A stretch of 64,000 bases of DNA from Belliella alkalica (GTDB lineage: Bacteria; Bacteroidota; Bacteroidia; Cytophagales; Cyclobacteriaceae), in NCBI RefSeq assembly GCF_022549785.1, contig NZ_JAKZGO010000011.1, forward strand, positions 1-64,000. The letters are read 5' to 3'. The notes beneath the pieces were generated by a model. The model did no database searches. It worked only from the letters and a program-made list of their open reading frames with translations, and was not told the origin of the DNA. Positions 1 to 64,000 of the stretch are shown piece by piece (position 1 is the stretch's first letter; each line of letters starts with the position of its first letter). The position numbers were made by a program, and so were the translations under genes.

Positions 1-704
1 ATACTGATCAAATCGGGACTCTTTCCGAAGTGACCTGAAACAACACTTACAAGACTTAGATATGTCTTGATACTTCTTGGAGAGTAATGCCGATAAGACA
101 TCTCTTCATACATCCTTTGACGCAAACTTTTTTTTCCATGATGATATAAATTAATGATTTAACATGGTGTAAATTTACGATAAATACCAAAAAATCAACC
201 ACTTGAAGATAATGTAAATACTACCGACGAAGGAGGTTTAGTTCAACATTTGCTACAAGCCATTATGGCGTAAAGCATTCCAATTCGGATATAGACGCCA
301 TAATGGCGTCTATATCCGAATCACCCCCCAAACATACCCATTCCCCCAGAAACAAAAAATACCAACTACTTGGTATATTTCAATATATAAGGATGTTTTT
401 TTGAGTTAACTTAAAAGAATAGTGGTAAAAGAAAGAGATATCAAACTTCGTTCGATAGGACTGCTACTGTTTTGGATATGAATGTTTACAAATAGCTGAC
501 CTTTGGGTTTGCTTTGATATTTGGGTTGGTTGCAGTGTGTCTAGAGGGATTTTGATTTTTGTTAATGAAATTAGTTGATTTTTTCCTTTTGTTTTCCCTT
601 TTACTTAAAGGCCTCTAAGTCCCAGCAAGACTCAGCTTATTATGCAGCTTTTTCAAGTGCATTATTTGTTTTATTATCAGCGTCATATACGGTTGATATT
701 CCCA
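1..704. other. Non-coding left edge
   Basis: No convincing gene was found here. Short open frames lack family resemblance. The stretch is AT-rich and its only clear structure is the 39-bp palindrome listed separately. It lies downstream of the AbiE-like operon, which is transcribed toward it. Confidence 0.5.
283..321. repeat. 39-bp near-perfect palindrome
   Basis: Arms 283-301 and 303-321 are exact reverse complements (19 bp, starting ATTCGGATATAGACG) around a single central base. A further CGCCAT-type fragment lies just upstream at 259-270. No U-tract follows, so it is not a standard terminator. Confidence 0.85.
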
Positions 705-1768
705 TTAGCTCTTTTCTGCATTTAATTCAAATATTTTGTACCAATAGAAGAATGCCTCTGGATTAGATTTTTTCAATCGATTCAATCTTGGCCAAAATGG
801 CTCTCCAATTGCCCAATCTTTCATAATTGCTGGATTCTTAAATTTTTCAATCACTGCTTTGTCGGCTTTGATCAAAGCCGAAACATATGCAGCCTTTGAG
901 GCAAAAGTGATTGCTCTATCAATGTGAAATGACTCTGAGAAAATAAATCTAGAAACACGCTGGATCCCTGTTTGCAAGAGATCAAACTGACCTTTTCCAT
1001 CGGCACCCCTGCTTACTAAACATAGAGAGGTTTGGTAAATATCATCTAGAACAACATCAACAGTCAATCTTGATTGATTTCTATAGGCAAGTTCGGTTGC
1101 TGCAAAATTTCCAAAAGCCTTTTTTACAAGTACTCCATCTTCAGCAATGTCCACCAGATTTCCTACGTCATATAGTTGCTTCATGATTTCCATACTCATA
1201 CTGGTCTCGCCCTTGAAATAGGGGATTCCCGTTGAATTAGGGGCATAGGCAGTTAATTTATCACCCAGTATATCTTCTACAGAAGGGACTCTTACTTTGA
1301 AAGGGTCTCCTTTTGAAAGGATGAACTTGGAGTTGATAGGTACCTTGTTAATTTTAGTGTACCCTACTTTTTCGAATAAAATATCTAGGAGTATACTTTC
1401 CTCAGTAGCCTGAGTTTTATGGCTTGGTTCGTAAAAAAATTTGTAGTGTGCCTTATAAATACTAGTTGAAGTCTTACGTTCCTGAAGTTCAAGCCTTGTT
1501 CTTCGAGCAATGCTTTAAAAATTCCCTCCAAATTTTCAGGTTCTTTTTCAATAATAATGTCAATATCTATGGAAAGCCTTTTTGATGAATCTAAAATTAA
1601 CATTAAGGCAGTACCTCCTTTGAAAACAAAATCCAAATTCTGCTTCACCAACCCCTCCAAAAGCAACAGGGCTCTAATAACTTTCTCCACCAGTATTTTA
1701 TCAGCCTTTCTGTTTGCCGATGATACTTTGGTAATCCAATCAACATGTAATGAGTCTTTACTTATCAT
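705..1768 (-). pseudogene. AbiEii-type nucleotidyltransferase toxin, frameshifted
   Basis: The gene resembles the toxin half of AbiE (type IV) systems, a nucleotidyltransferase that blocks growth by modifying nucleotide or tRNA targets. The N-terminal frame (1768 to 1385) carries the polymerase-beta-like signature: FKGGTALM near residue 48, then an S-x-D-I-D-I metal motif. It runs into a stop at 1385. A second frame ending at 705 continues the fold (HYKFFYEPSH, then LLDILFE, then LTAYAP and a helical C-terminus) without a start of its own. The reading frame changes once at about 1455-1500, consistent with loss of one base. The rejoined protein would be about 354 residues, roughly the usual size. 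It follows the AbiEi-like gene by 20 nt. A sequencing error or programmed shift is possible, but as written the toxin is broken. Confidence 0.75.
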
Positions 1769-1778
1769 TTCAAATTAA

Positions 1779-1803
1779 CGGCAGCAAATCATATATGCTG
1801 CCG
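1779..1803 (-). promoter_or_regulatory. Hairpin between AbiEi and AbiEii, sharing an 11-mer with the promoter region
   Basis: CGGCAGCA and TGCTGCCG form an 8-bp stem spanning the stop codon of the antitoxin gene. The same 11-mer TGCTGCCGATA recurs at 2593-2603, upstream of the antitoxin. It could be an operator half-site or an element that dampens toxin translation (inference). Confidence 0.45.
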
Positions 1804-2481
1804 ATATTTAGACGTTTCATTTAAATAATTATCCAATTCCTTTTTTTTCCTTCTTCTACTAGCATAGCGCAACATCTTACTTTCACTAATTGAGTACTTT
1901 TCAAATGCCTCATTAAATATCTGATTCATTTCAGATCCTTGCTGAGCATTGAATATTATGGGATCACAGAATATATCAACAAGTAATTTTTCTATTGTAA
2001 CTGTAGGAAAGCCATTGACATATTGAATAGGAGCTTCAGATACCAGTGATTTAACTATCCAAGGCTCTTTTTCATCAATCATATAACGCCTAATTAGCTG
2101 TTCGGAAGGTTCCATAAATACGGAATAGCTTCTGTCCTTTAAGTAAAAAAAGACGCTTTCCACGGCATCCTTTTCAACTTCTATTAGTTGGTAGTATCTT
2201 CCAGGTTGGTGAAGCATAAATTCATTAAGCAGCGAAGTATTCCAAAGACAAACGGTCAAAAAAGGAAAGTCTGACTTTATCTTTTTGTAGACCGAATTTA
2301 GTTTATTTGATATTTCGGGGATGTAAGCATCACTTTTCCCGAGCGAAAATTTTCCTCTGCCAACTCTGTTCAATATTCCTTCTTGCACAAGATTGTATAT
2401 CCTCCAGTTGACAGTAGTTTTTTTCACTTCTGGTTCAAAAGTTCGATAGAATTTCAACAAGTCAGCACTCGAAAATGTCAT
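1789..2481 (-). CDS. AbiEi-like antitoxin / transcriptional regulator
   Basis: This is a 230-residue protein with an N-terminal winged-helix region (about residues 1-55: helix, then WRIYNLVQEGIL, then a GRGKFSLG wing), as in AbiEi antitoxins. The rest is a mixed alpha/beta body ending in a very basic tail with an RRRKKK run near residue 210. AbiEi proteins bind operators ahead of their operon and neutralise the AbiEii nucleotidyltransferase. Here the gene directly precedes an AbiEii-like gene, which supports the call. The partner is frameshifted, so the system may be an antitoxin without a working toxin. A possible operator sequence lies 110-120 nt upstream. Family assignment is from pattern memory; the pairing makes it fairly safe. 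Confidence 0.7.
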   Translation of the reverse strand: MTFSSADLLKFYRTFEPEVKKTTVNWRIYNLVQEGILNRVGRGKFSLGKSDAYIPEISNKLNSVYKKIKSDFPFLTVCLWNTSLLNEFMLHQPGRYYQLIEVEKDAVESVFFYLKDRSYSVFMEPSEQLIRRYMIDEKEPWIVKSLVSEAPIQYVNGFPTVTIEKLLVDIFCDPIIFNAQQGSEMNQIFNEAFEKYSISESKMLRYASRRRKKKELDNYLNETSKYRQHI

Positions 2482-3012
2482 CTCTGATTGGAATTGGCAT
2501 TTTATGCTTTCAATATAGAGTTTGTTCTGTCCGATAGTTCTGTATTTAGCTTATCAAATGTACAAAACTATATTTTGGCATCAAAGTGTTATTGCTGCCG
2601 ATAATTAGAGTATAGTCCGGGAGGGAATTTTAAGCGCTTTTGATTTTCTTTAGAGTCGGGTGTTGCGTCGACAAAAAACAAATGTGCTAAAATATGCGGT
2701 TGGCTTTTTTTTCTATTGATTAGAGGAATTCAACCTTCCATGCCGATAGCGGCACGGTAAAGGCCCTTTCGGGGTTTTTAATCATACACATCTCTGTCAC
2801 GTCCTAAAATTACTTGACACTTTTTTTATTAATTTCTCTTTATTTCCGATAGCCATTCAATTGCCTCCCGATAAGGATGCGGGACAGGCTTTTCAGGGCA
2901 AACGTTCAACTGAAATCTTTTTAGACATCGGGTCATGACCCGATTCTTGGATCATAAGCCCTTTCAGGTCTTTCATCTTGAATCTTATTTCTTAAGTCTC
3001 ATACTTCATCCC
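2482..3012. other. Intergenic stretch with promoter region and repeats
   Basis: About 120 nt next to the antitoxin gene probably hold its promoter. A partial dispersed-repeat copy with a TTCAACCTTCC core lies at about 2700-2780, and a long copy at 2796-2968. A degenerate CTT/TCT-rich tract then runs to the end of the PL26-like gene. No gene is evident. Confidence 0.6.
2796..2968 (-). repeat. Composite dispersed repeat, copy 1 (inverted partner of 6871-7042)
   Basis: About 172 bp, nearly identical to the reverse complement of 6871-7042. It starts GTCACGTCCTAAAATTACTT and includes TTGACAC, a T-run, a CCTCCCG...CGGGACAGG hairpin core and GACATCGGGTCA. A diverged copy is at 46379-46509. Confidence 0.9.
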
Positions 3013-5727
3013 TCACTTTTCTCCCAAAATCGCCAAGCAGTGCATCGCTGCCAAGCCCCATTGGGCTGTGGCGTTGGTGGAGACGCCTAGGGCTTCGGTG
3101 CGGGGGGTGAGGACTTCGGGGCCGGAGATTTCTTTGGCGACTCCATGTCTGCGGATGCCTCCTTCTCCTGCATAGAACTCCTCCCATGCACGTTTTGCCA
3201 AGCGGGGATCTGATTTTTCTTTTGCTACGAAAGCAGTCAGTCGCGCATGTCCCTGTTGCAAGTTGAGCTTGCCAAGCCTGTTGCCAAGGACTTTTTCTTG
3301 TTCTTCGGGACTGGCATTGTACATTTCGCAGTATTGAAGCCAAGCTTTGTTGAAGGACTTCATGTCCACGAGTTCATAGAGTTCGATGGCGATCTCGGTC
3401 AGCCCAAACACCGCTGAAAGGTGGGAAGCGGAGGCTCTATTGGTTTTGACTTTTTCGAATTCCCCTGTTTGTAGGTTCATGCGGCTTCCCATGGAGTAGA
3501 AACCTTTGGGTTGGTTGCCGATGGAGCGCATGCTGTTGAGGAGTTTTTCTCGGATTTCTTTGTCCTCGGTTCTTTCCCATTCGGTAAGCCAAGCGGCGGC
3601 TACAGAACCCCAGTCTGTACCAAAACCCAGATAAACTCTGTTTGGATCGTCTGTTCCCCAGGTTTCTTTGGGTGCTACTTTTCTGATCGGTACGACCTTG
3701 AGAAGTGCTTCTGCGGCATTGACCTGCTCTCGCATCAGGTCGCCTGTGCGCTCATCTGCGGTAAGGTAGTAGAAAAATCTTCTGTTGGCAGCGGTGCTGA
3801 TTCTAAGCTGCTTGGCACTACATCCCCAATGCATCACGTTGTGCCTACTGCCTAGTGGAGCAAAAGGCCCAGAATGGTGCACATCCACTTCTCCAGTGTG
3901 GCGGGTCATGGCTTCTGCTACACGGAAGGCTTCTTTCTTACCTGTTTTCAGGTAGTAATACCAAAGCCAAAGGTCTGTGGACAGTTCTGAATTGTCCCAT
4001 GCAAAGCCACCTACATCATACCTCCACATATGTCTATCGGTATCGTAAGTGTGCATAAAATCCCCAAAATCCCAGAATCCGTACCATTTGTGTTCCTCGA
4101 CTTGCTTTTGGTAAAAGTCGAAATACCAGTCAAGTTGCTCGTTGAATTCTTTGGCGCGATCGCTTTGGAGCTTGTCTGTGTACCACAAACCTCCAAAAAC
4201 ACCAACCTGAAGCATGTATTCTGAATCTGCTGTCAGCAATGGCGGCTCTTCGAGATAAGTACACATGTCGTTGAACTGGCTGTGGCTTGGTGTTGCATCT
4301 AGTGTCCAGAAATTCAACTCTGAGGTTCTTGCCACTCCTTTGGCTGTGCCAAATCCTGGTTCGTAATCTTCATAAGTGATATCCAGAGCATCCAACTGCT
4401 TGGGATAGGTGTCTTGTCCCATGCCATCATGGTAGAAGCGCAAATCCATGGCAGGGGAGTTTGGCGCCCAAAGCCAAGCCGTCACTTCGGCTGTATCTGT
4501 ATGGGCATTTTTGATGTCCAACTGTCCGGGAAAACTTTCCCAAAAATTCCTTACTCCAAAGGCAAAACTCCCGCTAGGCCCACCTACTGCTGCTAACCCT
4601 CTGGCACGCTGACCGTGGGCAGAATTTAGCCAAGAGTGTCCTTCTGCGGTTCTTTTTCTGATGGAAAATGAATCTGCGTCCCCTTGGAAAAGTGTATAGT
4701 CACCAAAAGCTGGGATGTAGTTGATGTTTTTGGAAACATTTGCTGGAAATTCGCTGATTGGAGGCGTCTTTTCTCCTGCAAGCTGCGCCCCAATGATGAC
4801 TTTTCCTGGATCTCTTCTCAGGCCTGTAAGTCCTCTTACCGCTTCGCTAAAAATCCCATCATCCTGACCCGCAAACCGAATATGCCTATCATGCAATTCG
4901 TCCTGCATGGGCACATCGAATTTCACCCCAATGCCTTTGATAAAATCGGTCTCTTCCTCTCCGTCAAAAATAATGGTATGCACCATTTTGAAGGAAGCGG
5001 CTTGATGGTAAAAGTACAATCTGACCACGAAAGTGATAAAATCCCTTCCAGAATCAGAACGGTGTGAACCTTCTATCTTCACCACGCTTCGAAGTGCGCC
5101 TTTTTGCTCAAGGGAAATTTTGGAGATATTTCCCTGAAAATTAGTTTTCTTGATTTGATCGGCAACATCTTCGTCAGAGACGTTTTGATGCAAAACCATC
5201 AATCTTCCGTTTTGGGCTAAGGTTTTTTCACCTTTTTGGATGCTGCTGATGATTTGATTGCCAGATTTAGGAATGGTGTACAGCAAGTCACCTGTATTGA
5301 TCTTGATTGTCGTATCCGATTCTTCGACTTTCATCCCTTGCAATGATTTTGCTTTGCTGGTAGGTGATAGTTGGAAAGCAGTGTGATTGAGTTCGGTGGC
5401 AGGAACTGCATGCCCTGTCCACTTCAGCGAACCATCCGGCCAATATGCCAATGGCCAACTTTGAACAGGAATATTTTTCCTCTCAGAAGAAACCAAGTCA
5501 AAGCCAGATTCTCGCTTGACTTTTCCCTTAGGCCAACAAGTCCCCCAAGTGAAGCCTTGATTGTGCTTTGGTGCAGTATTTCCCAACCAAGCGAGTTGCA
5601 CGCTGTCTTCATTTCTTTGGAAAAAATGGGCATTTGCCATCATCGGGGAAAACAAATATGCTCCGCCAGTAAGGGCTGTAGATGCTTTTACAAAGGATCT
5701 TCTGGATATTTTCGGTTTATTTTTCAT
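3013..5727 (-). CDS. PL26-like rhamnogalacturonan exo-lyase, Tat-exported
   Basis: The product is about 904 residues and resembles PL26 enzymes, which cut rhamnogalacturonan-I from its end by beta-elimination. After the signal come segments typical of the family: QGFTWGTCWPKG, PVQSWPLAYWPDGSLKWTGH, a beta-rich middle, and an alpha/alpha-barrel-like second half with HHSGPFAPLGSRHNVMHWG. The N-terminus holds a twin-arginine signal (ISRRSFVKAS, then a hydrophobic stretch), so the enzyme is probably exported folded. I start at the Met just before this signal; an in-frame Met lies 12 codons earlier but only adds residues that push the RR motif inward. The neighbour upstream is a DUF6250-like lipoprotein, a common partner. 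Both lie between two inverted repeats. Individual catalytic residues were not assigned. Confidence 0.82.
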   Translation of the reverse strand: MKNKPKISRRSFVKASTALTGGAYLFSPMMANAHFFQRNEDSVQLAWLGNTAPKHNQGFTWGTCWPKGKVKRESGFDLVSSERKNIPVQSWPLAYWPDGSLKWTGHAVPATELNHTAFQLSPTSKAKSLQGMKVEESDTTIKINTGDLLYTIPKSGNQIISSIQKGEKTLAQNGRLMVLHQNVSDEDVADQIKKTNFQGNISKISLEQKGALRSVVKIEGSHRSDSGRDFITFVVRLYFYHQAASFKMVHTIIFDGEEETDFIKGIGVKFDVPMQDELHDRHIRFAGQDDGIFSEAVRGLTGLRRDPGKVIIGAQLAGEKTPPISEFPANVSKNINYIPAFGDYTLFQGDADSFSIRKRTAEGHSWLNSAHGQRARGLAAVGGPSGSFAFGVRNFWESFPGQLDIKNAHTDTAEVTAWLWAPNSPAMDLRFYHDGMGQDTYPKQLDALDITYEDYEPGFGTAKGVARTSELNFWTLDATPSHSQFNDMCTYLEEPPLLTADSEYMLQVGVFGGLWYTDKLQSDRAKEFNEQLDWYFDFYQKQVEEHKWYGFWDFGDFMHTYDTDRHMWRYDVGGFAWDNSELSTDLWLWYYYLKTGKKEAFRVAEAMTRHTGEVDVHHSGPFAPLGSRHNVMHWGCSAKQLRISTAANRRFFYYLTADERTGDLMREQVNAAEALLKVVPIRKVAPKETWGTDDPNRVYLGFGTDWGSVAAAWLTEWERTEDKEIREKLLNSMRSIGNQPKGFYSMGSRMNLQTGEFEKVKTNRASASHLSAVFGLTEIAIELYELVDMKSFNKAWLQYCEMYNASPEEQEKVLGNRLGKLNLQQGHARLTAFVAKEKSDPRLAKRAWEEFYAGEGGIRRHGVAKEISGPEVLTPRTEALGVSTNATAQWGLAAMHCLAILGEK

Positions 5728-5837
5728 AGTGTCTGAGGTTAATTTTGAGGACGGAAACCTCACAGGTTTTTTACAGATCCGAATTTGTTTTAAAATACAT
5801 TTCTAATTATCAAACCTGTCAGGTTTTAAATGGTAGG

Positions 5838-6650
5838 TTAAAGTTTACGGACAACCAAATCACTTATTTCATGTCTTGACCATGTAGATCGGAATCCAAA
5901 GTATCCCTTTTCCAATGGCTCTGGGTCTTCATATTCGAAAAACAAGATCTCATCTACCCAAAAGCTAACTTTTCCATCCTCGCAGATGGTTTTGATTAGG
6001 TAATCACGATTGGCTTCGAGTAGGTAAGGAGCTTCCAAAAACTCCCCGAGAACAGGTTTCTCTCCTTTGTAGTATTTCCGAAATCTGGTGGTAGAGTTGT
6101 AATTTCCACCAAAACCCACATAGTACAAATGCATGTCATCGTAGGATTCGAATTTTCCAGATCTGTTGAACATCCCAATCTGAGTGGGATCACTTGCTGC
6201 CCAAAACTGGTTTAGGTCTGAGAGTCGATCATTTCTTCCAGAATCCAACACAACTTTTCTTTTATAGCTGATTTCATAATTCCCCTCCAATTCCAAATCC
6301 AACCAAACAGTCACGCCTCCTTCAGTGTCCATGAACAGCTTTCCATCTTCTGTAAATACCTCCGATTGGGGAGTAGAATCCATTTCTACTTTCCAAGTAT
6401 TGAGGTCTAAGGGTTGGGAGAAATTGCTTTCGAATATGATGTCTGCATCTTGATTTGAGATTACTTCTTTTTCGTCACCTTCATTTTTAGAATTTTCGCA
6501 GGAAAATAAAAGGAGAAGGATTACGAAAAATTGAAAGATTGGGAAAATTGGAAGAACTTGTCCGCCGCGGCGGGTTGAAAAATTTGAAAATGGGAAAGTT
6601 GGAAAATTACGAGGTTCCGTATTTTGAGAGTCTGATTTAGCTTTGTACAT
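5838..6650 (-). CDS. DUF6250/DUF1961-like lipoprotein of pectin loci
   Basis: This is a 270-residue lipoprotein. The lipobox is LLFSC (Cys 51), and the mature part is a jelly-roll-like beta-sandwich with motifs known from DUF6250/DUF1961 proteins: SDLNQFWAASDP, YYVGFGGNYNSTTRFRKY and KGYFGFRSTWSRHEI. These proteins often sit beside rhamnogalacturonan lyases, and a carbohydrate-binding or accessory enzymatic role is inferred. The residues before the signal peptide are odd: about 30 codons (FPTFPFSNF and a GC-rich CCGCCGCGGCGG stretch) look like translated intergenic satellite rather than protein. No other ATG lies before the lipobox, so the start is either this Met or a non-ATG codon. The PL26-like gene follows 110 nt downstream. 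Confidence 0.7.
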   Translation of the reverse strand: MYKAKSDSQNTEPRNFPTFPFSNFSTRRGGQVLPIFPIFQFFVILLLLFSCENSKNEGDEKEVISNQDADIIFESNFSQPLDLNTWKVEMDSTPQSEVFTEDGKLFMDTEGGVTVWLDLELEGNYEISYKRKVVLDSGRNDRLSDLNQFWAASDPTQIGMFNRSGKFESYDDMHLYYVGFGGNYNSTTRFRKYYKGEKPVLGEFLEAPYLLEANRDYLIKTICEDGKVSFWVDEILFFEYEDPEPLEKGYFGFRSTWSRHEISDLVVRKL

Positions 6651-6779
6651 TCTTCTTCTGCCCTTTTATTCACTGTCCTATTGCGACAATCAAGTATGAG
6701 TTAGACTTTTGGGATTTTTCTATTTGTAATTGGAAATTACATTATACTTTTCCAAAAAGTCTCCTGTGGTGTCATGGGT

Positions 6780-6860
6780 GGGGGGAGGATTGGAGGATTA
6801 TAGGATTGGAAAATTGGAAGATTGGAAGATTATAGGATTGGGAGGTTGGAGGTTGGAGAC
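6780..6860 (+). repeat. Degenerate GGAAGATTGGAGG satellite
   Basis: Imperfect 8-10 nt units (ggattggaa, ggattatag, ggaggttgg) follow one another for about 80 nt. Related units reappear at 6535-6605, inside the 5' coding part of the DUF6250-like gene. Confidence 0.75.
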
Positions 6861-6870
6861 TCAAGATAGC

Positions 6871-7042
6871 CCTGAAAGGACTTATGATCCAAGCCTCAGG
6901 TTGTGACCCGATGTCTAAAAAGATTTCAGTTGAACGTTTGTCCTGAAAAGCCTGTCCCGCATCCTTATTGAGAGGCAATTGAATGGCTACCGGAAATAAA
7001 GAGAAATTAATAAAAAAGTGTCAAGTAATTTTAGGACGTGAC
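6871..7042 (+). repeat. Composite dispersed repeat, copy 2
   Basis: Reverse-complement twin of 2796-2968, differing at roughly ten positions. The CCTGAAAG end adjoins the satellite, as in the other copies. The GTGTCAAG...GGACGTGAC end abuts the 3' end of the DUF1801 gene. Confidence 0.9.
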
Positions 7043-7065
7043 ATGTTCTTTATGACCTTTTCTTT

Positions 7066-7404
7066 CTATTCTTTTGTCAAAAACTTAAACCACTCACTTA
7101 AAAGACTACTGTTGATGTCGGAGGCATTTTTCAGTTTGATGTGCCGCATCGTTTTTCCTGTACCTTCCAATATTCCGTCAGGATCATTGAGTTTTTCAAA
7201 ATCACCATAAAAGCCTAAGTTGACATGGTGTTTGTTTGCAAGAAGGTATGCAAAACTCTTTGTTTTTGTAAAAACTGGCCTACTCCACTTAAATTCTTCC
7301 TCTACACCTTCCACACTTTGGTGGATCAAAGTTCGGATTGTTTCCATAATTTCTTTATGTGCTTCCGGTGCATTATTGATGTATTCGGTTACTTCTATGC
7401 TCAT
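7066..7404 (-). CDS. DUF1801 domain protein
   Basis: This 112-residue soluble protein matches the DUF1801 (YdhG-like) fold, with the typical pattern TEYINNAPEAHKEIMETIR...EEFKWSRPVF...FAYLLANKHHVNLGF...LEGTGKTMRHIKL. The biochemical function of the family is not settled. It has no signal peptide, so it is cytoplasmic. It follows the SanA-like gene by 90 nt on the same strand and has no visible link to pectin use. Length is normal for the family. Confidence 0.8.
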   Translation of the reverse strand: MSIEVTEYINNAPEAHKEIMETIRTLIHQSVEGVEEEFKWSRPVFTKTKSFAYLLANKHHVNLGFYGDFEKLNDPDGILEGTGKTMRHIKLKNASDINSSLLSEWFKFLTKE

Positions 7405-7494
7405 ATTGAATCCCGTTTACTTTGGACTATTCATTGGTTGAGAGTTTTTTGACAAACTCCTTTCTTACCCCAATATAGTTCATTGTAACTTTTT

Positions 7495-8157
7495 TCATAA
7501 CATTGTGGCTCGGATTTCCTTATCATTTATCTCTATTTTCTCACCCAAAAACTTGGGCTGAACTCGGAGCAATAAATCCAAAAAAACTTTTGCTCTGGCG
7601 AAATACTCTCTTATTTGAGTTTTGATTCCATACTTTCCCGGAAGGTCTTTGGCATTAAAACCAATGGCATTGATTCCACTTCTTTCAGCAAGAAAAATAG
7701 CTCTTTCATTGTGGAATTCTTGGGAAATGAAAGTAATACTTTCCTGCCCAAAAACCTCCTTTGCTCTTACAACTGAGTCCAATGTCCTAAAACCAGCATA
7801 ATCAAGGAAAATTTTATTTTCTGGAATCCCATTCTTTATCAGCTCATTTTTAAAATCTGTCGGTTCATCATAGTCTTTGTTGCCATTGTCTCCACTTACT
7901 AATACAAAGTCGATTTTCCCTTTTTTATAAAGGTCTGCAGTTGCGTCAATCCTATATTTGAAGTACAAATTGATATTGCCATTTTTTAGCTTTTTCGCAG
8001 TTCCCAAAACCAAGCCTACCTTATTCTTACCAATGATTGACGAATCTGTAAATGTCTTGTCTTGAGCATTTTGTTCGATCAGGTAGTTCGCCACAACAAC
8101 AAAAATTACAGGAGTAACAAGTATTGAAAGTGCTATGTATTTATATAAGTTTTTCAT
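7495..8157 (-). CDS. SanA/YdcF-like DUF218 membrane protein
   Basis: This is a 220-residue protein with one N-terminal membrane anchor (about residues 8-26) and a DUF218 domain. Recognisable family features are GLVLGT after the anchor, the VSGDNG...YDEP motif, and TFISQEFHNERA followed by GINAIGFNA. Members such as E. coli SanA influence envelope barrier properties such as vancomycin exclusion at high temperature; the enzymatic activity is unclear. The orientation predicts a periplasmic domain. It sits 25 nt downstream of the YdeI-like gene, possibly co-transcribed, and is not obviously part of the pectin system. Confidence 0.8.
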   Translation of the reverse strand: MKNLYKYIALSILVTPVIFVVVANYLIEQNAQDKTFTDSSIIGKNKVGLVLGTAKKLKNGNINLYFKYRIDATADLYKKGKIDFVLVSGDNGNKDYDEPTDFKNELIKNGIPENKIFLDYAGFRTLDSVVRAKEVFGQESITFISQEFHNERAIFLAERSGINAIGFNAKDLPGKYGIKTQIREYFARAKVFLDLLLRVQPKFLGEKIEINDKEIRATML

Positions 8158-8182
8158 TTACGTGTTAGGCTTAGCCCTTTTA

Positions 8183-8761
8183 CTAACTTCCCTTTAGTTT
8201 TTGACCTTTGGCAGACAGTTGAGCAATTTCTTCAATTCTAGAAGCCCTTGTTTTCTCCGATTTTGCCAGTTTGATCCAACGCAATACAAAACGCTTGCTA
8301 GAATCATTAATTGCATAAAAAAATGCTGCTGCATCTGAATATTTGGCTAAAGCGTCTTGTAGGTCTTTGGGAATAATAAGGTTATCAACATCTTCCATAA
8401 AATCCCACATTCCATTTTTCTTGGAAACCTCGATTGACTGAAAACCTGATTCTTGCATTTTACCTTCTTGAATCAATTTTGCAGCACGATCCTTATAAGA
8501 CTTTGCCCAATGTTCTATCCTTCTTGGCGAAATCAATTGCATAGTGCGTTCGTCATCCAGCTTTCTGCGTATGCCATCTATCCAGCCAAAGCATAATAAC
8601 TCGTCCAATACCGCTGAAGTGGAGAGGTATTTTTCAGGAACGGACTTTTTGTAAGTGACCAACCAAACACTTTCTTTTTGGCTATGCTTACTATGCAACC
8701 AATGCCTTAATTCTTCACTTGAACTCACTTCTATTTTCTCAAAGCTATCCGTTTGTATCAT
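8183..8761 (-). CDS. YdeI/OmpD-associated family protein
   Basis: This is a 192-residue soluble protein with the YdeI family pattern: ELRHWLHSKHSQKESVWLV, then LLCFGWIDGIRRKLD, RIEHWAKSYKDRAAKLI and a C-terminal KSEKTRASRIEEIA segment. Some family members are linked to stress or bacteriocin resistance, but the molecular role is unknown. The gene begins a short minus-strand group with the SanA-like gene. Nothing ties it to carbohydrate metabolism. Assignment is by motif memory and length, which fit well. Confidence 0.8.
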   Translation of the reverse strand: MIQTDSFEKIEVSSSEELRHWLHSKHSQKESVWLVTYKKSVPEKYLSTSAVLDELLCFGWIDGIRRKLDDERTMQLISPRRIEHWAKSYKDRAAKLIQEGKMQESGFQSIEVSKKNGMWDFMEDVDNLIIPKDLQDALAKYSDAAAFFYAINDSSKRFVLRWIKLAKSEKTRASRIEEIAQLSAKGQKLKGS

Positions 8762-8941
8762 TTCAATGCCACATTTGTTGATTATGATTTGAGCGATTGA
8801 TTTCGGAATTCAAAGCTTGATACACATCAAAAAGCCATTTGAAATTAAATAAATCAATCAATTTACAGAACTTCATTTAGCAGGTCCTTGTTATTTTGAG
8901 TCCAATATACCATAGTTTTTTCTAGGGATTAATGAAAAAAT

Positions 8942-8974
8942 AAACCCTGTCTGACGCTAGGCCTTACAGGGTTT
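8942..8974 (-). terminator. Terminator after the beta-helix lipoprotein gene
   Basis: On the minus strand AAACCCTGT and ACAGGGTTT form a 9-bp stem, followed by TTTATTTTTTC. It lies 67 nt after the stop codon at 9042. Confidence 0.75.
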
Positions 8975-9041
8975 GTCACATGTCTCATTCTTTTTCTTTC
9001 CTCGCAAATATTGCTCGCCTCTCTCTTCTAATATCTCATAA

Positions 9042-10334
9042 TCAATCTTCTACGACATTTCCCTCAACTACAGTGCCTGTTCCGGCTGAAAGTAAATTGG
9101 CTGTGTGTCCACCGTTTCGAACGTCATTGTTGAGGATAAAATTCTTGTTTGTTCTTGGTAAAGTTTCCCAGATTCCATGGCTTTGAAGTTTCGGAGTTCT
9201 ATCATCGTAAACCCTCAGATTTTTGACAGTAACATTGGATGAAGCATCGTGCTCTTCAGAAGCTCTGGATGTGATTCGCACGCCTTGCGCCCCAGAGTTG
9301 ACCACTGTACCTCCTTCTACGACAAAATCTTGTGTGTCTTCTATCAGCATACCATGACTGGTACTTCCATAAATATCCACTTCTTTTATGGTGATTCCTC
9401 TGCTTCCTGATACAGTGAAGACACCTCTACCGCATTCTCGTGCGATAACTTTTTCCACCACGATGTTTGGACCGCAGTTGTTGGCAGTTCGGAATCCTGC
9501 ATATCCTCCACCATTGTTTGCCCGATATGCATTTACAAGTTTTACTGTTCCATCTTTGGTATCGTTCAGTAGCAATCCTGCACCTCCGGTATTTTTGGTA
9601 GTGATGGTACCAATAGTAATGTTGTCAACACCATAAGTTTCCACAGCATGGTGTTTGGTATTTTCGACATAGATGCTATCCAAGTAAACATTTTGTGATC
9701 TGCTGCCACGAGCCTGATCTATTCTGATTCCCAATCCAATGCTTTGAGCCTCGGGAATGTTGACATCAATGTTAGTCAGTCGAATATTTCTACAACTTTG
9801 CAACCAAATACCATATCTTGGATTGCCTGTGATTTTCAGGTTTTTGATTTCAATATCGCGCGTAGAAAGTCCCCTAATCGGTACTATAAGGTCATCTCCT
9901 GTATCATTGACATGAATGGTATTTCCTTGAAAATCCAAAATGGTGTAGCTTGGAATATCTATCGCTTTCAGTCCACTTGTAGCCCCTGTCTCTCCTGAAG
10001 CATGGATGAAAACGGTCTGTTTAAAATCTCGTACAGGAAATAATCCTCCAGCTGCTTCCTGAATCGCGCGGATCATGTCAGTTCCTGTGAAAATGGTGTC
10101 TTCATTGACCTTTACTATCCATTGGTTGTCTTTTTTGTAGACATTCCCTACTCTCGCAAAAGGATCCGCTGGGGGTGGAGGTGGGGTAGTGTCCTTAGGT
10201 ACGTCAGGTACAGCTGCTTCTTCTTCAATTTCTTCTACTTCCACTACTGGCTCGTCAGGGCTTGAACAAGCCCCAAGCATGATGAGCCCGAGCAAGAACA
10301 TGCTCAGGATGTAATTTGTCATTAGTTTACTCAT
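9042..10334 (-). CDS. Right-handed beta-helix lipoprotein
   Basis: This is a 430-residue lipoprotein. The lipobox is MLGAC (Cys 23), followed by an acidic, then proline-rich linker (EEIEEEAA, then TPPPPPADP, to about residue 57). The remainder consists of repeated beta-helix coils of about 22 residues (for example NIRLTNIDVNI, NVYLDSIYVEN, NITIGTITTKN, GITIKEVDIYG). The fold is that of pectate-lyase and GH28-like enzymes, but I see neither the GH28 NxD/GDD signatures nor a clear lyase site. It may be an unassigned polysaccharide lyase, an epimerase-like protein or a binding protein. The linker suggests surface exposure. Position beside PL11 and before a terminator supports membership in the RG-I locus. 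Confidence 0.65.
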   Translation of the reverse strand: MSKLMTNYILSMFLLGLIMLGACSSPDEPVVEVEEIEEEAAVPDVPKDTTPPPPPADPFARVGNVYKKDNQWIVKVNEDTIFTGTDMIRAIQEAAGGLFPVRDFKQTVFIHASGETGATSGLKAIDIPSYTILDFQGNTIHVNDTGDDLIVPIRGLSTRDIEIKNLKITGNPRYGIWLQSCRNIRLTNIDVNIPEAQSIGLGIRIDQARGSRSQNVYLDSIYVENTKHHAVETYGVDNITIGTITTKNTGGAGLLLNDTKDGTVKLVNAYRANNGGGYAGFRTANNCGPNIVVEKVIARECGRGVFTVSGSRGITIKEVDIYGSTSHGMLIEDTQDFVVEGGTVVNSGAQGVRITSRASEEHDASSNVTVKNLRVYDDRTPKLQSHGIWETLPRTNKNFILNNDVRNGGHTANLLSAGTGTVVEGNVVED

Positions 10335-10618
10335 AATCTTTTAGTTAAAACAGTTTAAAGATTGATTTTAGGTTATTGATTTATTGACCTTCAATAGGCT
10401 GGGGACTTATTGAGGCTGCTTTACCACTTAAGGAAGTAGGCTCTGATTTAAGTATGGGTTGTTCTTTTTTAGAGGTTAGTTGACACTTTTTCTTTGAATT
10501 AGTAGAGTTCAACCTCCCGATTCTCGGGACAGGCTCTTCAGGGTTGTGTTTTCTGAATAGAATCTTTTGTCTAATATCTCATGTCTAATATCTCATGTCT
10601 AATGTTTCACATCTCACC
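10335..10618. repeat. Dispersed repeat plus CTAATATCTCATGT satellite
   Basis: The repeat core at 10480-10545 reads TTGACACTTTTTC, then TTCAACCTCCCGATTCTCGG and GACAGG. It is followed by a tandem tract at 10565-10616 with about three CTAATATCTCATGT-like units running up to the stop codon of the PL11 gene. Confidence 0.8.
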
Positions 10619-12484
10619 TCACTTCCCCTGATACTTGATCGTGCGGATAGTTGGCAATTTTGGCATTTCCATGTCGTGGCCAAAGTAGTAGTCAGTGTGT
10701 GGTGGCTGGTTGTAGGCTACATTTTGCCAAGCTACGCTGAGGCGGTAATGTGGATTATGCATCAAGGTGTAGATTCGATATTTTGTAGGAATGGTTGTAG
10801 AAAATATCCTCAATTCCTTGCCATCTTCAGTTCTTGTAATCAACTCTTCCCTCCAATCCCCAAAGATATCTGCAGATAGATTCGGGTTGGATTTGGTACC
10901 ATTGTTACGGGTCACTTGATAATCTGCTCCAGCTAGAATTCTATTGGTTTTGCTATTTTCCCAATCCCACTTATCGATATTGACACCATCCAACAATTCA
11001 CGAAGCAAATCACCATCCCACCAAATCGCCATATTTGCAGTGGATGGCTTTTTGTCTGAAATGACCTCACCTTTTACATTCCAAAGACCGCTAAGACCTT
11101 CCCCTGAAGCCCAACTTTCAAATCCACGATGTCTTGGATCTATGTCGATAGCTATTCCCCTTCCGACATCAGCCGATGGATATGACCAGATTACTTCTCC
11201 TGTCAATGCATCCCTGAGATTTGCTGCATGTGGATGCCTTGCCCGCTCGTGGATTCCAAATACTTCCATTCCAGGTCTATCTGGATCTATATTTGACAGA
11301 TGCATCGCATCACCATGGCCCAATCTAGAACTGTAAAGTCCTTTTCCGTCATTGTCAATGACCATGGAGCCAAATACTATTTCATCTTTTCCATCACCAT
11401 CAACATCACCAACAGACAAGCTGTGATAACCTTGACCCGCATATTTTCTATTTTCTTCATTTCCATCATGACTATCAAATGTCCATACTTCGCTCAACTC
11501 ACCATCTCTCCAATTCCAGGCAGAAATCACTGTTCTGGTATAATATCCCCTACTAAGAATCAAGCTTGGTTTTTCTCCATCCAAGTAGGCTATACCAGCC
11601 AAAAATCTATCAATTCTGTTCCCATAGCCATCTCCCCAAATCTCCTTCATTTCATCTGCACTTGGATCTGTGATCGTAGGATGTCTACTTGGAATGTAAT
11701 CTGTAGTGGCTAAAGCCGCACCTGTCAGTCCATCAAAAACGGTAAAAAACTCAGGACCTTTGAGGATATAGCCGTCCTCATTTCTATGGTCAGCATTTGC
11801 ATCACCAATGATTTTTCCTTGACCATCTTCGGTGCCGTCAGCAGTTTTGCAGGCGATCTCAGCACGCCCATCACCATCTAGATCATAGACCATAAATTGG
11901 GTGTAATGCGCACCTTCCCTGATATTTTTCCCCAAGTTGATCTCCCAAAGGAATTTTCCTTCCAAGGTGTATGCTTGTAAAATAGGGTCTGTTGTGATTC
12001 CTTTTTGGGAATTGTCTTTGCCGACACCTACCATGTGTACAACAATTTCATATTTGCCATCACCTGTCAAATCCCCCACAGAAGCATCATTTGCATGGTA
12101 ACCATCTGGAGTCCTCAATGGTATGGAAAGATAAGGTTTGTCCCATGCATTGTAGGCTTCACCTTGTTTTGTTTCTTCGCCATCGATGATGGTTGTGACA
12201 TAATAGCTGTTGTCTTGAATCGGATCGGCTGAGCTATCCAAAAAATTGTTGGTATCGGTAATTGGGTTGCTGTTGACTTTTACGGGTTCACCATCATTTT
12301 CAATTCTGTAGAGGTTGAAGGCGATGTCTTCCGCTTCTGTCCCCAACTGTCTCCAGCTGACAAAAATACCGTCTTCAGATTGAATAGCGACCAATCCCCT
12401 ATCAAGGTGCTCCATTTGCCTTTGTTGTGCAAAAGAAAATATAGGAATGGTGATGAGGATAAATAAGTTGGTAAAGAATTTCAT
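10619..12484 (-). CDS. PL11 rhamnogalacturonan lyase
   Basis: This is a 621-residue secreted enzyme of family PL11 (YesW/YesX type), which cuts the RG-I backbone between rhamnose and galacturonate by beta-elimination. A signal peptide ends at IFSFAQ. The family opening MEHLDRGLVAI...GIFVSWR follows, then an Ig-like domain, then the eight-bladed propeller with calcium-binding DxDGDG-type loops (DLTGDGKYEIV, DLDGDGRAEIACKTADG, DVDGDGKDEIVFG). The C-terminus has YRLSVAWQNVAYNQPPHTDYYFG, as in other PL11 proteins. I chose the Met directly before the signal peptide; a Met six codons earlier is open. The gene has its own unit, since a strong terminator separates it from the SusC/D operon. Length is usual for the family. 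Confidence 0.93.
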   Translation of the reverse strand: MKFFTNLFILITIPIFSFAQQRQMEHLDRGLVAIQSEDGIFVSWRQLGTEAEDIAFNLYRIENDGEPVKVNSNPITDTNNFLDSSADPIQDNSYYVTTIIDGEETKQGEAYNAWDKPYLSIPLRTPDGYHANDASVGDLTGDGKYEIVVHMVGVGKDNSQKGITTDPILQAYTLEGKFLWEINLGKNIREGAHYTQFMVYDLDGDGRAEIACKTADGTEDGQGKIIGDANADHRNEDGYILKGPEFFTVFDGLTGAALATTDYIPSRHPTITDPSADEMKEIWGDGYGNRIDRFLAGIAYLDGEKPSLILSRGYYTRTVISAWNWRDGELSEVWTFDSHDGNEENRKYAGQGYHSLSVGDVDGDGKDEIVFGSMVIDNDGKGLYSSRLGHGDAMHLSNIDPDRPGMEVFGIHERARHPHAANLRDALTGEVIWSYPSADVGRGIAIDIDPRHRGFESWASGEGLSGLWNVKGEVISDKKPSTANMAIWWDGDLLRELLDGVNIDKWDWENSKTNRILAGADYQVTRNNGTKSNPNLSADIFGDWREELITRTEDGKELRIFSTTIPTKYRIYTLMHNPHYRLSVAWQNVAYNQPPHTDYYFGHDMEMPKLPTIRTIKYQGK

Positions 12485-12550
12485 TTTTTTGAATTGTAGC
12501 ATGTAATCGTTTTTTTGTGGCTCTTAGAATTGATAAATAGAGCATAGAAT

Positions 12551-12585
12551 AAAAAAGGGAAATGGCATAAAATAAGCCATCTCCC
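12551..12585 (-). terminator. Terminator after the SusC/SusD operon
   Basis: Minus strand GGGAGATGGC pairs with GCCATTTCCC (one mismatch), followed by TTTTTTATTC. It ends the seven-gene uptake operon before the PL11 gene. Confidence 0.85.
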
Positions 12586-12606
12586 TAATGATTTAACCCA
12601 AATAAA

Positions 12607-14472
12607 TTAGTTAATATCCCAGTTGTAAGGCAAGAACCAATCACCTGCTAGCAATTTTGTCCTTACAGAAGCAGCTCGACTTCTATCTACTGGGTTGGTA
12701 GAGTTTGATAGCTTTTCAAACACCCTATCTGCCAATACCGAAGGATCTCTTCTCATGGCTATTCTTAGGAGCTGAGGCCATCTATGACCTTCAAAAGCCA
12801 ATTCCAGAGCGGCTTCATCCAGAATTAAGTCTTCAGTCCAAACCTTTTCTGCTTCTCCTTCCAAATCTTCTGGCAGAACCATAGTAGGTAAATTTGCCCT
12901 TGTTCTGATTCCTATATGCCTGTACCAAGGACCTCTCAAGAAAGGAAACTGACTTTCACGAGCATCGAAGGCATAAGCATCAGGATAAAAAAGTGTATTC
13001 ATCACGTCAGTGGCATCCATTAGGTTTTTGTTAAATCCTGGAGGAGTATATTCTACGTGCACCCCATTATTGACAAAAGCTCTAGCTAGTCTACTTAGGC
13101 CCGGTAACGAGCCTCTGTTGGTTGCTTCTGCATATTTCAAATGGAGAGAGGCAGCTCTTTCGAGAAACCATCTTCCATTTTGAGTCAATGGAGCAGTTAC
13201 CCCATTGTAATTGAAAGTATATTTTCCTACTTCCGGATATTCTGTTCCATAATTTTTGGTAGACAACCTACCTCTTGCATCAAACTCAAACCTATTGTTT
13301 TGAACTTGGCTTTCCCACGCGTCAATCACTGCCACAGAAGGTCTGATTTTGTATTCTCCAGCACCTTCATTGGCAAATAGTCGGATAAAAGGATAGTTGG
13401 GGGCAAATTGGCTATCAAAATGAATCGCCCAAATCCATTCGAAATTATAACCATTATCAATATTTCTTGCGAATATTGATCTCCATCCATTATTGTTGTT
13501 ATTCACCAAAGTATTGATGTCATCAGCCCTGGTATATTGTACAGCATGCACAGAGTTGCTTTGCCAAGAAATTTTATAATTGTCATAATAAATATTCCCT
13601 GCACCACCACCAAGTGAGGTAGATGTCTCTAAAACAGCCTTATAATTTTCAGCAGCTCTTTCATAGTTACCCTTCCAAAGGTTTAGATCACCGAGAAGTA
13701 CTCGTTTATTTATAAAGAATTTGGTCGTAGCGATACCGTCAGTACCCGCAGTAAGATCAATATTGTTTGGATATACATCCAAATAAGGCAATGCCTCCAT
13801 TGTATTGATCAATTGATCCAGCAAAGCATCTAATTGCAGTCTTGGAAACAAGGATTGATTGTTCACATCCTTGATTGATTCGATCGCAGAAGTTACATAA
13901 GGTACAGTACCAAAATGAATACCCAATTGAAGGTAGACCCATGACCTTATGGCTATGATATCAGAAATTCTTTGTTCGTATTCACCCGCACCAATTCTAT
14001 TTTCCTCTCGCATTACTCCAAGACCTTTTATGGCATCGTTGCAGTTTAAGATCACCCTATAGAAAGGTTTAGGATCTGCATATTTGTTGTTGTCTGTGGC
14101 TCTGACATTATGGGTACTTATAGCAACCAGTTCAGCATCTGCATTCATGGTAGGTTCCATCAAATCTGCACGTAGTTCATTGAGTATCACATATTGCTCG
14201 GCCAATCTCATTACTTGTCCATATATGCCAATCACTGCAACATCTGCATCAAATTCATTTTGGTAAAACCTATCTTTATCAAGGTCAAGTTTTGGCTCTA
14301 CATCCAACATATCGCCACAAGACATCGCCACAAGACCAATAGCAAAAACTATTGAGAGCTTTTTGATTGGGTTGATTACGGCAGAAAATCTTTTATCAAG
14401 CCCTGATGTTGAAATCATTTGTATATTTTTCATCAGCTTATTGTCTAGTTTAATTCTATAATTTTTCATCAT
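12607..14472 (-). CDS. SusD/RagB-family glycan-binding lipoprotein (pair 1)
   Basis: This 621-residue protein is the surface lipoprotein lid of a SusC transporter, binding glycan fragments for import. The lipobox is AMSC (Cys 52), followed by GDMLDVEPKLDLDKDRFY, typical of the SusD N-terminus. Alpha-helical TPR-like segments follow (RSWVYLQLGIHFGTVPYVT, LLGDLNLWKGNYERAAENY), with the C-terminal LAFEGHRWPQLLRIA motif. The 35 or so residues before the hydrophobic core are unusually long, so a later Met (MKNIQ or similar) may be the true start. The start codon overlaps the SusC stop by 1 nt (TAATG), implying coupled translation. It is the last gene before the operon's terminator. The substrate is inferred from context to be RG-I oligosaccharide. 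Confidence 0.92.
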   Translation of the reverse strand: MMKNYRIKLDNKLMKNIQMISTSGLDKRFSAVINPIKKLSIVFAIGLVAMSCGDMLDVEPKLDLDKDRFYQNEFDADVAVIGIYGQVMRLAEQYVILNELRADLMEPTMNADAELVAISTHNVRATDNNKYADPKPFYRVILNCNDAIKGLGVMREENRIGAGEYEQRISDIIAIRSWVYLQLGIHFGTVPYVTSAIESIKDVNNQSLFPRLQLDALLDQLINTMEALPYLDVYPNNIDLTAGTDGIATTKFFINKRVLLGDLNLWKGNYERAAENYKAVLETSTSLGGGAGNIYYDNYKISWQSNSVHAVQYTRADDINTLVNNNNNGWRSIFARNIDNGYNFEWIWAIHFDSQFAPNYPFIRLFANEGAGEYKIRPSVAVIDAWESQVQNNRFEFDARGRLSTKNYGTEYPEVGKYTFNYNGVTAPLTQNGRWFLERAASLHLKYAEATNRGSLPGLSRLARAFVNNGVHVEYTPPGFNKNLMDATDVMNTLFYPDAYAFDARESQFPFLRGPWYRHIGIRTRANLPTMVLPEDLEGEAEKVWTEDLILDEAALELAFEGHRWPQLLRIAMRRDPSVLADRVFEKLSNSTNPVDRSRAASVRTKLLAGDWFLPYNWDIN

Positions 14473-17400
14473 TACAAGCCAATTTTAAGTCCAAGCAAAA
14501 CACTGCTGAAAGTTGGCATCAACCCATAATCCACGCCTTGACCAAACACACTCCTGGTGGCACTAAACTCAGGGTCATACCCCAAATAGTTGGTCAAAGT
14601 GAACAGATTCTGTCCAGAACCATAGATTGTCAAGTTTTTCACCATTCTTCCGTCTATTGGGATGTTATATGTGATGTTGACTGCTTTTAACCTCAAATAA
14701 GATCCATCCTCAATCCATCTGTCAGAGAATCTGCTATTGCCATAAGGATCTCCAAAAGAAAGTCTTGGCATATCAGTAATCTGACCTTCATTTCTCCACC
14801 TGTTGTTCACAGAGATCAGTTGGTTGTCAAAATTTGTCATTGATTCCAATTGATGTCTCTGATAATTATAGATATCATTTCCTACAGAGAAAGTAAATGC
14901 AGCATCAAAAGTAAAGCGCTTGTAGGCAGCATTCAGGCTGAACATCCCAAAAAAGTCAGGGTTAGGATTCCCAATGATTTGCTTATCATTAGCATCTATG
15001 ATACCATCTCCATTGAGATCTACAAACCTCACATCACCTGCTCTGAAAGGCATCAAAGTTCCATCAGCGGCTCTTGTCTGCAATCCAGATGCACTAGCTT
15101 CGGATGAAGTACTAAACACTCCATTAGTCTTGTATCCATAGAACATCGCTGCTGCTTGTCCTTGTGTAGTGATTACTTCTCCTTTTCCAACTGGTGTCAA
15201 TCGCTGATTGTAAGGCAAAGCAGTGACTTCATTGATATATCTACCTAAGGTCAACCCAAGATCCAATTTCAATTCCCTATCCCAAACTCGTGAATTGATT
15301 GCGAAATCAATCCCTTTATTGTTCATAGCTCCTGAGTTGATCAAGTAGAAGTCCAAGCCAGTCGCAGCATTGAGCGGCTGAAATGTCAACATATTTGAAA
15401 TGTTGTTTTGATAGAAGTCAAGGCTAAAAGAAAGCTTTTGGTTGAAAGTGGCGATATCAACCCCTATGTTGGTTTTTTGGTTGGTTTCCCATTGAATTTC
15501 AGGATTTGCCAGATTGGATCTTACCAAACCCTGCATACCCAAAAGGTTACTACCTCCGTACAATTGGAATGAACCATAATTTCCGATTCCATCATTTCCA
15601 GTAATTCCAAAACTTGCTCTCAACTTCAAAAGGTCAAGTGCTGAGTTACTCATAAACTCTTCAGAAGAGATCAACCATGCACCACTTACAGAAGGAAACA
15701 CACCGAACTTGTGACCAAACAGAGAGATCCCTTCTTGGGCTTCTTTGCCGATTCTGGAAGATCCATCCACTGCCACAACAGCATTCAAGAAATACTTGCT
15801 CATGTAGTTATAATTAACATTGGCATAGTAACTCATCCATGCCCAGTCTCCTGCTGCTCCGGAGGCTCTGTTCAAATTAAGAATTCCTGATTCTAATGTG
15901 ATCAAATCGTCCGTTCCAGAATTGAAAGCAAGACCACGGTCTTCTTCAATGTTATTACTTTGATATCTAAAACCAAGTCCTACATTCAAATTGTGGTTGT
16001 AATTGAATATTTTATCATAATTCAACCTCGTATCACTATAGTTGGAAGTAAGTCTTTGTACTTGACCTCCCATTCTATTAGTAATCAATGCATTTGGCGT
16101 AACTATCTCTTCTACACCAAGATTTGGAACAAAGAAAGATTCTCTCACTTGATCCAAAGTCAATCCATAAAGAGAGGTGATATTCAAGTTTTCATTGAAT
16201 TCATATTTGGCATTGAAAGAACCAAAAAACCTAAACCTTCTATTTTCTCCTTGCATATTGTTGATGATTGCCATTGGGTTGGTTTTACCAAATTCATCCA
16301 CGTCAGAAATATTTGGAGAAATAATACCATCTGCCGATATCAGGTTAGGCGCCAAAAACGGTGATTTTGTCAAAGCTGTGTGAATTGGCGAAACTATCTG
16401 TGTACCGCCTCCATACATGTATTGATTTGCTATGGCATAGGCAAAAGACATGTTTGTACCGGCAGAAAGCTTCTCTGTGATTTTGAAATCACCATTGAAC
16501 CTCACACTGGATCTTGAGAAAATATCATTTCCAATAACTCCTTTGCTATCGATATGCCCCAGAGAAAGTGCATAAGAAGCGATATTGTCACCTCCTGATA
16601 CTTTGATATAATAGTTTTGGTCAAAAGATGAATTCATCACCAAGTTTTGCCAGTCAGTGTCATTTTGGTAATTGAAATAACCCAATGTATCCTGTCTTTC
16701 ATTCATGTAAGGATGGAGCAAAGCTTCTCCCGGTGTCAATCCACTACTCAACAACATCTGCGAGAAATATGGTCTGTATTCTCCTGCATCCATCACAGGA
16801 AGTCTTCTTGGACTCATATTCACACCTCCATAAGTATGGAAGTCGATTTTTGTGGTCAAGCTTTCCGCTCTTGAGGTTGTAATCAAGATGACGCCATTCG
16901 CCGCTTTTGTTCCATATATTGAACTTCCGTCCTTGATGAACGTCACATCAGAAACATCTTTGATATCGATCAATGAAAGTGGGTTTGAGAAATAACCATC
17001 AATGATAGAATTGTCATATTCATTCATGTCATAGATCATTCCATCTACCACTACAAGCGGCTGTGTGTTGGAATTCAAACTGGATAATCCTCTGATAAAT
17101 GTATTGGCACCCATGGCCAATGTTCCTGACCTTCTGATCATATTCACTCCAGCAGCACCACCTTGAAGGGCTGTTTCTGGAGAAACTGCATTCATGGTCC
17201 AAGAATCTCTTAGATTTACAGTAGAAGTTGCTTCAGTATTATGGTTTCCGAAAATCCTTCTGTAGGGTAGCTGTACGGTGTAGCCGGTTTTAGTCAAATC
17301 TCCATCAGTCAACCTAATGGCAAGTTGCTGCTGACCTCTGATAGGAACCTCTCTGATTACGTTGTCATCCCAACGAAGCTGAATAGTGCTTTTCAAAGAA

Positions 17401-17657
17401 GGTACTAGCAGTTCGAAAGCTCCTTCAGAATTGGTAAATGTGGAAGTAAATTGTCCAAATGAAACAGCAACACCTTCTATGGGTTGGCCATTTCTATCAA
17501 ATGTGATTTTCCCTTTTATCAATACTCCTTGATTGATGGAAGGAGCACTTATTTCTACCACTGCTTGATCATCCTGAGCACTGACAGGGTTTCCTGCGAA
17601 TAGCCCAAAAAGAAGCAGACCTAAGGCAAATTTTATATATGTAGTATATTTTGTCAT
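14472..17657 (-). CDS. SusC/RagA-family TonB-dependent transporter (pair 1)
   Basis: This 1061-residue outer-membrane beta-barrel imports oligosaccharides with energy from TonB. It has a signal peptide ending at PVSAQ, a carboxypeptidase-regulatory-like beta domain (about residues 45-115), then the plug with TFIRGLSSLNSNTQPLVVVDG and DVTFIKDGSSIYGTKAANGV, then a long barrel ending in VLLGLKIGL. No N-terminal STN signalling domain is visible, so sigma/anti-sigma control is unlikely. The N-terminal domain is less typical than in the second SusC of this locus. It follows the FAS1 lipoprotein by 16 nt and overlaps SusD by 1 nt. Confidence 0.93.
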   Translation of the reverse strand: MTKYTTYIKFALGLLLFGLFAGNPVSAQDDQAVVEISAPSINQGVLIKGKITFDRNGQPIEGVAVSFGQFTSTFTNSEGAFELLVPSLKSTIQLRWDDNVIREVPIRGQQQLAIRLTDGDLTKTGYTVQLPYRRIFGNHNTEATSTVNLRDSWTMNAVSPETALQGGAAGVNMIRRSGTLAMGANTFIRGLSSLNSNTQPLVVVDGMIYDMNEYDNSIIDGYFSNPLSLIDIKDVSDVTFIKDGSSIYGTKAANGVILITTSRAESLTTKIDFHTYGGVNMSPRRLPVMDAGEYRPYFSQMLLSSGLTPGEALLHPYMNERQDTLGYFNYQNDTDWQNLVMNSSFDQNYYIKVSGGDNIASYALSLGHIDSKGVIGNDIFSRSSVRFNGDFKITEKLSAGTNMSFAYAIANQYMYGGGTQIVSPIHTALTKSPFLAPNLISADGIISPNISDVDEFGKTNPMAIINNMQGENRRFRFFGSFNAKYEFNENLNITSLYGLTLDQVRESFFVPNLGVEEIVTPNALITNRMGGQVQRLTSNYSDTRLNYDKIFNYNHNLNVGLGFRYQSNNIEEDRGLAFNSGTDDLITLESGILNLNRASGAAGDWAWMSYYANVNYNYMSKYFLNAVVAVDGSSRIGKEAQEGISLFGHKFGVFPSVSGAWLISSEEFMSNSALDLLKLRASFGITGNDGIGNYGSFQLYGGSNLLGMQGLVRSNLANPEIQWETNQKTNIGVDIATFNQKLSFSLDFYQNNISNMLTFQPLNAATGLDFYLINSGAMNNKGIDFAINSRVWDRELKLDLGLTLGRYINEVTALPYNQRLTPVGKGEVITTQGQAAAMFYGYKTNGVFSTSSEASASGLQTRAADGTLMPFRAGDVRFVDLNGDGIIDANDKQIIGNPNPDFFGMFSLNAAYKRFTFDAAFTFSVGNDIYNYQRHQLESMTNFDNQLISVNNRWRNEGQITDMPRLSFGDPYGNSRFSDRWIEDGSYLRLKAVNITYNIPIDGRMVKNLTIYGSGQNLFTLTNYLGYDPEFSATRSVFGQGVDYGLMPTFSSVLLGLKIGL

Positions 17658-17673
17658 GGTTTATAATTTAGGC

Positions 17674-19026
17674 TTATTCAAAAACGGGTTCAAGTCTTAT
17701 GTAATCCAATACCATCGTATTCCAATCATTGTTAGTAACAGAGGCTGAAGTCAGAAGCAAATTCAGGTTACCGTAAAGGTCAACTTCGTATTCCCCCACA
17801 AAAACTTCCTCAAAGGTATTTCTCACCACCCATTGGTAACCAAATGTAGGATTGGTAATTTCGTTTATAGCAATTCTTTGTTCGTTGTCTCTAGGGATAT
17901 AATCATCATTGACAGCTCGCCAGTAGACTCTATACTTTACAGAGTTGGCATTAGGCACGCGATAGGTTAGGTGAAAACTTGCAGTTCCATGACCCCTTAC
18001 CAGTACATCTCTACCACCAGAAGCCCAGCTTCTCGGTCTAATACTAACACGGTCTCTACTTCCGCTGACTGCATCGAAATCTTCTCCTTCTATAATGATA
18101 TTTGGAATTTTGTCTGAAAGCTTAAAGTCAAATTTGTCCATTACATAAATCACCCCGTTGCTAGCATTGATCTGCTCCACTACGTTTGCCTGATCTAAAT
18201 AAACTTCCACACTGTCTACAGACAGCAACATCGAAGGAGGAGCATCATAATGGGCACCTTTCAGCACCAAATCTTTGGCAACTCCAAGTGTGTAAGCTTT
18301 CAATATTTCCCCTTCGGGAAGTGTATCCTTATAATATACTTTTAGCTCTTCTTTGAAGCTTTCAAAAGCTGCATCAGTAAGCATTATATAAGTATATAAT
18401 GAATCTTCATTGCTCAAATCCACCACTTCTGTTTGGAAGTAATTAGTTCTTACATTGGTTATCACATTGATATTCACCATATCTAGGATATAACCATTGG
18501 TAGCATTTGAAGATTCTTGTTGTATGATTTCCCAAATATTATCTTTGGTCTCTAAGATTCCATTGACTTTGTGCAACACCCCGTTTTTGGCAAGGATATC
18601 CTTTGTGGTCAAGCTTACAGATGCTTCTGCAGATTGAAAAATGCTGCCATTAAAAGTATTTGTTTTTCCATTGATCATCTTGATTCTCATAGGCTCGGAA
18701 GCATCAATCGAGAAATTTTCAAGAAAACCAATGTGGTTTCCAACAAATCTTTTCAGTGCTTCAGAGTTGTTTCTTATCGAAGATGGCAAAGCTTGTAAGG
18801 CCGTATTTGTAGGTGCCCAAATGGTGTAAGATTTATTTCCTGTGATCTCTGCAGCCACTCCGGAAGTACGTAGCAACTCAGCAAAACCAGTAAGCTCAGG
18901 GTCATTTTCTAGAAGCTGAACTAAATTCTTGTCGCTTTCATTTCCTGTTTGATATCGGTCGTCCCAAGGGTCAGAACACGCCCCTAAGCAAATCAAAATG
19001 ATAACATATATAAATATTCTGTTCAT
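17674..19026 (-). CDS. FAS1 (fasciclin) lipoprotein with C-terminal CBM-like domain, 450 aa
   Basis: The lipobox LGAC (Cys 17) predicts a lipoprotein. A first FAS1 domain spans about residues 35-167 (SYTIWAPTNTAL and NGVLHKVNGIL). A second, more degenerate one covers about 170-305 (YTYIMLTDAAFESF, NGVIYVMD). From about residue 310 there is a beta-sandwich that opens IIIEGEDFDAV and ends NTMVLDYIRLEP, a pattern of CBM6/CBM35-like modules. FAS1 domains mediate adhesion and carbohydrate contacts; here the protein occupies the place of SusE/SusF-like surface binding proteins, directly before a SusC gene. Function is inferred. The DUF name for the C-terminal module was not resolved. Confidence 0.8.
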   Translation of the reverse strand: MNRIFIYVIILICLGACSDPWDDRYQTGNESDKNLVQLLENDPELTGFAELLRTSGVAAEITGNKSYTIWAPTNTALQALPSSIRNNSEALKRFVGNHIGFLENFSIDASEPMRIKMINGKTNTFNGSIFQSAEASVSLTTKDILAKNGVLHKVNGILETKDNIWEIIQQESSNATNGYILDMVNINVITNVRTNYFQTEVVDLSNEDSLYTYIMLTDAAFESFKEELKVYYKDTLPEGEILKAYTLGVAKDLVLKGAHYDAPPSMLLSVDSVEVYLDQANVVEQINASNGVIYVMDKFDFKLSDKIPNIIIEGEDFDAVSGSRDRVSIRPRSWASGGRDVLVRGHGTASFHLTYRVPNANSVKYRVYWRAVNDDYIPRDNEQRIAINEITNPTFGYQWVVRNTFEEVFVGEYEVDLYGNLNLLLTSASVTNNDWNTMVLDYIRLEPVFE

Positions 19027-19116
19027 AACATTCGGTTTATGATAATTAGATTATTGAAAGGGATCGAACCAATCCTAGAGATGCGTCTTGATTCGACCCT
19101 TGGCATGCATATTGGC

Positions 19117-20808
19117 TTAATCTGGGAATACAGCCTGACCGTCACGACCAAACTTCGGCCAGATCTGATTCATATCTTCAGGGATAAAATGAATCATATC
19201 CACATGGAATCCTCCACCGCCTCTTGCATTTCCGAATACTCTGTCAAATCTCAATACCTGCTCACCAGTAGTAGTCACATCAATGATTCCAACCAACCTA
19301 CACATGTATCTATTGCCATCAGTTCCACCTACCAAGTATTCCTTCCAACCTCTTGCCTCCAACTCATCCTCTGGGACATTTGGGGAATTTTCGGCTGTAT
19401 TCAGAAGTCGAGCTCCAGGGATTTCTTGACCATTTAAGCTAACTCTTAGGATACAATTATTTCTCAAATCCAAACGTCTATAAGTGACCCAAAGCTTGTA
19501 CCTACCTCTTACCAGCAAAGGTGTTTGCATTTGAACCCATTCCAATCTATTTCCCAAGATCTGCAGCTTCATAAAATCACCATGGTTTCTCCACAATTCA
19601 TTCAGCCCTGGAGGAACATAAGAAACAAGACCATTCACAGCGCCTCCAGCCCAGGTCATACCTGAAAGTTCTCCCAATCGGAAATAATATTCAGATGCAC
19701 CTGGAACTCTGAAAATGGAAGTCATTTGCCTTAACTCTGGCTGTTCTGCCACATCCCAATATACTGGTGTAGGAGCTCGAAGCTTCAAGTTGAAATGAAT
19801 ATCGACACTGTGTACTACGCCATTGGTTACAGAAATATCACTCCTTGATCTAATGATAGGTGAACCTTCCTCCAAGACTCCAAAAAACATGTCTTCATTT
19901 ACCAAAACCTGCTCTCCCTTTAATCTGATAGTGATTACTTCGTCAGGAGCCTTTGTAGCATGTGCGGTAGAAGTCAATAAATCCGCTACAAACTTTATAT
20001 CTGTCAGTACATGGTATGCTACATACAAGTTCAAACTATCCTTCAGATCGGTAGGATCATTTAGATGGGAGAATCGATTCTTCAATTCTGCATAACTATT
20101 GAAACCTGCATCAGCCAAGACTGCATTTGATTCTGCAAGCACGGTGTACCAAACATTTTCCTCCTCAGTGTTCAATGTTTCAAACCAGCCAGTTTCTTTC
20201 AAAGCCTCTGTGAAAATTGAATAATCTGGATTTGCATCAAGTTCTTGAGCGGCTGTACGAATTGGAGGAGAAAGCACATTGTCGATTACATGCAGCACTC
20301 CGTTTCCTACAGGTACATTTGTCTGCGTGATTGTGGCTTGTCTGTTGACTCTATATACAGCCCTTCCGTCTATAAACTCAGTACCTGTTACCAAATATTT
20401 TCCAAATTGGGTAGGGACTTTAAGCTTGCCATCTGTAAAGCTTGCCGTAGACAAAGTATCACTCAATAAGTGGAACCTCACTATATCAGCAGCTTCAGCT
20501 TGTGAGAGGGTATTAAGATTGATGTTTTTTCCTGCCAGATAAGAATCTACAGCTTCATTGGTCGGTGCAAAGAAGGTGTAAGTCCCATAAGCATTCAGGT
20601 AAGATGCAGTATTAGAAACTTCCAATATTCTTTCTAAGCTAGAAAACTGCTCTGGCTTGCTACGAATGTAGTCCGTGATATTCATATCATCAGAGACATT
20701 TATATTTGCAGGTGGTTCAAATTCACAGGCAAACAAACCCAACATCAATAGTAGAGACCAAACTCCACTTTGAATAAGTGCTTTTTTGGTTATTTGGGAA
20801 GTATTCAT
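19117..20808 (-). CDS. FAS1 lipoprotein with C-terminal beta-sandwich, 563 aa
   Basis: The lipobox LFAC (Cys 28) is followed by two FAS1 domains. The first has TYTFFAPTNEAVDSYL and NGVLHVIDNVLS. The second is marked by NVWYTVLAESNAVL and NGVVHSVDIHFN. From about residue 340 there is an all-beta region with YYFRLGELSGMTWAGG, RGRYKLWVTYRR and GGGFHVDMIHFIPED, similar in plan to the C-terminal module of the neighbouring 450-aa FAS1 protein and probably carbohydrate-binding. It follows the SusD of pair 2 by 26 nt, and the next FAS1 gene follows after 90 nt. A role in holding RG-I chains at the surface is inferred. Confidence 0.8.
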   Translation of the reverse strand: MNTSQITKKALIQSGVWSLLLMLGLFACEFEPPANINVSDDMNITDYIRSKPEQFSSLERILEVSNTASYLNAYGTYTFFAPTNEAVDSYLAGKNINLNTLSQAEAADIVRFHLLSDTLSTASFTDGKLKVPTQFGKYLVTGTEFIDGRAVYRVNRQATITQTNVPVGNGVLHVIDNVLSPPIRTAAQELDANPDYSIFTEALKETGWFETLNTEEENVWYTVLAESNAVLADAGFNSYAELKNRFSHLNDPTDLKDSLNLYVAYHVLTDIKFVADLLTSTAHATKAPDEVITIRLKGEQVLVNEDMFFGVLEEGSPIIRSRSDISVTNGVVHSVDIHFNLKLRAPTPVYWDVAEQPELRQMTSIFRVPGASEYYFRLGELSGMTWAGGAVNGLVSYVPPGLNELWRNHGDFMKLQILGNRLEWVQMQTPLLVRGRYKLWVTYRRLDLRNNCILRVSLNGQEIPGARLLNTAENSPNVPEDELEARGWKEYLVGGTDGNRYMCRLVGIIDVTTTGEQVLRFDRVFGNARGGGGFHVDMIHFIPEDMNQIWPKFGRDGQAVFPD

Positions 20809-20834
20809 ATCGTTAATGTTTTAGGTTATAGCAA

Positions 20835-22322
20835 TTATCTTAGGTAGTATTCATTCTGTACCAAATTCGGGTTGGAATTCAATTCAAAATTATTGATTGG
20901 TAAATAGTGGCTCCTTGTGTCTCTGAGTTGGTTTATGATAGAATTCAGATTTGTAACTGGAGCATTTTGAATTGCGACACTGATCAATAAATCCAAGTTT
21001 GAATAATTTCTCATCTTTGCCACTCTCAACAAATCAAACCAACGCTTACCTTCAAAAGCAAACTCTCTCGCCCTTTCGTTTAGGATGTATCTCAAAATAG
21101 CATCTCCGTCTGCTGAACCTGGATTTTCTTCAGTAGACATTGCTGCGCCACCTCTTTCCCTAATTATCTCCACTATTTCCAAAGCTTCTGCTCCTCTATT
21201 CAATTGCGTCAGCGCTTCTGCTTTCATCAACATGACATCAGCAAGTCTGTAAACAATCCAGTTTGCAAAAGACTCAGTCGCAGCTCTTCTGGTGTTAGGG
21301 CCCAAACTAGTGTATTTGAAAATCTCACCGGAGGTTTTGAGCGAAGCGTCTATACTCCTCAAATCGATATCTTCAGGCTCTTCAGGATTGAATCCATATA
21401 TATCTTCCAGTACAGAAGGATATGCTATAAATCTTCTTCCTTGATCAAAACTGAACATTTGGAAAAATGGGTTATTCTGTGGGGCTTGGTACTGAATTTC
21501 AAAGATGCTCTCAACTGAATTACCTTCTATAAATAGGGCTCTTGCCCATTCTTCTTGTGGAACCAATCCATAAGGCCCAGCCAAAACTTTGTCAGCTGCC
21601 TGTAACGCCAATTGATAATTTTCCATCCAAAGGTGAACATCTGCTTGAAGGGCATTGACAGCATATCTTGTCATTCTTCCTTTTGAAGCAATATCATTTC
21701 CATGACCTTCATAAATATCAATCTCCGCAAGGCTTAGATCTTCCAATATTTGGGCGAGCACTTCTTCTTTGGTAGATTTTGCTGGAGCAAGTTCATCTTC
21801 ATCGGTATCCACAGCATCGATCACTAATGGAACATCACCGAAAGTGCGCACAAGATAAAAGTACATTAATGCCCTTAGTGCTCTTGCCTCGGCTACGTAG
21901 TTTTTCATCTCTTCTTCGGTGAAGGTCTGATCAGTCTCCAATGCCAACGCCGCATAGTCCACTACAAGGTTGCAAAGGTTGATAGTTCCGTACAATCCAG
22001 CCCAGCTCGAAATGCTATTTACAGGTTGGATATTACCAAAGATAATTTGTGTGTCATCGAAGTTTGCCCCTTGGTTCAGGCCAACCATGTATGCCCTTAG
22101 CTCACCCCAAAGAAACATGGACTCCGTCACATGCCTTCCCCGGAAGTTCCCCGTCATTGAAGCATAAGCTCCAAACATGGAAGCTCGTACCTGCTCTTTG
22201 GTTTTCCAATAGTCTTGCTTCACTACGCCATTGATTGGTCGCATATCCAACCAGCCGTCGCAGCCTGTGCTCAATACAATAAGCAAAGCAATCATGAATG
22301 TATTTATATATTTTTTCAACAT
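20835..22322 (-). CDS. SusD/RagB-family glycan-binding lipoprotein (pair 2)
   Basis: This is a 495-residue SusD homologue. The lipobox is LSTGC (Cys 21), then DGWLDMRPINGVVKQDYWKT, the standard opening. Helical segments include YVAEARALRALMYFYLVRTFGDVPL, where the RALRALMYFYLVRTFGDVPL part is the family hallmark, and near the end ERAREFAFEGKRWFDLLRVAK. It ends in HYLPINNFELNSNPNLVQNE, close to the usual PIP...NP..QN ending. It follows SusC pair 2 by 31 nt. It should cap that transporter and bind fragments of the same polysaccharide, inferred to be RG-I or its side chains. Confidence 0.94.
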   Translation of the reverse strand: MLKKYINTFMIALLIVLSTGCDGWLDMRPINGVVKQDYWKTKEQVRASMFGAYASMTGNFRGRHVTESMFLWGELRAYMVGLNQGANFDDTQIIFGNIQPVNSISSWAGLYGTINLCNLVVDYAALALETDQTFTEEEMKNYVAEARALRALMYFYLVRTFGDVPLVIDAVDTDEDELAPAKSTKEEVLAQILEDLSLAEIDIYEGHGNDIASKGRMTRYAVNALQADVHLWMENYQLALQAADKVLAGPYGLVPQEEWARALFIEGNSVESIFEIQYQAPQNNPFFQMFSFDQGRRFIAYPSVLEDIYGFNPEEPEDIDLRSIDASLKTSGEIFKYTSLGPNTRRAATESFANWIVYRLADVMLMKAEALTQLNRGAEALEIVEIIRERGGAAMSTEENPGSADGDAILRYILNERAREFAFEGKRWFDLLRVAKMRNYSNLDLLISVAIQNAPVTNLNSIINQLRDTRSHYLPINNFELNSNPNLVQNEYYLR

Positions 22323-22353
22323 AGTAAGTTCTATTTAAATGTGAATTCCTTGC

Positions 22354-25300
22354 TTAAAACCTTGTGTTGATCCCCAGGGTGAAAGTTTTCACAGGAGGAG
22401 TTCTTGCAACATCATATCCGATTTGGAAAAGTCTGTTTGCATCGTTGCTTGTCATTCCAACTTCTGGATCTTGTCCAGTATAGTTAGTCCAAGTGAATAA
22501 GTTTTCTGCAGTGATATAGAAGCTAAGTTCACCAAGTTTGGTTTTCTCAAGGAAAGTTCTAGGCATTGCATACCTTACAGTGAGTGTTCTGAATCTAAGG
22601 AAAGATCCATCTTCTACATACCTGTCAGAACCTAGCCAGTTGTATCCAGTTCTGATCAAGGCTCTAGGCATGTCGGTTTCATCACCAGGAAATCTCCATC
22701 TATTTAAAGTTGCTGCATTCTGGTTCTCATAGTTGAACATGTTCTCGGTATCCATCTTTGTCTTGTTGACAATAGACACACCATATCTAAAGTTGAAATA
22801 ACCAGAAACCTGAAGGTTTTTGTACCTTACCCTTGGACCAAAACCACCGAATAACTTTGGATTGGCATCACCCAACCAAACCAAATCTTTGTAATCTATA
22901 TTACCATCATTATTGATGTCCTCATATCTTGCATCGCCTGGTTGAAACTGGTAGTTGGTGTTTGGATAATTGAAAACCATCTGAATCGGATCACCATTTG
23001 GACCTATGATTGCATTTCCATTTGCGTCTCTTGCGATCGTAGCTTCACCATCTTTATATACACCTTGGTATTTGTAGCCATAGAAGGAACCTAAAGGCTG
23101 ACCTGTTTGGATGTTGATATAGTAGTTACCATTGAACTGCATTTGCTCCAAGTTGTCAGTTTGATATAGTTCACTGATTGATCTGACAATATTGTCGTTT
23201 CTTGCAATGTTCATATCAAAATTCACCGTAAGGTCTTTTGATCTATGCAAAGTCGTGAAAACAGACAATTCATAACCTTGATTATCCATAGACCCGATGT
23301 TCATATTGATAGAATTGAAACCGGTCGAACTTGGAATCCTCAGGTTATCAAGAAAAAGATCTGTTGTTCTATTTCTGTAAACATCCAAAGCCACATTAAT
23401 TCTACTTTGCCATACCTCCAAGTTCAAACCGAAGTTTACCTGAGTTACAGTCTCCCATTTGAAATTTGTCAATTCAAGGCTTTGCGGAACGATACCAGCT
23501 TCCCCCATGTAGTTCCATGGCAGGTTGGCATAGGTACTGAAATGTAGATAATCCGCACGTGGGGTATTTCCACTTTGTCCATAACTTGCCCTTAAGCTCA
23601 ATTCATCGATGAAAGTCTGGTTTTGCATAAAATTTTCCCCAGAGATTCTCCATCTACCGGAGATACTTGGAAATGTACCCCAGCGATTGTTAGATCCAAA
23701 TTTTGAGCTTCCGTCTCTTCTCATGGCACCGTTGACAATGTACTTATCTCTAAAGCTATATTGGAAATTAGCTACCGCACCTACACTTCTGGACTGACTG
23801 GTGAAAGTGTTTAGGAAAATATTGTTGTCTCTTGATACTGATGCCGGATCTCGAAGGAAAGAAGATGGAGAGTTACTAGTCTCTACTCTGTAACTATCAT
23901 TTCGTTGATCCCAAGTGGTGAAAAGCAACATTGCCATCAAGCTGTGGTCTTCGTTGAACTCTTTGGTATAATACAACTTGGTAAAAGTCTGAGTAATCAG
24001 TTGATCAGAATTAAGGTTGGTAGCTCTATTGACATTTTGGTTATTCATTGGCAGACCAGTGACAATCTGCGGAAGAAATTCATCGGTCTTTGTATTATTA
24101 ATATCAAAAGCTACATCGGACTGAAACATCAAACCTTCCAATATATCGTATTGAATGGTGAATTTTGGCATGATTCTGTTGCTGACAGCGACATTTTGAG
24201 ACTCTCTGGCCATTGCCACAGGATTGTAAGTTCCTGGAAAACCCCCTTGTATGTTGAATTCTGGAGAGAAATAATTAGGTGTCCTATTTCCATTGATATC
24301 ATATTCGTAAATTGACATGTTAGGCATTCTTCCATAAGCTACTCCTCTGACATTTGGACGCCAGCTTCTTGTTGTTTTGGAATTTGTATAAGCCAAATCA
24401 GTCAAAATTCTAATTTTGCTAGACACAAAATAATCAAGTGAAATTCTGGTGGAGAACCTATCAAAACCAGTTCCTACAGTGGTTCCTTCAGAGTTGTTTT
24501 TGTTTACGCCGACTCTATAGCGCGTTTTTTCACCACCACCTGACAAGGCGATATTGTGATCAAGCATATACCCTAATTGAGTAATTTCATTGATCCAATC
24601 AGTATTGTTGTTGTAATTGTAGAAGTAATATGGATCCCGAGGGTCATAGGAAAATTCTTTTGTGTTTTGTGTATTCAAAGGAACACCGAAACTATTCATA
24701 AAACCTTCTGCTATCAAGGTAGAATATTGATTACCATTAAGCATCGGAATTTGATCAGGCTGCTGAGTGACAGCCCCCCTAAATGAATAATTGATAGTTG
24801 GTTTTCCTTTTTCTCCCCTTTTGGTTGTGATAACCAATACACCATTGGAACCTCTAGTACCCCAAATGGCAGTAGCAGCGGCATCTCTCAACACAGTGAT
24901 AGACTCGATATCAGCTGGCGCAACGTTCAATAACTGCGCATATTCTTGTTCATTTGCATTCGCAAAATCAAAGGAAGAAGTCTCTGTCTGGAAAGGAATC
25001 CCATCCACTACGATCAAAGGCTCAGAAGAAGAGTTGATGGAGGTCGTTCCTCTTACACGAATCGACATTCCTGCCCCTGGATCACCGGAGTTGGATACAA
25101 TATCTACTCCGGCCATTCTACCTTGCAAAGCCTGATCAATAGACAATGCTGACATTTCGCGCAACAATTCTGCATCTACCGTAGAAGTAGCAGAAGTCAT
25201 TTGCCGAGGGTCTATCTTCATCATTCCCTGATCCACATATTTTTGGGCAGTCACTTCAGCTATATCAAGATCACTTATATCAGATACAAGAGATATATTG

Positions 25301-25620
25301 ATTTCTGAGCGATTGTTGATGGGAATTGTTTGGGTTTTGTATCCTATAAAAGAGACACGGAGAAGGTTTTGCTTACTATTTACTCTCAAGGAAAAGTTAC
25401 CATTGACATCAGTAGCCATTCCACGGATGGTTCTTTCGTCTGACCTATCTATTTCCATGATAGTCGCACCTATGATGGCAAGTCCATCATCTTTATCTAT
25501 GACCTTACCTCTCACTATCTCTGTGACCTGCTGAGAAGCAGCTGTCTGGGCTTCTGCTTCCGGAAGGAAAATCCAGAGCCCCATGACTACCCAAAGCATC
25601 TTTTTAGTAAAATTATTCAT
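22354..25620 (-). CDS. SusC/RagA-family TonB-dependent transporter (pair 2)
   Basis: This is a 1088-residue outer-membrane transporter. The signal peptide ends at PEAEAQ. A carboxypeptidase-regulatory-like domain follows (GKVIDKDDGLAIIGATI, ending INISLVSD), then the plug with LQGRMAGVDIVSNSGDPG, IRVRGTTSINSSSEPLIVVDG and the SusC signature SITVLRDAAATAIWGTRGSN. The barrel ends TFTLGINTRF. It is a textbook SusC, without an STN domain. The FAS1 gene at 25651 precedes it by 30 nt and its SusD follows by 31 nt, giving one transcript. Confidence 0.95.
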   Translation of the reverse strand: MNNFTKKMLWVVMGLWIFLPEAEAQTAASQQVTEIVRGKVIDKDDGLAIIGATIMEIDRSDERTIRGMATDVNGNFSLRVNSKQNLLRVSFIGYKTQTIPINNRSEINISLVSDISDLDIAEVTAQKYVDQGMMKIDPRQMTSATSTVDAELLREMSALSIDQALQGRMAGVDIVSNSGDPGAGMSIRVRGTTSINSSSEPLIVVDGIPFQTETSSFDFANANEQEYAQLLNVAPADIESITVLRDAAATAIWGTRGSNGVLVITTKRGEKGKPTINYSFRGAVTQQPDQIPMLNGNQYSTLIAEGFMNSFGVPLNTQNTKEFSYDPRDPYYFYNYNNNTDWINEITQLGYMLDHNIALSGGGEKTRYRVGVNKNNSEGTTVGTGFDRFSTRISLDYFVSSKIRILTDLAYTNSKTTRSWRPNVRGVAYGRMPNMSIYEYDINGNRTPNYFSPEFNIQGGFPGTYNPVAMARESQNVAVSNRIMPKFTIQYDILEGLMFQSDVAFDINNTKTDEFLPQIVTGLPMNNQNVNRATNLNSDQLITQTFTKLYYTKEFNEDHSLMAMLLFTTWDQRNDSYRVETSNSPSSFLRDPASVSRDNNIFLNTFTSQSRSVGAVANFQYSFRDKYIVNGAMRRDGSSKFGSNNRWGTFPSISGRWRISGENFMQNQTFIDELSLRASYGQSGNTPRADYLHFSTYANLPWNYMGEAGIVPQSLELTNFKWETVTQVNFGLNLEVWQSRINVALDVYRNRTTDLFLDNLRIPSSTGFNSINMNIGSMDNQGYELSVFTTLHRSKDLTVNFDMNIARNDNIVRSISELYQTDNLEQMQFNGNYYINIQTGQPLGSFYGYKYQGVYKDGEATIARDANGNAIIGPNGDPIQMVFNYPNTNYQFQPGDARYEDINNDGNIDYKDLVWLGDANPKLFGGFGPRVRYKNLQVSGYFNFRYGVSIVNKTKMDTENMFNYENQNAATLNRWRFPGDETDMPRALIRTGYNWLGSDRYVEDGSFLRFRTLTVRYAMPRTFLEKTKLGELSFYITAENLFTWTNYTGQDPEVGMTSNDANRLFQIGYDVARTPPVKTFTLGINTRF

Positions 25621-25650
25621 ATAAATATTTTTTAGTTTTGGGGTTGTTAA

Positions 25651-27885
25651 TTAATATTCTAGTACTCTGTCCAACTGGTGAATCACAGCTCTATTTGCAA
25701 GTACATTACTTTGGGGAATGACTACATTGGCAACATTTCCCTTATTGTCCCTTACAGTCATTGTGAATGGAGGATTATTTCCATTGGCGCTATTGTCAAT
25801 GATGACCTTTTGAGCTTCACCTGCCAATGTCACAAACAGCGTATTAAATTCTTCCCCTGCTGGATTTACTATTTTTTTGCCATCAGGCACTATTGTATTT
25901 CTAGGTATGAAATGATACTTTAAAAAAGTAGCAATCTGCTCTCTCTCTAATTCGTTTCCTGTAAAAGGATCTGCAGGAAGCTTACCATCTATAACTGCTT
26001 GTTCGATAGCATCATTCGAAGGAGCTAAAACTGTAAAAAACGCTCCTGAACCTACCCCTTCAATCTGCAAAGTACTGGAATTGTAAAGCGAAGACCCTCT
26101 CAAGTAATCAGAAAATCTTGAAAATTGAGGTGCATCAAATATACTTTGGGCTAGCGTCTTTTCTGTAAATTTCAACAACCCATTGACATACAAAACATAG
26201 CCATTGTTTGCCAAGTGTGATTTAGAGATATCAAAATCCAAAGCAACACCTTCGTCTGCATTTCCTGATGCGAATACTTGGTTGTTTTCGATCCTTATGT
26301 ATTCCCCTCCAAAAGTTTCAAAGATTTTGGGAGTATTAAGGTCCGCCAATTCAGACGGATTATCAATTTGAATCAGTGATAACTCCAACATTCTGTTAAT
26401 TCTATCCAATGCAAGGTTTCCACTACCATTGAAAGTCCATTCAGTAGGGGTACCAGGGTTGTATTCAAATCCAGCATCTACTATTTGTTGATTTGACATC
26501 ATGATTAAGCCAAAATTTTGGCCTGGGGAAGAAATTGTAAACCTATATGGTCCCAATAAAGTCCTCATAATACTGTAAGCAGGATTCAAATAAGGCTTTC
26601 CATATACCGAGAAGAAGAAATTACCTTCTTGAACTTTATTAGTTCCATAAAACAATCCATTACTAAGTACCTTTCTATCAATAACATTTGATTCATAATC
26701 AAATCTAGCTGCTTCGCCAAGAGCGTTTGTATTGTCTCTAAATTTGCTAGGCCATACTGCTGATTGGAACATATGCATGTTGACAACATCAAAAATGATG
26801 TCATCAGGCACGTTGCTCAGAGCGCCATAGTTTTCCAAAAGGATTTCATCCAAAAATTGCTGTAGAGCTGAATTGGTTGGTGCGAAAATCGTCCATGAAT
26901 CAGTTTGGGCATCGTTCACATTCGCACGTAGGAAATTTTCATTGTTTGGTGCAAAAGCATACTGACCAGAATAAGACTTCACATGGACTGGGCCCATAAG
27001 CTGCTGCAGAGCACCATATCTTTCTGTCAATTGTGGGTATGATTCAGAATCATAGTTCACAGCTACATTGTTTGCTCTATTCCTATATTCCATTTCTACA
27101 ATGGATTTGAACAAGCTATATTCTGGCTTGCTTGCGAGGTAGTTTTCAATATTTGGCAATGGTTCGATCACACGATCAATCACATGGATTATACCGTTCT
27201 CAGCTCTCACATTAGAGATTGCAATATTTGCTCTATCTACTTGAGCACCAGAAAATGTCCTGTTATAAAATGCTTCGATATCCCTTGCCGTGATATCCTT
27301 TTGTCTGAGATAATTATTTAAAAAATACGGAACATATTTATTGTTATTGTCATTGACTGCAAAGGTCCCAATACCATTTCTATTGGCTCCTATGACTTCC
27401 ATCTGTTCACCATATACAGTCCTTCTCTCGACACCAGTATAATATGCTGTTTTTCTTCTAAATGCTGAAGACAGCGTGTCATTTCCAGGGCCTGTTTGGT
27501 ATAATCCTAATGTATTTAAATCATAAGCATTGAAAACCAATGAATAGGCCACTAATTTAAAAGCTGTTTCATCGTCTATATCTTGGATTCCAGAAATCCC
27601 TTTTTCCCTAAAATAAGCTTCAAAAGCATCATCATCAGGTGCAAATACAGTCCAATATCCTGCTGCACTAAGGGTCTCCTTATACCCAGCTCTTTCTACC
27701 AATGCCAGGTAATGATCAAAATTCCCCCTGAATCTTGCAGAATCTGATAATACTTGATAAACTGGCCCAGCAAGGTTGGCTGGTCTAGCGTAATACTCAT
27801 CAAACTCTTGTTGACAGCTTATCATGGATAAACTCATAATAATTGCCAATAGAGGTAGATAAATTCTAATGGTAAATTTGTTCAT
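25651..27885 (-). CDS. Three-domain FAS1 lipoprotein, 744 aa; first gene of the uptake operon
   Basis: The lipobox is MISC (Cys 24). Three FAS1 units can be traced by their conserved boxes: YWTVFAPDDDAFEAYF with NGIIHVIDRVIEPL; SWTIFAPTNSALQQFLDE with a loop ending NNGYVLYVNGLLKF; and FFTVLAPSNDAIEQAV with AVIHQLDRVLEY at the extreme C-terminus. Unlike the other two FAS1 proteins it has no added beta-sandwich. It is promoter-proximal in the operon, upstream of SusC pair 2. Two TACAGGA-type motifs stand 140-240 nt before its start. A surface accessory role in capturing polysaccharide, or contact with other surface proteins, is inferred. Confidence 0.8.
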   Translation of the reverse strand: MNKFTIRIYLPLLAIIMSLSMISCQQEFDEYYARPANLAGPVYQVLSDSARFRGNFDHYLALVERAGYKETLSAAGYWTVFAPDDDAFEAYFREKGISGIQDIDDETAFKLVAYSLVFNAYDLNTLGLYQTGPGNDTLSSAFRRKTAYYTGVERRTVYGEQMEVIGANRNGIGTFAVNDNNNKYVPYFLNNYLRQKDITARDIEAFYNRTFSGAQVDRANIAISNVRAENGIIHVIDRVIEPLPNIENYLASKPEYSLFKSIVEMEYRNRANNVAVNYDSESYPQLTERYGALQQLMGPVHVKSYSGQYAFAPNNENFLRANVNDAQTDSWTIFAPTNSALQQFLDEILLENYGALSNVPDDIIFDVVNMHMFQSAVWPSKFRDNTNALGEAARFDYESNVIDRKVLSNGLFYGTNKVQEGNFFFSVYGKPYLNPAYSIMRTLLGPYRFTISSPGQNFGLIMMSNQQIVDAGFEYNPGTPTEWTFNGSGNLALDRINRMLELSLIQIDNPSELADLNTPKIFETFGGEYIRIENNQVFASGNADEGVALDFDISKSHLANNGYVLYVNGLLKFTEKTLAQSIFDAPQFSRFSDYLRGSSLYNSSTLQIEGVGSGAFFTVLAPSNDAIEQAVIDGKLPADPFTGNELEREQIATFLKYHFIPRNTIVPDGKKIVNPAGEEFNTLFVTLAGEAQKVIIDNSANGNNPPFTMTVRDNKGNVANVVIPQSNVLANRAVIHQLDRVLEY

Positions 27886-28027
27886 ATATTATTTTGGTTT
27901 ATTGATAATCAATGGTGACTAGAGCTGAATTTTTTTTTGTTTTTCAGAATAATTGAACTTGACCTTCAAATCAAATAAAATTCTGCTATTTCACCCTATT
28001 TCGAAATTTATGAAAAACAGTTTTTTA

Positions 28028-28045
28028 AGGTATCCTGTAGTATCT
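28028..28045 (-). promoter_or_regulatory. Putative RhaR-type operator, FAS1/SusCD operon site 1
   Basis: Minus-strand AGATACTACAGGATACCT, about 145 nt before the operon start. The first 13 nt are identical to the site at 40085-40100. Confidence 0.5.
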
Positions 28046-28110
28046 GCATTCGGGTCAAAAATTTTATTGATTTATATATCATTTTTTACTTAAAAAATTT
28101 CTTATATTCT

Positions 28111-28123
28111 GGATACCTGTACT
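28111..28123 (-). promoter_or_regulatory. Putative RhaR-type operator, FAS1/SusCD operon site 2
   Basis: Minus-strand AGTACAGGTATCC, about 225 nt before the operon start. It matches the AGTACAGGA consensus with one change. Confidence 0.45.
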
Positions 28124-28472
28124 AAAAAACCTATTTATCAACAAAACCCCGCTTTTATTGAAAATATTTCAACAATCGGGCAATAATAGTGTTTATTTCA
28201 TAATAACACCAAAACACAATACTTAATTTGGAATGGTTGTTTTGTCATAAAAAAATACCTTTAATTCTCTTTTACTATTCAATTAACTGACTACCACTTA
28301 CCTGCAATCAAAAAAAAAGTAACACTTCTTTGTTTTAATTAGAGGAGTGCAACTTCCCGTGCCAATGGCCCCGATATTCATATCGGGGGAAGGAAAGGTT
28401 CCCGCGGAGCTTTGTCAAGTACTGAAAACAGTTGACACTTTTTTTATACTTATCCTCTCGTTTTATATGCAA

Positions 28473-28522
28473 GTCATTTCGACTAAAGGAGCCTGCCCCG
28501 TAGAATTACGGGGAGAAATCTC
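28473..28522 (+). repeat. GTCATTTCGA...AGAAATCTC element carrying an inserted hairpin
   Basis: GTCATTTCGACTAAAGGAG is followed by a CCCCG...CGGGG hairpin (28497-28513) and then AGAAATCTC. The related element at 28621-28652 lacks this hairpin. Such elements are, from memory, common in Bacteroidota genomes. Confidence 0.65.
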
Positions 28523-28748
28523 ATACTGAATTTTACCCCATCTTCAATTTTAACTTTCCAGTTTAAAGAAAGGGACGAGACCTCTCCCCCGAATGCTTTC
28601 GGGATCGAGGTGACTTGGTAGTCATTTCAAACGTTGAGAGAAATCTCGAGCTAAATTTTATAGACACTGTTCATTTTCCAACTTCATGTCTTTGTCTCTT
28701 GCATCTTGCATCTTATTTCTCGCTTCTTTTCACTCACTTTTCTAAGAA

Positions 28749-30071
28749 CTACCAATTATCCGGCACTGGAATGATACAGATATTCATACTCCTGTTATCT
28801 TCAGAAAGCATGGCAGATTGGATTTGAATTTTGGTTCCTTGAGGATTGAATGTTGGATGCGGATGATCAGCTGCTGAGGTTTTGTGTCCGGTAGAAAGGA
28901 CTTTCATCTCTTTTGTTTCCCTATTGATCAAGTATAAAGTTCTGGAGAAATCATCACCAACTGCCCATTTTCCATCTGGGGATCCATGGACATGCCATAG
29001 TCCACTTCCACTTGGTGTCTGTCCTTCGATGCGCATCTCACGTGTTCTGAGATTGACGATGGCAAGACCTGTTGGTTTCTCTCTTGTACCAGATGGTCCC
29101 CAAGATGCCTCTTGACCTGGGTTGGCTGCTGAGGTTTCTTTCTCTGCTTTGGTATCGAATTCAATGTCTCTATGTCCCATGATCGCCATAGCCACTTCAT
29201 CTTTGCTGATTACTGCTTCATGCGTCACCCATTCGTATTCTGACTCAGGATACAGAGGCCTCAAACCCGAACCATCTTTCATCACTGTCCAAGTACGTTG
29301 CGGTGACTTTCCGCCTGTTTCCCAACAAAAAACGATCTCTCCAGCCACCCAAGGATTAGTCTGAACATGACCTACTTGAAATGGGACAGCAACCACTTGG
29401 GAAATCTTTCCTGATTTCAAGTCCATGCTCGCTATTCCTCCAGGGCCAGCCCCCATGTTCCTAGGACCAAAACTAGGCTCTATAGCCACACTTTTGTCAA
29501 TGTGTTTTGAAGCTTCTTCTTTATTGATTTTGAAATAAACGGTCTTCTCATCCGCGTCCAATGCCATATCTCCACCATTTCCCATGGACTTCGGTACTAT
29601 GCCATGAATGGTTTCATAGGTCGACTTTTTCTTTAACTTTTTTGATTCACTGTCTGCAAATAGCTTTCCCAGATCAACAGAAACCACTTCCATATCTCCA
29701 GCATCCAGCTTTCTCATATAGAACAAGCGCATATCTTTGTGAGAAAGTGTAAGCATTCCATCATATCCTCCTTCGGTGACTTGGACAATATCCCCAGAAT
29801 TTTCATTTACTGCCAAAGCTTCTCCTTTTACCCTATTCGATCTAAAAACCAGCCAATTTCCATCCGCTGTCCACTGCGGATGGGTTGGGTAGATTTTCGA
29901 ATCACCAGCTGGAGTGCTGGTCAAAAAAATCAAATCAACGCCTGTTTCAGGATCTTTGATTGTCTTTTTCTCGGAAGGAAATCTTGTTCCTATTTGTGCA
30001 GTGACCATCTCTGGGATTAGCAGGAGGATCAATAGAAATGTTATTGAATTTAAAATTTGATAGTTTTTCAT
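28749..30071 (-). CDS. PL22-like oligogalacturonide lyase (seven-bladed propeller)
   Basis: This is a 440-residue secreted protein. A signal peptide ends at MVTAQ, followed by WD40/PD40-type beta-propeller blades (THPQWTADGNWLVFRSNR, LSHKDMRLFYMRK, GSPDGKWAVGDDFSRTLYLINR, DHPHPTFNPQGTKIQIQS). The overall plan and the closing HPHPTFNP segment resemble oligogalacturonate lyases (PL22), which degrade short pectic fragments with a metal ion bound by histidines. I could not place all metal ligands, so it may be a PL22-related protein with another specificity. It is the last gene of a five-gene run, 27 nt after GH28. Length fits PL22 plus a signal peptide. Confidence 0.6.
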   Translation of the reverse strand: MKNYQILNSITFLLILLLIPEMVTAQIGTRFPSEKKTIKDPETGVDLIFLTSTPAGDSKIYPTHPQWTADGNWLVFRSNRVKGEALAVNENSGDIVQVTEGGYDGMLTLSHKDMRLFYMRKLDAGDMEVVSVDLGKLFADSESKKLKKKSTYETIHGIVPKSMGNGGDMALDADEKTVYFKINKEEASKHIDKSVAIEPSFGPRNMGAGPGGIASMDLKSGKISQVVAVPFQVGHVQTNPWVAGEIVFCWETGGKSPQRTWTVMKDGSGLRPLYPESEYEWVTHEAVISKDEVAMAIMGHRDIEFDTKAEKETSAANPGQEASWGPSGTREKPTGLAIVNLRTREMRIEGQTPSGSGLWHVHGSPDGKWAVGDDFSRTLYLINRETKEMKVLSTGHKTSAADHPHPTFNPQGTKIQIQSAMLSEDNRSMNICIIPVPDNW

Positions 30072-30098
30072 TATAACTGGTTTTTTATGGGTGTATTA

Positions 30099-31511
30099 TT
30101 ATTCTTCTGTTTTGACCAACCCTTCAGATGCCTCACCATTGATTTTGACATTCTTGAATGTTACATCTTTGAAATGATTGGTTTTGAAATGTTGATCTAC
30201 TCCATTGATAGTGGTATTGGTCATCACGAAATTCTCAACTGGAGAAGATTCGTAGGCATTGATCATGACTGCATATTTTCCACCATCTTCCACTTCGAGG
30301 TTGTCCACATAAATATTTCTTATTGTAGGAATATGGTCGCCTTCTTCTTCATAGAACATATTGAAACGCACCGCCGCTTCTTTGTAAGTGCCGACTTTGA
30401 CATTTCGCATATAGACATTTTCCACTGTCCCTCCTCTTTTGGAACTGGTCTTAATTCTCAAAACCCTGTCAAGGTTAGGGCTACTCATGACCAAGTTTTG
30501 TGCAAAGATATTTTTTGCGCCACCTGATATTTCACTTCCTATCACCACTCCTCCATGACCTTCTTTCATGGTGCAGCCTTCGATGACAATGTTTTCAGAA
30601 GCAACTCCCGGGTCACGGCCATCTTCATTTCTCCCTGATTTGATAGCGATACAGTCATCACCAGTATCGAAATAACAATCTTTGATCAGCACATTCTTAC
30701 ATGCCTCTGGATTACAGCCATCGTTATTTGGCCCCAAAGTCTCAACACGAACACGCTCTACGGTGATATTTTCGCTCAAAATTGGGTGGATGTTCCACAT
30801 GGGAGAATTCAGCAAAGTGATGTCTTGGATCAGGATATTTTTGCATTCGTAAAACTGTACAAACTGTGGTCGAAGGAAATGACCCTCGCCAAAGATCCTT
30901 TCATCCAAAGGAACTCTGTCTGCTACCATTTGGTGAAGGAGTTTGCGTGCGGGTGTTTGTGTTCCCTTACCTTCTTCCCAACCATAGTGCCTTGCCCCAC
31001 ACCAGTACCACCAATTTTCGATGCGTGAATTTCCATCAAGCACTCCTTTTCCAGTCAGCCCGATATTCTCTTGTCCATTGGCATAGATGAATGGGGAGTA
31101 ATTCATCAGCTCCATCCCTTCCCAACGGCTATGCACCAATGGTAAATAATCTTCAGGATTGTCGCTGAAAAGCAAAGTTGCACCTTCCTCCAAATGGAGA
31201 TTGACATTGGACAATAAGTGCACTGCCCCCGTCAAATAAGTCCCTTTTGGTACGATCACTTTTCCTCCACCAGCTTCGTTACAAGCCTTGATGGCATTTT
31301 TGATAGCCTCTGTATTCAAAAACTCTCCACCTTCTTTTGCTCCAAAGTCACCAATTAAAAACTCCCGATCTTCAAATTCGGGTGCTACGATCTGATCCAA
31401 AACAGATTGGAGACCGTCCCAAGGATCAAATTCCTTTTCTTCTTTCGGCTGCTGACAGGATGACTGCAATAAGCCAAAAACAATAAATAAGCAAATCCAG
31501 TAATTCTTCAT
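30099..31511 (-). CDS. GH28 polygalacturonase / rhamnogalacturonan hydrolase lipoprotein
   Basis: This is a 470-residue GH28 enzyme. The Met chosen precedes a signal with lipobox LQSSC; an upstream Met 11 codons earlier would overlap the GH105 gene. A beta-helix carries the GH28 signatures NNDGCNPE (Asp 264), TGDDCIAIKSG (Asp 285 and 286) and GHGGVVIGSE, and later RIKTSSKRGG. The three aspartates are the expected catalytic set, although NND replaces the usual NTD. GH28 enzymes hydrolyse galacturonic acid linkages; in RG-I loci they release galacturonate from rhamnogalacturonan oligomers. It begins 11 nt after the GH105 stop. Confidence 0.93.
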   Translation of the reverse strand: MKNYWICLFIVFGLLQSSCQQPKEEKEFDPWDGLQSVLDQIVAPEFEDREFLIGDFGAKEGGEFLNTEAIKNAIKACNEAGGGKVIVPKGTYLTGAVHLLSNVNLHLEEGATLLFSDNPEDYLPLVHSRWEGMELMNYSPFIYANGQENIGLTGKGVLDGNSRIENWWYWCGARHYGWEEGKGTQTPARKLLHQMVADRVPLDERIFGEGHFLRPQFVQFYECKNILIQDITLLNSPMWNIHPILSENITVERVRVETLGPNNDGCNPEACKNVLIKDCYFDTGDDCIAIKSGRNEDGRDPGVASENIVIEGCTMKEGHGGVVIGSEISGGAKNIFAQNLVMSSPNLDRVLRIKTSSKRGGTVENVYMRNVKVGTYKEAAVRFNMFYEEEGDHIPTIRNIYVDNLEVEDGGKYAVMINAYESSPVENFVMTNTTINGVDQHFKTNHFKDVTFKNVKINGEASEGLVKTEE

Positions 31512-31522
31512 GTTTTCCAGGT

Positions 31523-32707
31523 TTATTTTTCTAATTCTATGCATGCCATGATAAATGGCCCAACGCCTTTTGGGTCATTGGTTTTGATTTTTTCATTGAT
31601 ATAATAATCGTAAGTACCATCCCGATACGGACTCCCACCCAAACCAGCTACAGCGCAGACTTGATGCAAATGAATTTCTCCATCAACAGTTACCTCCACC
31701 ATATTTTCGAGCATTCCTTCTAGGCATTTTTCAGCTACTTTTCCGTAAGAAATATCCAAATGTCCATTGTTTGCACCTTTTGCCAAAGCATATGCAAACA
31801 TGGCGCTGACTGAAGCTTCCTCAAAATTCCCAGTTTCTACTCCTTTATCCACCACTTGGTACCAAAGTCCAGTTTCGGAATTTTGATAGGGCAAAACTGC
31901 CTTAGCCAATCGTCCCAAAATATCCTGAACTTCAGCTCTTCCGGTATGTGATTCTGGAATGTAATCCAAAGCATCTACCAATGCCATGGCATACCAACCC
32001 ATTGCTCTACCCCAAAACTCGGGGGATTTTCCTGTATCTGGATCAGCCCATTGCTGCAATCTGCTCTCGTCATAACCATGGTACAGCAAGCCCGTCTTTT
32101 CATCCCGAAGATGCTTTTCCAACAATACCAGTTGCAAAATCCCCTGATCTATAGCTTCCAGTTCTTCAAACCCAACTCCATATCTAATCAAAAAAGGAGT
32201 GCCCATATATGCTCCATCAAGCCACATTTGCCATGGATATCGGAGCTTGTGCCAAAATCCACCATCTGTAGTTTTCGGCTGCCATCTCAATTGATCCCGA
32301 AGTGTCTGCAAAGCGATCAAGTACCGATCCTCTCCTGTATTTTCATAGGCTTGGAAAAGCAACTTTCCAGAATTGATCATGTCGATGTTGAAAGTTTCTT
32401 GCTGATAGGTTTTGATTACTCCATCTTCTGAAATCATCCCATCGAGGTACTCCATCACATAGTCATTGTATTCGGTTTTGCCTGTTTTTTGAGCAAGTTT
32501 ATCGAAAGCTGTGAGCATCAGACCTTGTGGATAACTCCAGACTGGTTTTTCCATAAACTCTATCATCCAAGGTTCTGGGTTTTGCTTCATCACAGACAAA
32601 GCTGTTCGCTCAGACCAACTGAGTTTATCACTGATGGTCTGTGCTTGTATAGCTCCGATCAAAAGCATACCCAACATAAATGCTGATAAAAATCCTTTCT
32701 TCATCAT
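31523..32707 (-). CDS. GH105 unsaturated rhamnogalacturonyl hydrolase
   Basis: This is a 394-residue alpha/alpha-barrel enzyme that removes the 4,5-unsaturated galacturonyl residue left by lyases such as PL11 and PL26. Typical features are WSYPQGLMLTAFDKL, MINSGKLLFQAYE, WLDGAYMGTPFLIRYG with the catalytic Asp, GRAMGWYAMALVDALDYIP and EASVSAMFAYALAKG. It has a signal peptide (GMLLIGAIQAQ), so it acts in the periplasm. The start chosen, ATGATG, overlaps the stop of the GH65-like gene by 4 nt (ATGA), indicating coupling; a longer frame to 32743 is open but less likely. Length is normal. Confidence 0.93.
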   Translation of the reverse strand: MMKKGFLSAFMLGMLLIGAIQAQTISDKLSWSERTALSVMKQNPEPWMIEFMEKPVWSYPQGLMLTAFDKLAQKTGKTEYNDYVMEYLDGMISEDGVIKTYQQETFNIDMINSGKLLFQAYENTGEDRYLIALQTLRDQLRWQPKTTDGGFWHKLRYPWQMWLDGAYMGTPFLIRYGVGFEELEAIDQGILQLVLLEKHLRDEKTGLLYHGYDESRLQQWADPDTGKSPEFWGRAMGWYAMALVDALDYIPESHTGRAEVQDILGRLAKAVLPYQNSETGLWYQVVDKGVETGNFEEASVSAMFAYALAKGANNGHLDISYGKVAEKCLEGMLENMVEVTVDGEIHLHQVCAVAGLGGSPYRDGTYDYYINEKIKTNDPKGVGPFIMACIELEK

Positions 32708-34893
32708 TTCATTGGTTTTAGTCCTTCCCATTTGACCTGCCATTTGCCATTGTCTGGGAAACCTGGATTAGGTCTGTCGGCTGCCCCTTCCCATCCGGCA
32801 GCCATCATGGCTACCGCTGTCAGCAAACCACCATTTCCTGGAAGGTAAATTCTCAGCCTTTTGTCTTGGTAATTGTGTCCATTGGGTAAGTAGATGTTCT
32901 TTTGCTTACCCAAAAATATAGCATCCAATGCTGTCTCAGGCATATCCAATCTCGCTGCATTCATCGCCATCATAGGATAATCCCAACCCCAAGTGGTATC
33001 CCATTGCCAGATTTCAAGGATTTTCTCCAATGTATTGCGCATGATCTCTGGATCAATCATATCTGTCTTCGGCAGCATGCCATAAGCACCCAACACTACC
33101 GGATGATCATGCAGGTAAAATTCATCGATGTAAGCATTTGGATGTGTAGAACTTGGCAGATAAAGCCTATCCTTGATCGGCAATGGTGCAATATTGTCCA
33201 ATACTTCCTTCCATTTTGCGTTAGGGGTTTCGCCTAATCGCTTTTGCCAATCCAATGCCACCGTCAAACCAAAATGCCAATAAGCCAACTCAAAAGGAGG
33301 GTCATCCGTGGCATTGGCTGGAAATAATTCTTGTGCAGGGATCAATGGGGCGATCAAATGATACTTTCCTGTTTCTTCACTCTTCTGGGCAAAAGAAGCC
33401 ATAAAATCCGCTGTTTCATAAACCAATTCCTTATACTTTTCCAACAAAGCCACACTGCTGTCTTGGGCATAAAGCTGCTCCACAAAGTATAGAATATGCG
33501 GCTGTTGCCAAATCAAATACGCAGCAACCGAAGAAGGACTTTCATCACCATAAGGATCTGTCATTTTCTGCCACCTTGCCCCTTCAAAACCCTGACGCTT
33601 TGCAGTAGCTTTTGCCTTGTCCAATACATCAAAGTACCATGGCAAGCTCTTCTCCAACAACTCAGGTCTTCCCCATAATGGAAAATGCGCTCCATGCCAC
33701 CAATGCATCTCGATGTGGAATTTTCCATACCATGAGTTCATCGTCAAACCTGTCTCCTGTGGAGGAAGTGAACCTGTACAGTTTACTTTGGTCAAGTATT
33801 GGGACAAAACCACACGCCTTTCCAGTTCATGTGCCCGCTCGTCCGTACTTCCAGAAAAGTCGATTGCTCCACCTGAATTCCAGAATTGTTCATAACCTTT
33901 TTTGGAACTTTCGGCAGTAGCAGAGAAGCTTGGGGTATTGGTTTTTGTTTCTTTTTTTGTGAAAAATGAAGAAAACTCCAATGTCTCTGAACTTGGATCA
34001 GGTGTGAAATAATACTTGTGCTTTTCCGGAGAGTCCCAAGAGCCATCACCTGACCAAGCCACTTGGGTGAAGTATGCAGCACTGTCAAGCTTTCTTTCGA
34101 ACAAAACTTCCTGTGTGGATAACTCTTTCAATTCGGTAGAATGCCTATCTTGTTTTTCCCAGTCATAACCAGGGCAAACATGGCAGCCCGAACCATAAGG
34201 AAAATTCATTTTGACTTTCAATCTGCCTGCTTTTACCAAAGGAGATTCGATTTTGAAAGCTATGCCATCCTGCTCTTGATGTGCATACAAAGTCACTGAA
34301 ATTGGGCTGCCTTCCAGTTCGTATGTGGAAACAATCTCTCCCTGCCAAAGCCCCAATCTTTGGTTGATATTTTCCAAATCTTCAAGCTTGGCAACTTCCC
34401 CATTTTCCTTGAGCAATTCCAAACCGATGATGCCCAAATGCAATCTATGCGGACTGGTTCTGAAATAATCAGTTACTTCCTTTTTCCTACCTTCTTTGTG
34501 CTGTACGGGAAATGAAATCACCTGGCCTGTGGCTGACGTATCATTTCTCAATATTTCATTCCAGTCATAGTCTCCCGGATTGGGAAAAGCATGCCATGCC
34601 CATTGTGTTTGGGTGCCTAAAGAGACGCCATTTTCATATTCTTTATAAAAAGTCTGCAAACCAGTGACATCTACAGTGAAGGCAAACTCACCATTGCCAA
34701 CTGTCAGGGAAGCCAAGGTATCAGGAGCATTCAAAATCACATCATGTCGATCCACCAAGGCTTTTCGGTCAATTTTGTCAGCTGTTTTATCCTCTGATTT
34801 CTCTTCGCAGGAAGTCATACCCAGCATGCAAAAAGTCAAGCTGTAAAATAAAACTGTTTTGAAAATGGCAGTACCATTAGAACACTTTTGCAT
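32704..34893 (-). CDS. GH65-like (clan GH-L) lipoprotein of unassigned activity
   Basis: This is a 729-residue lipoprotein (lipobox MTSC). The N-terminal beta-sandwich contains LASLTVGNGEFAFTVDVTGL, a pattern of GH65/GH95-like proteins. The C-terminal alpha/alpha toroid has NSWYGKFHIEMHWWHGAHF, then KRQGFEGARWQKMTDPYGDE and WQWDTTWGWDYPMMAMNAAR. The Glu of GDE matches where GH65 enzymes keep their acid, suggesting an active inverting glycosidase or phosphorylase. No characterised specificity is recognised. It lies 6 nt after a DUF4861 gene and is coupled to GH105, so a linkage of RG-I is the likely target. The family call is by motif resemblance only. Confidence 0.65.
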   Translation of the reverse strand: MQKCSNGTAIFKTVLFYSLTFCMLGMTSCEEKSEDKTADKIDRKALVDRHDVILNAPDTLASLTVGNGEFAFTVDVTGLQTFYKEYENGVSLGTQTQWAWHAFPNPGDYDWNEILRNDTSATGQVISFPVQHKEGRKKEVTDYFRTSPHRLHLGIIGLELLKENGEVAKLEDLENINQRLGLWQGEIVSTYELEGSPISVTLYAHQEQDGIAFKIESPLVKAGRLKVKMNFPYGSGCHVCPGYDWEKQDRHSTELKELSTQEVLFERKLDSAAYFTQVAWSGDGSWDSPEKHKYYFTPDPSSETLEFSSFFTKKETKTNTPSFSATAESSKKGYEQFWNSGGAIDFSGSTDERAHELERRVVLSQYLTKVNCTGSLPPQETGLTMNSWYGKFHIEMHWWHGAHFPLWGRPELLEKSLPWYFDVLDKAKATAKRQGFEGARWQKMTDPYGDESPSSVAAYLIWQQPHILYFVEQLYAQDSSVALLEKYKELVYETADFMASFAQKSEETGKYHLIAPLIPAQELFPANATDDPPFELAYWHFGLTVALDWQKRLGETPNAKWKEVLDNIAPLPIKDRLYLPSSTHPNAYIDEFYLHDHPVVLGAYGMLPKTDMIDPEIMRNTLEKILEIWQWDTTWGWDYPMMAMNAARLDMPETALDAIFLGKQKNIYLPNGHNYQDKRLRIYLPGNGGLLTAVAMMAAGWEGAADRPNPGFPDNGKWQVKWEGLKPMK

Positions 34894-34899
34894 AGTTAA

Positions 34900-36183
34900 T
34901 TATTTTACAGTCACTTCGATTTTTGCTTCCAAATGCTCTACCAAATCCCTAAGGTGTTGCTCAAAATACGCAGCATCATTGAATCCATCCTCGCTCAATT
35001 CCCAAGCGCCAATGGCATAATATTCAATTGGTTCATTATTGGCAGTTTTCATTTTTGCCAAGTATGAATTGGTTACATTCCCTTCTTTTGGCGCCTCAAT
35101 CATCTCTAGAAATTGTGCTTTGGGAAGGATCAATGCCATTCCGATGATCCATTCTTTGTCATAGCCTTGTGCATCGTGGGTCATCAAGACCACCCAATCT
35201 TGGAAATCGTCAAATTGCTTGATTCCTTTATCATTGTGGATATTTACTAGACCAATGGCAATATGCTCGTCTCCTTGAAGCCCATGGAATTTCACCTCGT
35301 TTTTGAAGCCATACATACCTGGGATGATGCTAACTTTCTCCTCCACTTTTGGATATTTTCTATCAAAAGCATCCCAGTTGTTATACTCAAAATGCATGAT
35401 AGATCGAACTGGGCCTTCGGAAAGGATCTTAAAAGTGGATTTTTCGATATTGTTGACAGCATCTTCGACCAATACACCGAGTCTTGCAGGCTGATCGTCT
35501 TTGAGCAAGGTAAATCCTCCAAGTCCAACAGAATTCCCAACTGCCAAAATATCCCTGCCCCAATCTTCCATGGTGTGGTAATTGTCTTCAACTTCCCCTT
35601 TATCATTAAGACCTACATTTTTTGGGCTCATTGCCGAAGTCTTTTTCCCAAACAAATCCTTAGAGTTTCTACCATCAAAATAATGTCTGAAACCAACTTT
35701 ATCATTCTCCCATGAAGGCCCATCGGTCTGATAAGGCTGATAGCCGATGCTCCGTGGAAGTTCATTTGCCAACAAAATATCGCTTTGTCTAGGTGTCACA
35801 GCCTGATCTACAGCATCTCTTTTTCCAAATCTGACAGCTGTCCTTTTCTCGAAATCTGCCGCTTCATCTACCCATTCCAAAGTGAGGGTTTTCTCTTCAT
35901 CAGCTTCAAAATCTACCAACAAAAAAAGCTGATCCTGCTTCCCGTCTCTATTGGTATCATCCATTTGGTAGGCAATCGCATTTCCTTCAGCATCAGTAAT
36001 CTTTGGAAATTTCCCCTCAACTACTTCCAATTCCTGCAAGTTGATTTCTATTCCTTTGTCCTTAAGGGCAGTTGAACTGCTGTTTTTCAATACGATCTGT
36101 GGCAAGGATTCTTCTTTGGCAGGATTACATGCCAGCATCACTGTGGCGAGGCATAGTGTCGAGAATAGGTTTATTTTTTTCAT
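34900..36183 (-). CDS. DUF4861 lipoprotein
   Basis: This is a 427-residue lipoprotein (lipobox VMLAC). The mature part is all-beta, with RDGKQDQLFLLVDFEADE early, GPSWENDKVGFRHYFDGRN, then DWGRDILAVGNSVGLGGF and a GPVRSIMHFEYNNW segment. These match DUF4861, a family common in Bacteroidota loci for pectin and other uronic acid polysaccharides. Catalytic activity is not established; a carbohydrate-active role is inferred. The start is 26 nt downstream of an ACTGGTA...GCGGATAT motif shared with other genes of this locus, and the next gene follows after 6 nt. Confidence 0.78.
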   Translation of the reverse strand: MKKINLFSTLCLATVMLACNPAKEESLPQIVLKNSSSTALKDKGIEINLQELEVVEGKFPKITDAEGNAIAYQMDDTNRDGKQDQLFLLVDFEADEEKTLTLEWVDEAADFEKRTAVRFGKRDAVDQAVTPRQSDILLANELPRSIGYQPYQTDGPSWENDKVGFRHYFDGRNSKDLFGKKTSAMSPKNVGLNDKGEVEDNYHTMEDWGRDILAVGNSVGLGGFTLLKDDQPARLGVLVEDAVNNIEKSTFKILSEGPVRSIMHFEYNNWDAFDRKYPKVEEKVSIIPGMYGFKNEVKFHGLQGDEHIAIGLVNIHNDKGIKQFDDFQDWVVLMTHDAQGYDKEWIIGMALILPKAQFLEMIEAPKEGNVTNSYLAKMKTANNEPIEYYAIGAWELSEDGFNDAAYFEQHLRDLVEHLEAKIEVTVK

Positions 36184-36209
36184 AGTTTTTATATTTTCAT
36201 TTTAATTAA

Positions 36210-36233
36210 ATATCCGCTTTCTTACCAGTTGCC
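36210..36233 (-). promoter_or_regulatory. ACTGGTAAGAAAGCGGATAT motif before the DUF4861 gene
   Basis: Minus-strand GGCAACTGGTAAGAAAGCGG and ATAT, ending 26 nt before the start codon. The same motif is found at 52741, 52903, 58893 and 61953 on the plus strand. Confidence 0.6.
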
Positions 36234-36315
36234 ATGCAAAATCATATAATTCACCCCCAACTGATACACTGATAACTTATTGACTGATAACTCTTGCCCG
36301 TGGCGTAAGTAACTA

Positions 36316-39300
36316 TTATTTCACCAATGTAACCGCCATCAGTCCAATGACCACATCCACTGAGACAGTTTTTAGACGGATTTCCTTTAGCTCTTTAGTA
36401 GCATCCAAAGGCAAATCCAAGACTGTGGCTGCTCCTCCTTCTATCGCATATTTTGTAAAATGTCCAATGTTCGTATAGTTATTATGTGGCTGATTTGAGA
36501 TTTTTCCAGTGGCCAAATGTACCCGATATGGCCTTGGACGGTTTGTATCAAAAGCTAATCCATCCAAATAATAGTCTTGTTCTATTGGCCACCAGTTTTC
36601 AGGATTGCGAATGGAAAGTTTTTCAACCGATCCATCATCGTAAACTACCTCAAGATAGCCATTATCAATATGGCTTTGCATGTGGTTGGTCGTGCCGGCC
36701 ATCATGAAATATGCATGGGAAGCTTTTCCACTGATCGGCATGGAGATGGAGTCAGGATAATTATCCCAAAAAGAAGTAAAGGCAATGTTGTTTTTTTCTT
36801 CAGGATTGAATGAAAAGTCTAGTCCAAATGGCATGTGGATAACTCCATCATTTTGCCTAGCCAATTCCCTAACACCCTGATCATCAATCTTCATGTAAGC
36901 CCCAAATGATGCCCAATCACCCAATCCCTGCTTTGGAATCTGTAAGGTGGGATAAGGAGAGCGTGGGCTCAAGTATTCATTTTCAAAAACCTGTGTGACT
37001 ACGTCATTGAAATGCGTGGAAATGGACACTTGCTCTACTTGGCTTTGAACCTCAATATCCCAATTGATGATTTCACCTTTGTACAGCAAGTCATGTTCTG
37101 TATAAATCTCAATTTGGTTCGTACCAGGATAGAGATAATTTTCCTCCAATCCCAAATCAAAAATCAATTCAAATCCTTCTTCAATCGCAAAAGTCTCTTG
37201 CTGCTTTCCATTCACCTTCAAAGTGACGGATTGTAGATCTCCAATATTACTTTCCAAGCCAAAATGAATTCTATCTTTTTGTTGGATTTCAGGAACATGG
37301 ACTGTTAGTGGAGATAGGATTTCTATAGAGATAGGATGCCACCATTCCAGTTTTCCTTTCTTTAGTTTTAAGAAAAAAGTATAATCCCCTTCCGTTTCAA
37401 TTACATTTGCCTCAATTGAATTTCCTTCAATTGAAATAGTACTTAGAATTTGCTGTGGATCTTTGACCTCAAGTAAATCAACACCTTCTATTTTATGTGA
37501 AATGGATTTTCTGGAAACTGCCCTGATTTCAATTTTCTCTGTTGAAATCATTTCCTCAGACCAAGTTAGACTGATTGCGCTTTCCTTTTCCAAGGGTATC
37601 TCAATTTCATACTTCGGAAATCCAACTGCTCCATCTACAGGATTGAATTTCAAAGCCTTCCCACTTGCATCTACGGCTTTCAATAGCTCACTTTTTGCTT
37701 GGACGGTAAGCTTGACATTTACATTTTTTGGAAAAGAAGAAGAGAAAGTGTAATCATCGATGTTTCCATTCTTTTTGAAATCAAAGGTAAAATCTGGGAT
37801 TTCCAAAGATGCATATTCCCAATCAAATGGGAATCTTGGTTTCACGCGAATTTCGGAATTGGTCAGGTCAGGGTTTATCCCAAAAAGCCCTTCGATCAAC
37901 GTCCTAGAAGCCATGCCGATAGGGTCTGCAAAATCTCTGTACAATTCTCCCCGCATGGCATCCAATGTGGACAACTGCTGAAAATTCCCTGGACTTCCAC
38001 CCATATACATACTTTCGAGCAAAGCACTTTTCCAGAGCAGAAAAGCGTCTTCATTGTTGTTTGCTTGCCAAAAAGCGAGTGCGGTATGCAAGGTTTCTGC
38101 CAGTGCAACATTGTTCACAGACCATGTATATGGCATCCAATTGGTAGTGGATACAACTTGGTAATCCACATCATTTTCCTGAAATCCAATAGGTATAAAT
38201 GGGATCTCCTGATCGACATACTGTGTCATCAAATAGGACTGGAATGGATCTGGAACATCCGAATCGATCACATGGTAAACAGACCAAACTCCTGCTTGGG
38301 GATGTAACCTTTTTCCACCCAGCAAATCTTTGTACTCGGCATAAACACCTTTGTTACTTTGCCAAAGTTCCTTTTCCATGGCTTGCTTGATCTTATCAGC
38401 CTCTTCTTGGAAGAGGTCAGTTTCTTTTCCTATCAGACTGCCCAAGCGAGCGACATTTTGGAATGCGTAGTAATTGTATGCCGAGGCATGTGATACGCCT
38501 CCACCATTGTATTGCAGTGCATCTGAGGCCCAGATACTCGCAAAGGCATTGTACAGTCCATCTCCATCTGGGTCAAAATTTCGCTTTTCCCAATTCAAAT
38601 GGCGCACAATATTTGGCCATACTTTTTCCAAATACTCCAAATCTCCTGTACAGTCAAAATGCCTGATCAATTGATCAAAAAAGACCTGATTCATGTCATA
38701 ATGGTGGGGTGGTGATGGAGGTCCTGGTCTTCGGCTGAGATAACCACTATTGTATATCGAATATCCTGCTTTTTCGATTTGCCTTCCCAAGTTCTTCTCA
38801 GGATCGGGATCGTTGCGACTACCGCCTGGTTCTAAATACTGTGACTCCAAATATCCATCAAAATGCCTTCTAGCTCTATCATGCCATCCCAATCCATCAG
38901 CCACATAAGCACCTCGCCAACCTGGCAATGGCATTCTCCAAGCAACTGCACCATGGACGAAAGCAGAAACTTTTTCATCAAAAATGGCATTTCCAGCCAC
39001 CGCCAAAGCGCCATCAAGTGTGTTGATAAAATGATCGGGAGTATTTACTTTGATTCTATCTGTCAAAGTTTGTCTTTGGACTTCTGCATTGAGAAAATAT
39101 CGGGGAAGACTGGCAGGGTCAATTTCAGTAAAACCTGGCTGGTAAATTCCCAAATAAATTGGAGCACTTGTGTCAGATACTTTACCTGCCAGCAAAGGAT
39201 AATTGATGGGTTGTGATTCCCACATTTCTGTTGGCGATTGCAAAGTACCTGCTTCTATTGCTTTCAAAGCTACTCCTTCGGAAAAAGTCCCTAAAATCGA

Positions 39301-39966
39301 CTTTCTGGAATCATTAGATCCAAATTCAATATTGAATTGTTGGTTTTCGGTGATATTGACAATATTGCCTGTGCAGTTTTCGGGATGTAAATAAAAAACT
39401 GATTCGGGATCAGCACCCAAATCCCCTGACCTATTGAACTTTTTGCCTGAGACACCACCCATAAAAACCAAGAGTTCTACGCCTTCTGGAACCATTGAAA
39501 ATTCAATTTTGAGGACTGCCCCTTCAATTTCCCTCAATGGTATCATTTCCATAAATAGCTTTCCTCCTTCCAACATCGGATCCTGAATGGTATATAGCAT
39601 TTTGCCAGGCCTGTATCTTGCTTCAATGTCCGAAGCATGGATTAGCCATTTTTCTCCTGCATCACTGAGCAAAGCAAAACTGAGATTTCCTCCCATACCG
39701 GGCAAATAAAAAGCAAATTCCGGCAAATCCCCAGCTTCCACTCGGTAGTCAGATGGGTAGCCATAGAGTGCACGGTTAAATCTTTTGTCCCCATTCTCAA
39801 TCACAAAGTCTTTTTGATCGGGAAGGTATCTGATATTTCTTTTTTGGGATTGTTGGGCATGAAGTGATCCTTTGTCAACAATAAGCAAGACAAGAGAAAT
39901 CATGATAAGAATCTGAAGCCTTGATTTTATGAAACAATAGTTTGAATCAGTGCTTTTGGATAGCAT
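36316..39966 (-). CDS. DUF4450-like six-hairpin glycosidase candidate, about 1216 aa
   Basis: This is a very large secreted protein. Frames open from 40035, but the Met at 39966 gives a sensible signal peptide (basic region, MISLVLLIV, cleavage near LHAQ). The N-terminal beta domain (YLPDQKDFVIENG...RALYGYP) is followed by an alpha/alpha toroid of about residues 350-770 with RGAYVADGLGWHDRARRHF, SHASAYNYYAFQNVARLG, TTNWMPYTWSVNNVALAE and LDAMRGELYRDFADPIGMASR, and then several C-terminal beta-sandwiches. This matches my memory of DUF4450 proteins, found in polysaccharide loci and related to GH78/GH95-like toroids. Activity is unknown. It starts the minus-strand enzyme run and a TACAGGA-type motif lies about 120 nt upstream. 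Confidence 0.6.
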   Translation of the reverse strand: MLSKSTDSNYCFIKSRLQILIMISLVLLIVDKGSLHAQQSQKRNIRYLPDQKDFVIENGDKRFNRALYGYPSDYRVEAGDLPEFAFYLPGMGGNLSFALLSDAGEKWLIHASDIEARYRPGKMLYTIQDPMLEGGKLFMEMIPLREIEGAVLKIEFSMVPEGVELLVFMGGVSGKKFNRSGDLGADPESVFYLHPENCTGNIVNITENQQFNIEFGSNDSRKSILGTFSEGVALKAIEAGTLQSPTEMWESQPINYPLLAGKVSDTSAPIYLGIYQPGFTEIDPASLPRYFLNAEVQRQTLTDRIKVNTPDHFINTLDGALAVAGNAIFDEKVSAFVHGAVAWRMPLPGWRGAYVADGLGWHDRARRHFDGYLESQYLEPGGSRNDPDPEKNLGRQIEKAGYSIYNSGYLSRRPGPPSPPHHYDMNQVFFDQLIRHFDCTGDLEYLEKVWPNIVRHLNWEKRNFDPDGDGLYNAFASIWASDALQYNGGGVSHASAYNYYAFQNVARLGSLIGKETDLFQEEADKIKQAMEKELWQSNKGVYAEYKDLLGGKRLHPQAGVWSVYHVIDSDVPDPFQSYLMTQYVDQEIPFIPIGFQENDVDYQVVSTTNWMPYTWSVNNVALAETLHTALAFWQANNNEDAFLLWKSALLESMYMGGSPGNFQQLSTLDAMRGELYRDFADPIGMASRTLIEGLFGINPDLTNSEIRVKPRFPFDWEYASLEIPDFTFDFKKNGNIDDYTFSSSFPKNVNVKLTVQAKSELLKAVDASGKALKFNPVDGAVGFPKYEIEIPLEKESAISLTWSEEMISTEKIEIRAVSRKSISHKIEGVDLLEVKDPQQILSTISIEGNSIEANVIETEGDYTFFLKLKKGKLEWWHPISIEILSPLTVHVPEIQQKDRIHFGLESNIGDLQSVTLKVNGKQQETFAIEEGFELIFDLGLEENYLYPGTNQIEIYTEHDLLYKGEIINWDIEVQSQVEQVSISTHFNDVVTQVFENEYLSPRSPYPTLQIPKQGLGDWASFGAYMKIDDQGVRELARQNDGVIHMPFGLDFSFNPEEKNNIAFTSFWDNYPDSISMPISGKASHAYFMMAGTTNHMQSHIDNGYLEVVYDDGSVEKLSIRNPENWWPIEQDYYLDGLAFDTNRPRPYRVHLATGKISNQPHNNYTNIGHFTKYAIEGGAATVLDLPLDATKELKEIRLKTVSVDVVIGLMAVTLVK

Positions 39967-40084
39967 GACCTTTGTGTAAAATTCAAAAGTGATTTTACAT
40001 AAAATGGAGAATATGGAAAGCAGGATAAAAATCATAGTGGTTAGTCAGGGCATCAATCGAATATAATTTCTAATTCAGCAAAAA

Positions 40085-40100
40085 CCTTCCTGTAGTATCT
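40085..40100 (-). promoter_or_regulatory. Putative RhaR-type operator before the DUF4450-like gene
   Basis: Minus-strand AGATACTACAGGAAGG, sharing AGATACTACAGGA with the site at 28028-28045. It lies between a terminator and the gene start. Confidence 0.5.
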
Positions 40101-40108
40101 TGTTATAC

Positions 40109-40142
40109 AATAAAAGCCACCCCTGTATTACAGGAGTGGCTT
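40109..40142 (-). terminator. Terminator after the SusD remnant
   Basis: Minus-strand AAGCCACTCCTGTA pairs with TACAGGGGTGGCTT (one mismatch), then TTTATTG. It would have ended the operon of the lost SusD. Confidence 0.85.
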
Positions 40143-40162
40143 GATACTTATTCCAATGAAAA

Positions 40163-40260
40163 TTAATATCCCGGATTTTGAGGAAATTCTGCATCATTTA
40201 GATCAAGGGCTGCTTGTGGTATAGGACGAAGGATTTTCAATCCTCCACCAATTCCTTTAA
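40163..40260 (-). pseudogene. Remnant: C-terminal 32 codons of a third SusD
   Basis: The minus strand reads KGIGGGLKILRPIPQ, then AALDLNDAEF, PQNPGY and TAA. This is the highly conserved SusD ending (PIP...N...QNPGY). No SusD body precedes it; a terminator stands immediately upstream. Neither intact SusD of the locus ends this way, so it derives from a different homologue. A deletion that removed most of a SusC/D pair is inferred. Confidence 0.85.
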
Positions 40261-40262
40261 CT

Positions 40263-40294
40263 AAAAAACCACGCCCCAATGTGGCGTGGTTTTC
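40263..40294 (-). terminator. Terminator after the GH105/GH88-like gene
   Basis: Minus-strand AAAACCACGCC and GGGCGTGGTTTTTT form a stem of about 10 bp with U-tract, 39 nt past the stop at 40333. Confidence 0.85.
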
Positions 40295-40332
40295 CAAACT
40301 AATTAACCCTATATATTAAAACATTTATCTCA

Positions 40333-41595
40333 TTATTTTTTCAAATATTCTTTCAACTTAATCACTTCCAACCCTGCATCTATCACCGAGCCAACACCAT
40401 GTTTCTCGTTTGCTCTAGCAGGTCGAGTGTAATAAAAAATAAGATCGTCACTGATTCCTGTTCCAACACAAATATCCTTCACTTGACCATCTTCTGTGAT
40501 CATGGTTTTTCGTAATCCTTCCCAACCTCTCAAAGCCACAGAAGCAAAGCGCTTGTCTATCCATCCTTCAGTGATGGCCTTGGCAAATCCCTGCACAAAC
40601 ATCGCCGAAGCTGAAGTTTCTTTATATGAATCATTTTTGTCCAACAACTGTCTCCAAAGGCCATCTTGATCCTGATATCTTGACAAACCAATCAACTGTT
40701 TTTCCAAGTTCTTAATAACCTTATCTTTTCCAGGATAACCATCTGGCAATCTTTCCAACAAATGTATTTGTGAAAGTACCAACCAGCCATTGCTTCTTCC
40801 CCAGTGGGCAACTCCATTTTGTTCTGTATCTGTATAATAGCAGTGGAAATACAAGCCATTATGTGGATTCCAAAGGTATTTATCAAAGTTCAATACTTGA
40901 TTGATAGCATCATCGAAGTATTTATTTTCTCCTGTATATACAGCCAACCTAGACAAAAATGGAACGCTCATATAAAGATCATCTGCCCATAAGGTCATTT
41001 CTTGTGGAAAAGTCCTTACCAATGTTTTGTCAAAAAGCCTGTCTTGTCCATAAGTCATTCTCTTTGCACCATTTTCAATGTATTCCTTATAAGTAGCGTT
41101 GTCGTCCTTTTTCATTACCTCCAACATACTTGCTGAAATAGCACCAAAATCATCAAGCTCCAGCATTGTCCAAAGCTGACCCAAGGGGTATTTATGATGC
41201 GGCCTGTCGTTTTTGAACCTACTTTGGAAAAACTTATAATTCTCAAAACCATGGGCTATATGGTTTTTTGCATAATCATAATATTTACCTTCTCCTGTAT
41301 GTGATGCCAAATGCATCATGGCAAGATTAATCACTCCATTGGTATAATGCCATTCACCATATTTGGATGCAAATGACACTTCTTTGTCTTTTGGGATGTC
41401 TTTGAAGGAATTGTAATTATTCCCTTGATCATCTTTAAAACCCAATTTATTTTCCGACAAAATAAAATCCGCGACTTTTTGAACAACCTCTAAATCAGAA
41501 TCTACTCCATTTTGCTGCGCAAAAACCTGAATTGTTGATAAAAAAATAATCAATGTTGCTGTAAATACAGGTTTTGAAAACATTTTGTGTTTCAT
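40333..41595 (-). CDS. GH105/GH88-like unsaturated uronyl hydrolase (second copy)
   Basis: This is a 420-residue secreted alpha/alpha-barrel protein with a signal peptide ending at IQVFAQ. Family segments are GEWHYTNGVINLAMMHLA, HKYPLGQLWTMLELDDFG, FPQEMTLWADDLYMSVPFLSRLA (catalytic Asp region), VAHWGRSNGWLVLSQIHLLE and YKETSASAMFVQGFAK. It removes unsaturated uronic acids from lyase products. It is only distantly similar to the GH105 at 31523, so the two probably act on different oligosaccharides. It forms its own unit, with a terminator behind and a TACAGGA motif 56-68 nt before the start. The divergent GH43 gene shares the upstream region. Confidence 0.88.
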   Translation of the reverse strand: MKHKMFSKPVFTATLIIFLSTIQVFAQQNGVDSDLEVVQKVADFILSENKLGFKDDQGNNYNSFKDIPKDKEVSFASKYGEWHYTNGVINLAMMHLASHTGEGKYYDYAKNHIAHGFENYKFFQSRFKNDRPHHKYPLGQLWTMLELDDFGAISASMLEVMKKDDNATYKEYIENGAKRMTYGQDRLFDKTLVRTFPQEMTLWADDLYMSVPFLSRLAVYTGENKYFDDAINQVLNFDKYLWNPHNGLYFHCYYTDTEQNGVAHWGRSNGWLVLSQIHLLERLPDGYPGKDKVIKNLEKQLIGLSRYQDQDGLWRQLLDKNDSYKETSASAMFVQGFAKAITEGWIDKRFASVALRGWEGLRKTMITEDGQVKDICVGTGISDDLIFYYTRPARANEKHGVGSVIDAGLEVIKLKEYLKK

Positions 41596-41650
41596 AATTA
41601 TGGGTTATTGTTTTTAATCTATCGAAAATTATGACTCTAATTTTTATTTC

Positions 41651-41663
41651 CTATCCTGTACTT
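41651..41663 (-). promoter_or_regulatory. Putative RhaR-type operator before GH105/GH88-like gene
   Basis: Minus-strand AAGTACAGGATAG, 56 nt before the start at 41595, in the divergent GH105/GH43 spacer. Confidence 0.55.
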
Positions 41664-41706
41664 ACCCGAATCCATCAAATTGAAAATTCAAATACTCAGG
41701 ACTTCA

Positions 41707-41721
41707 CTGTACTGTCCTGCT
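41707..41721 (+). promoter_or_regulatory. Putative RhaR-type operator before GH43
   Basis: Plus-strand CTGTACTGTCCTGCT, the reverse complement of AGCAGGACAGTACAG, 82 nt before the GH43 start. It resembles the doubled site at 56499-56516. Confidence 0.45.
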
Positions 41722-41802
41722 TTCAAAAATGACTAATACATTATTACTTGTGGAATAGAAAAGTTTGCATTAACCTTATGGATTCAAATCAATCCCAATC
41801 CT

Positions 41803-42750
41803 ATGAAGACCACTAAGCTTTTTGTAATACTATCATTTTTTGCATTTCTAAATTTCAACTGCACAAATGATCAATCTGATGAAGTTTATGTCTTTTCTTA
41901 TTTCACAGGAAATGGGGAAGATGGGCTTCACCTTTCATACAGCCTAGATGGTCTGAACTGGGAGACATTGCAAGAAGGAAAGTCCTTTCTCACGCCAACT
42001 GCAGGAGATGATAAGCTAATGCGAGATCCCTGCATCATCAAAGGTGGAGATGGACTATACCATATGGTTTGGACTGTAAGCTGGAACGAAAAAGGACTCG
42101 GCTACGCGTCTTCCCCTGATTTGATCCACTGGAGCAAGCAAATGACAATTCCAGTCATGGCGCATGAAGCTGGTGCTCGAAACACTTGGGCACCAGAGAT
42201 ATTTTACAATGAAGAGGAAGCTTATTACATGATATTCTGGTCTACTACAATCGAGGGGAAATATTTGGAAACCCAATCGAAAGAAGAAAGTGGCTACAAT
42301 CATAGAAAGTACTATACCACTACCAAAGATTTTGTCGAGTTCACCCCCACAGAATTGCTTTACGAGCCTGGATTCAATGTCATAGATGGATCTATTATCA
42401 AGGAAAACGGTGAATACATCATGTTTGTCAAAGACGAAACCCGAGAGCCTGCGCAAAAGAATATTCGAATCACCAGAAGCAAATCTTTGACTGGAGGATA
42501 TGGTTCTGCTTCCGAGCCGATTACGGGAGATTATTGGGCTGAGGGGCCCACAGTAGCGAAAGTCGGAGATCAATGGATTGTGTATTTTGATAAATATACT
42601 GAAAAAAAGATGGGTGCAGTAGCTTCCAAAGACTTGGTGAACTGGACAGACATCTCAGATCAAGTCAATTTCCCAAAAGGCACCAGACACGGTACCGTTT
42701 TCAAGATTAGCATGGAGGAATTGGAAAAACTGAAGAAGGCGGTGTTGTAG
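41803..42750 (+). CDS. GH43-like five-bladed propeller glycosidase, lipoprotein-like
   Basis: This is a 315-residue protein with a signal ending near FLNFNC. It resembles arabinanases and arabinofuranosidases or galactosidases of GH43-type clans. The five-blade pattern is clear: LHLSYSLDGLNWE, LMRDPCIIKGGDGLYHMVWT (Asp in RDP), TWAPEIFYNEEEAYYMIFWS (blade 2), VIDGSIIKENGEYIMFVKDE, WAEGPTVAKVGDQWIVYFD (Glu of EGP) and GAVASKDLVNWTD. Arabinan or galactan side chains of RG-I are likely substrates (inference from context). It opens the plus-strand half of the locus. Confidence 0.85.
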   Translation: MKTTKLFVILSFFAFLNFNCTNDQSDEVYVFSYFTGNGEDGLHLSYSLDGLNWETLQEGKSFLTPTAGDDKLMRDPCIIKGGDGLYHMVWTVSWNEKGLGYASSPDLIHWSKQMTIPVMAHEAGARNTWAPEIFYNEEEAYYMIFWSTTIEGKYLETQSKEESGYNHRKYYTTTKDFVEFTPTELLYEPGFNVIDGSIIKENGEYIMFVKDETREPAQKNIRITRSKSLTGGYGSASEPITGDYWAEGPTVAKVGDQWIVYFDKYTEKKMGAVASKDLVNWTDISDQVNFPKGTRHGTVFKISMEELEKLKKAVL

Positions 42751-46212
<3,462 letters not shown>

Positions 46213-46305
46213 GTCTAGTTTGTAGGAGATGTGAGACGTGAGATTTGAGACGTGAGATTTGAGACACAAGGACAGAGACACCAGATTTGAACAAGAGGTA
46301 AGAAC

Positions 46306-46509
46306 CAAGAACATGCCCTGAAAAGCCTGTCGCATCCTTATCGGGAGGCTTAAGATCTAAGCATAGGGTCATGACCCGATGTCTAAAAAGAATTCAATTA
46401 TATGTTTGCCCTGAAAGGCCTGTCCCGAGGATATCGGGAGGCAATTGAATGGCTAGCGGAAATAAAGAAAAATCAATAAAAAAAGTATCAACTAATTTCA
46501 GCATTTGAC
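46306..46509 (+). repeat. Composite dispersed repeat, copy 3 (diverged)
   Basis: It aligns with copy 2: GTCTAAAAAG, then CCTGTCCCGAGGATATCGGG, GGCAATTGAATGGCTA, CGGAAATAAAG and a TCAATAAAAAAAGT end. An extra CCTGTCGCATCCTTATCGGG hairpin unit lies at about 46324-46346. Confidence 0.8.
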
Positions 46510-46651
46510 AGGCATCAAGGAATCGGTTATTGAGAGATTAGAAGTAAGATTAAAACAAGACATAACTGAGATCACTTAGAAGCAAAAAGAACCGCAAGAC
46601 AAAGTAGAAAGAAGCTATAAACAAGATAAAAAGAGTTCAAAATCCGAAAAA

Positions 46652-46740
46652 TGCCGTAGGCATGAGCGGCATACTAGCCCGGTAATTTATTGCCGGGTTC
46701 AAAGATTCGATGTGAGTAAAAACAGTGCCGTAGGTACGAA
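46652..46740 (+). repeat. GCCGTAGG-flanked hairpin element
   Basis: Two TGCCGTAGG direct repeats (46652 and 46726) flank CCCGGTAAT tt ATTGCCGGG, a 9-bp stem with one G-U pair at 46678-46697. From memory, similar GCCGTAGGTACGA elements are frequent in Cytophagales genomes. Confidence 0.55.
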
Positions 46741-46801
46741 CGATTTGGAATCTAGAGCTATTTGGCAAAGTTAACAACCCCAAAATTTTCAATTAAAACA
46801 C

Positions 46802-49609
46802 ATGAAATCACTTTCCATAGAATCGTTATTGCTGATGTTTTCCAGCATCATTTTGCTTTTTCAATTTTCATGCAATACCTCTGAAGAAAATGAAATCGTA
46901 GAATACGAAACTGCTATAGACCAATGGCCAGAAATCACCAAGGAAAGCAAGCCATGGACAAGATGGTGGTGGATGGGGAGTGCCGTTGACAAAGAAAACA
47001 TCGACTATCTTTTGGAAGAATATGAAAGGGTCGGGCTTGGAGGTGTGGAGATAGCACCTATATATGGAGCCAAAGGCTACGAGGACAGGTATTTGGATTT
47101 TTTGTCAGAGGAATGGATTGCAGTATTGAATCATACAGTCTCCAAAGCGAGCGAACTCAACATGGGCGTGGATATGACATTGGGGACAGGCTGGCCTTTT
47201 GGTGGTCCGCAAGTCAGGATGGAACATGCAGCTTCGAAAATGATCGTGCAGGAATATGATATCTCTGAAGGGCAAAGAGATCTGGAAATTGTCCAGCGGA
47301 AAAGAAATGAAAGAGAGCCTGATGCCATTTTGATCAATGTGATAGGAATATTCAAAAATGGAGAAAGAAAAGATCTACATGACTTGAGGTTTGGAAATGT
47401 AATCGAAAACCTTCCAGTAGGCCTCGAAAAAGTGCAAGCATTGTACTTTGCAAAAACAGAACAGAAAGTAAAGAGGGCAGCACCCGGTGGTGAGGGGTTT
47501 ACACTGGATCATTTCTTCAGAACTGCCGTCAACAATTACCTAGAGTCTTTTGACAAAGCCTTTGACAATGCATATCCCGACATCAGGTCATTCTACAATG
47601 ACAGCTTTGAAGTCTATGGAGCGGATTTCACTGCTGATTTTTTGGTGGAATTTGAAGAGCGAAGAGGTTATGATCTGAAAATGATGCTTTCTGAGCTCAC
47701 AGATAACACTGGTGATAAGAAATCCATCCGAGTCAAATCTGATTACAGGGAAACATTGCATGAGTTACTGCTGGAAAATTTCACGGAAAACTGGAGCGCT
47801 TGGGCAAAAGACAAAGGCAAAAAGACTAAAAACCAAGCTCATGGATCGCCCGGAAACTTGCTGGACATCTATGGAGCCGTGGACATTCCTGAATGTGAAA
47901 CTTTCGGGTCGAGTTATTTTCCTATACCAGGCTTGAGGAGAGACAGTGCCGATATCCGCAATGTGGATCCAGATCCTATCATGCTGAAATTTGCTTCTTC
48001 TGCTGCACATTTGACTGGAAAAAATCTAGTTTCCTGCGAGACATTTACTTGGCTAGGGGAGCATTTCAAATCATCATTTTCCCAAATGAAGCCCGAACTT
48101 GATCAGACTTTTTTGGCGGGGATCAACCATGTTTTCTATCATGGTGTGACCTACAGTCCCCAAGATGTACAATTCCCTGGTTGGCTTTTCTATGCTTCGC
48201 TTAACCTCACCCAACATAATAGCCTTTGGGAGCATTTTTCAGAATTCAACCAATACATTGCCAGAACGCAATCTGTCCTTCAATCAGGAGTGCCAGACAA
48301 TGAATTATTGGTCTATTGGCCAGTATATGATGTCTGGGCAAACCCAAAAGGGATGATGGAATTGATTTCTGTTCACCACATTGACCGATGGCTGCATCCT
48401 ACTGACTTTTATAAGCAATCCAAACAGCTGATGGATCTTGGGTACTCTGTAGATTTTATCTCTGATAAAATGATAGCAGGATCAGATATAAAAAATGGAG
48501 AAATCAAAACTCATGAAAATGCCAACACAGCAAAAGCCCTGATTATTCCAAAAGTCGAATTTATGCCTTTGGAGACTTTGGAAAACATTTTGACATTGGC
48601 AAAAAATGGTGCAAAGGTGATATTTCAAGAAAAGCCAAAAGACATCCCTGGTCTTCAAGATTTGGAGGAAAAACGAGAGAAATTTTCAACTCTTTGGAAT
48701 GAAACAGGATTGGACAAAAATACCGAAGTGGCTTGGGGAAAAGGAAAATTGATATTATCAAAAAACATTGCTTCTAGCTTGGAAAAAGAAGAAATCCACC
48801 GAGAAGGAATTAGTGAAACAGGTTTGAAATTTATCAAGAGAAAAATCGGAAGTGATAAATACTACTTCATCGTCAACCACAGTGCAAATACCATAAGTCA
48901 GAAAGTCAACTTCCTAACAGCATCGGAAAATGCTATCATCATGAATCCGCTGAATGGAAAAATGGGACTAGCAAAATCCCAAAGGGATGGGAAATACCTT
49001 GGTGTAGCACTTCACTTAGAGTCTGGAGAATCCCTAATCGTAAGAACTACAAACCAAAAATCCGAACAAATTGCGGGTTGGGGATACCATGCTGATCCTA
49101 TTTCAAATATAGAAATCAATTCCGATTGGAAGATCACTTTTGATCCAAATGGTGGACCAAACCTTCCCAAAGACCAAAAAATGGACAACTTAGAACCATG
49201 GACAAATCAAGGTGATAAGGATGCCGATTTCTATTCTGGACAAGGAACCTACAGTGGAAGCTTTGAATTTGAACTTGATCAATCCTTGAATTACACATTG
49301 AACTTCTCCAGCATCCATGAAAGTGCCAAAGTATGGATTAACGGAAAGTATGTCGGACAAGCTTGGAGCCTTCCATACAAATTAGATGTTTCCGAATTTT
49401 TGATCCAAGGAAAAAATGACATTAAGATAGAAGTAGCCAACTTGATGGCAAACCATATTAGGTACCTTGATATCAACAAAATTCCTTGGAGAAACTATCA
49501 TGAAATCAATTTTGTGAATATAGATTACAAGCCTTTTGACGCATCATCTTGGAATATAATGCCCTCAGGACTTGAAGGAAAGCTGGAAATCAGAGGATTT
49601 AATAAATAA
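46802..49609 (+). CDS. GH106 alpha-L-rhamnosidase, lipoprotein
   Basis: This is a 935-residue lipoprotein (lipobox near FQFSC). The GH106 opening SKPWTRWWWMGSAVDKENI and GGVEIAPIYGAKGYEDRYLDFLS leads into a TIM barrel with MGVDMTLGTGWPFGGP. Later come AHGSPGNLLDIYGAVDIPECETFG and NLVSCETFTWLGEHF, where conserved Glu residues of the family lie. The C-terminal half ends in a jelly roll with SAKVWINGKYVGQAWSLPY. GH106 enzymes remove alpha-L-rhamnose from RG-I oligosaccharides or decorated side chains, supplying the rhamnose genes downstream. Length is normal. A terminator overlaps its stop codon. Confidence 0.93.
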   Translation: MKSLSIESLLLMFSSIILLFQFSCNTSEENEIVEYETAIDQWPEITKESKPWTRWWWMGSAVDKENIDYLLEEYERVGLGGVEIAPIYGAKGYEDRYLDFLSEEWIAVLNHTVSKASELNMGVDMTLGTGWPFGGPQVRMEHAASKMIVQEYDISEGQRDLEIVQRKRNEREPDAILINVIGIFKNGERKDLHDLRFGNVIENLPVGLEKVQALYFAKTEQKVKRAAPGGEGFTLDHFFRTAVNNYLESFDKAFDNAYPDIRSFYNDSFEVYGADFTADFLVEFEERRGYDLKMMLSELTDNTGDKKSIRVKSDYRETLHELLLENFTENWSAWAKDKGKKTKNQAHGSPGNLLDIYGAVDIPECETFGSSYFPIPGLRRDSADIRNVDPDPIMLKFASSAAHLTGKNLVSCETFTWLGEHFKSSFSQMKPELDQTFLAGINHVFYHGVTYSPQDVQFPGWLFYASLNLTQHNSLWEHFSEFNQYIARTQSVLQSGVPDNELLVYWPVYDVWANPKGMMELISVHHIDRWLHPTDFYKQSKQLMDLGYSVDFISDKMIAGSDIKNGEIKTHENANTAKALIIPKVEFMPLETLENILTLAKNGAKVIFQEKPKDIPGLQDLEEKREKFSTLWNETGLDKNTEVAWGKGKLILSKNIASSLEKEEIHREGISETGLKFIKRKIGSDKYYFIVNHSANTISQKVNFLTASENAIIMNPLNGKMGLAKSQRDGKYLGVALHLESGESLIVRTTNQKSEQIAGWGYHADPISNIEINSDWKITFDPNGGPNLPKDQKMDNLEPWTNQGDKDADFYSGQGTYSGSFEFELDQSLNYTLNFSSIHESAKVWINGKYVGQAWSLPYKLDVSEFLIQGKNDIKIEVANLMANHIRYLDINKIPWRNYHEINFVNIDYKPFDASSWNIMPSGLEGKLEIRGFNK

Positions 49610-49625
49610 ATCTTCTGATTTTTTC
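49587..49625 (+). terminator. Terminator overlapping the GH106 stop codon
   Basis: AAATCAGAGGATTT and AAATCTTCTGATTT pair at 13 of 14 positions, and TTTT follows. The TAA stop of GH106 lies in the loop, so translating ribosomes would mask the stem. Confidence 0.7.
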
Positions 49626-49633
49626 ACATATCC

Positions 49634-49655
49634 GATACAGGTAAGTGCAGGAAGG
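49634..49655 (+). promoter_or_regulatory. Putative RhaR-type double motif upstream of the regulator gene
   Basis: GATACAGGTAAGTGCAGGAA and GG: two imperfect copies (TACAGGT, TGCAGGA) 220-245 nt before the regulator start. Confidence 0.35.
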
Positions 49656-49825
49656 TTATAAAGAATAAATTTTTTGTATAAATGTAAAAAACACAATTAT
49701 AATAACAACGAGACCTACGCAAGTCTCAAAAAACAAAATATTATTTTTTTACAATCTTTTTTGTAAAATTTTATTGAGTTGTTTTCATAAAAAATAATTG
49801 TAATCCATCATAAAAACCTTTCATT

Positions 49826-49858
49826 GAGAAATTATTTCTCTTAAATTACAATCGATTG
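49826..49858 (+). promoter_or_regulatory. Palindromes ahead of the GntR regulator
   Basis: GAGAAATTATTTCTC (7-bp arms, 49826-49840) and CAATCGATTG (49849-49858) lie 20-52 nt before the ATG. AATTGTAAT (49796) and AATTACAAT (49844) form a wider inverted pair. They are candidates for autoregulation. Confidence 0.4.
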
Positions 49859-49877
49859 CACTAATAATAAACCCACG

Positions 49878-50927
49878 ATGATCGCATTTGATAACATAAT
49901 TAGAATCGAGAATGATTCGCGTATTCCCAAGTACCAACAGCTTGTACAATGTATAATTGAAAACATAGAAAGGGGTTACCTCACAATAGGTGAAAAAATC
50001 CCTTCAATCAACGAAGTCAGTGAACGCTTTTACCTTTCGAGAGATACTGTGGAGAAAGCCTACAACCAATTGAAAAAGCAAAAAATAATTTTATCTGTCA
50101 AAGGTAAAGGTTATTATGTGGCTCGAAATGTATCTCAATCACAAGTGAAAGTCTTATTTTTACTCAACAAGCTAAGTAATTACAAACTCCGAATCTATAA
50201 CTCATTTTTGGAAAGCCTAGGATCAACTACCAAGGTAGATCTCCACCTTTACCATTGTGATGCAAAAATCATGTTGAAGATCCTGGAAGAAAATATGGGT
50301 GCTTATGATTATTACGTGGTCATGCCCCACTTCAAGGATGACAAACTCCGTCACCAAAATGTAAATGACCAAGTCATAGAGGCTTTGCAAGCAATACCTT
50401 CCGAAAAGTTGGTAATCATGGATAACCTTATTCCCGAATTGGGAGAAAATGTAGCTTCTATCTATCAAGATTTCAAAGGAGACATATACAAAGCGCTGAA
50501 AGAAGGAATAGCAAGACTGAAAAAATATGAAAAGCTTGTCTTGGTGTATCCAGAAAAAGTCCATTATCCTTATCCTTCAGAAATCAAATGCGGATTCCAG
50601 AAATTCTGCATCAACCATAATTTTGATTTTGAGATTATTCCGACTATTTATCCAGAAATGGAATTGGAGACGAATGACGCCTATATTACGATTGAAGAAA
50701 ATGACCTTGTCTGCCTGATCAAACAAATCAGAGATCAAAAATTCCAAATGGGAGAAGATATCGGTGTGATTTCATACAATGACACCCCACTCAAAGAACT
50801 TCTTGGAATCACTGTGATGTCCACCAATTTTAAAGTGATGGGAGAAACAGCCGCCTACATGATCAAAAAGCATAAGCATGAAGTCGTAAAAAATGTGTTT
50901 AACTTCATAGACAGAGGCTCAATTTGA
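49878..50927 (+). CDS. GntR-family regulator with sugar-binding C-terminal domain (RhaR candidate)
   Basis: This is a 349-residue cytoplasmic regulator. A GntR winged helix spans about residues 10-78 (RIPKYQQLVQCIIENIERGYL, where the PKYQQL start is typical, GEKIPSINEVSERFYLSRDTVEKAY, and the GKGYYV wing). The remainder resembles LacI/periplasmic-binding effector domains (KVLFLLNKLSNYK, YDYYVVMPH, LVIMDNLIP, DIGVISYNDTPLKELLGITVMSTNF). Such hybrid GntR proteins control sugar operons in Bacteroidota. Placed in the centre of the locus before the rhamnose genes, it most likely senses rhamnose or a derivative. The recurrent TACAGGA-type motif is the obvious target candidate. Confidence 0.85.
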   Translation: MIAFDNIIRIENDSRIPKYQQLVQCIIENIERGYLTIGEKIPSINEVSERFYLSRDTVEKAYNQLKKQKIILSVKGKGYYVARNVSQSQVKVLFLLNKLSNYKLRIYNSFLESLGSTTKVDLHLYHCDAKIMLKILEENMGAYDYYVVMPHFKDDKLRHQNVNDQVIEALQAIPSEKLVIMDNLIPELGENVASIYQDFKGDIYKALKEGIARLKKYEKLVLVYPEKVHYPYPSEIKCGFQKFCINHNFDFEIIPTIYPEMELETNDAYITIEENDLVCLIKQIRDQKFQMGEDIGVISYNDTPLKELLGITVMSTNFKVMGETAAYMIKKHKHEVVKNVFNFIDRGSI

Positions 50928-50940
50928 TTTCCCACAGCAA

Positions 50941-50953
50941 AGTACAGGACAGT
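50941..50953 (+). promoter_or_regulatory. Putative RhaR-type operator before the permease
   Basis: AGTACAGGACAGT, 51 nt before the permease start and 14 nt after the regulator stop. Confidence 0.55.
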
Positions 50954-51004
50954 TATTTCAGCTATTCATGATAGTTTGAGCATTCTTTTTAACCCAAAGC
51001 AATC

Positions 51005-52444
51005 ATGAGTAAAAGCACAAGCTTAATTGCAAAGCTAAATGCAATCAATGAGTACGAGCGTGAACCAATCCCACAGAGTAAATTAAAAGGGTGGAAAAAA
51101 TTCATTGGAACCTACGCTGGTGAACATACCGCTGGTACAGAATTCGTTTTAGGACCTCTCTTTGTCGCTCATGGTGCGACGGCAGTTGATTTGGTTTCTG
51201 GCTTACTGATAGGAAACATTTTGGCAGTATTAAGTTGGGCATTTTTTACGGGAAGAATAGCCGTCAAAACAAGACTTACGCTTTATTTCCAATTAGAAAA
51301 AATAGCTGGATCAAAGTTTACCCTTATTTACAATTTGGTAAATGCAGGACTTTTCTGTTTCCTCGCAGGCGCCATGATAGCAGTATCTGCTACAGCAGTT
51401 GGAATCCCTTTCAATTTGGAAATGCCGACACTGACAGATATCTTACCGAATTCACTTGGTTGGGTCTTGACAGTATTTGCGATCGGAACCATCACCACGA
51501 TCGTAGCGATGTTTGGCTTTGAGCAGGTCTCAAAGTTTGCAAACATTGCAGCACCTTGGATGATCATGGTATTCATCGCAGCAGCTGTAGGCGTACTTCC
51601 AAGGCTTGGAATCAATTCTATTTCAGACTTTTGGCCAGTTGCCAAAGAGACTATTTGGAGCGGTGTGCCACTGGAAGGACAGAGTAAATTCACCTTTTGG
51701 CATATCATGTTTTTTGCATGGTTCTGCAATATGGCCATGCATATCGGAATGGCAGATATGTCTATCTTGAGATATGCGAAAAAATGGACCGCAGGTTTTT
51801 CCACAGCTTCAGGCGTTTTTCTAGGTCATTACATTGCATGGATTGCTTCAGGAATTCTCTATTCTCTATTTCTTTTGGAATCAAACAATAGCTTAACTTT
51901 CGCACCTGGGCCTATAGCTTATGAAGCTGCTGGAATTGCAGGAGCTATTTGTGTTGTTATTGCAGGTTGGACTACAGCTAACCCTACACTTTACAGAGCA
52001 GGTTTGGCAATACAATCCATCAATCCAAATTGGAAAACTTGGAAAGTGACTTTGTTCGTAGGACTTTTCACCACGATTGCGGCATGCTTTCCAGCTTTGG
52101 TAATGAGATTGTTGGAATTCGTAGCCTTGTATGGCTTGATCCTGATGCCACTTGGTGCAGTGATTTTCATAGATGTATATTATATGGAGCGTTGGGGACT
52201 GAAAAGCAACTATGCTTTGCATTCAGGAAAAAAACTAAATCCAGCTGTAGCATTCACGTGGATTTTGACATTGGCGTTCTGCTTAGCCTTAAACCTATTT
52301 GCAGGGATAGAAATTTTCTTCTTGGGCTTACCGGGTTGGTTTGTGGCAGTGATTGCATACTTGTTGTTCAGCAAATTGCTCCAAAAACCTATCACTTCAA
52401 TTCCACAGTCAAAAAATCCACTTGTTGAAAAGGCATTAAACTAA
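51005..52444 (+). CDS. NCS1-like (purine-cytosine permease family) transporter, putative rhamnose carrier
   Basis: This is a 479-residue inner-membrane protein with about 12 hydrophobic segments, of the NCS1 nucleobase:cation symporter type. Recognisable parts are the N-terminal EREPIPQSKLKGWKKFIGTYAGEHTAGTE (loop before TM1; EREPIPQSKLKGW part), GNILAVLSWAFFTGRIAVKTR, and GWTTANPTLYRAGLAIQSINP in the middle TMs. NCS1 members normally carry nucleobases, hydantoins or thiamin precursors. No RhaT, MFS or SSS sugar carrier is found here, and this gene stands between the regulator and catabolic genes, so rhamnose or a related product is the likely cargo. That is inference; a nucleobase carrier in an unexpected place is the alternative. 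Confidence 0.75.
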   Translation: MSKSTSLIAKLNAINEYEREPIPQSKLKGWKKFIGTYAGEHTAGTEFVLGPLFVAHGATAVDLVSGLLIGNILAVLSWAFFTGRIAVKTRLTLYFQLEKIAGSKFTLIYNLVNAGLFCFLAGAMIAVSATAVGIPFNLEMPTLTDILPNSLGWVLTVFAIGTITTIVAMFGFEQVSKFANIAAPWMIMVFIAAAVGVLPRLGINSISDFWPVAKETIWSGVPLEGQSKFTFWHIMFFAWFCNMAMHIGMADMSILRYAKKWTAGFSTASGVFLGHYIAWIASGILYSLFLLESNNSLTFAPGPIAYEAAGIAGAICVVIAGWTTANPTLYRAGLAIQSINPNWKTWKVTLFVGLFTTIAACFPALVMRLLEFVALYGLILMPLGAVIFIDVYYMERWGLKSNYALHSGKKLNPAVAFTWILTLAFCLALNLFAGIEIFFLGLPGWFVAVIAYLLFSKLLQKPITSIPQSKNPLVEKALN

Positions 52445-52453
52445 GGAAGAACC

Positions 52454-52642
52454 ATGAAAAATCTACTCGTAGTATTATCAATTGTTGGATTGCTTTTCAC
52501 GATAATCCCACCATTTTTGGTCTTTTCGGCAGTCATTGAGCCAGCTACATCAAAAAACCTGATGTTGGCAGGAACCGTGATTTGGTTTACATCTGCGCCG
52601 TTTTGGCTAAATAAAAAATCAGAAAATGATTATCCGCAATGA
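52454..52642 (+). CDS. 62-aa two-TM membrane protein downstream of the permease
   Basis: This small protein has two hydrophobic segments (about residues 3-27 and 36-52) and a short charged tail (KKSENDYPQ). It begins 9 nt after the permease stop, so co-translation is likely. No family was recognised. It may assist the transporter as a small subunit. Its last codons (NDYPQ and stop) lie inside the GATTATCCGCA hairpin repeat, so the C-terminus may have been rewritten by repeat insertion. Confidence 0.6.
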   Translation: MKNLLVVLSIVGLLFTIIPPFLVFSAVIEPATSKNLMLAGTVIWFTSAPFWLNKKSENDYPQ

Positions 52643-52935
52643 CAATAGTTGGTAAATTTTCACTTGAAATCATGCGGATAATCGTTATTAGTCGATTTGT
52701 TATCAGCGCATTAATTGATTTAAAACACATCATTTTGTTTGGCTACTGGTAAGAAAGCGGATAGGGATAAAACAGAATATGATTATCCGCAATCATACCA
52801 CTCATCAATTAAGCGATTGTTTTTTGGCAAACTGATACTAATAGATATTGGATATTTATTGATATTGGTTAGAAATCACAGGTTAATTCAATTATTTAGA
52901 TTCTACTGGTATGAAAACGGATATACATAAAACAG
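52628..52935 (+). repeat. GATTATCCGCA hairpin repeat, two tandem copies
   Basis: Copy A1 (52628-52780): GATTATCCGCA and TGCGGATAATC (52673-52683) form an 11-bp stem, ending ACTGGTAAGAAAGCGGATA. Copy A2 (52781-52935): starts GATTATCCGCA, lacks the paired arm, and ends ACTGGTATGAAAACGGATAT. They fill the gap between the 62-aa gene and the esterase; no gene is seen. Confidence 0.85.
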
Positions 52936-52948
52936 AAAATACCGAAAT

Positions 52949-53836
52949 ATGAAACAAACCATCTTAATGATGGTCTTTTTTGCTGTCAGCACTTATGGAT
53001 TTTCCCAGAAAATTGAAAAAATCAACCTGTGGGAAAAAGAAGCTCCATACACCCTAAAAGCTATAGAGGAAGACCAATTTAATGAAAGGGGAAATGTAGA
53101 AACTGTCGCTATTCCAGACATTACGGTGTATTTTCCAACTTCTGGAGAAGGTAACGGCCGTGCTATCCTAATCTGTCCCGGCGGTGGATACAGAAATCTC
53201 GCAATCAATCATGAAGGCTATGACATTGCAAAATTTTATTCCGAAAAAGGTTATGTAGCAGCTGTATTGAAATACAGATTGCCAGAACCAAGCTTGGTCT
53301 CCGAACCATGGAATGTACCTTTGGCAGATGCCAAGCAAGCCATCAAATTGATAAGAAAGAATGCTGAAAAATGGAATATTGATTCTGAAAAAGTCGGAGT
53401 CTTGGGTTTTTCGGCTGGAGGACATTTAGCGTCTTCGCTTTCTGTACACGGTATTTTGGAAGAAGGAAGTCTTCCCAATTTTAGTATATTGATATACCCG
53501 GTGGTCAGTTTTGAGAAAGGCGTGACGCATGAAGGTTCTAGAACCAATTTGCTTCGAGAGCAATTGGAGACTGATTGGGAAACATTTTACTCCAACGAAA
53601 AACAAGTCAATTCAAATACACCTCCAGCTTTTCTTGTCCATAGTTGGGATGACAAAGCTGTACCGGCAGAGAATTCGATCCGATATGCAAAAGCACTTGC
53701 AGCAATTGGCACAAAAACCGAACTGCATCTTTTTGAAAAGGGTGGGCATGGCTATGGAAAAGGGAATTCCCTCACCCATGGCACTGCTTCCCAATGGATA
53801 GATATGAGCTTGATTTGGTTAGATCAATTATTCTAA
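52949..53836 (+). CDS. Secreted alpha/beta-hydrolase, probable acetyl esterase
   Basis: This is a 295-residue protein with a signal peptide (cleavage near YGFSQ). The alpha/beta-hydrolase core shows the oxyanion motif ILICPGGGYRNLA, the nucleophile elbow GFSAGGH (Ser about residue 155), VHSWDDKAVP with the acid Asp, and the catalytic His in EKGGHGYG. This is the xylan/pectin acetyl-esterase-like branch common in polysaccharide loci. In this setting removal of acetyl groups from RG-I galacturonate is the likely role (inference). It starts about 25 nt after the second ACTGGTA...GGATAT motif, and GH31 follows 244 nt downstream. Confidence 0.82.
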   Translation: MKQTILMMVFFAVSTYGFSQKIEKINLWEKEAPYTLKAIEEDQFNERGNVETVAIPDITVYFPTSGEGNGRAILICPGGGYRNLAINHEGYDIAKFYSEKGYVAAVLKYRLPEPSLVSEPWNVPLADAKQAIKLIRKNAEKWNIDSEKVGVLGFSAGGHLASSLSVHGILEEGSLPNFSILIYPVVSFEKGVTHEGSRTNLLREQLETDWETFYSNEKQVNSNTPPAFLVHSWDDKAVPAENSIRYAKALAAIGTKTELHLFEKGGHGYGKGNSLTHGTASQWIDMSLIWLDQLF

Positions 53837-54003
53837 AAATTGTGAACAGGAGAGTAAAGGATAGTCTCTTCATTCTTATTGGGTATTTTTGATTTGGATA
53901 GCTATTTTGAGCTACCGTAAGCTTACTTAAATTGGAGATCTTAGAGCATGTTTCTTTGATTATTCAGCATAAATAGATGCCGTTTCTTTGGGAAACTATA
54001 CCA

Positions 54004-54019
54004 AGTATTCCCCTGCACT
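54004..54019 (+). promoter_or_regulatory. Weak RhaR-type motif before GH31
   Basis: AGTATTCCCCTGCACT, the reverse complement of AGTGCAGGGGAATACT. It keeps the AGT...ACT symmetry but differs in the core; 61 nt before GH31. Confidence 0.3.
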
Positions 54020-54080
54020 AGATGCCTAGATATGCTTCTGCAAGTCTGCTAAAATTAACATTTAACCCAGAAACACTAAA

Positions 54081-56483
54081 ATGAAAAAATTCTCCTTTTT
54101 TGTTCTGATCGTGTTATGTTTTTCTCAAAACCTAGCAACTGCCCAGACCCAAAACATATTAACTTTTCAAACTTCCGAGACGAAGCTGGAAATTGCATTT
54201 TACAAGCCTGATTTATTTAGAGTCAAGGTCGGTGCGCAAATACCTGAAGAGGAGTTTTCTTACATGCTAGCGCATCAACAATGGCCTGCTATTGCTGTGA
54301 ATCAAGAAGAGAACGCAGATTCATACCTTATCACGACCCCTACACTGAAACTAGAAATTGACAAAAGCTCACTTGCAATCAAAGTTTTTAACGAAGCCGG
54401 AGATTTGATATCTTCAGAAGCGTCAAATGAATCTGGAGGGTATTACCAAAAAGAAATCAAATCAGGCATTTCAAAAAACATCCATTCGGATGAGCACTTT
54501 TTCGGATTTGGTGAAAGAATGGATTTTCTAGATCAAAAGGGAAAATCTTTGATCATGAATGTAGGCCGAGGATTGCTGAAACCACATATAATCGGTGCCT
54601 ACAATATCTTGGAAGCCAACTATGCTCCAGTGCCATTTATGATGAGTACCAAAGGCTATGGCATTTTCTATCACACAAGTCAGCCCAGTGAATTTGATTT
54701 GGGGAAAACGAACAAAGACAAATTGACTTTTCAAGCAGAAGGAACACACGTGGATTACTTCTTCATGTACGGACCTGATTTCACACATTTGATCAATCAC
54801 TACACAGACCTTACTGGCAAATCTCCTTTACTGCCAAGATTTGCCCACGGATTGCATGTGGGAACTTACAGTGGAGGTACTTGGGGACACGAACATCTGA
54901 CTTCAGGAGAATATGTAGTCGCCTTAGCTAAGAGATACAGACAAAAAGGTATTCCATTTGATGTACTTCATTTGGACTCTACTTGGAGGCTTTTTGGGAA
55001 AAATGGAGGAAGTGGCGCAACTTCTTTCGAATGGAGAGAGACATTTACCGATCCAAAGAGCATGTTTGACCAGCTATATGGAATGGATGTAAACATGGTA
55101 GGATTGCACGTCAGGCCAAGATTTGATAATGGAAATAACCTAAATCTCCTTGATCAAGCCAGAGAAGGAGGGCATGTGTACCCTGAAGAAAACAACAAAG
55201 GCGAATTTGTCAATTTCTTCGATGACAAAGCCGTCGATTGGTGGTGGGAAAATGGCGTGATGAAGATCGCAGAAATTGGTGCAATGTTTTTGAAGACGGA
55301 TGAAGGAAGTGCATTTGGAAGACAAGCGAATGAAAGTAGCAAAACAGGCCCTACCAGTGCGGAGGCGAAAAAATTACATAATGTGTTTCCAGTAGCTTAT
55401 GCAAAAGCACCTTATGAAAAATTCAAAGAGCACAACAAAATGCGTGGCATGAACCATACACGTGAAGGCTATGCCGGCATTCAACGATATCCATTTATCT
55501 GGGCTGGAGACTGGCCAAGTGAATGGCAATATTATGCTCCTGTAATCCGTGCTGGCATCAACATGGGGCTATCAGGAGTTGGATATTGGTCGCATAATAT
55601 GGGTGGATTCGAGCATGATGCCGATCCTGAGTTATTTGTGAGATGGGTACAGTTTGGCATGTTTAGTCCAGTGGCACATGTGTTTGGAATGGATCATCCT
55701 GGTTACAAAGAACCTTGGAACTATGGTTCGGAAGCCGAAAAGATCTTCACACAATATGCCAAACTTCGCTATAGACTTATTCCTTATATCTATACCACGG
55801 CATTTCAACAAAACCAAACCGGTGTTCCTATCATGCGCGCATTAGTCTTGCACCACCAAGAAGATTTGAACACATACAGTATTGACGATCAGTATTATTT
55901 TGGTGACCAAATGATAATCTGCCCCGTAATTACCAAAAGTGCCAAAACAAGGGTGGTCTATCTGCCGGAGGGTAAGTGGTTTAATTACTGGACAGGAAAA
56001 TCTTATGAAGGTTCGAGCTATTACAACATCGTAACTCCTCTTGAAACACTTCCGATTTTTGTAAAGGAAGGAGCAATAATTCCTTCGCAAGATGATGTTT
56101 TGTATGATAACAAGGAAAATTACGGTCGCTTGACCTTCGAAATTTTTCCTGGTGAAAAAGGTGATTTTGAGCTTTTCGAAGATGATGGGATTTCTGAAAA
56201 TTATGCTGATAATGATTATTCATTAACAAAAATAGAATCAGAATCTGTAAACAATACAACCCACATCACCATTCATAAATCAGAAGGAGACTACAAAGTC
56301 CCTAACCGTGAGATAGTTTTGAAAGTACATGTAAAAGAAGAGCCTCAAATCATTCAAGTCAATGAAAAAAGATTAGGAAAATCAGAAGACAAAAATGGAT
56401 GGAAATATGATAGTGCAAAAAATATAATTATGTTGCACATACAAAAACCTGCTAATCAAAAGATTACAATAAGCATAAATTAA
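54081..56483 (+). CDS. GH31 alpha-glycosidase
   Basis: This is an 800-residue secreted enzyme (signal ends NLATAQ). After an N-terminal beta domain come the GH31 landmarks FFGFGERMDFLDQKG, PFMMSTKGYGIFYH, GKSPLLPRFAHGLHVGTYSG and GIPFDVLHLDSTW. The nucleophile Asp is in FLKTDEGS (Asp 407) and the acid/base Asp in WAGDWPSEW (Asp 477). GYWSHNMGGFEHDADPELF and the C-terminal PIFVKEGAIIP beta domain follow. GH31 includes alpha-glucosidases, xylosidases and galactosidases; the KTDEGS form differs from the classical KTDFGE and the substrate is unclear. Within this locus an alpha-linked side-chain sugar of RG-I or of an attached polymer is likely. Confidence 0.92.
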   Translation: MKKFSFFVLIVLCFSQNLATAQTQNILTFQTSETKLEIAFYKPDLFRVKVGAQIPEEEFSYMLAHQQWPAIAVNQEENADSYLITTPTLKLEIDKSSLAIKVFNEAGDLISSEASNESGGYYQKEIKSGISKNIHSDEHFFGFGERMDFLDQKGKSLIMNVGRGLLKPHIIGAYNILEANYAPVPFMMSTKGYGIFYHTSQPSEFDLGKTNKDKLTFQAEGTHVDYFFMYGPDFTHLINHYTDLTGKSPLLPRFAHGLHVGTYSGGTWGHEHLTSGEYVVALAKRYRQKGIPFDVLHLDSTWRLFGKNGGSGATSFEWRETFTDPKSMFDQLYGMDVNMVGLHVRPRFDNGNNLNLLDQAREGGHVYPEENNKGEFVNFFDDKAVDWWWENGVMKIAEIGAMFLKTDEGSAFGRQANESSKTGPTSAEAKKLHNVFPVAYAKAPYEKFKEHNKMRGMNHTREGYAGIQRYPFIWAGDWPSEWQYYAPVIRAGINMGLSGVGYWSHNMGGFEHDADPELFVRWVQFGMFSPVAHVFGMDHPGYKEPWNYGSEAEKIFTQYAKLRYRLIPYIYTTAFQQNQTGVPIMRALVLHHQEDLNTYSIDDQYYFGDQMIICPVITKSAKTRVVYLPEGKWFNYWTGKSYEGSSYYNIVTPLETLPIFVKEGAIIPSQDDVLYDNKENYGRLTFEIFPGEKGDFELFEDDGISENYADNDYSLTKIESESVNNTTHITIHKSEGDYKVPNREIVLKVHVKEEPQIIQVNEKRLGKSEDKNGWKYDSAKNIIMLHIQKPANQKITISIN

Positions 56484-56498
56484 AGTACTAAAATTAAC

Positions 56499-56516
56499 AG
56501 TACAGAACAGGACAGT
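56499..56516 (+). promoter_or_regulatory. Putative RhaR-type double operator before the aldolase/dehydrogenase gene
   Basis: AGTACAGAACAGGACAGT, 52 nt before the start codon, containing an AGTACAG and an overlapping CAGGACAGT half as in the permease and GH43 sites. Confidence 0.5.
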
Positions 56517-56568
56517 AAATATTATTAAATAGGATAAATTTCCTTAAATAACTTAAACCTAGTTTACC

Positions 56569-58677
56569 ATGGCTATTTTGGAACAAAAATTCAATCATGT
56601 CTCTTACCTCTGGGACGAACAAAAAGCAAATTCTTTGGGCGATGACGAAGTTGCCCTTTTGATATACAGATCTAATATACTCGGTGCGGATCTACGAATC
56701 ACAAATTATGGAGGTGGAAATACGAGCTGTAAGACTTATGAAAAAGATCCCCTTTCAGGAAAAGAAGTAGAGGTGATGTGGGTAAAGGGCTCAGGTGGAG
56801 ATATTGGTACTTTGACCAAATCAGGACTAGCAGGCCTTTATGTTGACAAGCTGAGAGCTTTGGAAGGCATATACAAAGGAATAGAATTCGAAGATGAAAT
56901 GGTCGGTCTTTTTAACCATTGTATCTACGATCTAGACTCTAAAGCACCTTCGATCGATACACCACTGCATGCATTTTTGCCATTCAAACACATTGATCAC
57001 CTTCATCCAGATGCAGCCATTGCTATTGCAGCTTCCAAAGAAGGCGAGAAAATCACCCAAGAGCTTTTTGACGGTCAGATTGCTTGGATTCCTTGGCAAA
57101 GACCAGGCTTTGACTTAGGTCTTCAATTGAAGAAGGCTTTGGACGAAAACCCTGGAATCAGAGGAATCATGCTTGGAGGTCACGGACTTTTCACTTGGGG
57201 TGACACAGCTTATGAATGCTATATCAACAGCCTTGAAGTAATCGAAAAAGCTTCCCAATACCTTGAAGACAACTATGGTAAAAATAGACCTGTTTTCGGT
57301 GGTCAAAAAATCAAGTCGCTCGAGCCAAGCAAAAGAAAAGATCAGGCTGCCATCATTTCTCCTTTGTTGAGAGGACTTGCTTCTAGCTACGACAGAATGG
57401 TCGGTACTTTCAGTGACTCAGATACTGTTTTACAATTTATCAACTCCAATGATTTGGGAAAATTGGCACCTTTGGGTACTTCTTGCCCAGATCACTTTTT
57501 GAGAACCAAAATCGCCCCTCTTGTACTAGACATTCCTGCCGATCAAGACCTAAGCGACTTGGGTGCCATCAAAGAGCACATCAGCAAGTTGTTTGCTACA
57601 TATAGAGAAGGCTACAAAGACTACTACGAAAAGCACAAAAGATCCAACAGTCCAGCAATGCGTGATCCAAACCCAGTGATCATCTTGTGGCCGGGTGTTG
57701 GTTTGTTTTCCTATGCAAAAAACAAACAAACTTCAAGAGTAGCTTCTGAATTCTATATCAACGCAATCAACGTAATGCGAGGTGCTGAAGCAGTATCAGA
57801 ATATGTTTCTTTGCCATTGCAGGAAGCTTTTGATATCGAGTATTGGTTATTGGAAGAAGCAAAGCTTCAAAGAATGCCAAAAGAGCAGCCTTTGTCAAGG
57901 AAAGTAGCCTTGATCACAGGAAGTGCAGGAGGTATCGGAAAAGCAATCGCAGACAAGTTAGCCAAAGAAGGTGCTTGTGTGGTCTTGACAGATCTTGACG
58001 GTGACAGATTGGAAGAGGCGGTAAAGGATTTCGGAAAAGATACTGCTATCCAGACAAAATTGAATGTATTGGAAAATGACACGATAACTTCTGCCTTCAA
58101 AGCGGCAAACCTTGCCTTTGGTGGTGTGGATATTGTCGTGAACTGTGCAGGTCTTGCTATCAGCAAGCCTTTGACAGAAACTTCAGAAGCTGATTGGGAT
58201 TTACTGAATGATGTCCTTGTAAAAGGCCAATTCAAAGTGAGTCAAGAAGGTGTAAAAATACTAAGAGCACAAGGTCTTGGTGGAGATATCATCAATATTG
58301 CTTCTAAAAATGCCCTTGTATCTGGACCAAACAATGTAGGATACGGAACTGCAAAAGCAGCTCAAGTTCATATGTCAAGGTTGTTGGCTGCTGAATTGGG
58401 ACCTGACAAGATCCGTGTAAATGTGGTGAATCCTGATGCTGTAATCGAAGGTTCAAAAATCTGGGAAGGCAAATGGGCTGAAGGAAGAGCGAAAGCTTAT
58501 GGTATTTCTGTAGAAGAATTGCCTGCTCATTATGCAAAAAGAACATTATTGAATGAAATCATTAGCACAGAAGATATAGCAAATGGCGTTTTCGCTTTTG
58601 TAGGTGGAATTTTATCCAAAAGCACCGGAAATATCCTTAATGTAGATGGCGGAGTAGCTGCCGCATTCGTGAGATAA
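56569..58677 (+). CDS. rhaEW: Bifunctional L-rhamnulose-1-phosphate aldolase / L-lactaldehyde dehydrogenase
   Basis: This is a 702-residue cytoplasmic fusion. Residues about 1-430 form a class II aldolase domain (LGADLRITNYGGGNTSCK, VKGSGGDIGTLTKSGLAGLY, TPLHAFLPFKHIDHLHPDA with metal His, GGHGLFTWGDTAYECY) that splits rhamnulose 1-phosphate into DHAP and L-lactaldehyde. From about 445 there is a short-chain dehydrogenase (ALITGSAGGIGKAIA, NCAGLA, catalytic Tyr 592 and Lys 596 in VGYGTAKAA) that oxidises lactaldehyde to lactate. The fused form is known in Bacillus, Chloroflexus and Bacteroidota. It therefore spares separate aldolase and aldehyde dehydrogenase genes. Confidence 0.95.
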   Translation: MAILEQKFNHVSYLWDEQKANSLGDDEVALLIYRSNILGADLRITNYGGGNTSCKTYEKDPLSGKEVEVMWVKGSGGDIGTLTKSGLAGLYVDKLRALEGIYKGIEFEDEMVGLFNHCIYDLDSKAPSIDTPLHAFLPFKHIDHLHPDAAIAIAASKEGEKITQELFDGQIAWIPWQRPGFDLGLQLKKALDENPGIRGIMLGGHGLFTWGDTAYECYINSLEVIEKASQYLEDNYGKNRPVFGGQKIKSLEPSKRKDQAAIISPLLRGLASSYDRMVGTFSDSDTVLQFINSNDLGKLAPLGTSCPDHFLRTKIAPLVLDIPADQDLSDLGAIKEHISKLFATYREGYKDYYEKHKRSNSPAMRDPNPVIILWPGVGLFSYAKNKQTSRVASEFYINAINVMRGAEAVSEYVSLPLQEAFDIEYWLLEEAKLQRMPKEQPLSRKVALITGSAGGIGKAIADKLAKEGACVVLTDLDGDRLEEAVKDFGKDTAIQTKLNVLENDTITSAFKAANLAFGGVDIVVNCAGLAISKPLTETSEADWDLLNDVLVKGQFKVSQEGVKILRAQGLGGDIINIASKNALVSGPNNVGYGTAKAAQVHMSRLLAAELGPDKIRVNVVNPDAVIEGSKIWEGKWAEGRAKAYGISVEELPAHYAKRTLLNEIISTEDIANGVFAFVGGILSKSTGNILNVDGGVAAAFVR

Positions 58678-58744
58678 TTACCTCAAACCTATTTATACAT
58701 TAATTCCTTTCAGGTTTTTTCTAAATTAGACAATACTTTAGTCT

Positions 58745-58761
58745 AAACCTGGAAGGTTTTT
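58745..58761 (+). terminator. Small hairpin with U-tract after the aldolase/dehydrogenase gene
   Basis: AAACCT gga AGGTTT followed by TTTATTTATC, 68 nt past the stop. The stem is short (6 bp), so it may terminate only partly before rhaI. Confidence 0.5.
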
Positions 58762-58774
58762 ATTTATCTAATAT

Positions 58775-58925
58775 GATTATCTGCAATAACACCAGAAGGT
58801 GAATTTTCACATGAAATCATGCAGATAATCGTCGACGGTCGTCTGTCGACTGTCGACAGCATTGAATTCAAGGTATTTACCTAAATAAATTTGGATACTG
58901 GTATAATAGCGGATATATACAATCT
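58775..58925 (+). repeat. GATTATCTGCA hairpin repeat, copy B
   Basis: GATTATCTGCA (58775-58785) pairs exactly with TGCAGATAATC (58820-58830). The same element in copy A1 has a C-G pair where this one has T-A. It ends ACTGGTATAATAGCGGATAT at 58897-58916, upstream of rhaI. A GTCGAC-rich stretch lies at 58830-58858. Confidence 0.85.
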
Positions 58926-58939
58926 AATTATTCCCAAAA

Positions 58940-60217
58940 ATGAAAATCACACAAAGCCATATAGAAAATTCCAATGATGATTTGAAAAAGAATCACACGG
59001 AATCTTTTGATTTTTTATCCAATCAGCTTTCCAATAAAGGTGTAGATGTAAATTTGGTCGTTGAAAAAATCAAGGCATTGCAAATTGCTATACCATCATG
59101 GGCACTTGGTGCTGGAGGGACTAGATTTGGACGTTTTTCAGGCGCAGGCGAGCCAGCTGATTTGATTCAGAAGATTCAGGACATCGGAATCATCCACGCA
59201 CTCAATAAATCAAGCAACGCCGTATCACTTCACATCCCCTGGGACATTCCCCAAGATTATGAAGCTATCAGGCAGATCGCAAAGGATCTCAATATCAATT
59301 TTGACGCAGTCAATTCCAATACTTTTCAAGACCAACCTGGACAAAAAGTATCCTACAAATATGGTTCTTTGGCTAATTCAGACAAAGCTGTAAGGGAACT
59401 GGCAGTAGAGCACAACAAAGAAGTCATCAAAATCGGTGAAAGATTGGGTTCAAAAGCATTGACTGTCTGGCTTGCAGATGGATCAAGTTTTCCTGGACAA
59501 CATAGTATCAGAAAAGCTTTGGCAAATACACATGATTCACTAAGCTCCATATACGAGTACCTTCCTTCAGATTGGAAAATATTGGTGGAATACAAGCCTT
59601 ACGAGCCAAATTTCTACAGCACAGTAATCCAAGATTGGGGTACCTCCTTTTTGTTGGCTAATAAGCTTGGACCAAAAGCATATACTTTGGTGGATCTTGG
59701 TCACCATTTGCCAAATACAAATATTGAACAGATTGTAGCTACATTGATGACAGAGGAAAAATTGGGTGGATTCCATTTCAATGATTCCAAATATGGTGAT
59801 GATGACCTTACTGTAGGAAGTGTCAAACCATATCAGCTGTTCCTGATTTTCCATGAATTGGTACAAGGTTTTGCAGAAACAAATAATCCATCACTTTCAT
59901 GGATGATCGATGCAAGTCACAATGTAAAAGATCCTTTGGAAGATCTCTTGCAGTCTGTGGAAGCCATCAAGCTAGCGTATGCCCAAGCATTGATCATCAA
60001 TCAAAAAGCCTTGGAAGATGCACAACAAAATCATGATACCGCCAAAGCACAAGAAATCTTGCAGGATGCCTACAGAACAGACGTGAGGGCATTGGTGTCA
60101 GAAGCAAGCAGACAGTTGGGAGGGGCGATCTCTCCAATAAAAGCATACCGAAAAGTTGATGTGAGAAATGAACTGATCAAGGAGAGAGGAACTGATAGTA
60201 AAGCCAGCGGATTGTAA
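58940..60217 (+). CDS. rhaI: L-rhamnose isomerase (RhaI type)
   Basis: This is a 425-residue cytoplasmic isomerase of the RhaI group (Pseudomonas stutzeri/Bacillus type, not E. coli RhaA), converting L-rhamnose to L-rhamnulose with divalent metal. Family stretches are IAIPSWALGAGGTRFGRF, SLHIPWDIPQDYEAIRQIA, LTVWLADGSSFPGQ, ILVEYKPYEPNFYSTVIQDWG (Glu metal ligand region), TLVDLGHHLPNTNIEQIVA, GGFHFNDSKYGDDDLTVGS (His and Asp ligands) and WMIDASHNVKDPLEDLLQS. It starts about 24 nt after the GCGGATAT motif of repeat copy B. Length agrees with the family. Confidence 0.95.
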   Translation: MKITQSHIENSNDDLKKNHTESFDFLSNQLSNKGVDVNLVVEKIKALQIAIPSWALGAGGTRFGRFSGAGEPADLIQKIQDIGIIHALNKSSNAVSLHIPWDIPQDYEAIRQIAKDLNINFDAVNSNTFQDQPGQKVSYKYGSLANSDKAVRELAVEHNKEVIKIGERLGSKALTVWLADGSSFPGQHSIRKALANTHDSLSSIYEYLPSDWKILVEYKPYEPNFYSTVIQDWGTSFLLANKLGPKAYTLVDLGHHLPNTNIEQIVATLMTEEKLGGFHFNDSKYGDDDLTVGSVKPYQLFLIFHELVQGFAETNNPSLSWMIDASHNVKDPLEDLLQSVEAIKLAYAQALIINQKALEDAQQNHDTAKAQEILQDAYRTDVRALVSEASRQLGGAISPIKAYRKVDVRNELIKERGTDSKASGL

Positions 60218-60284
60218 GAGCTTGTTTAAACTTTATCCTTTGGCCTGCAATTGCGCCTCTTCCGCCCACTCTTCGGCTATTTTC

Positions 60285-60310
60285 GGGGATGTAGCGGTGG
60301 CTACGACCCC
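60285..60310 (+). other. GC-rich hairpin in the rhaI-rhaB spacer
   Basis: GGGGATGTAGC and GCTACGACCCC pair (9 of 11) around a 4-nt loop. The surrounding 60240-60330 block is richer in GC than its neighbours. No U-tract follows. Confidence 0.5.
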
Positions 60311-60390
60311 TAAAACGAGCCTCGATTGAACGAAAGATGCATCAATTTCATCCGTTTATTGTTGTTTTCATCTGATGGATGGAATCTTTG

Positions 60391-60440
60391 ATGATTTAAA
60401 TAATCATTACCCTTCGAGTTTTAATGATTATTTAAATCAT
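60391..60440 (+). promoter_or_regulatory. 19-bp perfect inverted repeat ahead of rhaB
   Basis: ATGATTTAAATAATCATTA (60391-60409) and TAATGATTATTTAAATCAT (60422-60440) are exact reverse complements with a 12-nt loop. Each arm is itself nearly palindromic. The right arm ends 40 nt before the preferred rhaB start. Confidence 0.75.
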
Positions 60441-60480
60441 GTCGATTTCGGCTTCAAAAACAAAATTTAATCAAGCTCTA

Positions 60481-61812
60481 ATGATACCTGTTACTGCCAT
60501 ATTTGATATAGGAAAAACCAATAAGAAGTTCTTTCTTTTTGATGTGAATTTCAAGGAAGTCTATAAAGTCTATCATCGCTTGGAATATATTCAAGACGAA
60601 GATGGAGATCCTTGTGAATCCATCAAGGAATTGACAAATTGGATCAAAGATACCCTTACCCAAGCACTTGCTTTGGAGGAATTCAACATCAGAAAACTCA
60701 ATTTTACAACCTATGGAGCATCCCTTGTCCATTTGGATAGAGAAGGTGACCCGATCACACCGTTGTATAATTATACCAAAGAATACCCAAAGGATCTTTT
60801 AGAGGATTTCTATAACAAATATGGCCCACAGGAAAATTTCTGCCAGGAAACTTCCTCTCCTGCCTTGGGTATGGTCAATTCGGGTCTGCAGTTATATTGG
60901 CTCAAATACCGCAAACCTGAATTATTCAAAAAAATCCACAATACCCTTCACCTTCCCCAGTACCTGAGCTATATGTTTACAGGGAAAATGGTCTCAGATT
61001 ACACAAGTATCGGTTGTCACACTGGTCTATGGGATTTCAAAAACAATAGCTATCATCAATGGCTGGAAAATGAAGATCTATTGAAGTTTTTGCCAAGAGC
61101 AGTGGATTCGGCTGAGACTTTTCCCATTTCATTCCGCAAGCAGTCGATGTCGGTAGGCGTGGGTGTACATGATTCCTCTTCTGCACTATTACCTTACCTT
61201 ATCAACAATACAGAACCTTTTGCCCTCTTATCCACTGGGACTTGGGCCATTAGTATCAATCCTTTCAACAACGAAGAACTGACTTTGGATGAATTGGAAA
61301 AAGACTGCCTTCATTTCATTGGTATTCATGGTCAGCCTATCAAGATTAGCCGACTTTTTATTGGTGAAGAACACAAACACCAAATCGAGAAGCTTTACGA
61401 ATATTTCAAGCTAGAAAAAGGATATTACAAGGCTTTGAAATTTGATCCTATCCATTACGAAAAAACAAAGGCCTGTAAAACCAAGAAATTCCGCTTCGAA
61501 TATCTGAAACCGGAAGTTTGTGGGATATCCCAAGCCGAGAAAAATGATTTTTCCCAGTTTGATACATTTGAAGAAGCATATTATTGTTTCTTGGATGAGC
61601 TTACAGAATTGCAAGTGGCCTCACTTCAGTTAGTCTTAGCTGATACTTCAGTAAAGCGATTGTATATAGATGGTGGATTCAATGCCAACGAGATGTTTGT
61701 AGAAATGCTCCGCCAAAAACTCCAAACCATCAGTGTGGAAACGACAGATTTTGCCTTGGGAACAGCTTTGGGAGCTGCTATTTTAGTGAATAAAGTTGCT
61801 GTGGATGGGTAA
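60481..61812 (+). CDS. rhaB: L-rhamnulokinase, FGGY family
   Basis: This is a 443-residue FGGY sugar kinase that phosphorylates L-rhamnulose. Features are the phosphate-1-like TAIFDIGKTNKKFFLFD at the N-terminus, the ATP-site segment ALLSTGTWAISINPF, and RLYIDGGFNANEMFVEMLRQ near the end, with TTDFALGTALGAAILVNK. I prefer the Met at 60481 because the fold begins immediately; a Met 14 codons earlier (60439) is open but overlaps the arm of an inverted repeat. Other FGGY substrates such as fuculose or xylulose cannot be excluded from sequence alone, but rhaM, rhaI and the aldolase fusion alongside make rhamnulose nearly certain. Confidence 0.88.
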   Translation: MIPVTAIFDIGKTNKKFFLFDVNFKEVYKVYHRLEYIQDEDGDPCESIKELTNWIKDTLTQALALEEFNIRKLNFTTYGASLVHLDREGDPITPLYNYTKEYPKDLLEDFYNKYGPQENFCQETSSPALGMVNSGLQLYWLKYRKPELFKKIHNTLHLPQYLSYMFTGKMVSDYTSIGCHTGLWDFKNNSYHQWLENEDLLKFLPRAVDSAETFPISFRKQSMSVGVGVHDSSSALLPYLINNTEPFALLSTGTWAISINPFNNEELTLDELEKDCLHFIGIHGQPIKISRLFIGEEHKHQIEKLYEYFKLEKGYYKALKFDPIHYEKTKACKTKKFRFEYLKPEVCGISQAEKNDFSQFDTFEEAYYCFLDELTELQVASLQLVLADTSVKRLYIDGGFNANEMFVEMLRQKLQTISVETTDFALGTALGAAILVNKVAVDG

Positions 61813-62076
61813 TGGTGATCTTTTTTACTATGCAGTTTGATTATGCGCAATGACACCATTTGTTAGGTAGACATATCACTTAAAGTTTTTCTGATAATCG
61901 ATGGCCATCCGACCACAGTGGCTTGAAATGAAGTACATATATTTTTGTAAATGGCTACAGGTACGTAAGCGGATATACAAACTATACAAATATCAGTATG
62001 TTGATATTTTATTTCTTTGTAAAAGGGTGTTCCAGTGCGAAAGTCATGAAAAACTTTACCATCGCTAGGCTAAAAG
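61813..62076. repeat. Spacer with hairpin repeat copy C
   Basis: GATTATGCGCA at 61839-61849 begins the element, CTGATAATCG (61891-61900) is a decayed second arm, and CTACAGGTACGTAAGCGGAT (61956-61975) is the end motif. No TACAGGA-type motif and no intact gene are seen. Confidence 0.7.
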
Positions 62077-62214
62077 CTAGCAGGAAGACAAGCTTATCGT
62101 TTTTACACTATTCTCATAGTTGCATAGGCTCGTTGAAACCAAATTTGAAAAGGACATCTTCAAAAATAACACATATCCATACAAGGCATAGACCATTTCT
62201 AGCCTTTTCATCAT
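62077..62214 (-). pseudogene. Truncated 45-codon ORF coupled to crtD
   Basis: The ATG overlaps the crtD stop codon (ATGA). The frame encodes a basic start and a hydrophobic stretch (VYALYGYVLFLKMSF), then ends at a stop after 45 codons. The first part recalls the N-terminus of membrane acyltransferases that follow carotenoid genes in Bacteroidota, but this is only a resemblance. It is either a decayed gene or a chance frame. Confidence 0.3.
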
Positions 62215-63677
62215 GTCTCAATCATCTCTGCCATAATCTTTGCCGATAGCAAGCAAAGTGGAATACCTCCACCTGGATGGACGCTTCCTCCGCAGAAGTA
62301 TAGGTTTTTGATCTCAGAGGAGTAGTTTGCGTGGCGCAAAAATGCCGCATACCTATTATTTGAGCTATTTCCATACAGTGCACCATTGGCACTGGAAGTT
62401 TTGGACTCTATTGTTCTAGGCTCGAGGATTTCTTCCACTTCTATCAGTGGTTCAATATCCGTTTTGAGAACACGGTTGATTTTAGCAATAATGCTTGACC
62501 TAGCTTCCTCGATCAATTTATCCCATTCCTGACCTTGGTTGTTTGGGACGTTGATCATTGTAAACCAATTCATACAGCCACTTGGCGCATCATCTTCCTT
62601 GCAAACTGAAGTGATATTGACATAGACTGTAGGATCATGGTAAATGCTTCCCTTATTGAAAATATGGTCAAATTCGGTCTTGTATTCTTCACTAAATAGA
62701 ATATTGTGTAAGCCAAGTTCTGGAAAATTTTTCTTGACCCCCCAATAGAAAATCAGTGCAGAGCTTGATTTTGGTTGATCAAGAAGTTTTGTTGGCTGTT
62801 TTTGATTTTTGAGAATGCTTTTATAAGCATTGACCATGTCCATGTTGTTGATGACAAGGTCAGCGTGGATCTTGGTATTGTTGACAAGGACTCCTGTGGC
62901 TATGTTTTTTTCGACTATAATTTCTTCAACCTTTGAATTGAAATGAAAATCAACACCTAGATCTACGGCGAGCTTGTACAAACTCTGTGTGATATCGTAC
63001 ATTCCTTTCTTCGGAAAAAATGCACCAATGTTGAATTCCAAATGGGGGATGATATTTAATGTTGCGGGAGTTTGGTAGGGATTGGAGCCGTTATAGGTTG
63101 CATAGCGGTTGAAAAGCTGCACCATTTTGGGTTGATTGAATAGCTTTTCATTGGCATCATTCATTGTGGTAAAGATCCCAAGTTTTCCCATTTTGAGATA
63201 GGATTTAAGCGCTGTAGGATTCACCCAGGTATTCCATTGATGCAGTGACCTATGCATGAATAGTGGTGCCAAGTGCTCGTAGATATAGGCAGAATTTTTC
63301 AATGCTTTCTTTACGTTTTCAGCAGGTTCTCCGAGTTTGGTTTCTACTTCTTCGGCAAACTGATGGAGGTCACCATAAGCTTTGATTGACTTCCCATCCT
63401 CCCAAAAATAATGGCAAGCCACATCGAGTTTGGTATATTGAAAATGATCTACAGGCTTCCTTCCGGCCAACAAAAACAACTCCTCCACCTGCTCCGGCAA
63501 TGTGAAAAGTGAAGGCCCTGCATCGAAACGATAGCCTCCGATTTGCATCTCAGAGAGCTTTCCTCCAGGATATGAATTTGACTCGAATACTTGGACTTTA
63601 TAGCCTTTGACAGAAAGCCTGATGGCAGCTGCCAATCCTGCTATTCCAGAGCCAATGATGATTGCTTTTTGATTCAT
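62211..63677 (-). CDS. crtD: CrtD-like carotenoid desaturase (phytoene desaturase family)
   Basis: This is a 488-residue FAD enzyme. The Rossmann motif GSGIAGLAAAIRLSVKGYKV with VFE lies at residues 8-31, followed by YPGGKLSEMQIGGYRFDAGPSLFTLP, shared by CrtI/CrtD proteins. The C-terminus has LYFCGGSVHPGGGIPLCLLSAKIMAE, the second FAD-binding box. The EARSSIIAKINRVLKTDIEPLIEVEEILEP region is close to 1-hydroxycarotenoid 3,4-desaturases of Bacteroidota, hence crtD rather than crtI, though a CrtI-like role is possible. It acts on membrane carotenoids and has no relation to the pectin genes. An HD-domain gene lies 27 nt upstream on the same strand. Confidence 0.82.
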   Translation of the reverse strand: MNQKAIIIGSGIAGLAAAIRLSVKGYKVQVFESNSYPGGKLSEMQIGGYRFDAGPSLFTLPEQVEELFLLAGRKPVDHFQYTKLDVACHYFWEDGKSIKAYGDLHQFAEEVETKLGEPAENVKKALKNSAYIYEHLAPLFMHRSLHQWNTWVNPTALKSYLKMGKLGIFTTMNDANEKLFNQPKMVQLFNRYATYNGSNPYQTPATLNIIPHLEFNIGAFFPKKGMYDITQSLYKLAVDLGVDFHFNSKVEEIIVEKNIATGVLVNNTKIHADLVINNMDMVNAYKSILKNQKQPTKLLDQPKSSSALIFYWGVKKNFPELGLHNILFSEEYKTEFDHIFNKGSIYHDPTVYVNITSVCKEDDAPSGCMNWFTMINVPNNQGQEWDKLIEEARSSIIAKINRVLKTDIEPLIEVEEILEPRTIESKTSSANGALYGNSSNNRYAAFLRHANYSSEIKNLYFCGGSVHPGGGIPLCLLSAKIMAEMIET

Positions 63678-63704
63678 GGATTTCTTCTAACGATCGAATA
63701 CGAT

Positions 63705-64000
63705 TCAGTCTGCAAACTTAACAGATTTTAACCGCCTCAAGTTTTCAGCTTTGTTGGATTCTCTGCTTTTTATGCAGAAATCAGTGTGGAATTGATGTTG
63801 CTCCAAAAATTCTATTTTCAGCTTATGCCATTCCTTGGCTTCAAGATTTGGTGAAAAATGCTTCATTTCAGTGAAAAGCAAATCGCTACCTTTTTCGTAA
63901 TGTTCCGTCCCAATATATTCCAAATCAGCATCCGCCATGATTTTTTCCAAATGGTTGTTAGGCATTTGCGGGATTTTGGTCGCCATGATCATGCCGCAGA
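63705..64000 (-). CDS. HD-domain phosphohydrolase-like protein, 3' part only
   Basis: The frame is open to the window edge, so the N-terminus is missing. The visible part reads CGMIMATKIPQMPNNHLEKI, then MADADLEYIGTEHYEKGSDL, then a helical, basic C-terminus. The A-T-x-I-P...DADL..IG pattern matches the second half of small HD-domain hydrolases. The substrate is unknown. It precedes crtD by 27 nt and may be co-transcribed. Confidence 0.6.
   Translation of the reverse strand, partial: CGMIMATKIPQMPNNHLEKIMADADLEYIGTEHYEKGSDLLFTEMKHFSPNLEAKEWHKLKIEFLEQHQFHTDFCIKSRESNKAENLRRLKSVKFAD

Follow-up and report, generated by a model that had tools for sequence, protein, structure and literature searches.

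The hairpin repeats A1, A2, B and C, which lie among rhamnose genes in a 64,000-nucleotide stretch of Belliella alkalica DNA (the window), are almost certainly copies of a miniature inverted-repeat transposable element (MITE) some 150 bp long. Its mobilisation would have been in trans, by a DDE transposase belonging to the IS1595 family. The full unit extends from TATGATTATCCGC to GCGGATATNCATA and is not limited to the 56 bp of the hairpin, which forms only its left third. It ends in imperfect terminal inverted repeats (TIRs; TATGATTATCCGCAATNACACCAGT... and TATGTATATCCGCTTTCATACCAGTAGCC...), measures 142–171 bp in the 22 copies that were cut out (22 of 30 were used; 19 of these 22 went into the element model R1), and has no transposase gene inside. 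An earlier note on this DNA had placed the repeats and given their sequences correctly, and the shared 'end motif' that it described is real, being the right TIR with the end ...GCGGATA(T). All copies in the window are listed in Table 1; A1 also provides the final codons and the stop of a small ORF (52454–52642), as seen in the ORF translation.

Table 1. Element copies and flanking duplications in the window
Feature	Position	Strand	Remarks
Left target duplication of A1, AATCAGAA	52617..52624	.	matches spacer 52770-52777 at 7/8
MITE copy A1, complete; hairpin 52628-52683	52625..52769	+	model R1 match, 89.5 bits; absent from G001
8-bp spacer AAACAGAA, common to A1 and A2, equal to the target duplication	52770..52777	.	
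MITE copy A2, subfamily 2, complete, without inner arm	52778..52929	+	right duplication 8/8 identical
Right target duplication of A2, AAACAGAA	52930..52937	.	
Left target duplication of B, TTATCTAA	58764..58771	.	
MITE copy B; hairpin 58775-58830, T-A replacing C-G	58772..58921	+	R1 105.3 bits; present in G002
Right target duplication of B, probable remnant, ATCTAA	58922..58927	.	
Left target duplication of C, probable, CTATGCAG	61828..61835	.	6/8 against 61982-61989
MITE copy C, diverged, decayed hairpin	61836..61981	+	R1 70.9 bits
Fifth copy, right-half remnant	36207..36297	-	model positions 61-149

The element is flanked by a target duplication of 8 bp. Among 92 good-ended copies, 46 carry it in exact form and the other half do not; 61 of the 92 match at 7/8 or better. 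At the latter threshold, 71 of 149 copies (70 rows of set A4 and 79 of set A5, not deduplicated by ancestry) had a duplication, versus 0–2 at six control offsets and 2.3 with shuffled mates. Exact flanking repeats of other lengths were found once each for 5 and 6 bases, and not at all for 7 bases or for any length from 9 to 12. Among the window copies only A2 has an exact duplication on both sides; B scores only 2/8 in the register-based test because a small indel shifts its right end.

An abundant intergenic repeat with a hairpin might instead require that hairpin as single-stranded DNA for its transposition, in the style of IS200/IS605 or REP/RAYT, and the host genome does contain five matches to Y1 transposases (PF01797). 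We give this reading almost no credence: an 8-bp duplication with inverted termini is a feature of DDE enzymes, subfamily 2 of the element has spread without the hairpin, and no GATTATCCGC, the left terminus of the element, was present within one mismatch at the three Y1 loci examined, out of five. REP/RAYT systems resemble the Belliella element as abundant intergenic palindromes, but their head is GT(A/G)G and their transposase, of Y1 type, is akin to IS200/IS605, in place of an 8-bp duplication and a DDE partner; known IS200/IS605 members have neither TIRs nor larger duplications (PMC2817692). A REP/RAYT origin was rejected on the presence of target duplications and on the three Y1 loci examined (of five), which are not flanked by the repeat, and the duplications largely refute a single-strand mechanism.

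The host genome contains at least 148 matches to the element model (150 candidates scored). Each of the seven congeners searched gave one match or more, and in five the number ran from 34 to at least 52 (52 candidates scored per genome); among the other genomes searched, matches were confined to G027 (six) and G028 (five). Empty sites were also found: the A1 and A2 site is empty in G001, where the flank alignments overlap by 8 bases, and the B insertion, present in G002, has an empty site in G005 and G006. The B site of G001 holds an element with the common left end and a different interior. For copy C, none was seen within 330 bases after the kinase in G001, G002, G005 and G006. Identical copies in the host genome (L031, L032 and L033; L034 and L035) suggest recent movement. 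With its TIRs, 8-bp duplications, copy number and empty sites, the repeat has spread as a mobile element, as the earlier note had supposed.

A partner insertion sequence (IS) was identified in a congener (L086:451–1492). It is about 1040 bp long, has TIRs as in the MITE, and is flanked on both sides by TTAAATTA, a duplication of 8 bp, equal in length to that of the MITE. Its transposase matches PF12762 (E 9.7e-23; 81.3 bits, cut-off 27) and NF033547 (137.4 bits, cut-off 75), and has the N-terminal zinc ribbon PF12760 (27.6 bits, cut-off 25.4), a trait of all IS1595 groups but IS1016. More copies of this IS, of 1037–1042 bp and with 8/8 duplications, are present in G001, G003, G006, G007 and G027. 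Its ends begin TATG..., and it was placed in IS1595 by transposase domains and duplication length; similarity between MITE and IS is confined to the ends, over some 26–30 bp. As the partner IS shares the ends and the 8-bp duplication and encodes an IS1595-family transposase, the repeats make up a MITE family that is new and of the IS1595 type.

The transposase frame of the IS is open in congeners; the host assembly (105 contigs) holds only a 52-codon relic and had no match to PF12762, and a partner search by long-range end pairs in 20 stretches of the host genome found none with a matching duplication. We infer that the partner IS has been lost from the host genome, and that the MITE was probably moved in trans by the enzyme that is present in sister species. 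This transposase would recognise the imperfect MITE termini and target AT-rich intergenic DNA, with 8 bp duplicated on insertion. Points that weigh against this account are the negative PF12762 result in a genome whose identical copies suggest recent movement, the short stretch of similarity between MITE and IS, and the half of the good-ended copies whose duplication is not exact.

The hairpin exists because the left terminus GATTATCCGC recurs, inverted, about 45 bp inside the element. GATTATCCGCA is paired with TGCGGATAATC in A1 (52628–52683) and GATTATCTGCA with TGCAGATAATC in B (58775–58830), with fold energies of −17.5 and −17.6 kcal/mol respectively; none of 300 dinucleotide shuffles was as low for either copy (z −4.2 and −4.7). 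Of the four copies originally described as a hairpin repeat, these two fold well and the others do not: C (61839–61900) folds no better than shuffles (165/300 as low), and A2 (52781), which has no inner arm, shows no fold beyond shuffles (182/300 as low).

The earlier note suggested selection on a folded RNA or on a DNA hairpin needed for spread, and pointed to the compensatory change of C-G to T-A in B. A rival reading along these lines is a structured RNA, or a transcript-processing or terminator hairpin, selected for base pairing. The strong folding of A1 and B would agree with this, as would the conservation of the inner arm across subfamilies. We compared the arms of 134 sense copies, taken best first (55 of the 86 rows of set A4 and 79 of the 107 rows of set A5); three without recognisable arms and four identical ones were dropped, leaving 127. 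Once shared arm pairs were collapsed, 81 remained; in these, double changes that keep the pair numbered 9 versus 7.6 by shuffling, one-sided changes disrupted the pair in 147 of 188 cases, and 736 of 891 cells were paired versus 735.2 with shuffled arms. Before collapsing, the 127 sequences did show double changes in excess (19 versus 11.4 expected, p 0.011; 11 versus 7.2 for those that keep the pair, p 0.09), which can be explained by shared ancestry, although pairing may still be under a weak constraint. Pair 7 is a C-A mismatch in 25 of the 127 copies; this mismatch occurs across the set and is the consensus of one 17-member subfamily. The T-A pair of B recurs among the 127 sequences only in its G002 orthologue, and the element at the B site of G001 shows the T in its left arm but still G in its inner arm. 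The apparent compensatory change is an isolated case from one insertion lineage, and would reflect chance or a copying event.

Comparison of orthologous copies gave no clear sign for or against a pairing constraint on these sequences. In seven close pairs the arms were not less diverged than the rest (14/154 versus 58/913 differences, p 0.22); in all ten they were slightly less diverged (20/220 versus 172/1294, p 0.10), the direction being reversed by inclusion of three more distant pairs, one from G003 and two from G001. In two of these distant pairs the interiors compared seem to belong to different subfamilies (48–57 differences over 122–129 positions).

No special tie to rhamnose genes or to transcription direction was found among 69 copies of the host genome. 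These occupy 39 tandem, 15 convergent and 11 divergent gaps, with four at locus edges, as counted with a simple ORF caller (≥90 aa) and not a gene finder; the tandem gaps hold 23 sense and 16 antisense copies, with no significant strand bias. The occupation of divergent and convergent gaps likewise argues against a structured RNA, which was rejected on the lack of any Rfam match in the window at the gathering threshold and of covariation over distinct arm pairs, and which we consider very improbable. As far as the sequence goes, the arms vary independently across the distinct arm pairs and the copies show no special tie to rhamnose genes, in agreement with what the earlier note had itself named as counting against its proposal.

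Over 37 cluster representatives the identity of the inner arm is 0.85, similar to the TIRs (0.84 and 0.81) and above the loop (0.68) and middle (0.65), in copies picked by a model and an arm threshold to which the inner arm itself contributes. The inverted inner copy of the left terminus is most likely a further putative site on the DNA at which the transposase, or else a host protein, would act, and not an RNA structure. Alternatively, the MITE may have arisen when two ends were joined in a nested or aberrant way, the inner arm being a relic of that event which persists by common descent and not for function; this differs from the preferred account only on the hairpin, and is a serious possibility that falls somewhat short of an even chance. 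The subfamilies do look like mosaics of common left and right halves, and the G001 element at the B site has the common left end and another interior. Subfamily 2 lacks the inner arm, and since that subfamily has spread without it, the inner arm is not essential. Among the seven subfamily consensuses with at least three members, the left arm is identical and the inner arm drifts without compensation, which speaks against a selected fold. Conservation like that of the termini, unlike the loop and middle, speaks against a relic, with the selection of copies as above.

A further property of the MITE is stacking, in which elements sit in each other's target duplications with 8-bp spacers between them. 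Of 23 places considered, 15 had loci, and 13 of these were located, all but L306 and L308 (whose locus centre was off). We would suggest, very tentatively and with more doubt than belief, that the IS1595-type transposase of this group directs insertion, in exact register, to the 8 bp next to the end of an element already in place, giving duplication-element-duplication-element-duplication in either orientation, and that the inverted inner terminus serves as a third transposase site which aids self-targeting or compensates for short ends.

Correia, RUP and ERIC-type repeats are, like the Belliella element, abundant, intergenic, foldable and of 100–155 bp, and differ from it in termini, duplication and partner. 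To our knowledge, little experimental work exists on the IS1595 family. Its members make 8-bp duplications (PMC8101967); the partner IS agrees in this and in encoding PF12760 and PF12762, whereas the window elements have no transposase. MITEPye1 of Paracoccus yeei is likewise small and mostly intergenic, with TIRs matching an IS, direct repeats and a predicted stem-loop RNA, but has 1–3 chromosomal copies and an IS1182-type partner, compared with a partner of IS1595 type and 148 matches or more here (PMC11578231). No description of this element was found in the open-licence literature searched on IS1595, MITEs and Belliella.

These findings account for a repeat that is abundant in Belliella and in some relatives, and they connect this repeat with one particular kind of IS. 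They also illustrate that one striking paired change is not evidence of a selected RNA, and make exact stacking on one common 8-bp target a testable property of the IS family.

The repeat carried four times in the window is a miniature inverted-repeat transposable element (MITE), an ordinary kind of element whose partner type has been identified. The positions assigned to the four copies in the earlier note were verified (the table gives the extents of the whole elements), and the hairpin described there consists of the left terminus of the MITE together with an inverted copy of that terminus about 45 bp inside. Side-by-side comparison of 30 genomic copies showed the unit to be larger than the hairpin; it starts TATGATTATCCGC and ends GCGGATATNCATA, has imperfect inverted repeats across approximately 26 bp at its ends and measures 142–171 bp in the 22 of 30 copies with a recognisable right end. 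Some subfamilies have an additional insert of about 18 bp mid-element, containing ACGCCACGGCGCAC or its reverse complement.

Coordinates of the features (window positions unless a locus is named)
Feature	Position	Setting	Description
A1	52625-52769		MITE copy
A2	52778-52929		MITE copy, subfamily 2 (without inner arm)
B	58772-58921		MITE copy
C	61836-61981		MITE copy
Small ORF	52454-52642	after permease-like ORF	membrane-protein-like
Separate insertion, ~220 bp	60218-60438	between isomerase stop and kinase start	ends GAGCTTG.../...CAAGCTC
Other dispersed repeat	2794-2974
Other dispersed repeat	6865-7043
Other dispersed repeat	46311-46511
IS element, 1042 bp	L086:451-1492	congener G001	MITE-type ends

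A 17-base left-arm pattern (two or fewer mismatches) matched the Belliella alkalica genome 107 times, compared with 2 matches for the reversed pattern. A sequence-only model built from 19 copies (R1) gave at least 148 matches in this genome at E ≤ 0.001, a lower bound because only 150 candidates were scored and the end patterns matched at further places outside the 148 (26 for the left end, 29 for the right), many of them from subfamily 2. R1 matches were found in 10 of the 59 genomes searched: this one, all seven congeners and two of other genera. With the best 52 candidates scored per genome, there were at least 52 matches in G001 and in G002, at least 51 in G007, 44 in G003 and 34 in G004; the congeners G005 and G006 had one each, and the genomes outside the genus six (G027) and five (G028). 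An exact 22-base pattern matched 46 stretches in named genomes, among them Belliella calami, aquatica, buryatensis and pelovolcani, several Algoriphagus and Cyclobacteriaceae assemblies and a few others. No description of the family was found in the open-licence literature on Belliella, Algoriphagus, IS1595 or bacterial MITEs.

The partner was recognised in G001 as an element with TTAAATTA on each side. Its transposase, frameshifted in that copy, matched DDE_Tnp_IS1595 (E 9.7e-23), the IS1595 zinc ribbon (E 2.9e-6) and NCBIfam transpos_IS1595 (E 6e-40). The family description gives 8-bp duplications as usual for IS1595 elements, with a zinc finger (except in IS1016) and a DDE_Tnp_IS1595 domain (PMC8101967). 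Related IS copies flanked by exact duplications of 8 bp were found in G003, G006, G007, G027 and at a second G001 site; G002 has an open transposase frame of 308 codons in an element whose flanking 8-mers are only 6/8 alike. Transposase relatives were present in 15 of 59 genomes including that of B. alkalica, where what remains is a fragment of just 52 codons interrupted by four stops and a search for PF12762 gave no match. G005, with its single MITE match, had neither a transposase fragment nor a PF12762 match.

Target duplications were examined in 149 copies (70 own and 79 from relatives). Flanking 8-mers were alike at seven or more positions in 71 of these, against 0–2 at six control offsets and 2.3 for shuffled mates; for own copies alone the figure was 25 of 70 (controls 0–2). 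Among 92 copies with two or fewer mismatches over both ends together, 61 reached this level and 46 were exact, while exact repeats of other lengths numbered one each for 5 and 6 bases and none for 7 or for any of 9–12. This pattern is characteristic of a DDE transposase whose staggered cut spans 8 bases. The targets were 89% A+T, compared with 70% in nearby flanks. G001 lacks both A1 and A2: its alignment to the A locus skips from near the beginning of A1 to near the point where A2 finishes, the flank alignments overlapping by 8 bases. G002 has B, whereas G005 and G006 lack it; no C was seen in the stretch of 330 bases that follows the kinase in G001, G002, G005 and G006, where the intergenic DNA is too diverged for a clean empty site.

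A1 and A2 are one stacked pair (AATCAGAA, AAACAGAA, AAACAGAA). A facing-ends pattern with variable gap found 11 places in four of the eight genus genomes, the spacer being exactly 8 bp in nine; with mismatches permitted, there were at least 23 places with an 8-bp spacer in five genomes. In 11 of 13 readable junctions the spacer and an outer flank shared 7 or all 8 bases, compared with 8 of 154 cross-comparisons between junctions. Three elements of alternating orientation lie at G000:C17 in the own genome and the IS at L086 adjoins a MITE, so simple tandem duplication does not account for these arrangements. From their sequences, it would seem that elements enter one and the same 8-bp target again and again, next to the end of an element already in place.

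The rhamnose genes pointed to in the earlier note (a bifunctional RhaD-type protein scoring above its cut-off; an isomerase, a kinase and a rhamnosidase, each from matches under the cut-off) are simply neighbours. Of the 69 own copies with flanks, tandem gaps hold 39, convergent gaps 15 and divergent gaps 11, with four close to the edge of a locus; the remaining gaps of these loci numbered 23, 4 and 2, respectively. None of the 69 lies inside an ORF of 90 or more amino acids, and in tandem gaps 23 were sense and 16 antisense (p 0.34). A1 supplies the last codons (C-terminus NDYPQ) and the stop of the small ORF, which ends differently in G001, G005 and G006. The separate insertion before the kinase lengthens the N-terminus of the called kinase ORF; it is absent in G002, G005 and G006, has related sequence in G001, and is matched at its left end by two places in the own genome. 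The other dispersed family (about 150–200 bp, both orientations, pieces 82–92% alike) has motifs TGTCACGTCC...TTGACACTTTTTT and CCTGTCCCG.

The A1 and B hairpins, with arms of 11 bp, do fold well (0 of 300 dinucleotide shuffles as low for each), but C and A2 were no better than shuffles. The paired change in B, previously read as evidence of a selected fold, is real in its letters but does not count as evidence for one. Distinct arm pairs show no excess pairing. From 134 sense copies (55 own, 79 from relatives), removal of three without recognisable arms and four duplicates left 127. The 81 distinct arm pairs gave 736 paired cells out of 891, compared with 735.2 when arms were shuffled between copies; pair-keeping double changes numbered 9 against 7.6 expected (9 or more in 34.6% of 2000 shuffles), and of 188 one-sided changes 147 broke the pair and 41 kept it as G-U. 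The uncollapsed set gave 19 double changes against 11.4 (p 0.011), 11 of them pair-keeping against 7.2 (p 0.09), an excess that shared ancestry of copies can inflate. The left arm is GATTATCCGCA in the consensus of every one of the seven subfamilies that have at least three members; the inner arm changes without partners, being AGCGGATAATC, TGCGAATAATC, TGCGGATAATT, TGCGGATAAAT or TGCGGATAATC.

The T-A pair of B recurs among the 127 only in its G002 ortholog. At the B site in G001 (L242), the left end is as in B, T included, with the interior of another subfamily and an inner arm that keeps G; the T therefore did not require the A. Interiors at this site seem to have been swapped between copies by conversion or recombination, or the site to have been hit twice. 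Across seven close ortholog pairs with G002, differences numbered 14 in 154 arm positions and 58 in 913 positions elsewhere in the element (Fisher p 0.22); with three more distant pairs, two of which seem to compare different interiors, this became 20 in 220 and 172 in 1294 (p 0.10, opposite direction).

With one representative per cluster (37), identity was 0.84 and 0.81 for the two termini and 0.85 for the inner arm, against 0.68 for the loop and 0.65 for the middle; these values are somewhat biased, since copies were chosen by their model score and by how well the arm matched. The inner arm is helpful at most, because subfamily 2 does without it. Judged from these alignments, it is the motif, not the pairing, that looks to be under constraint within the mobile lineages.
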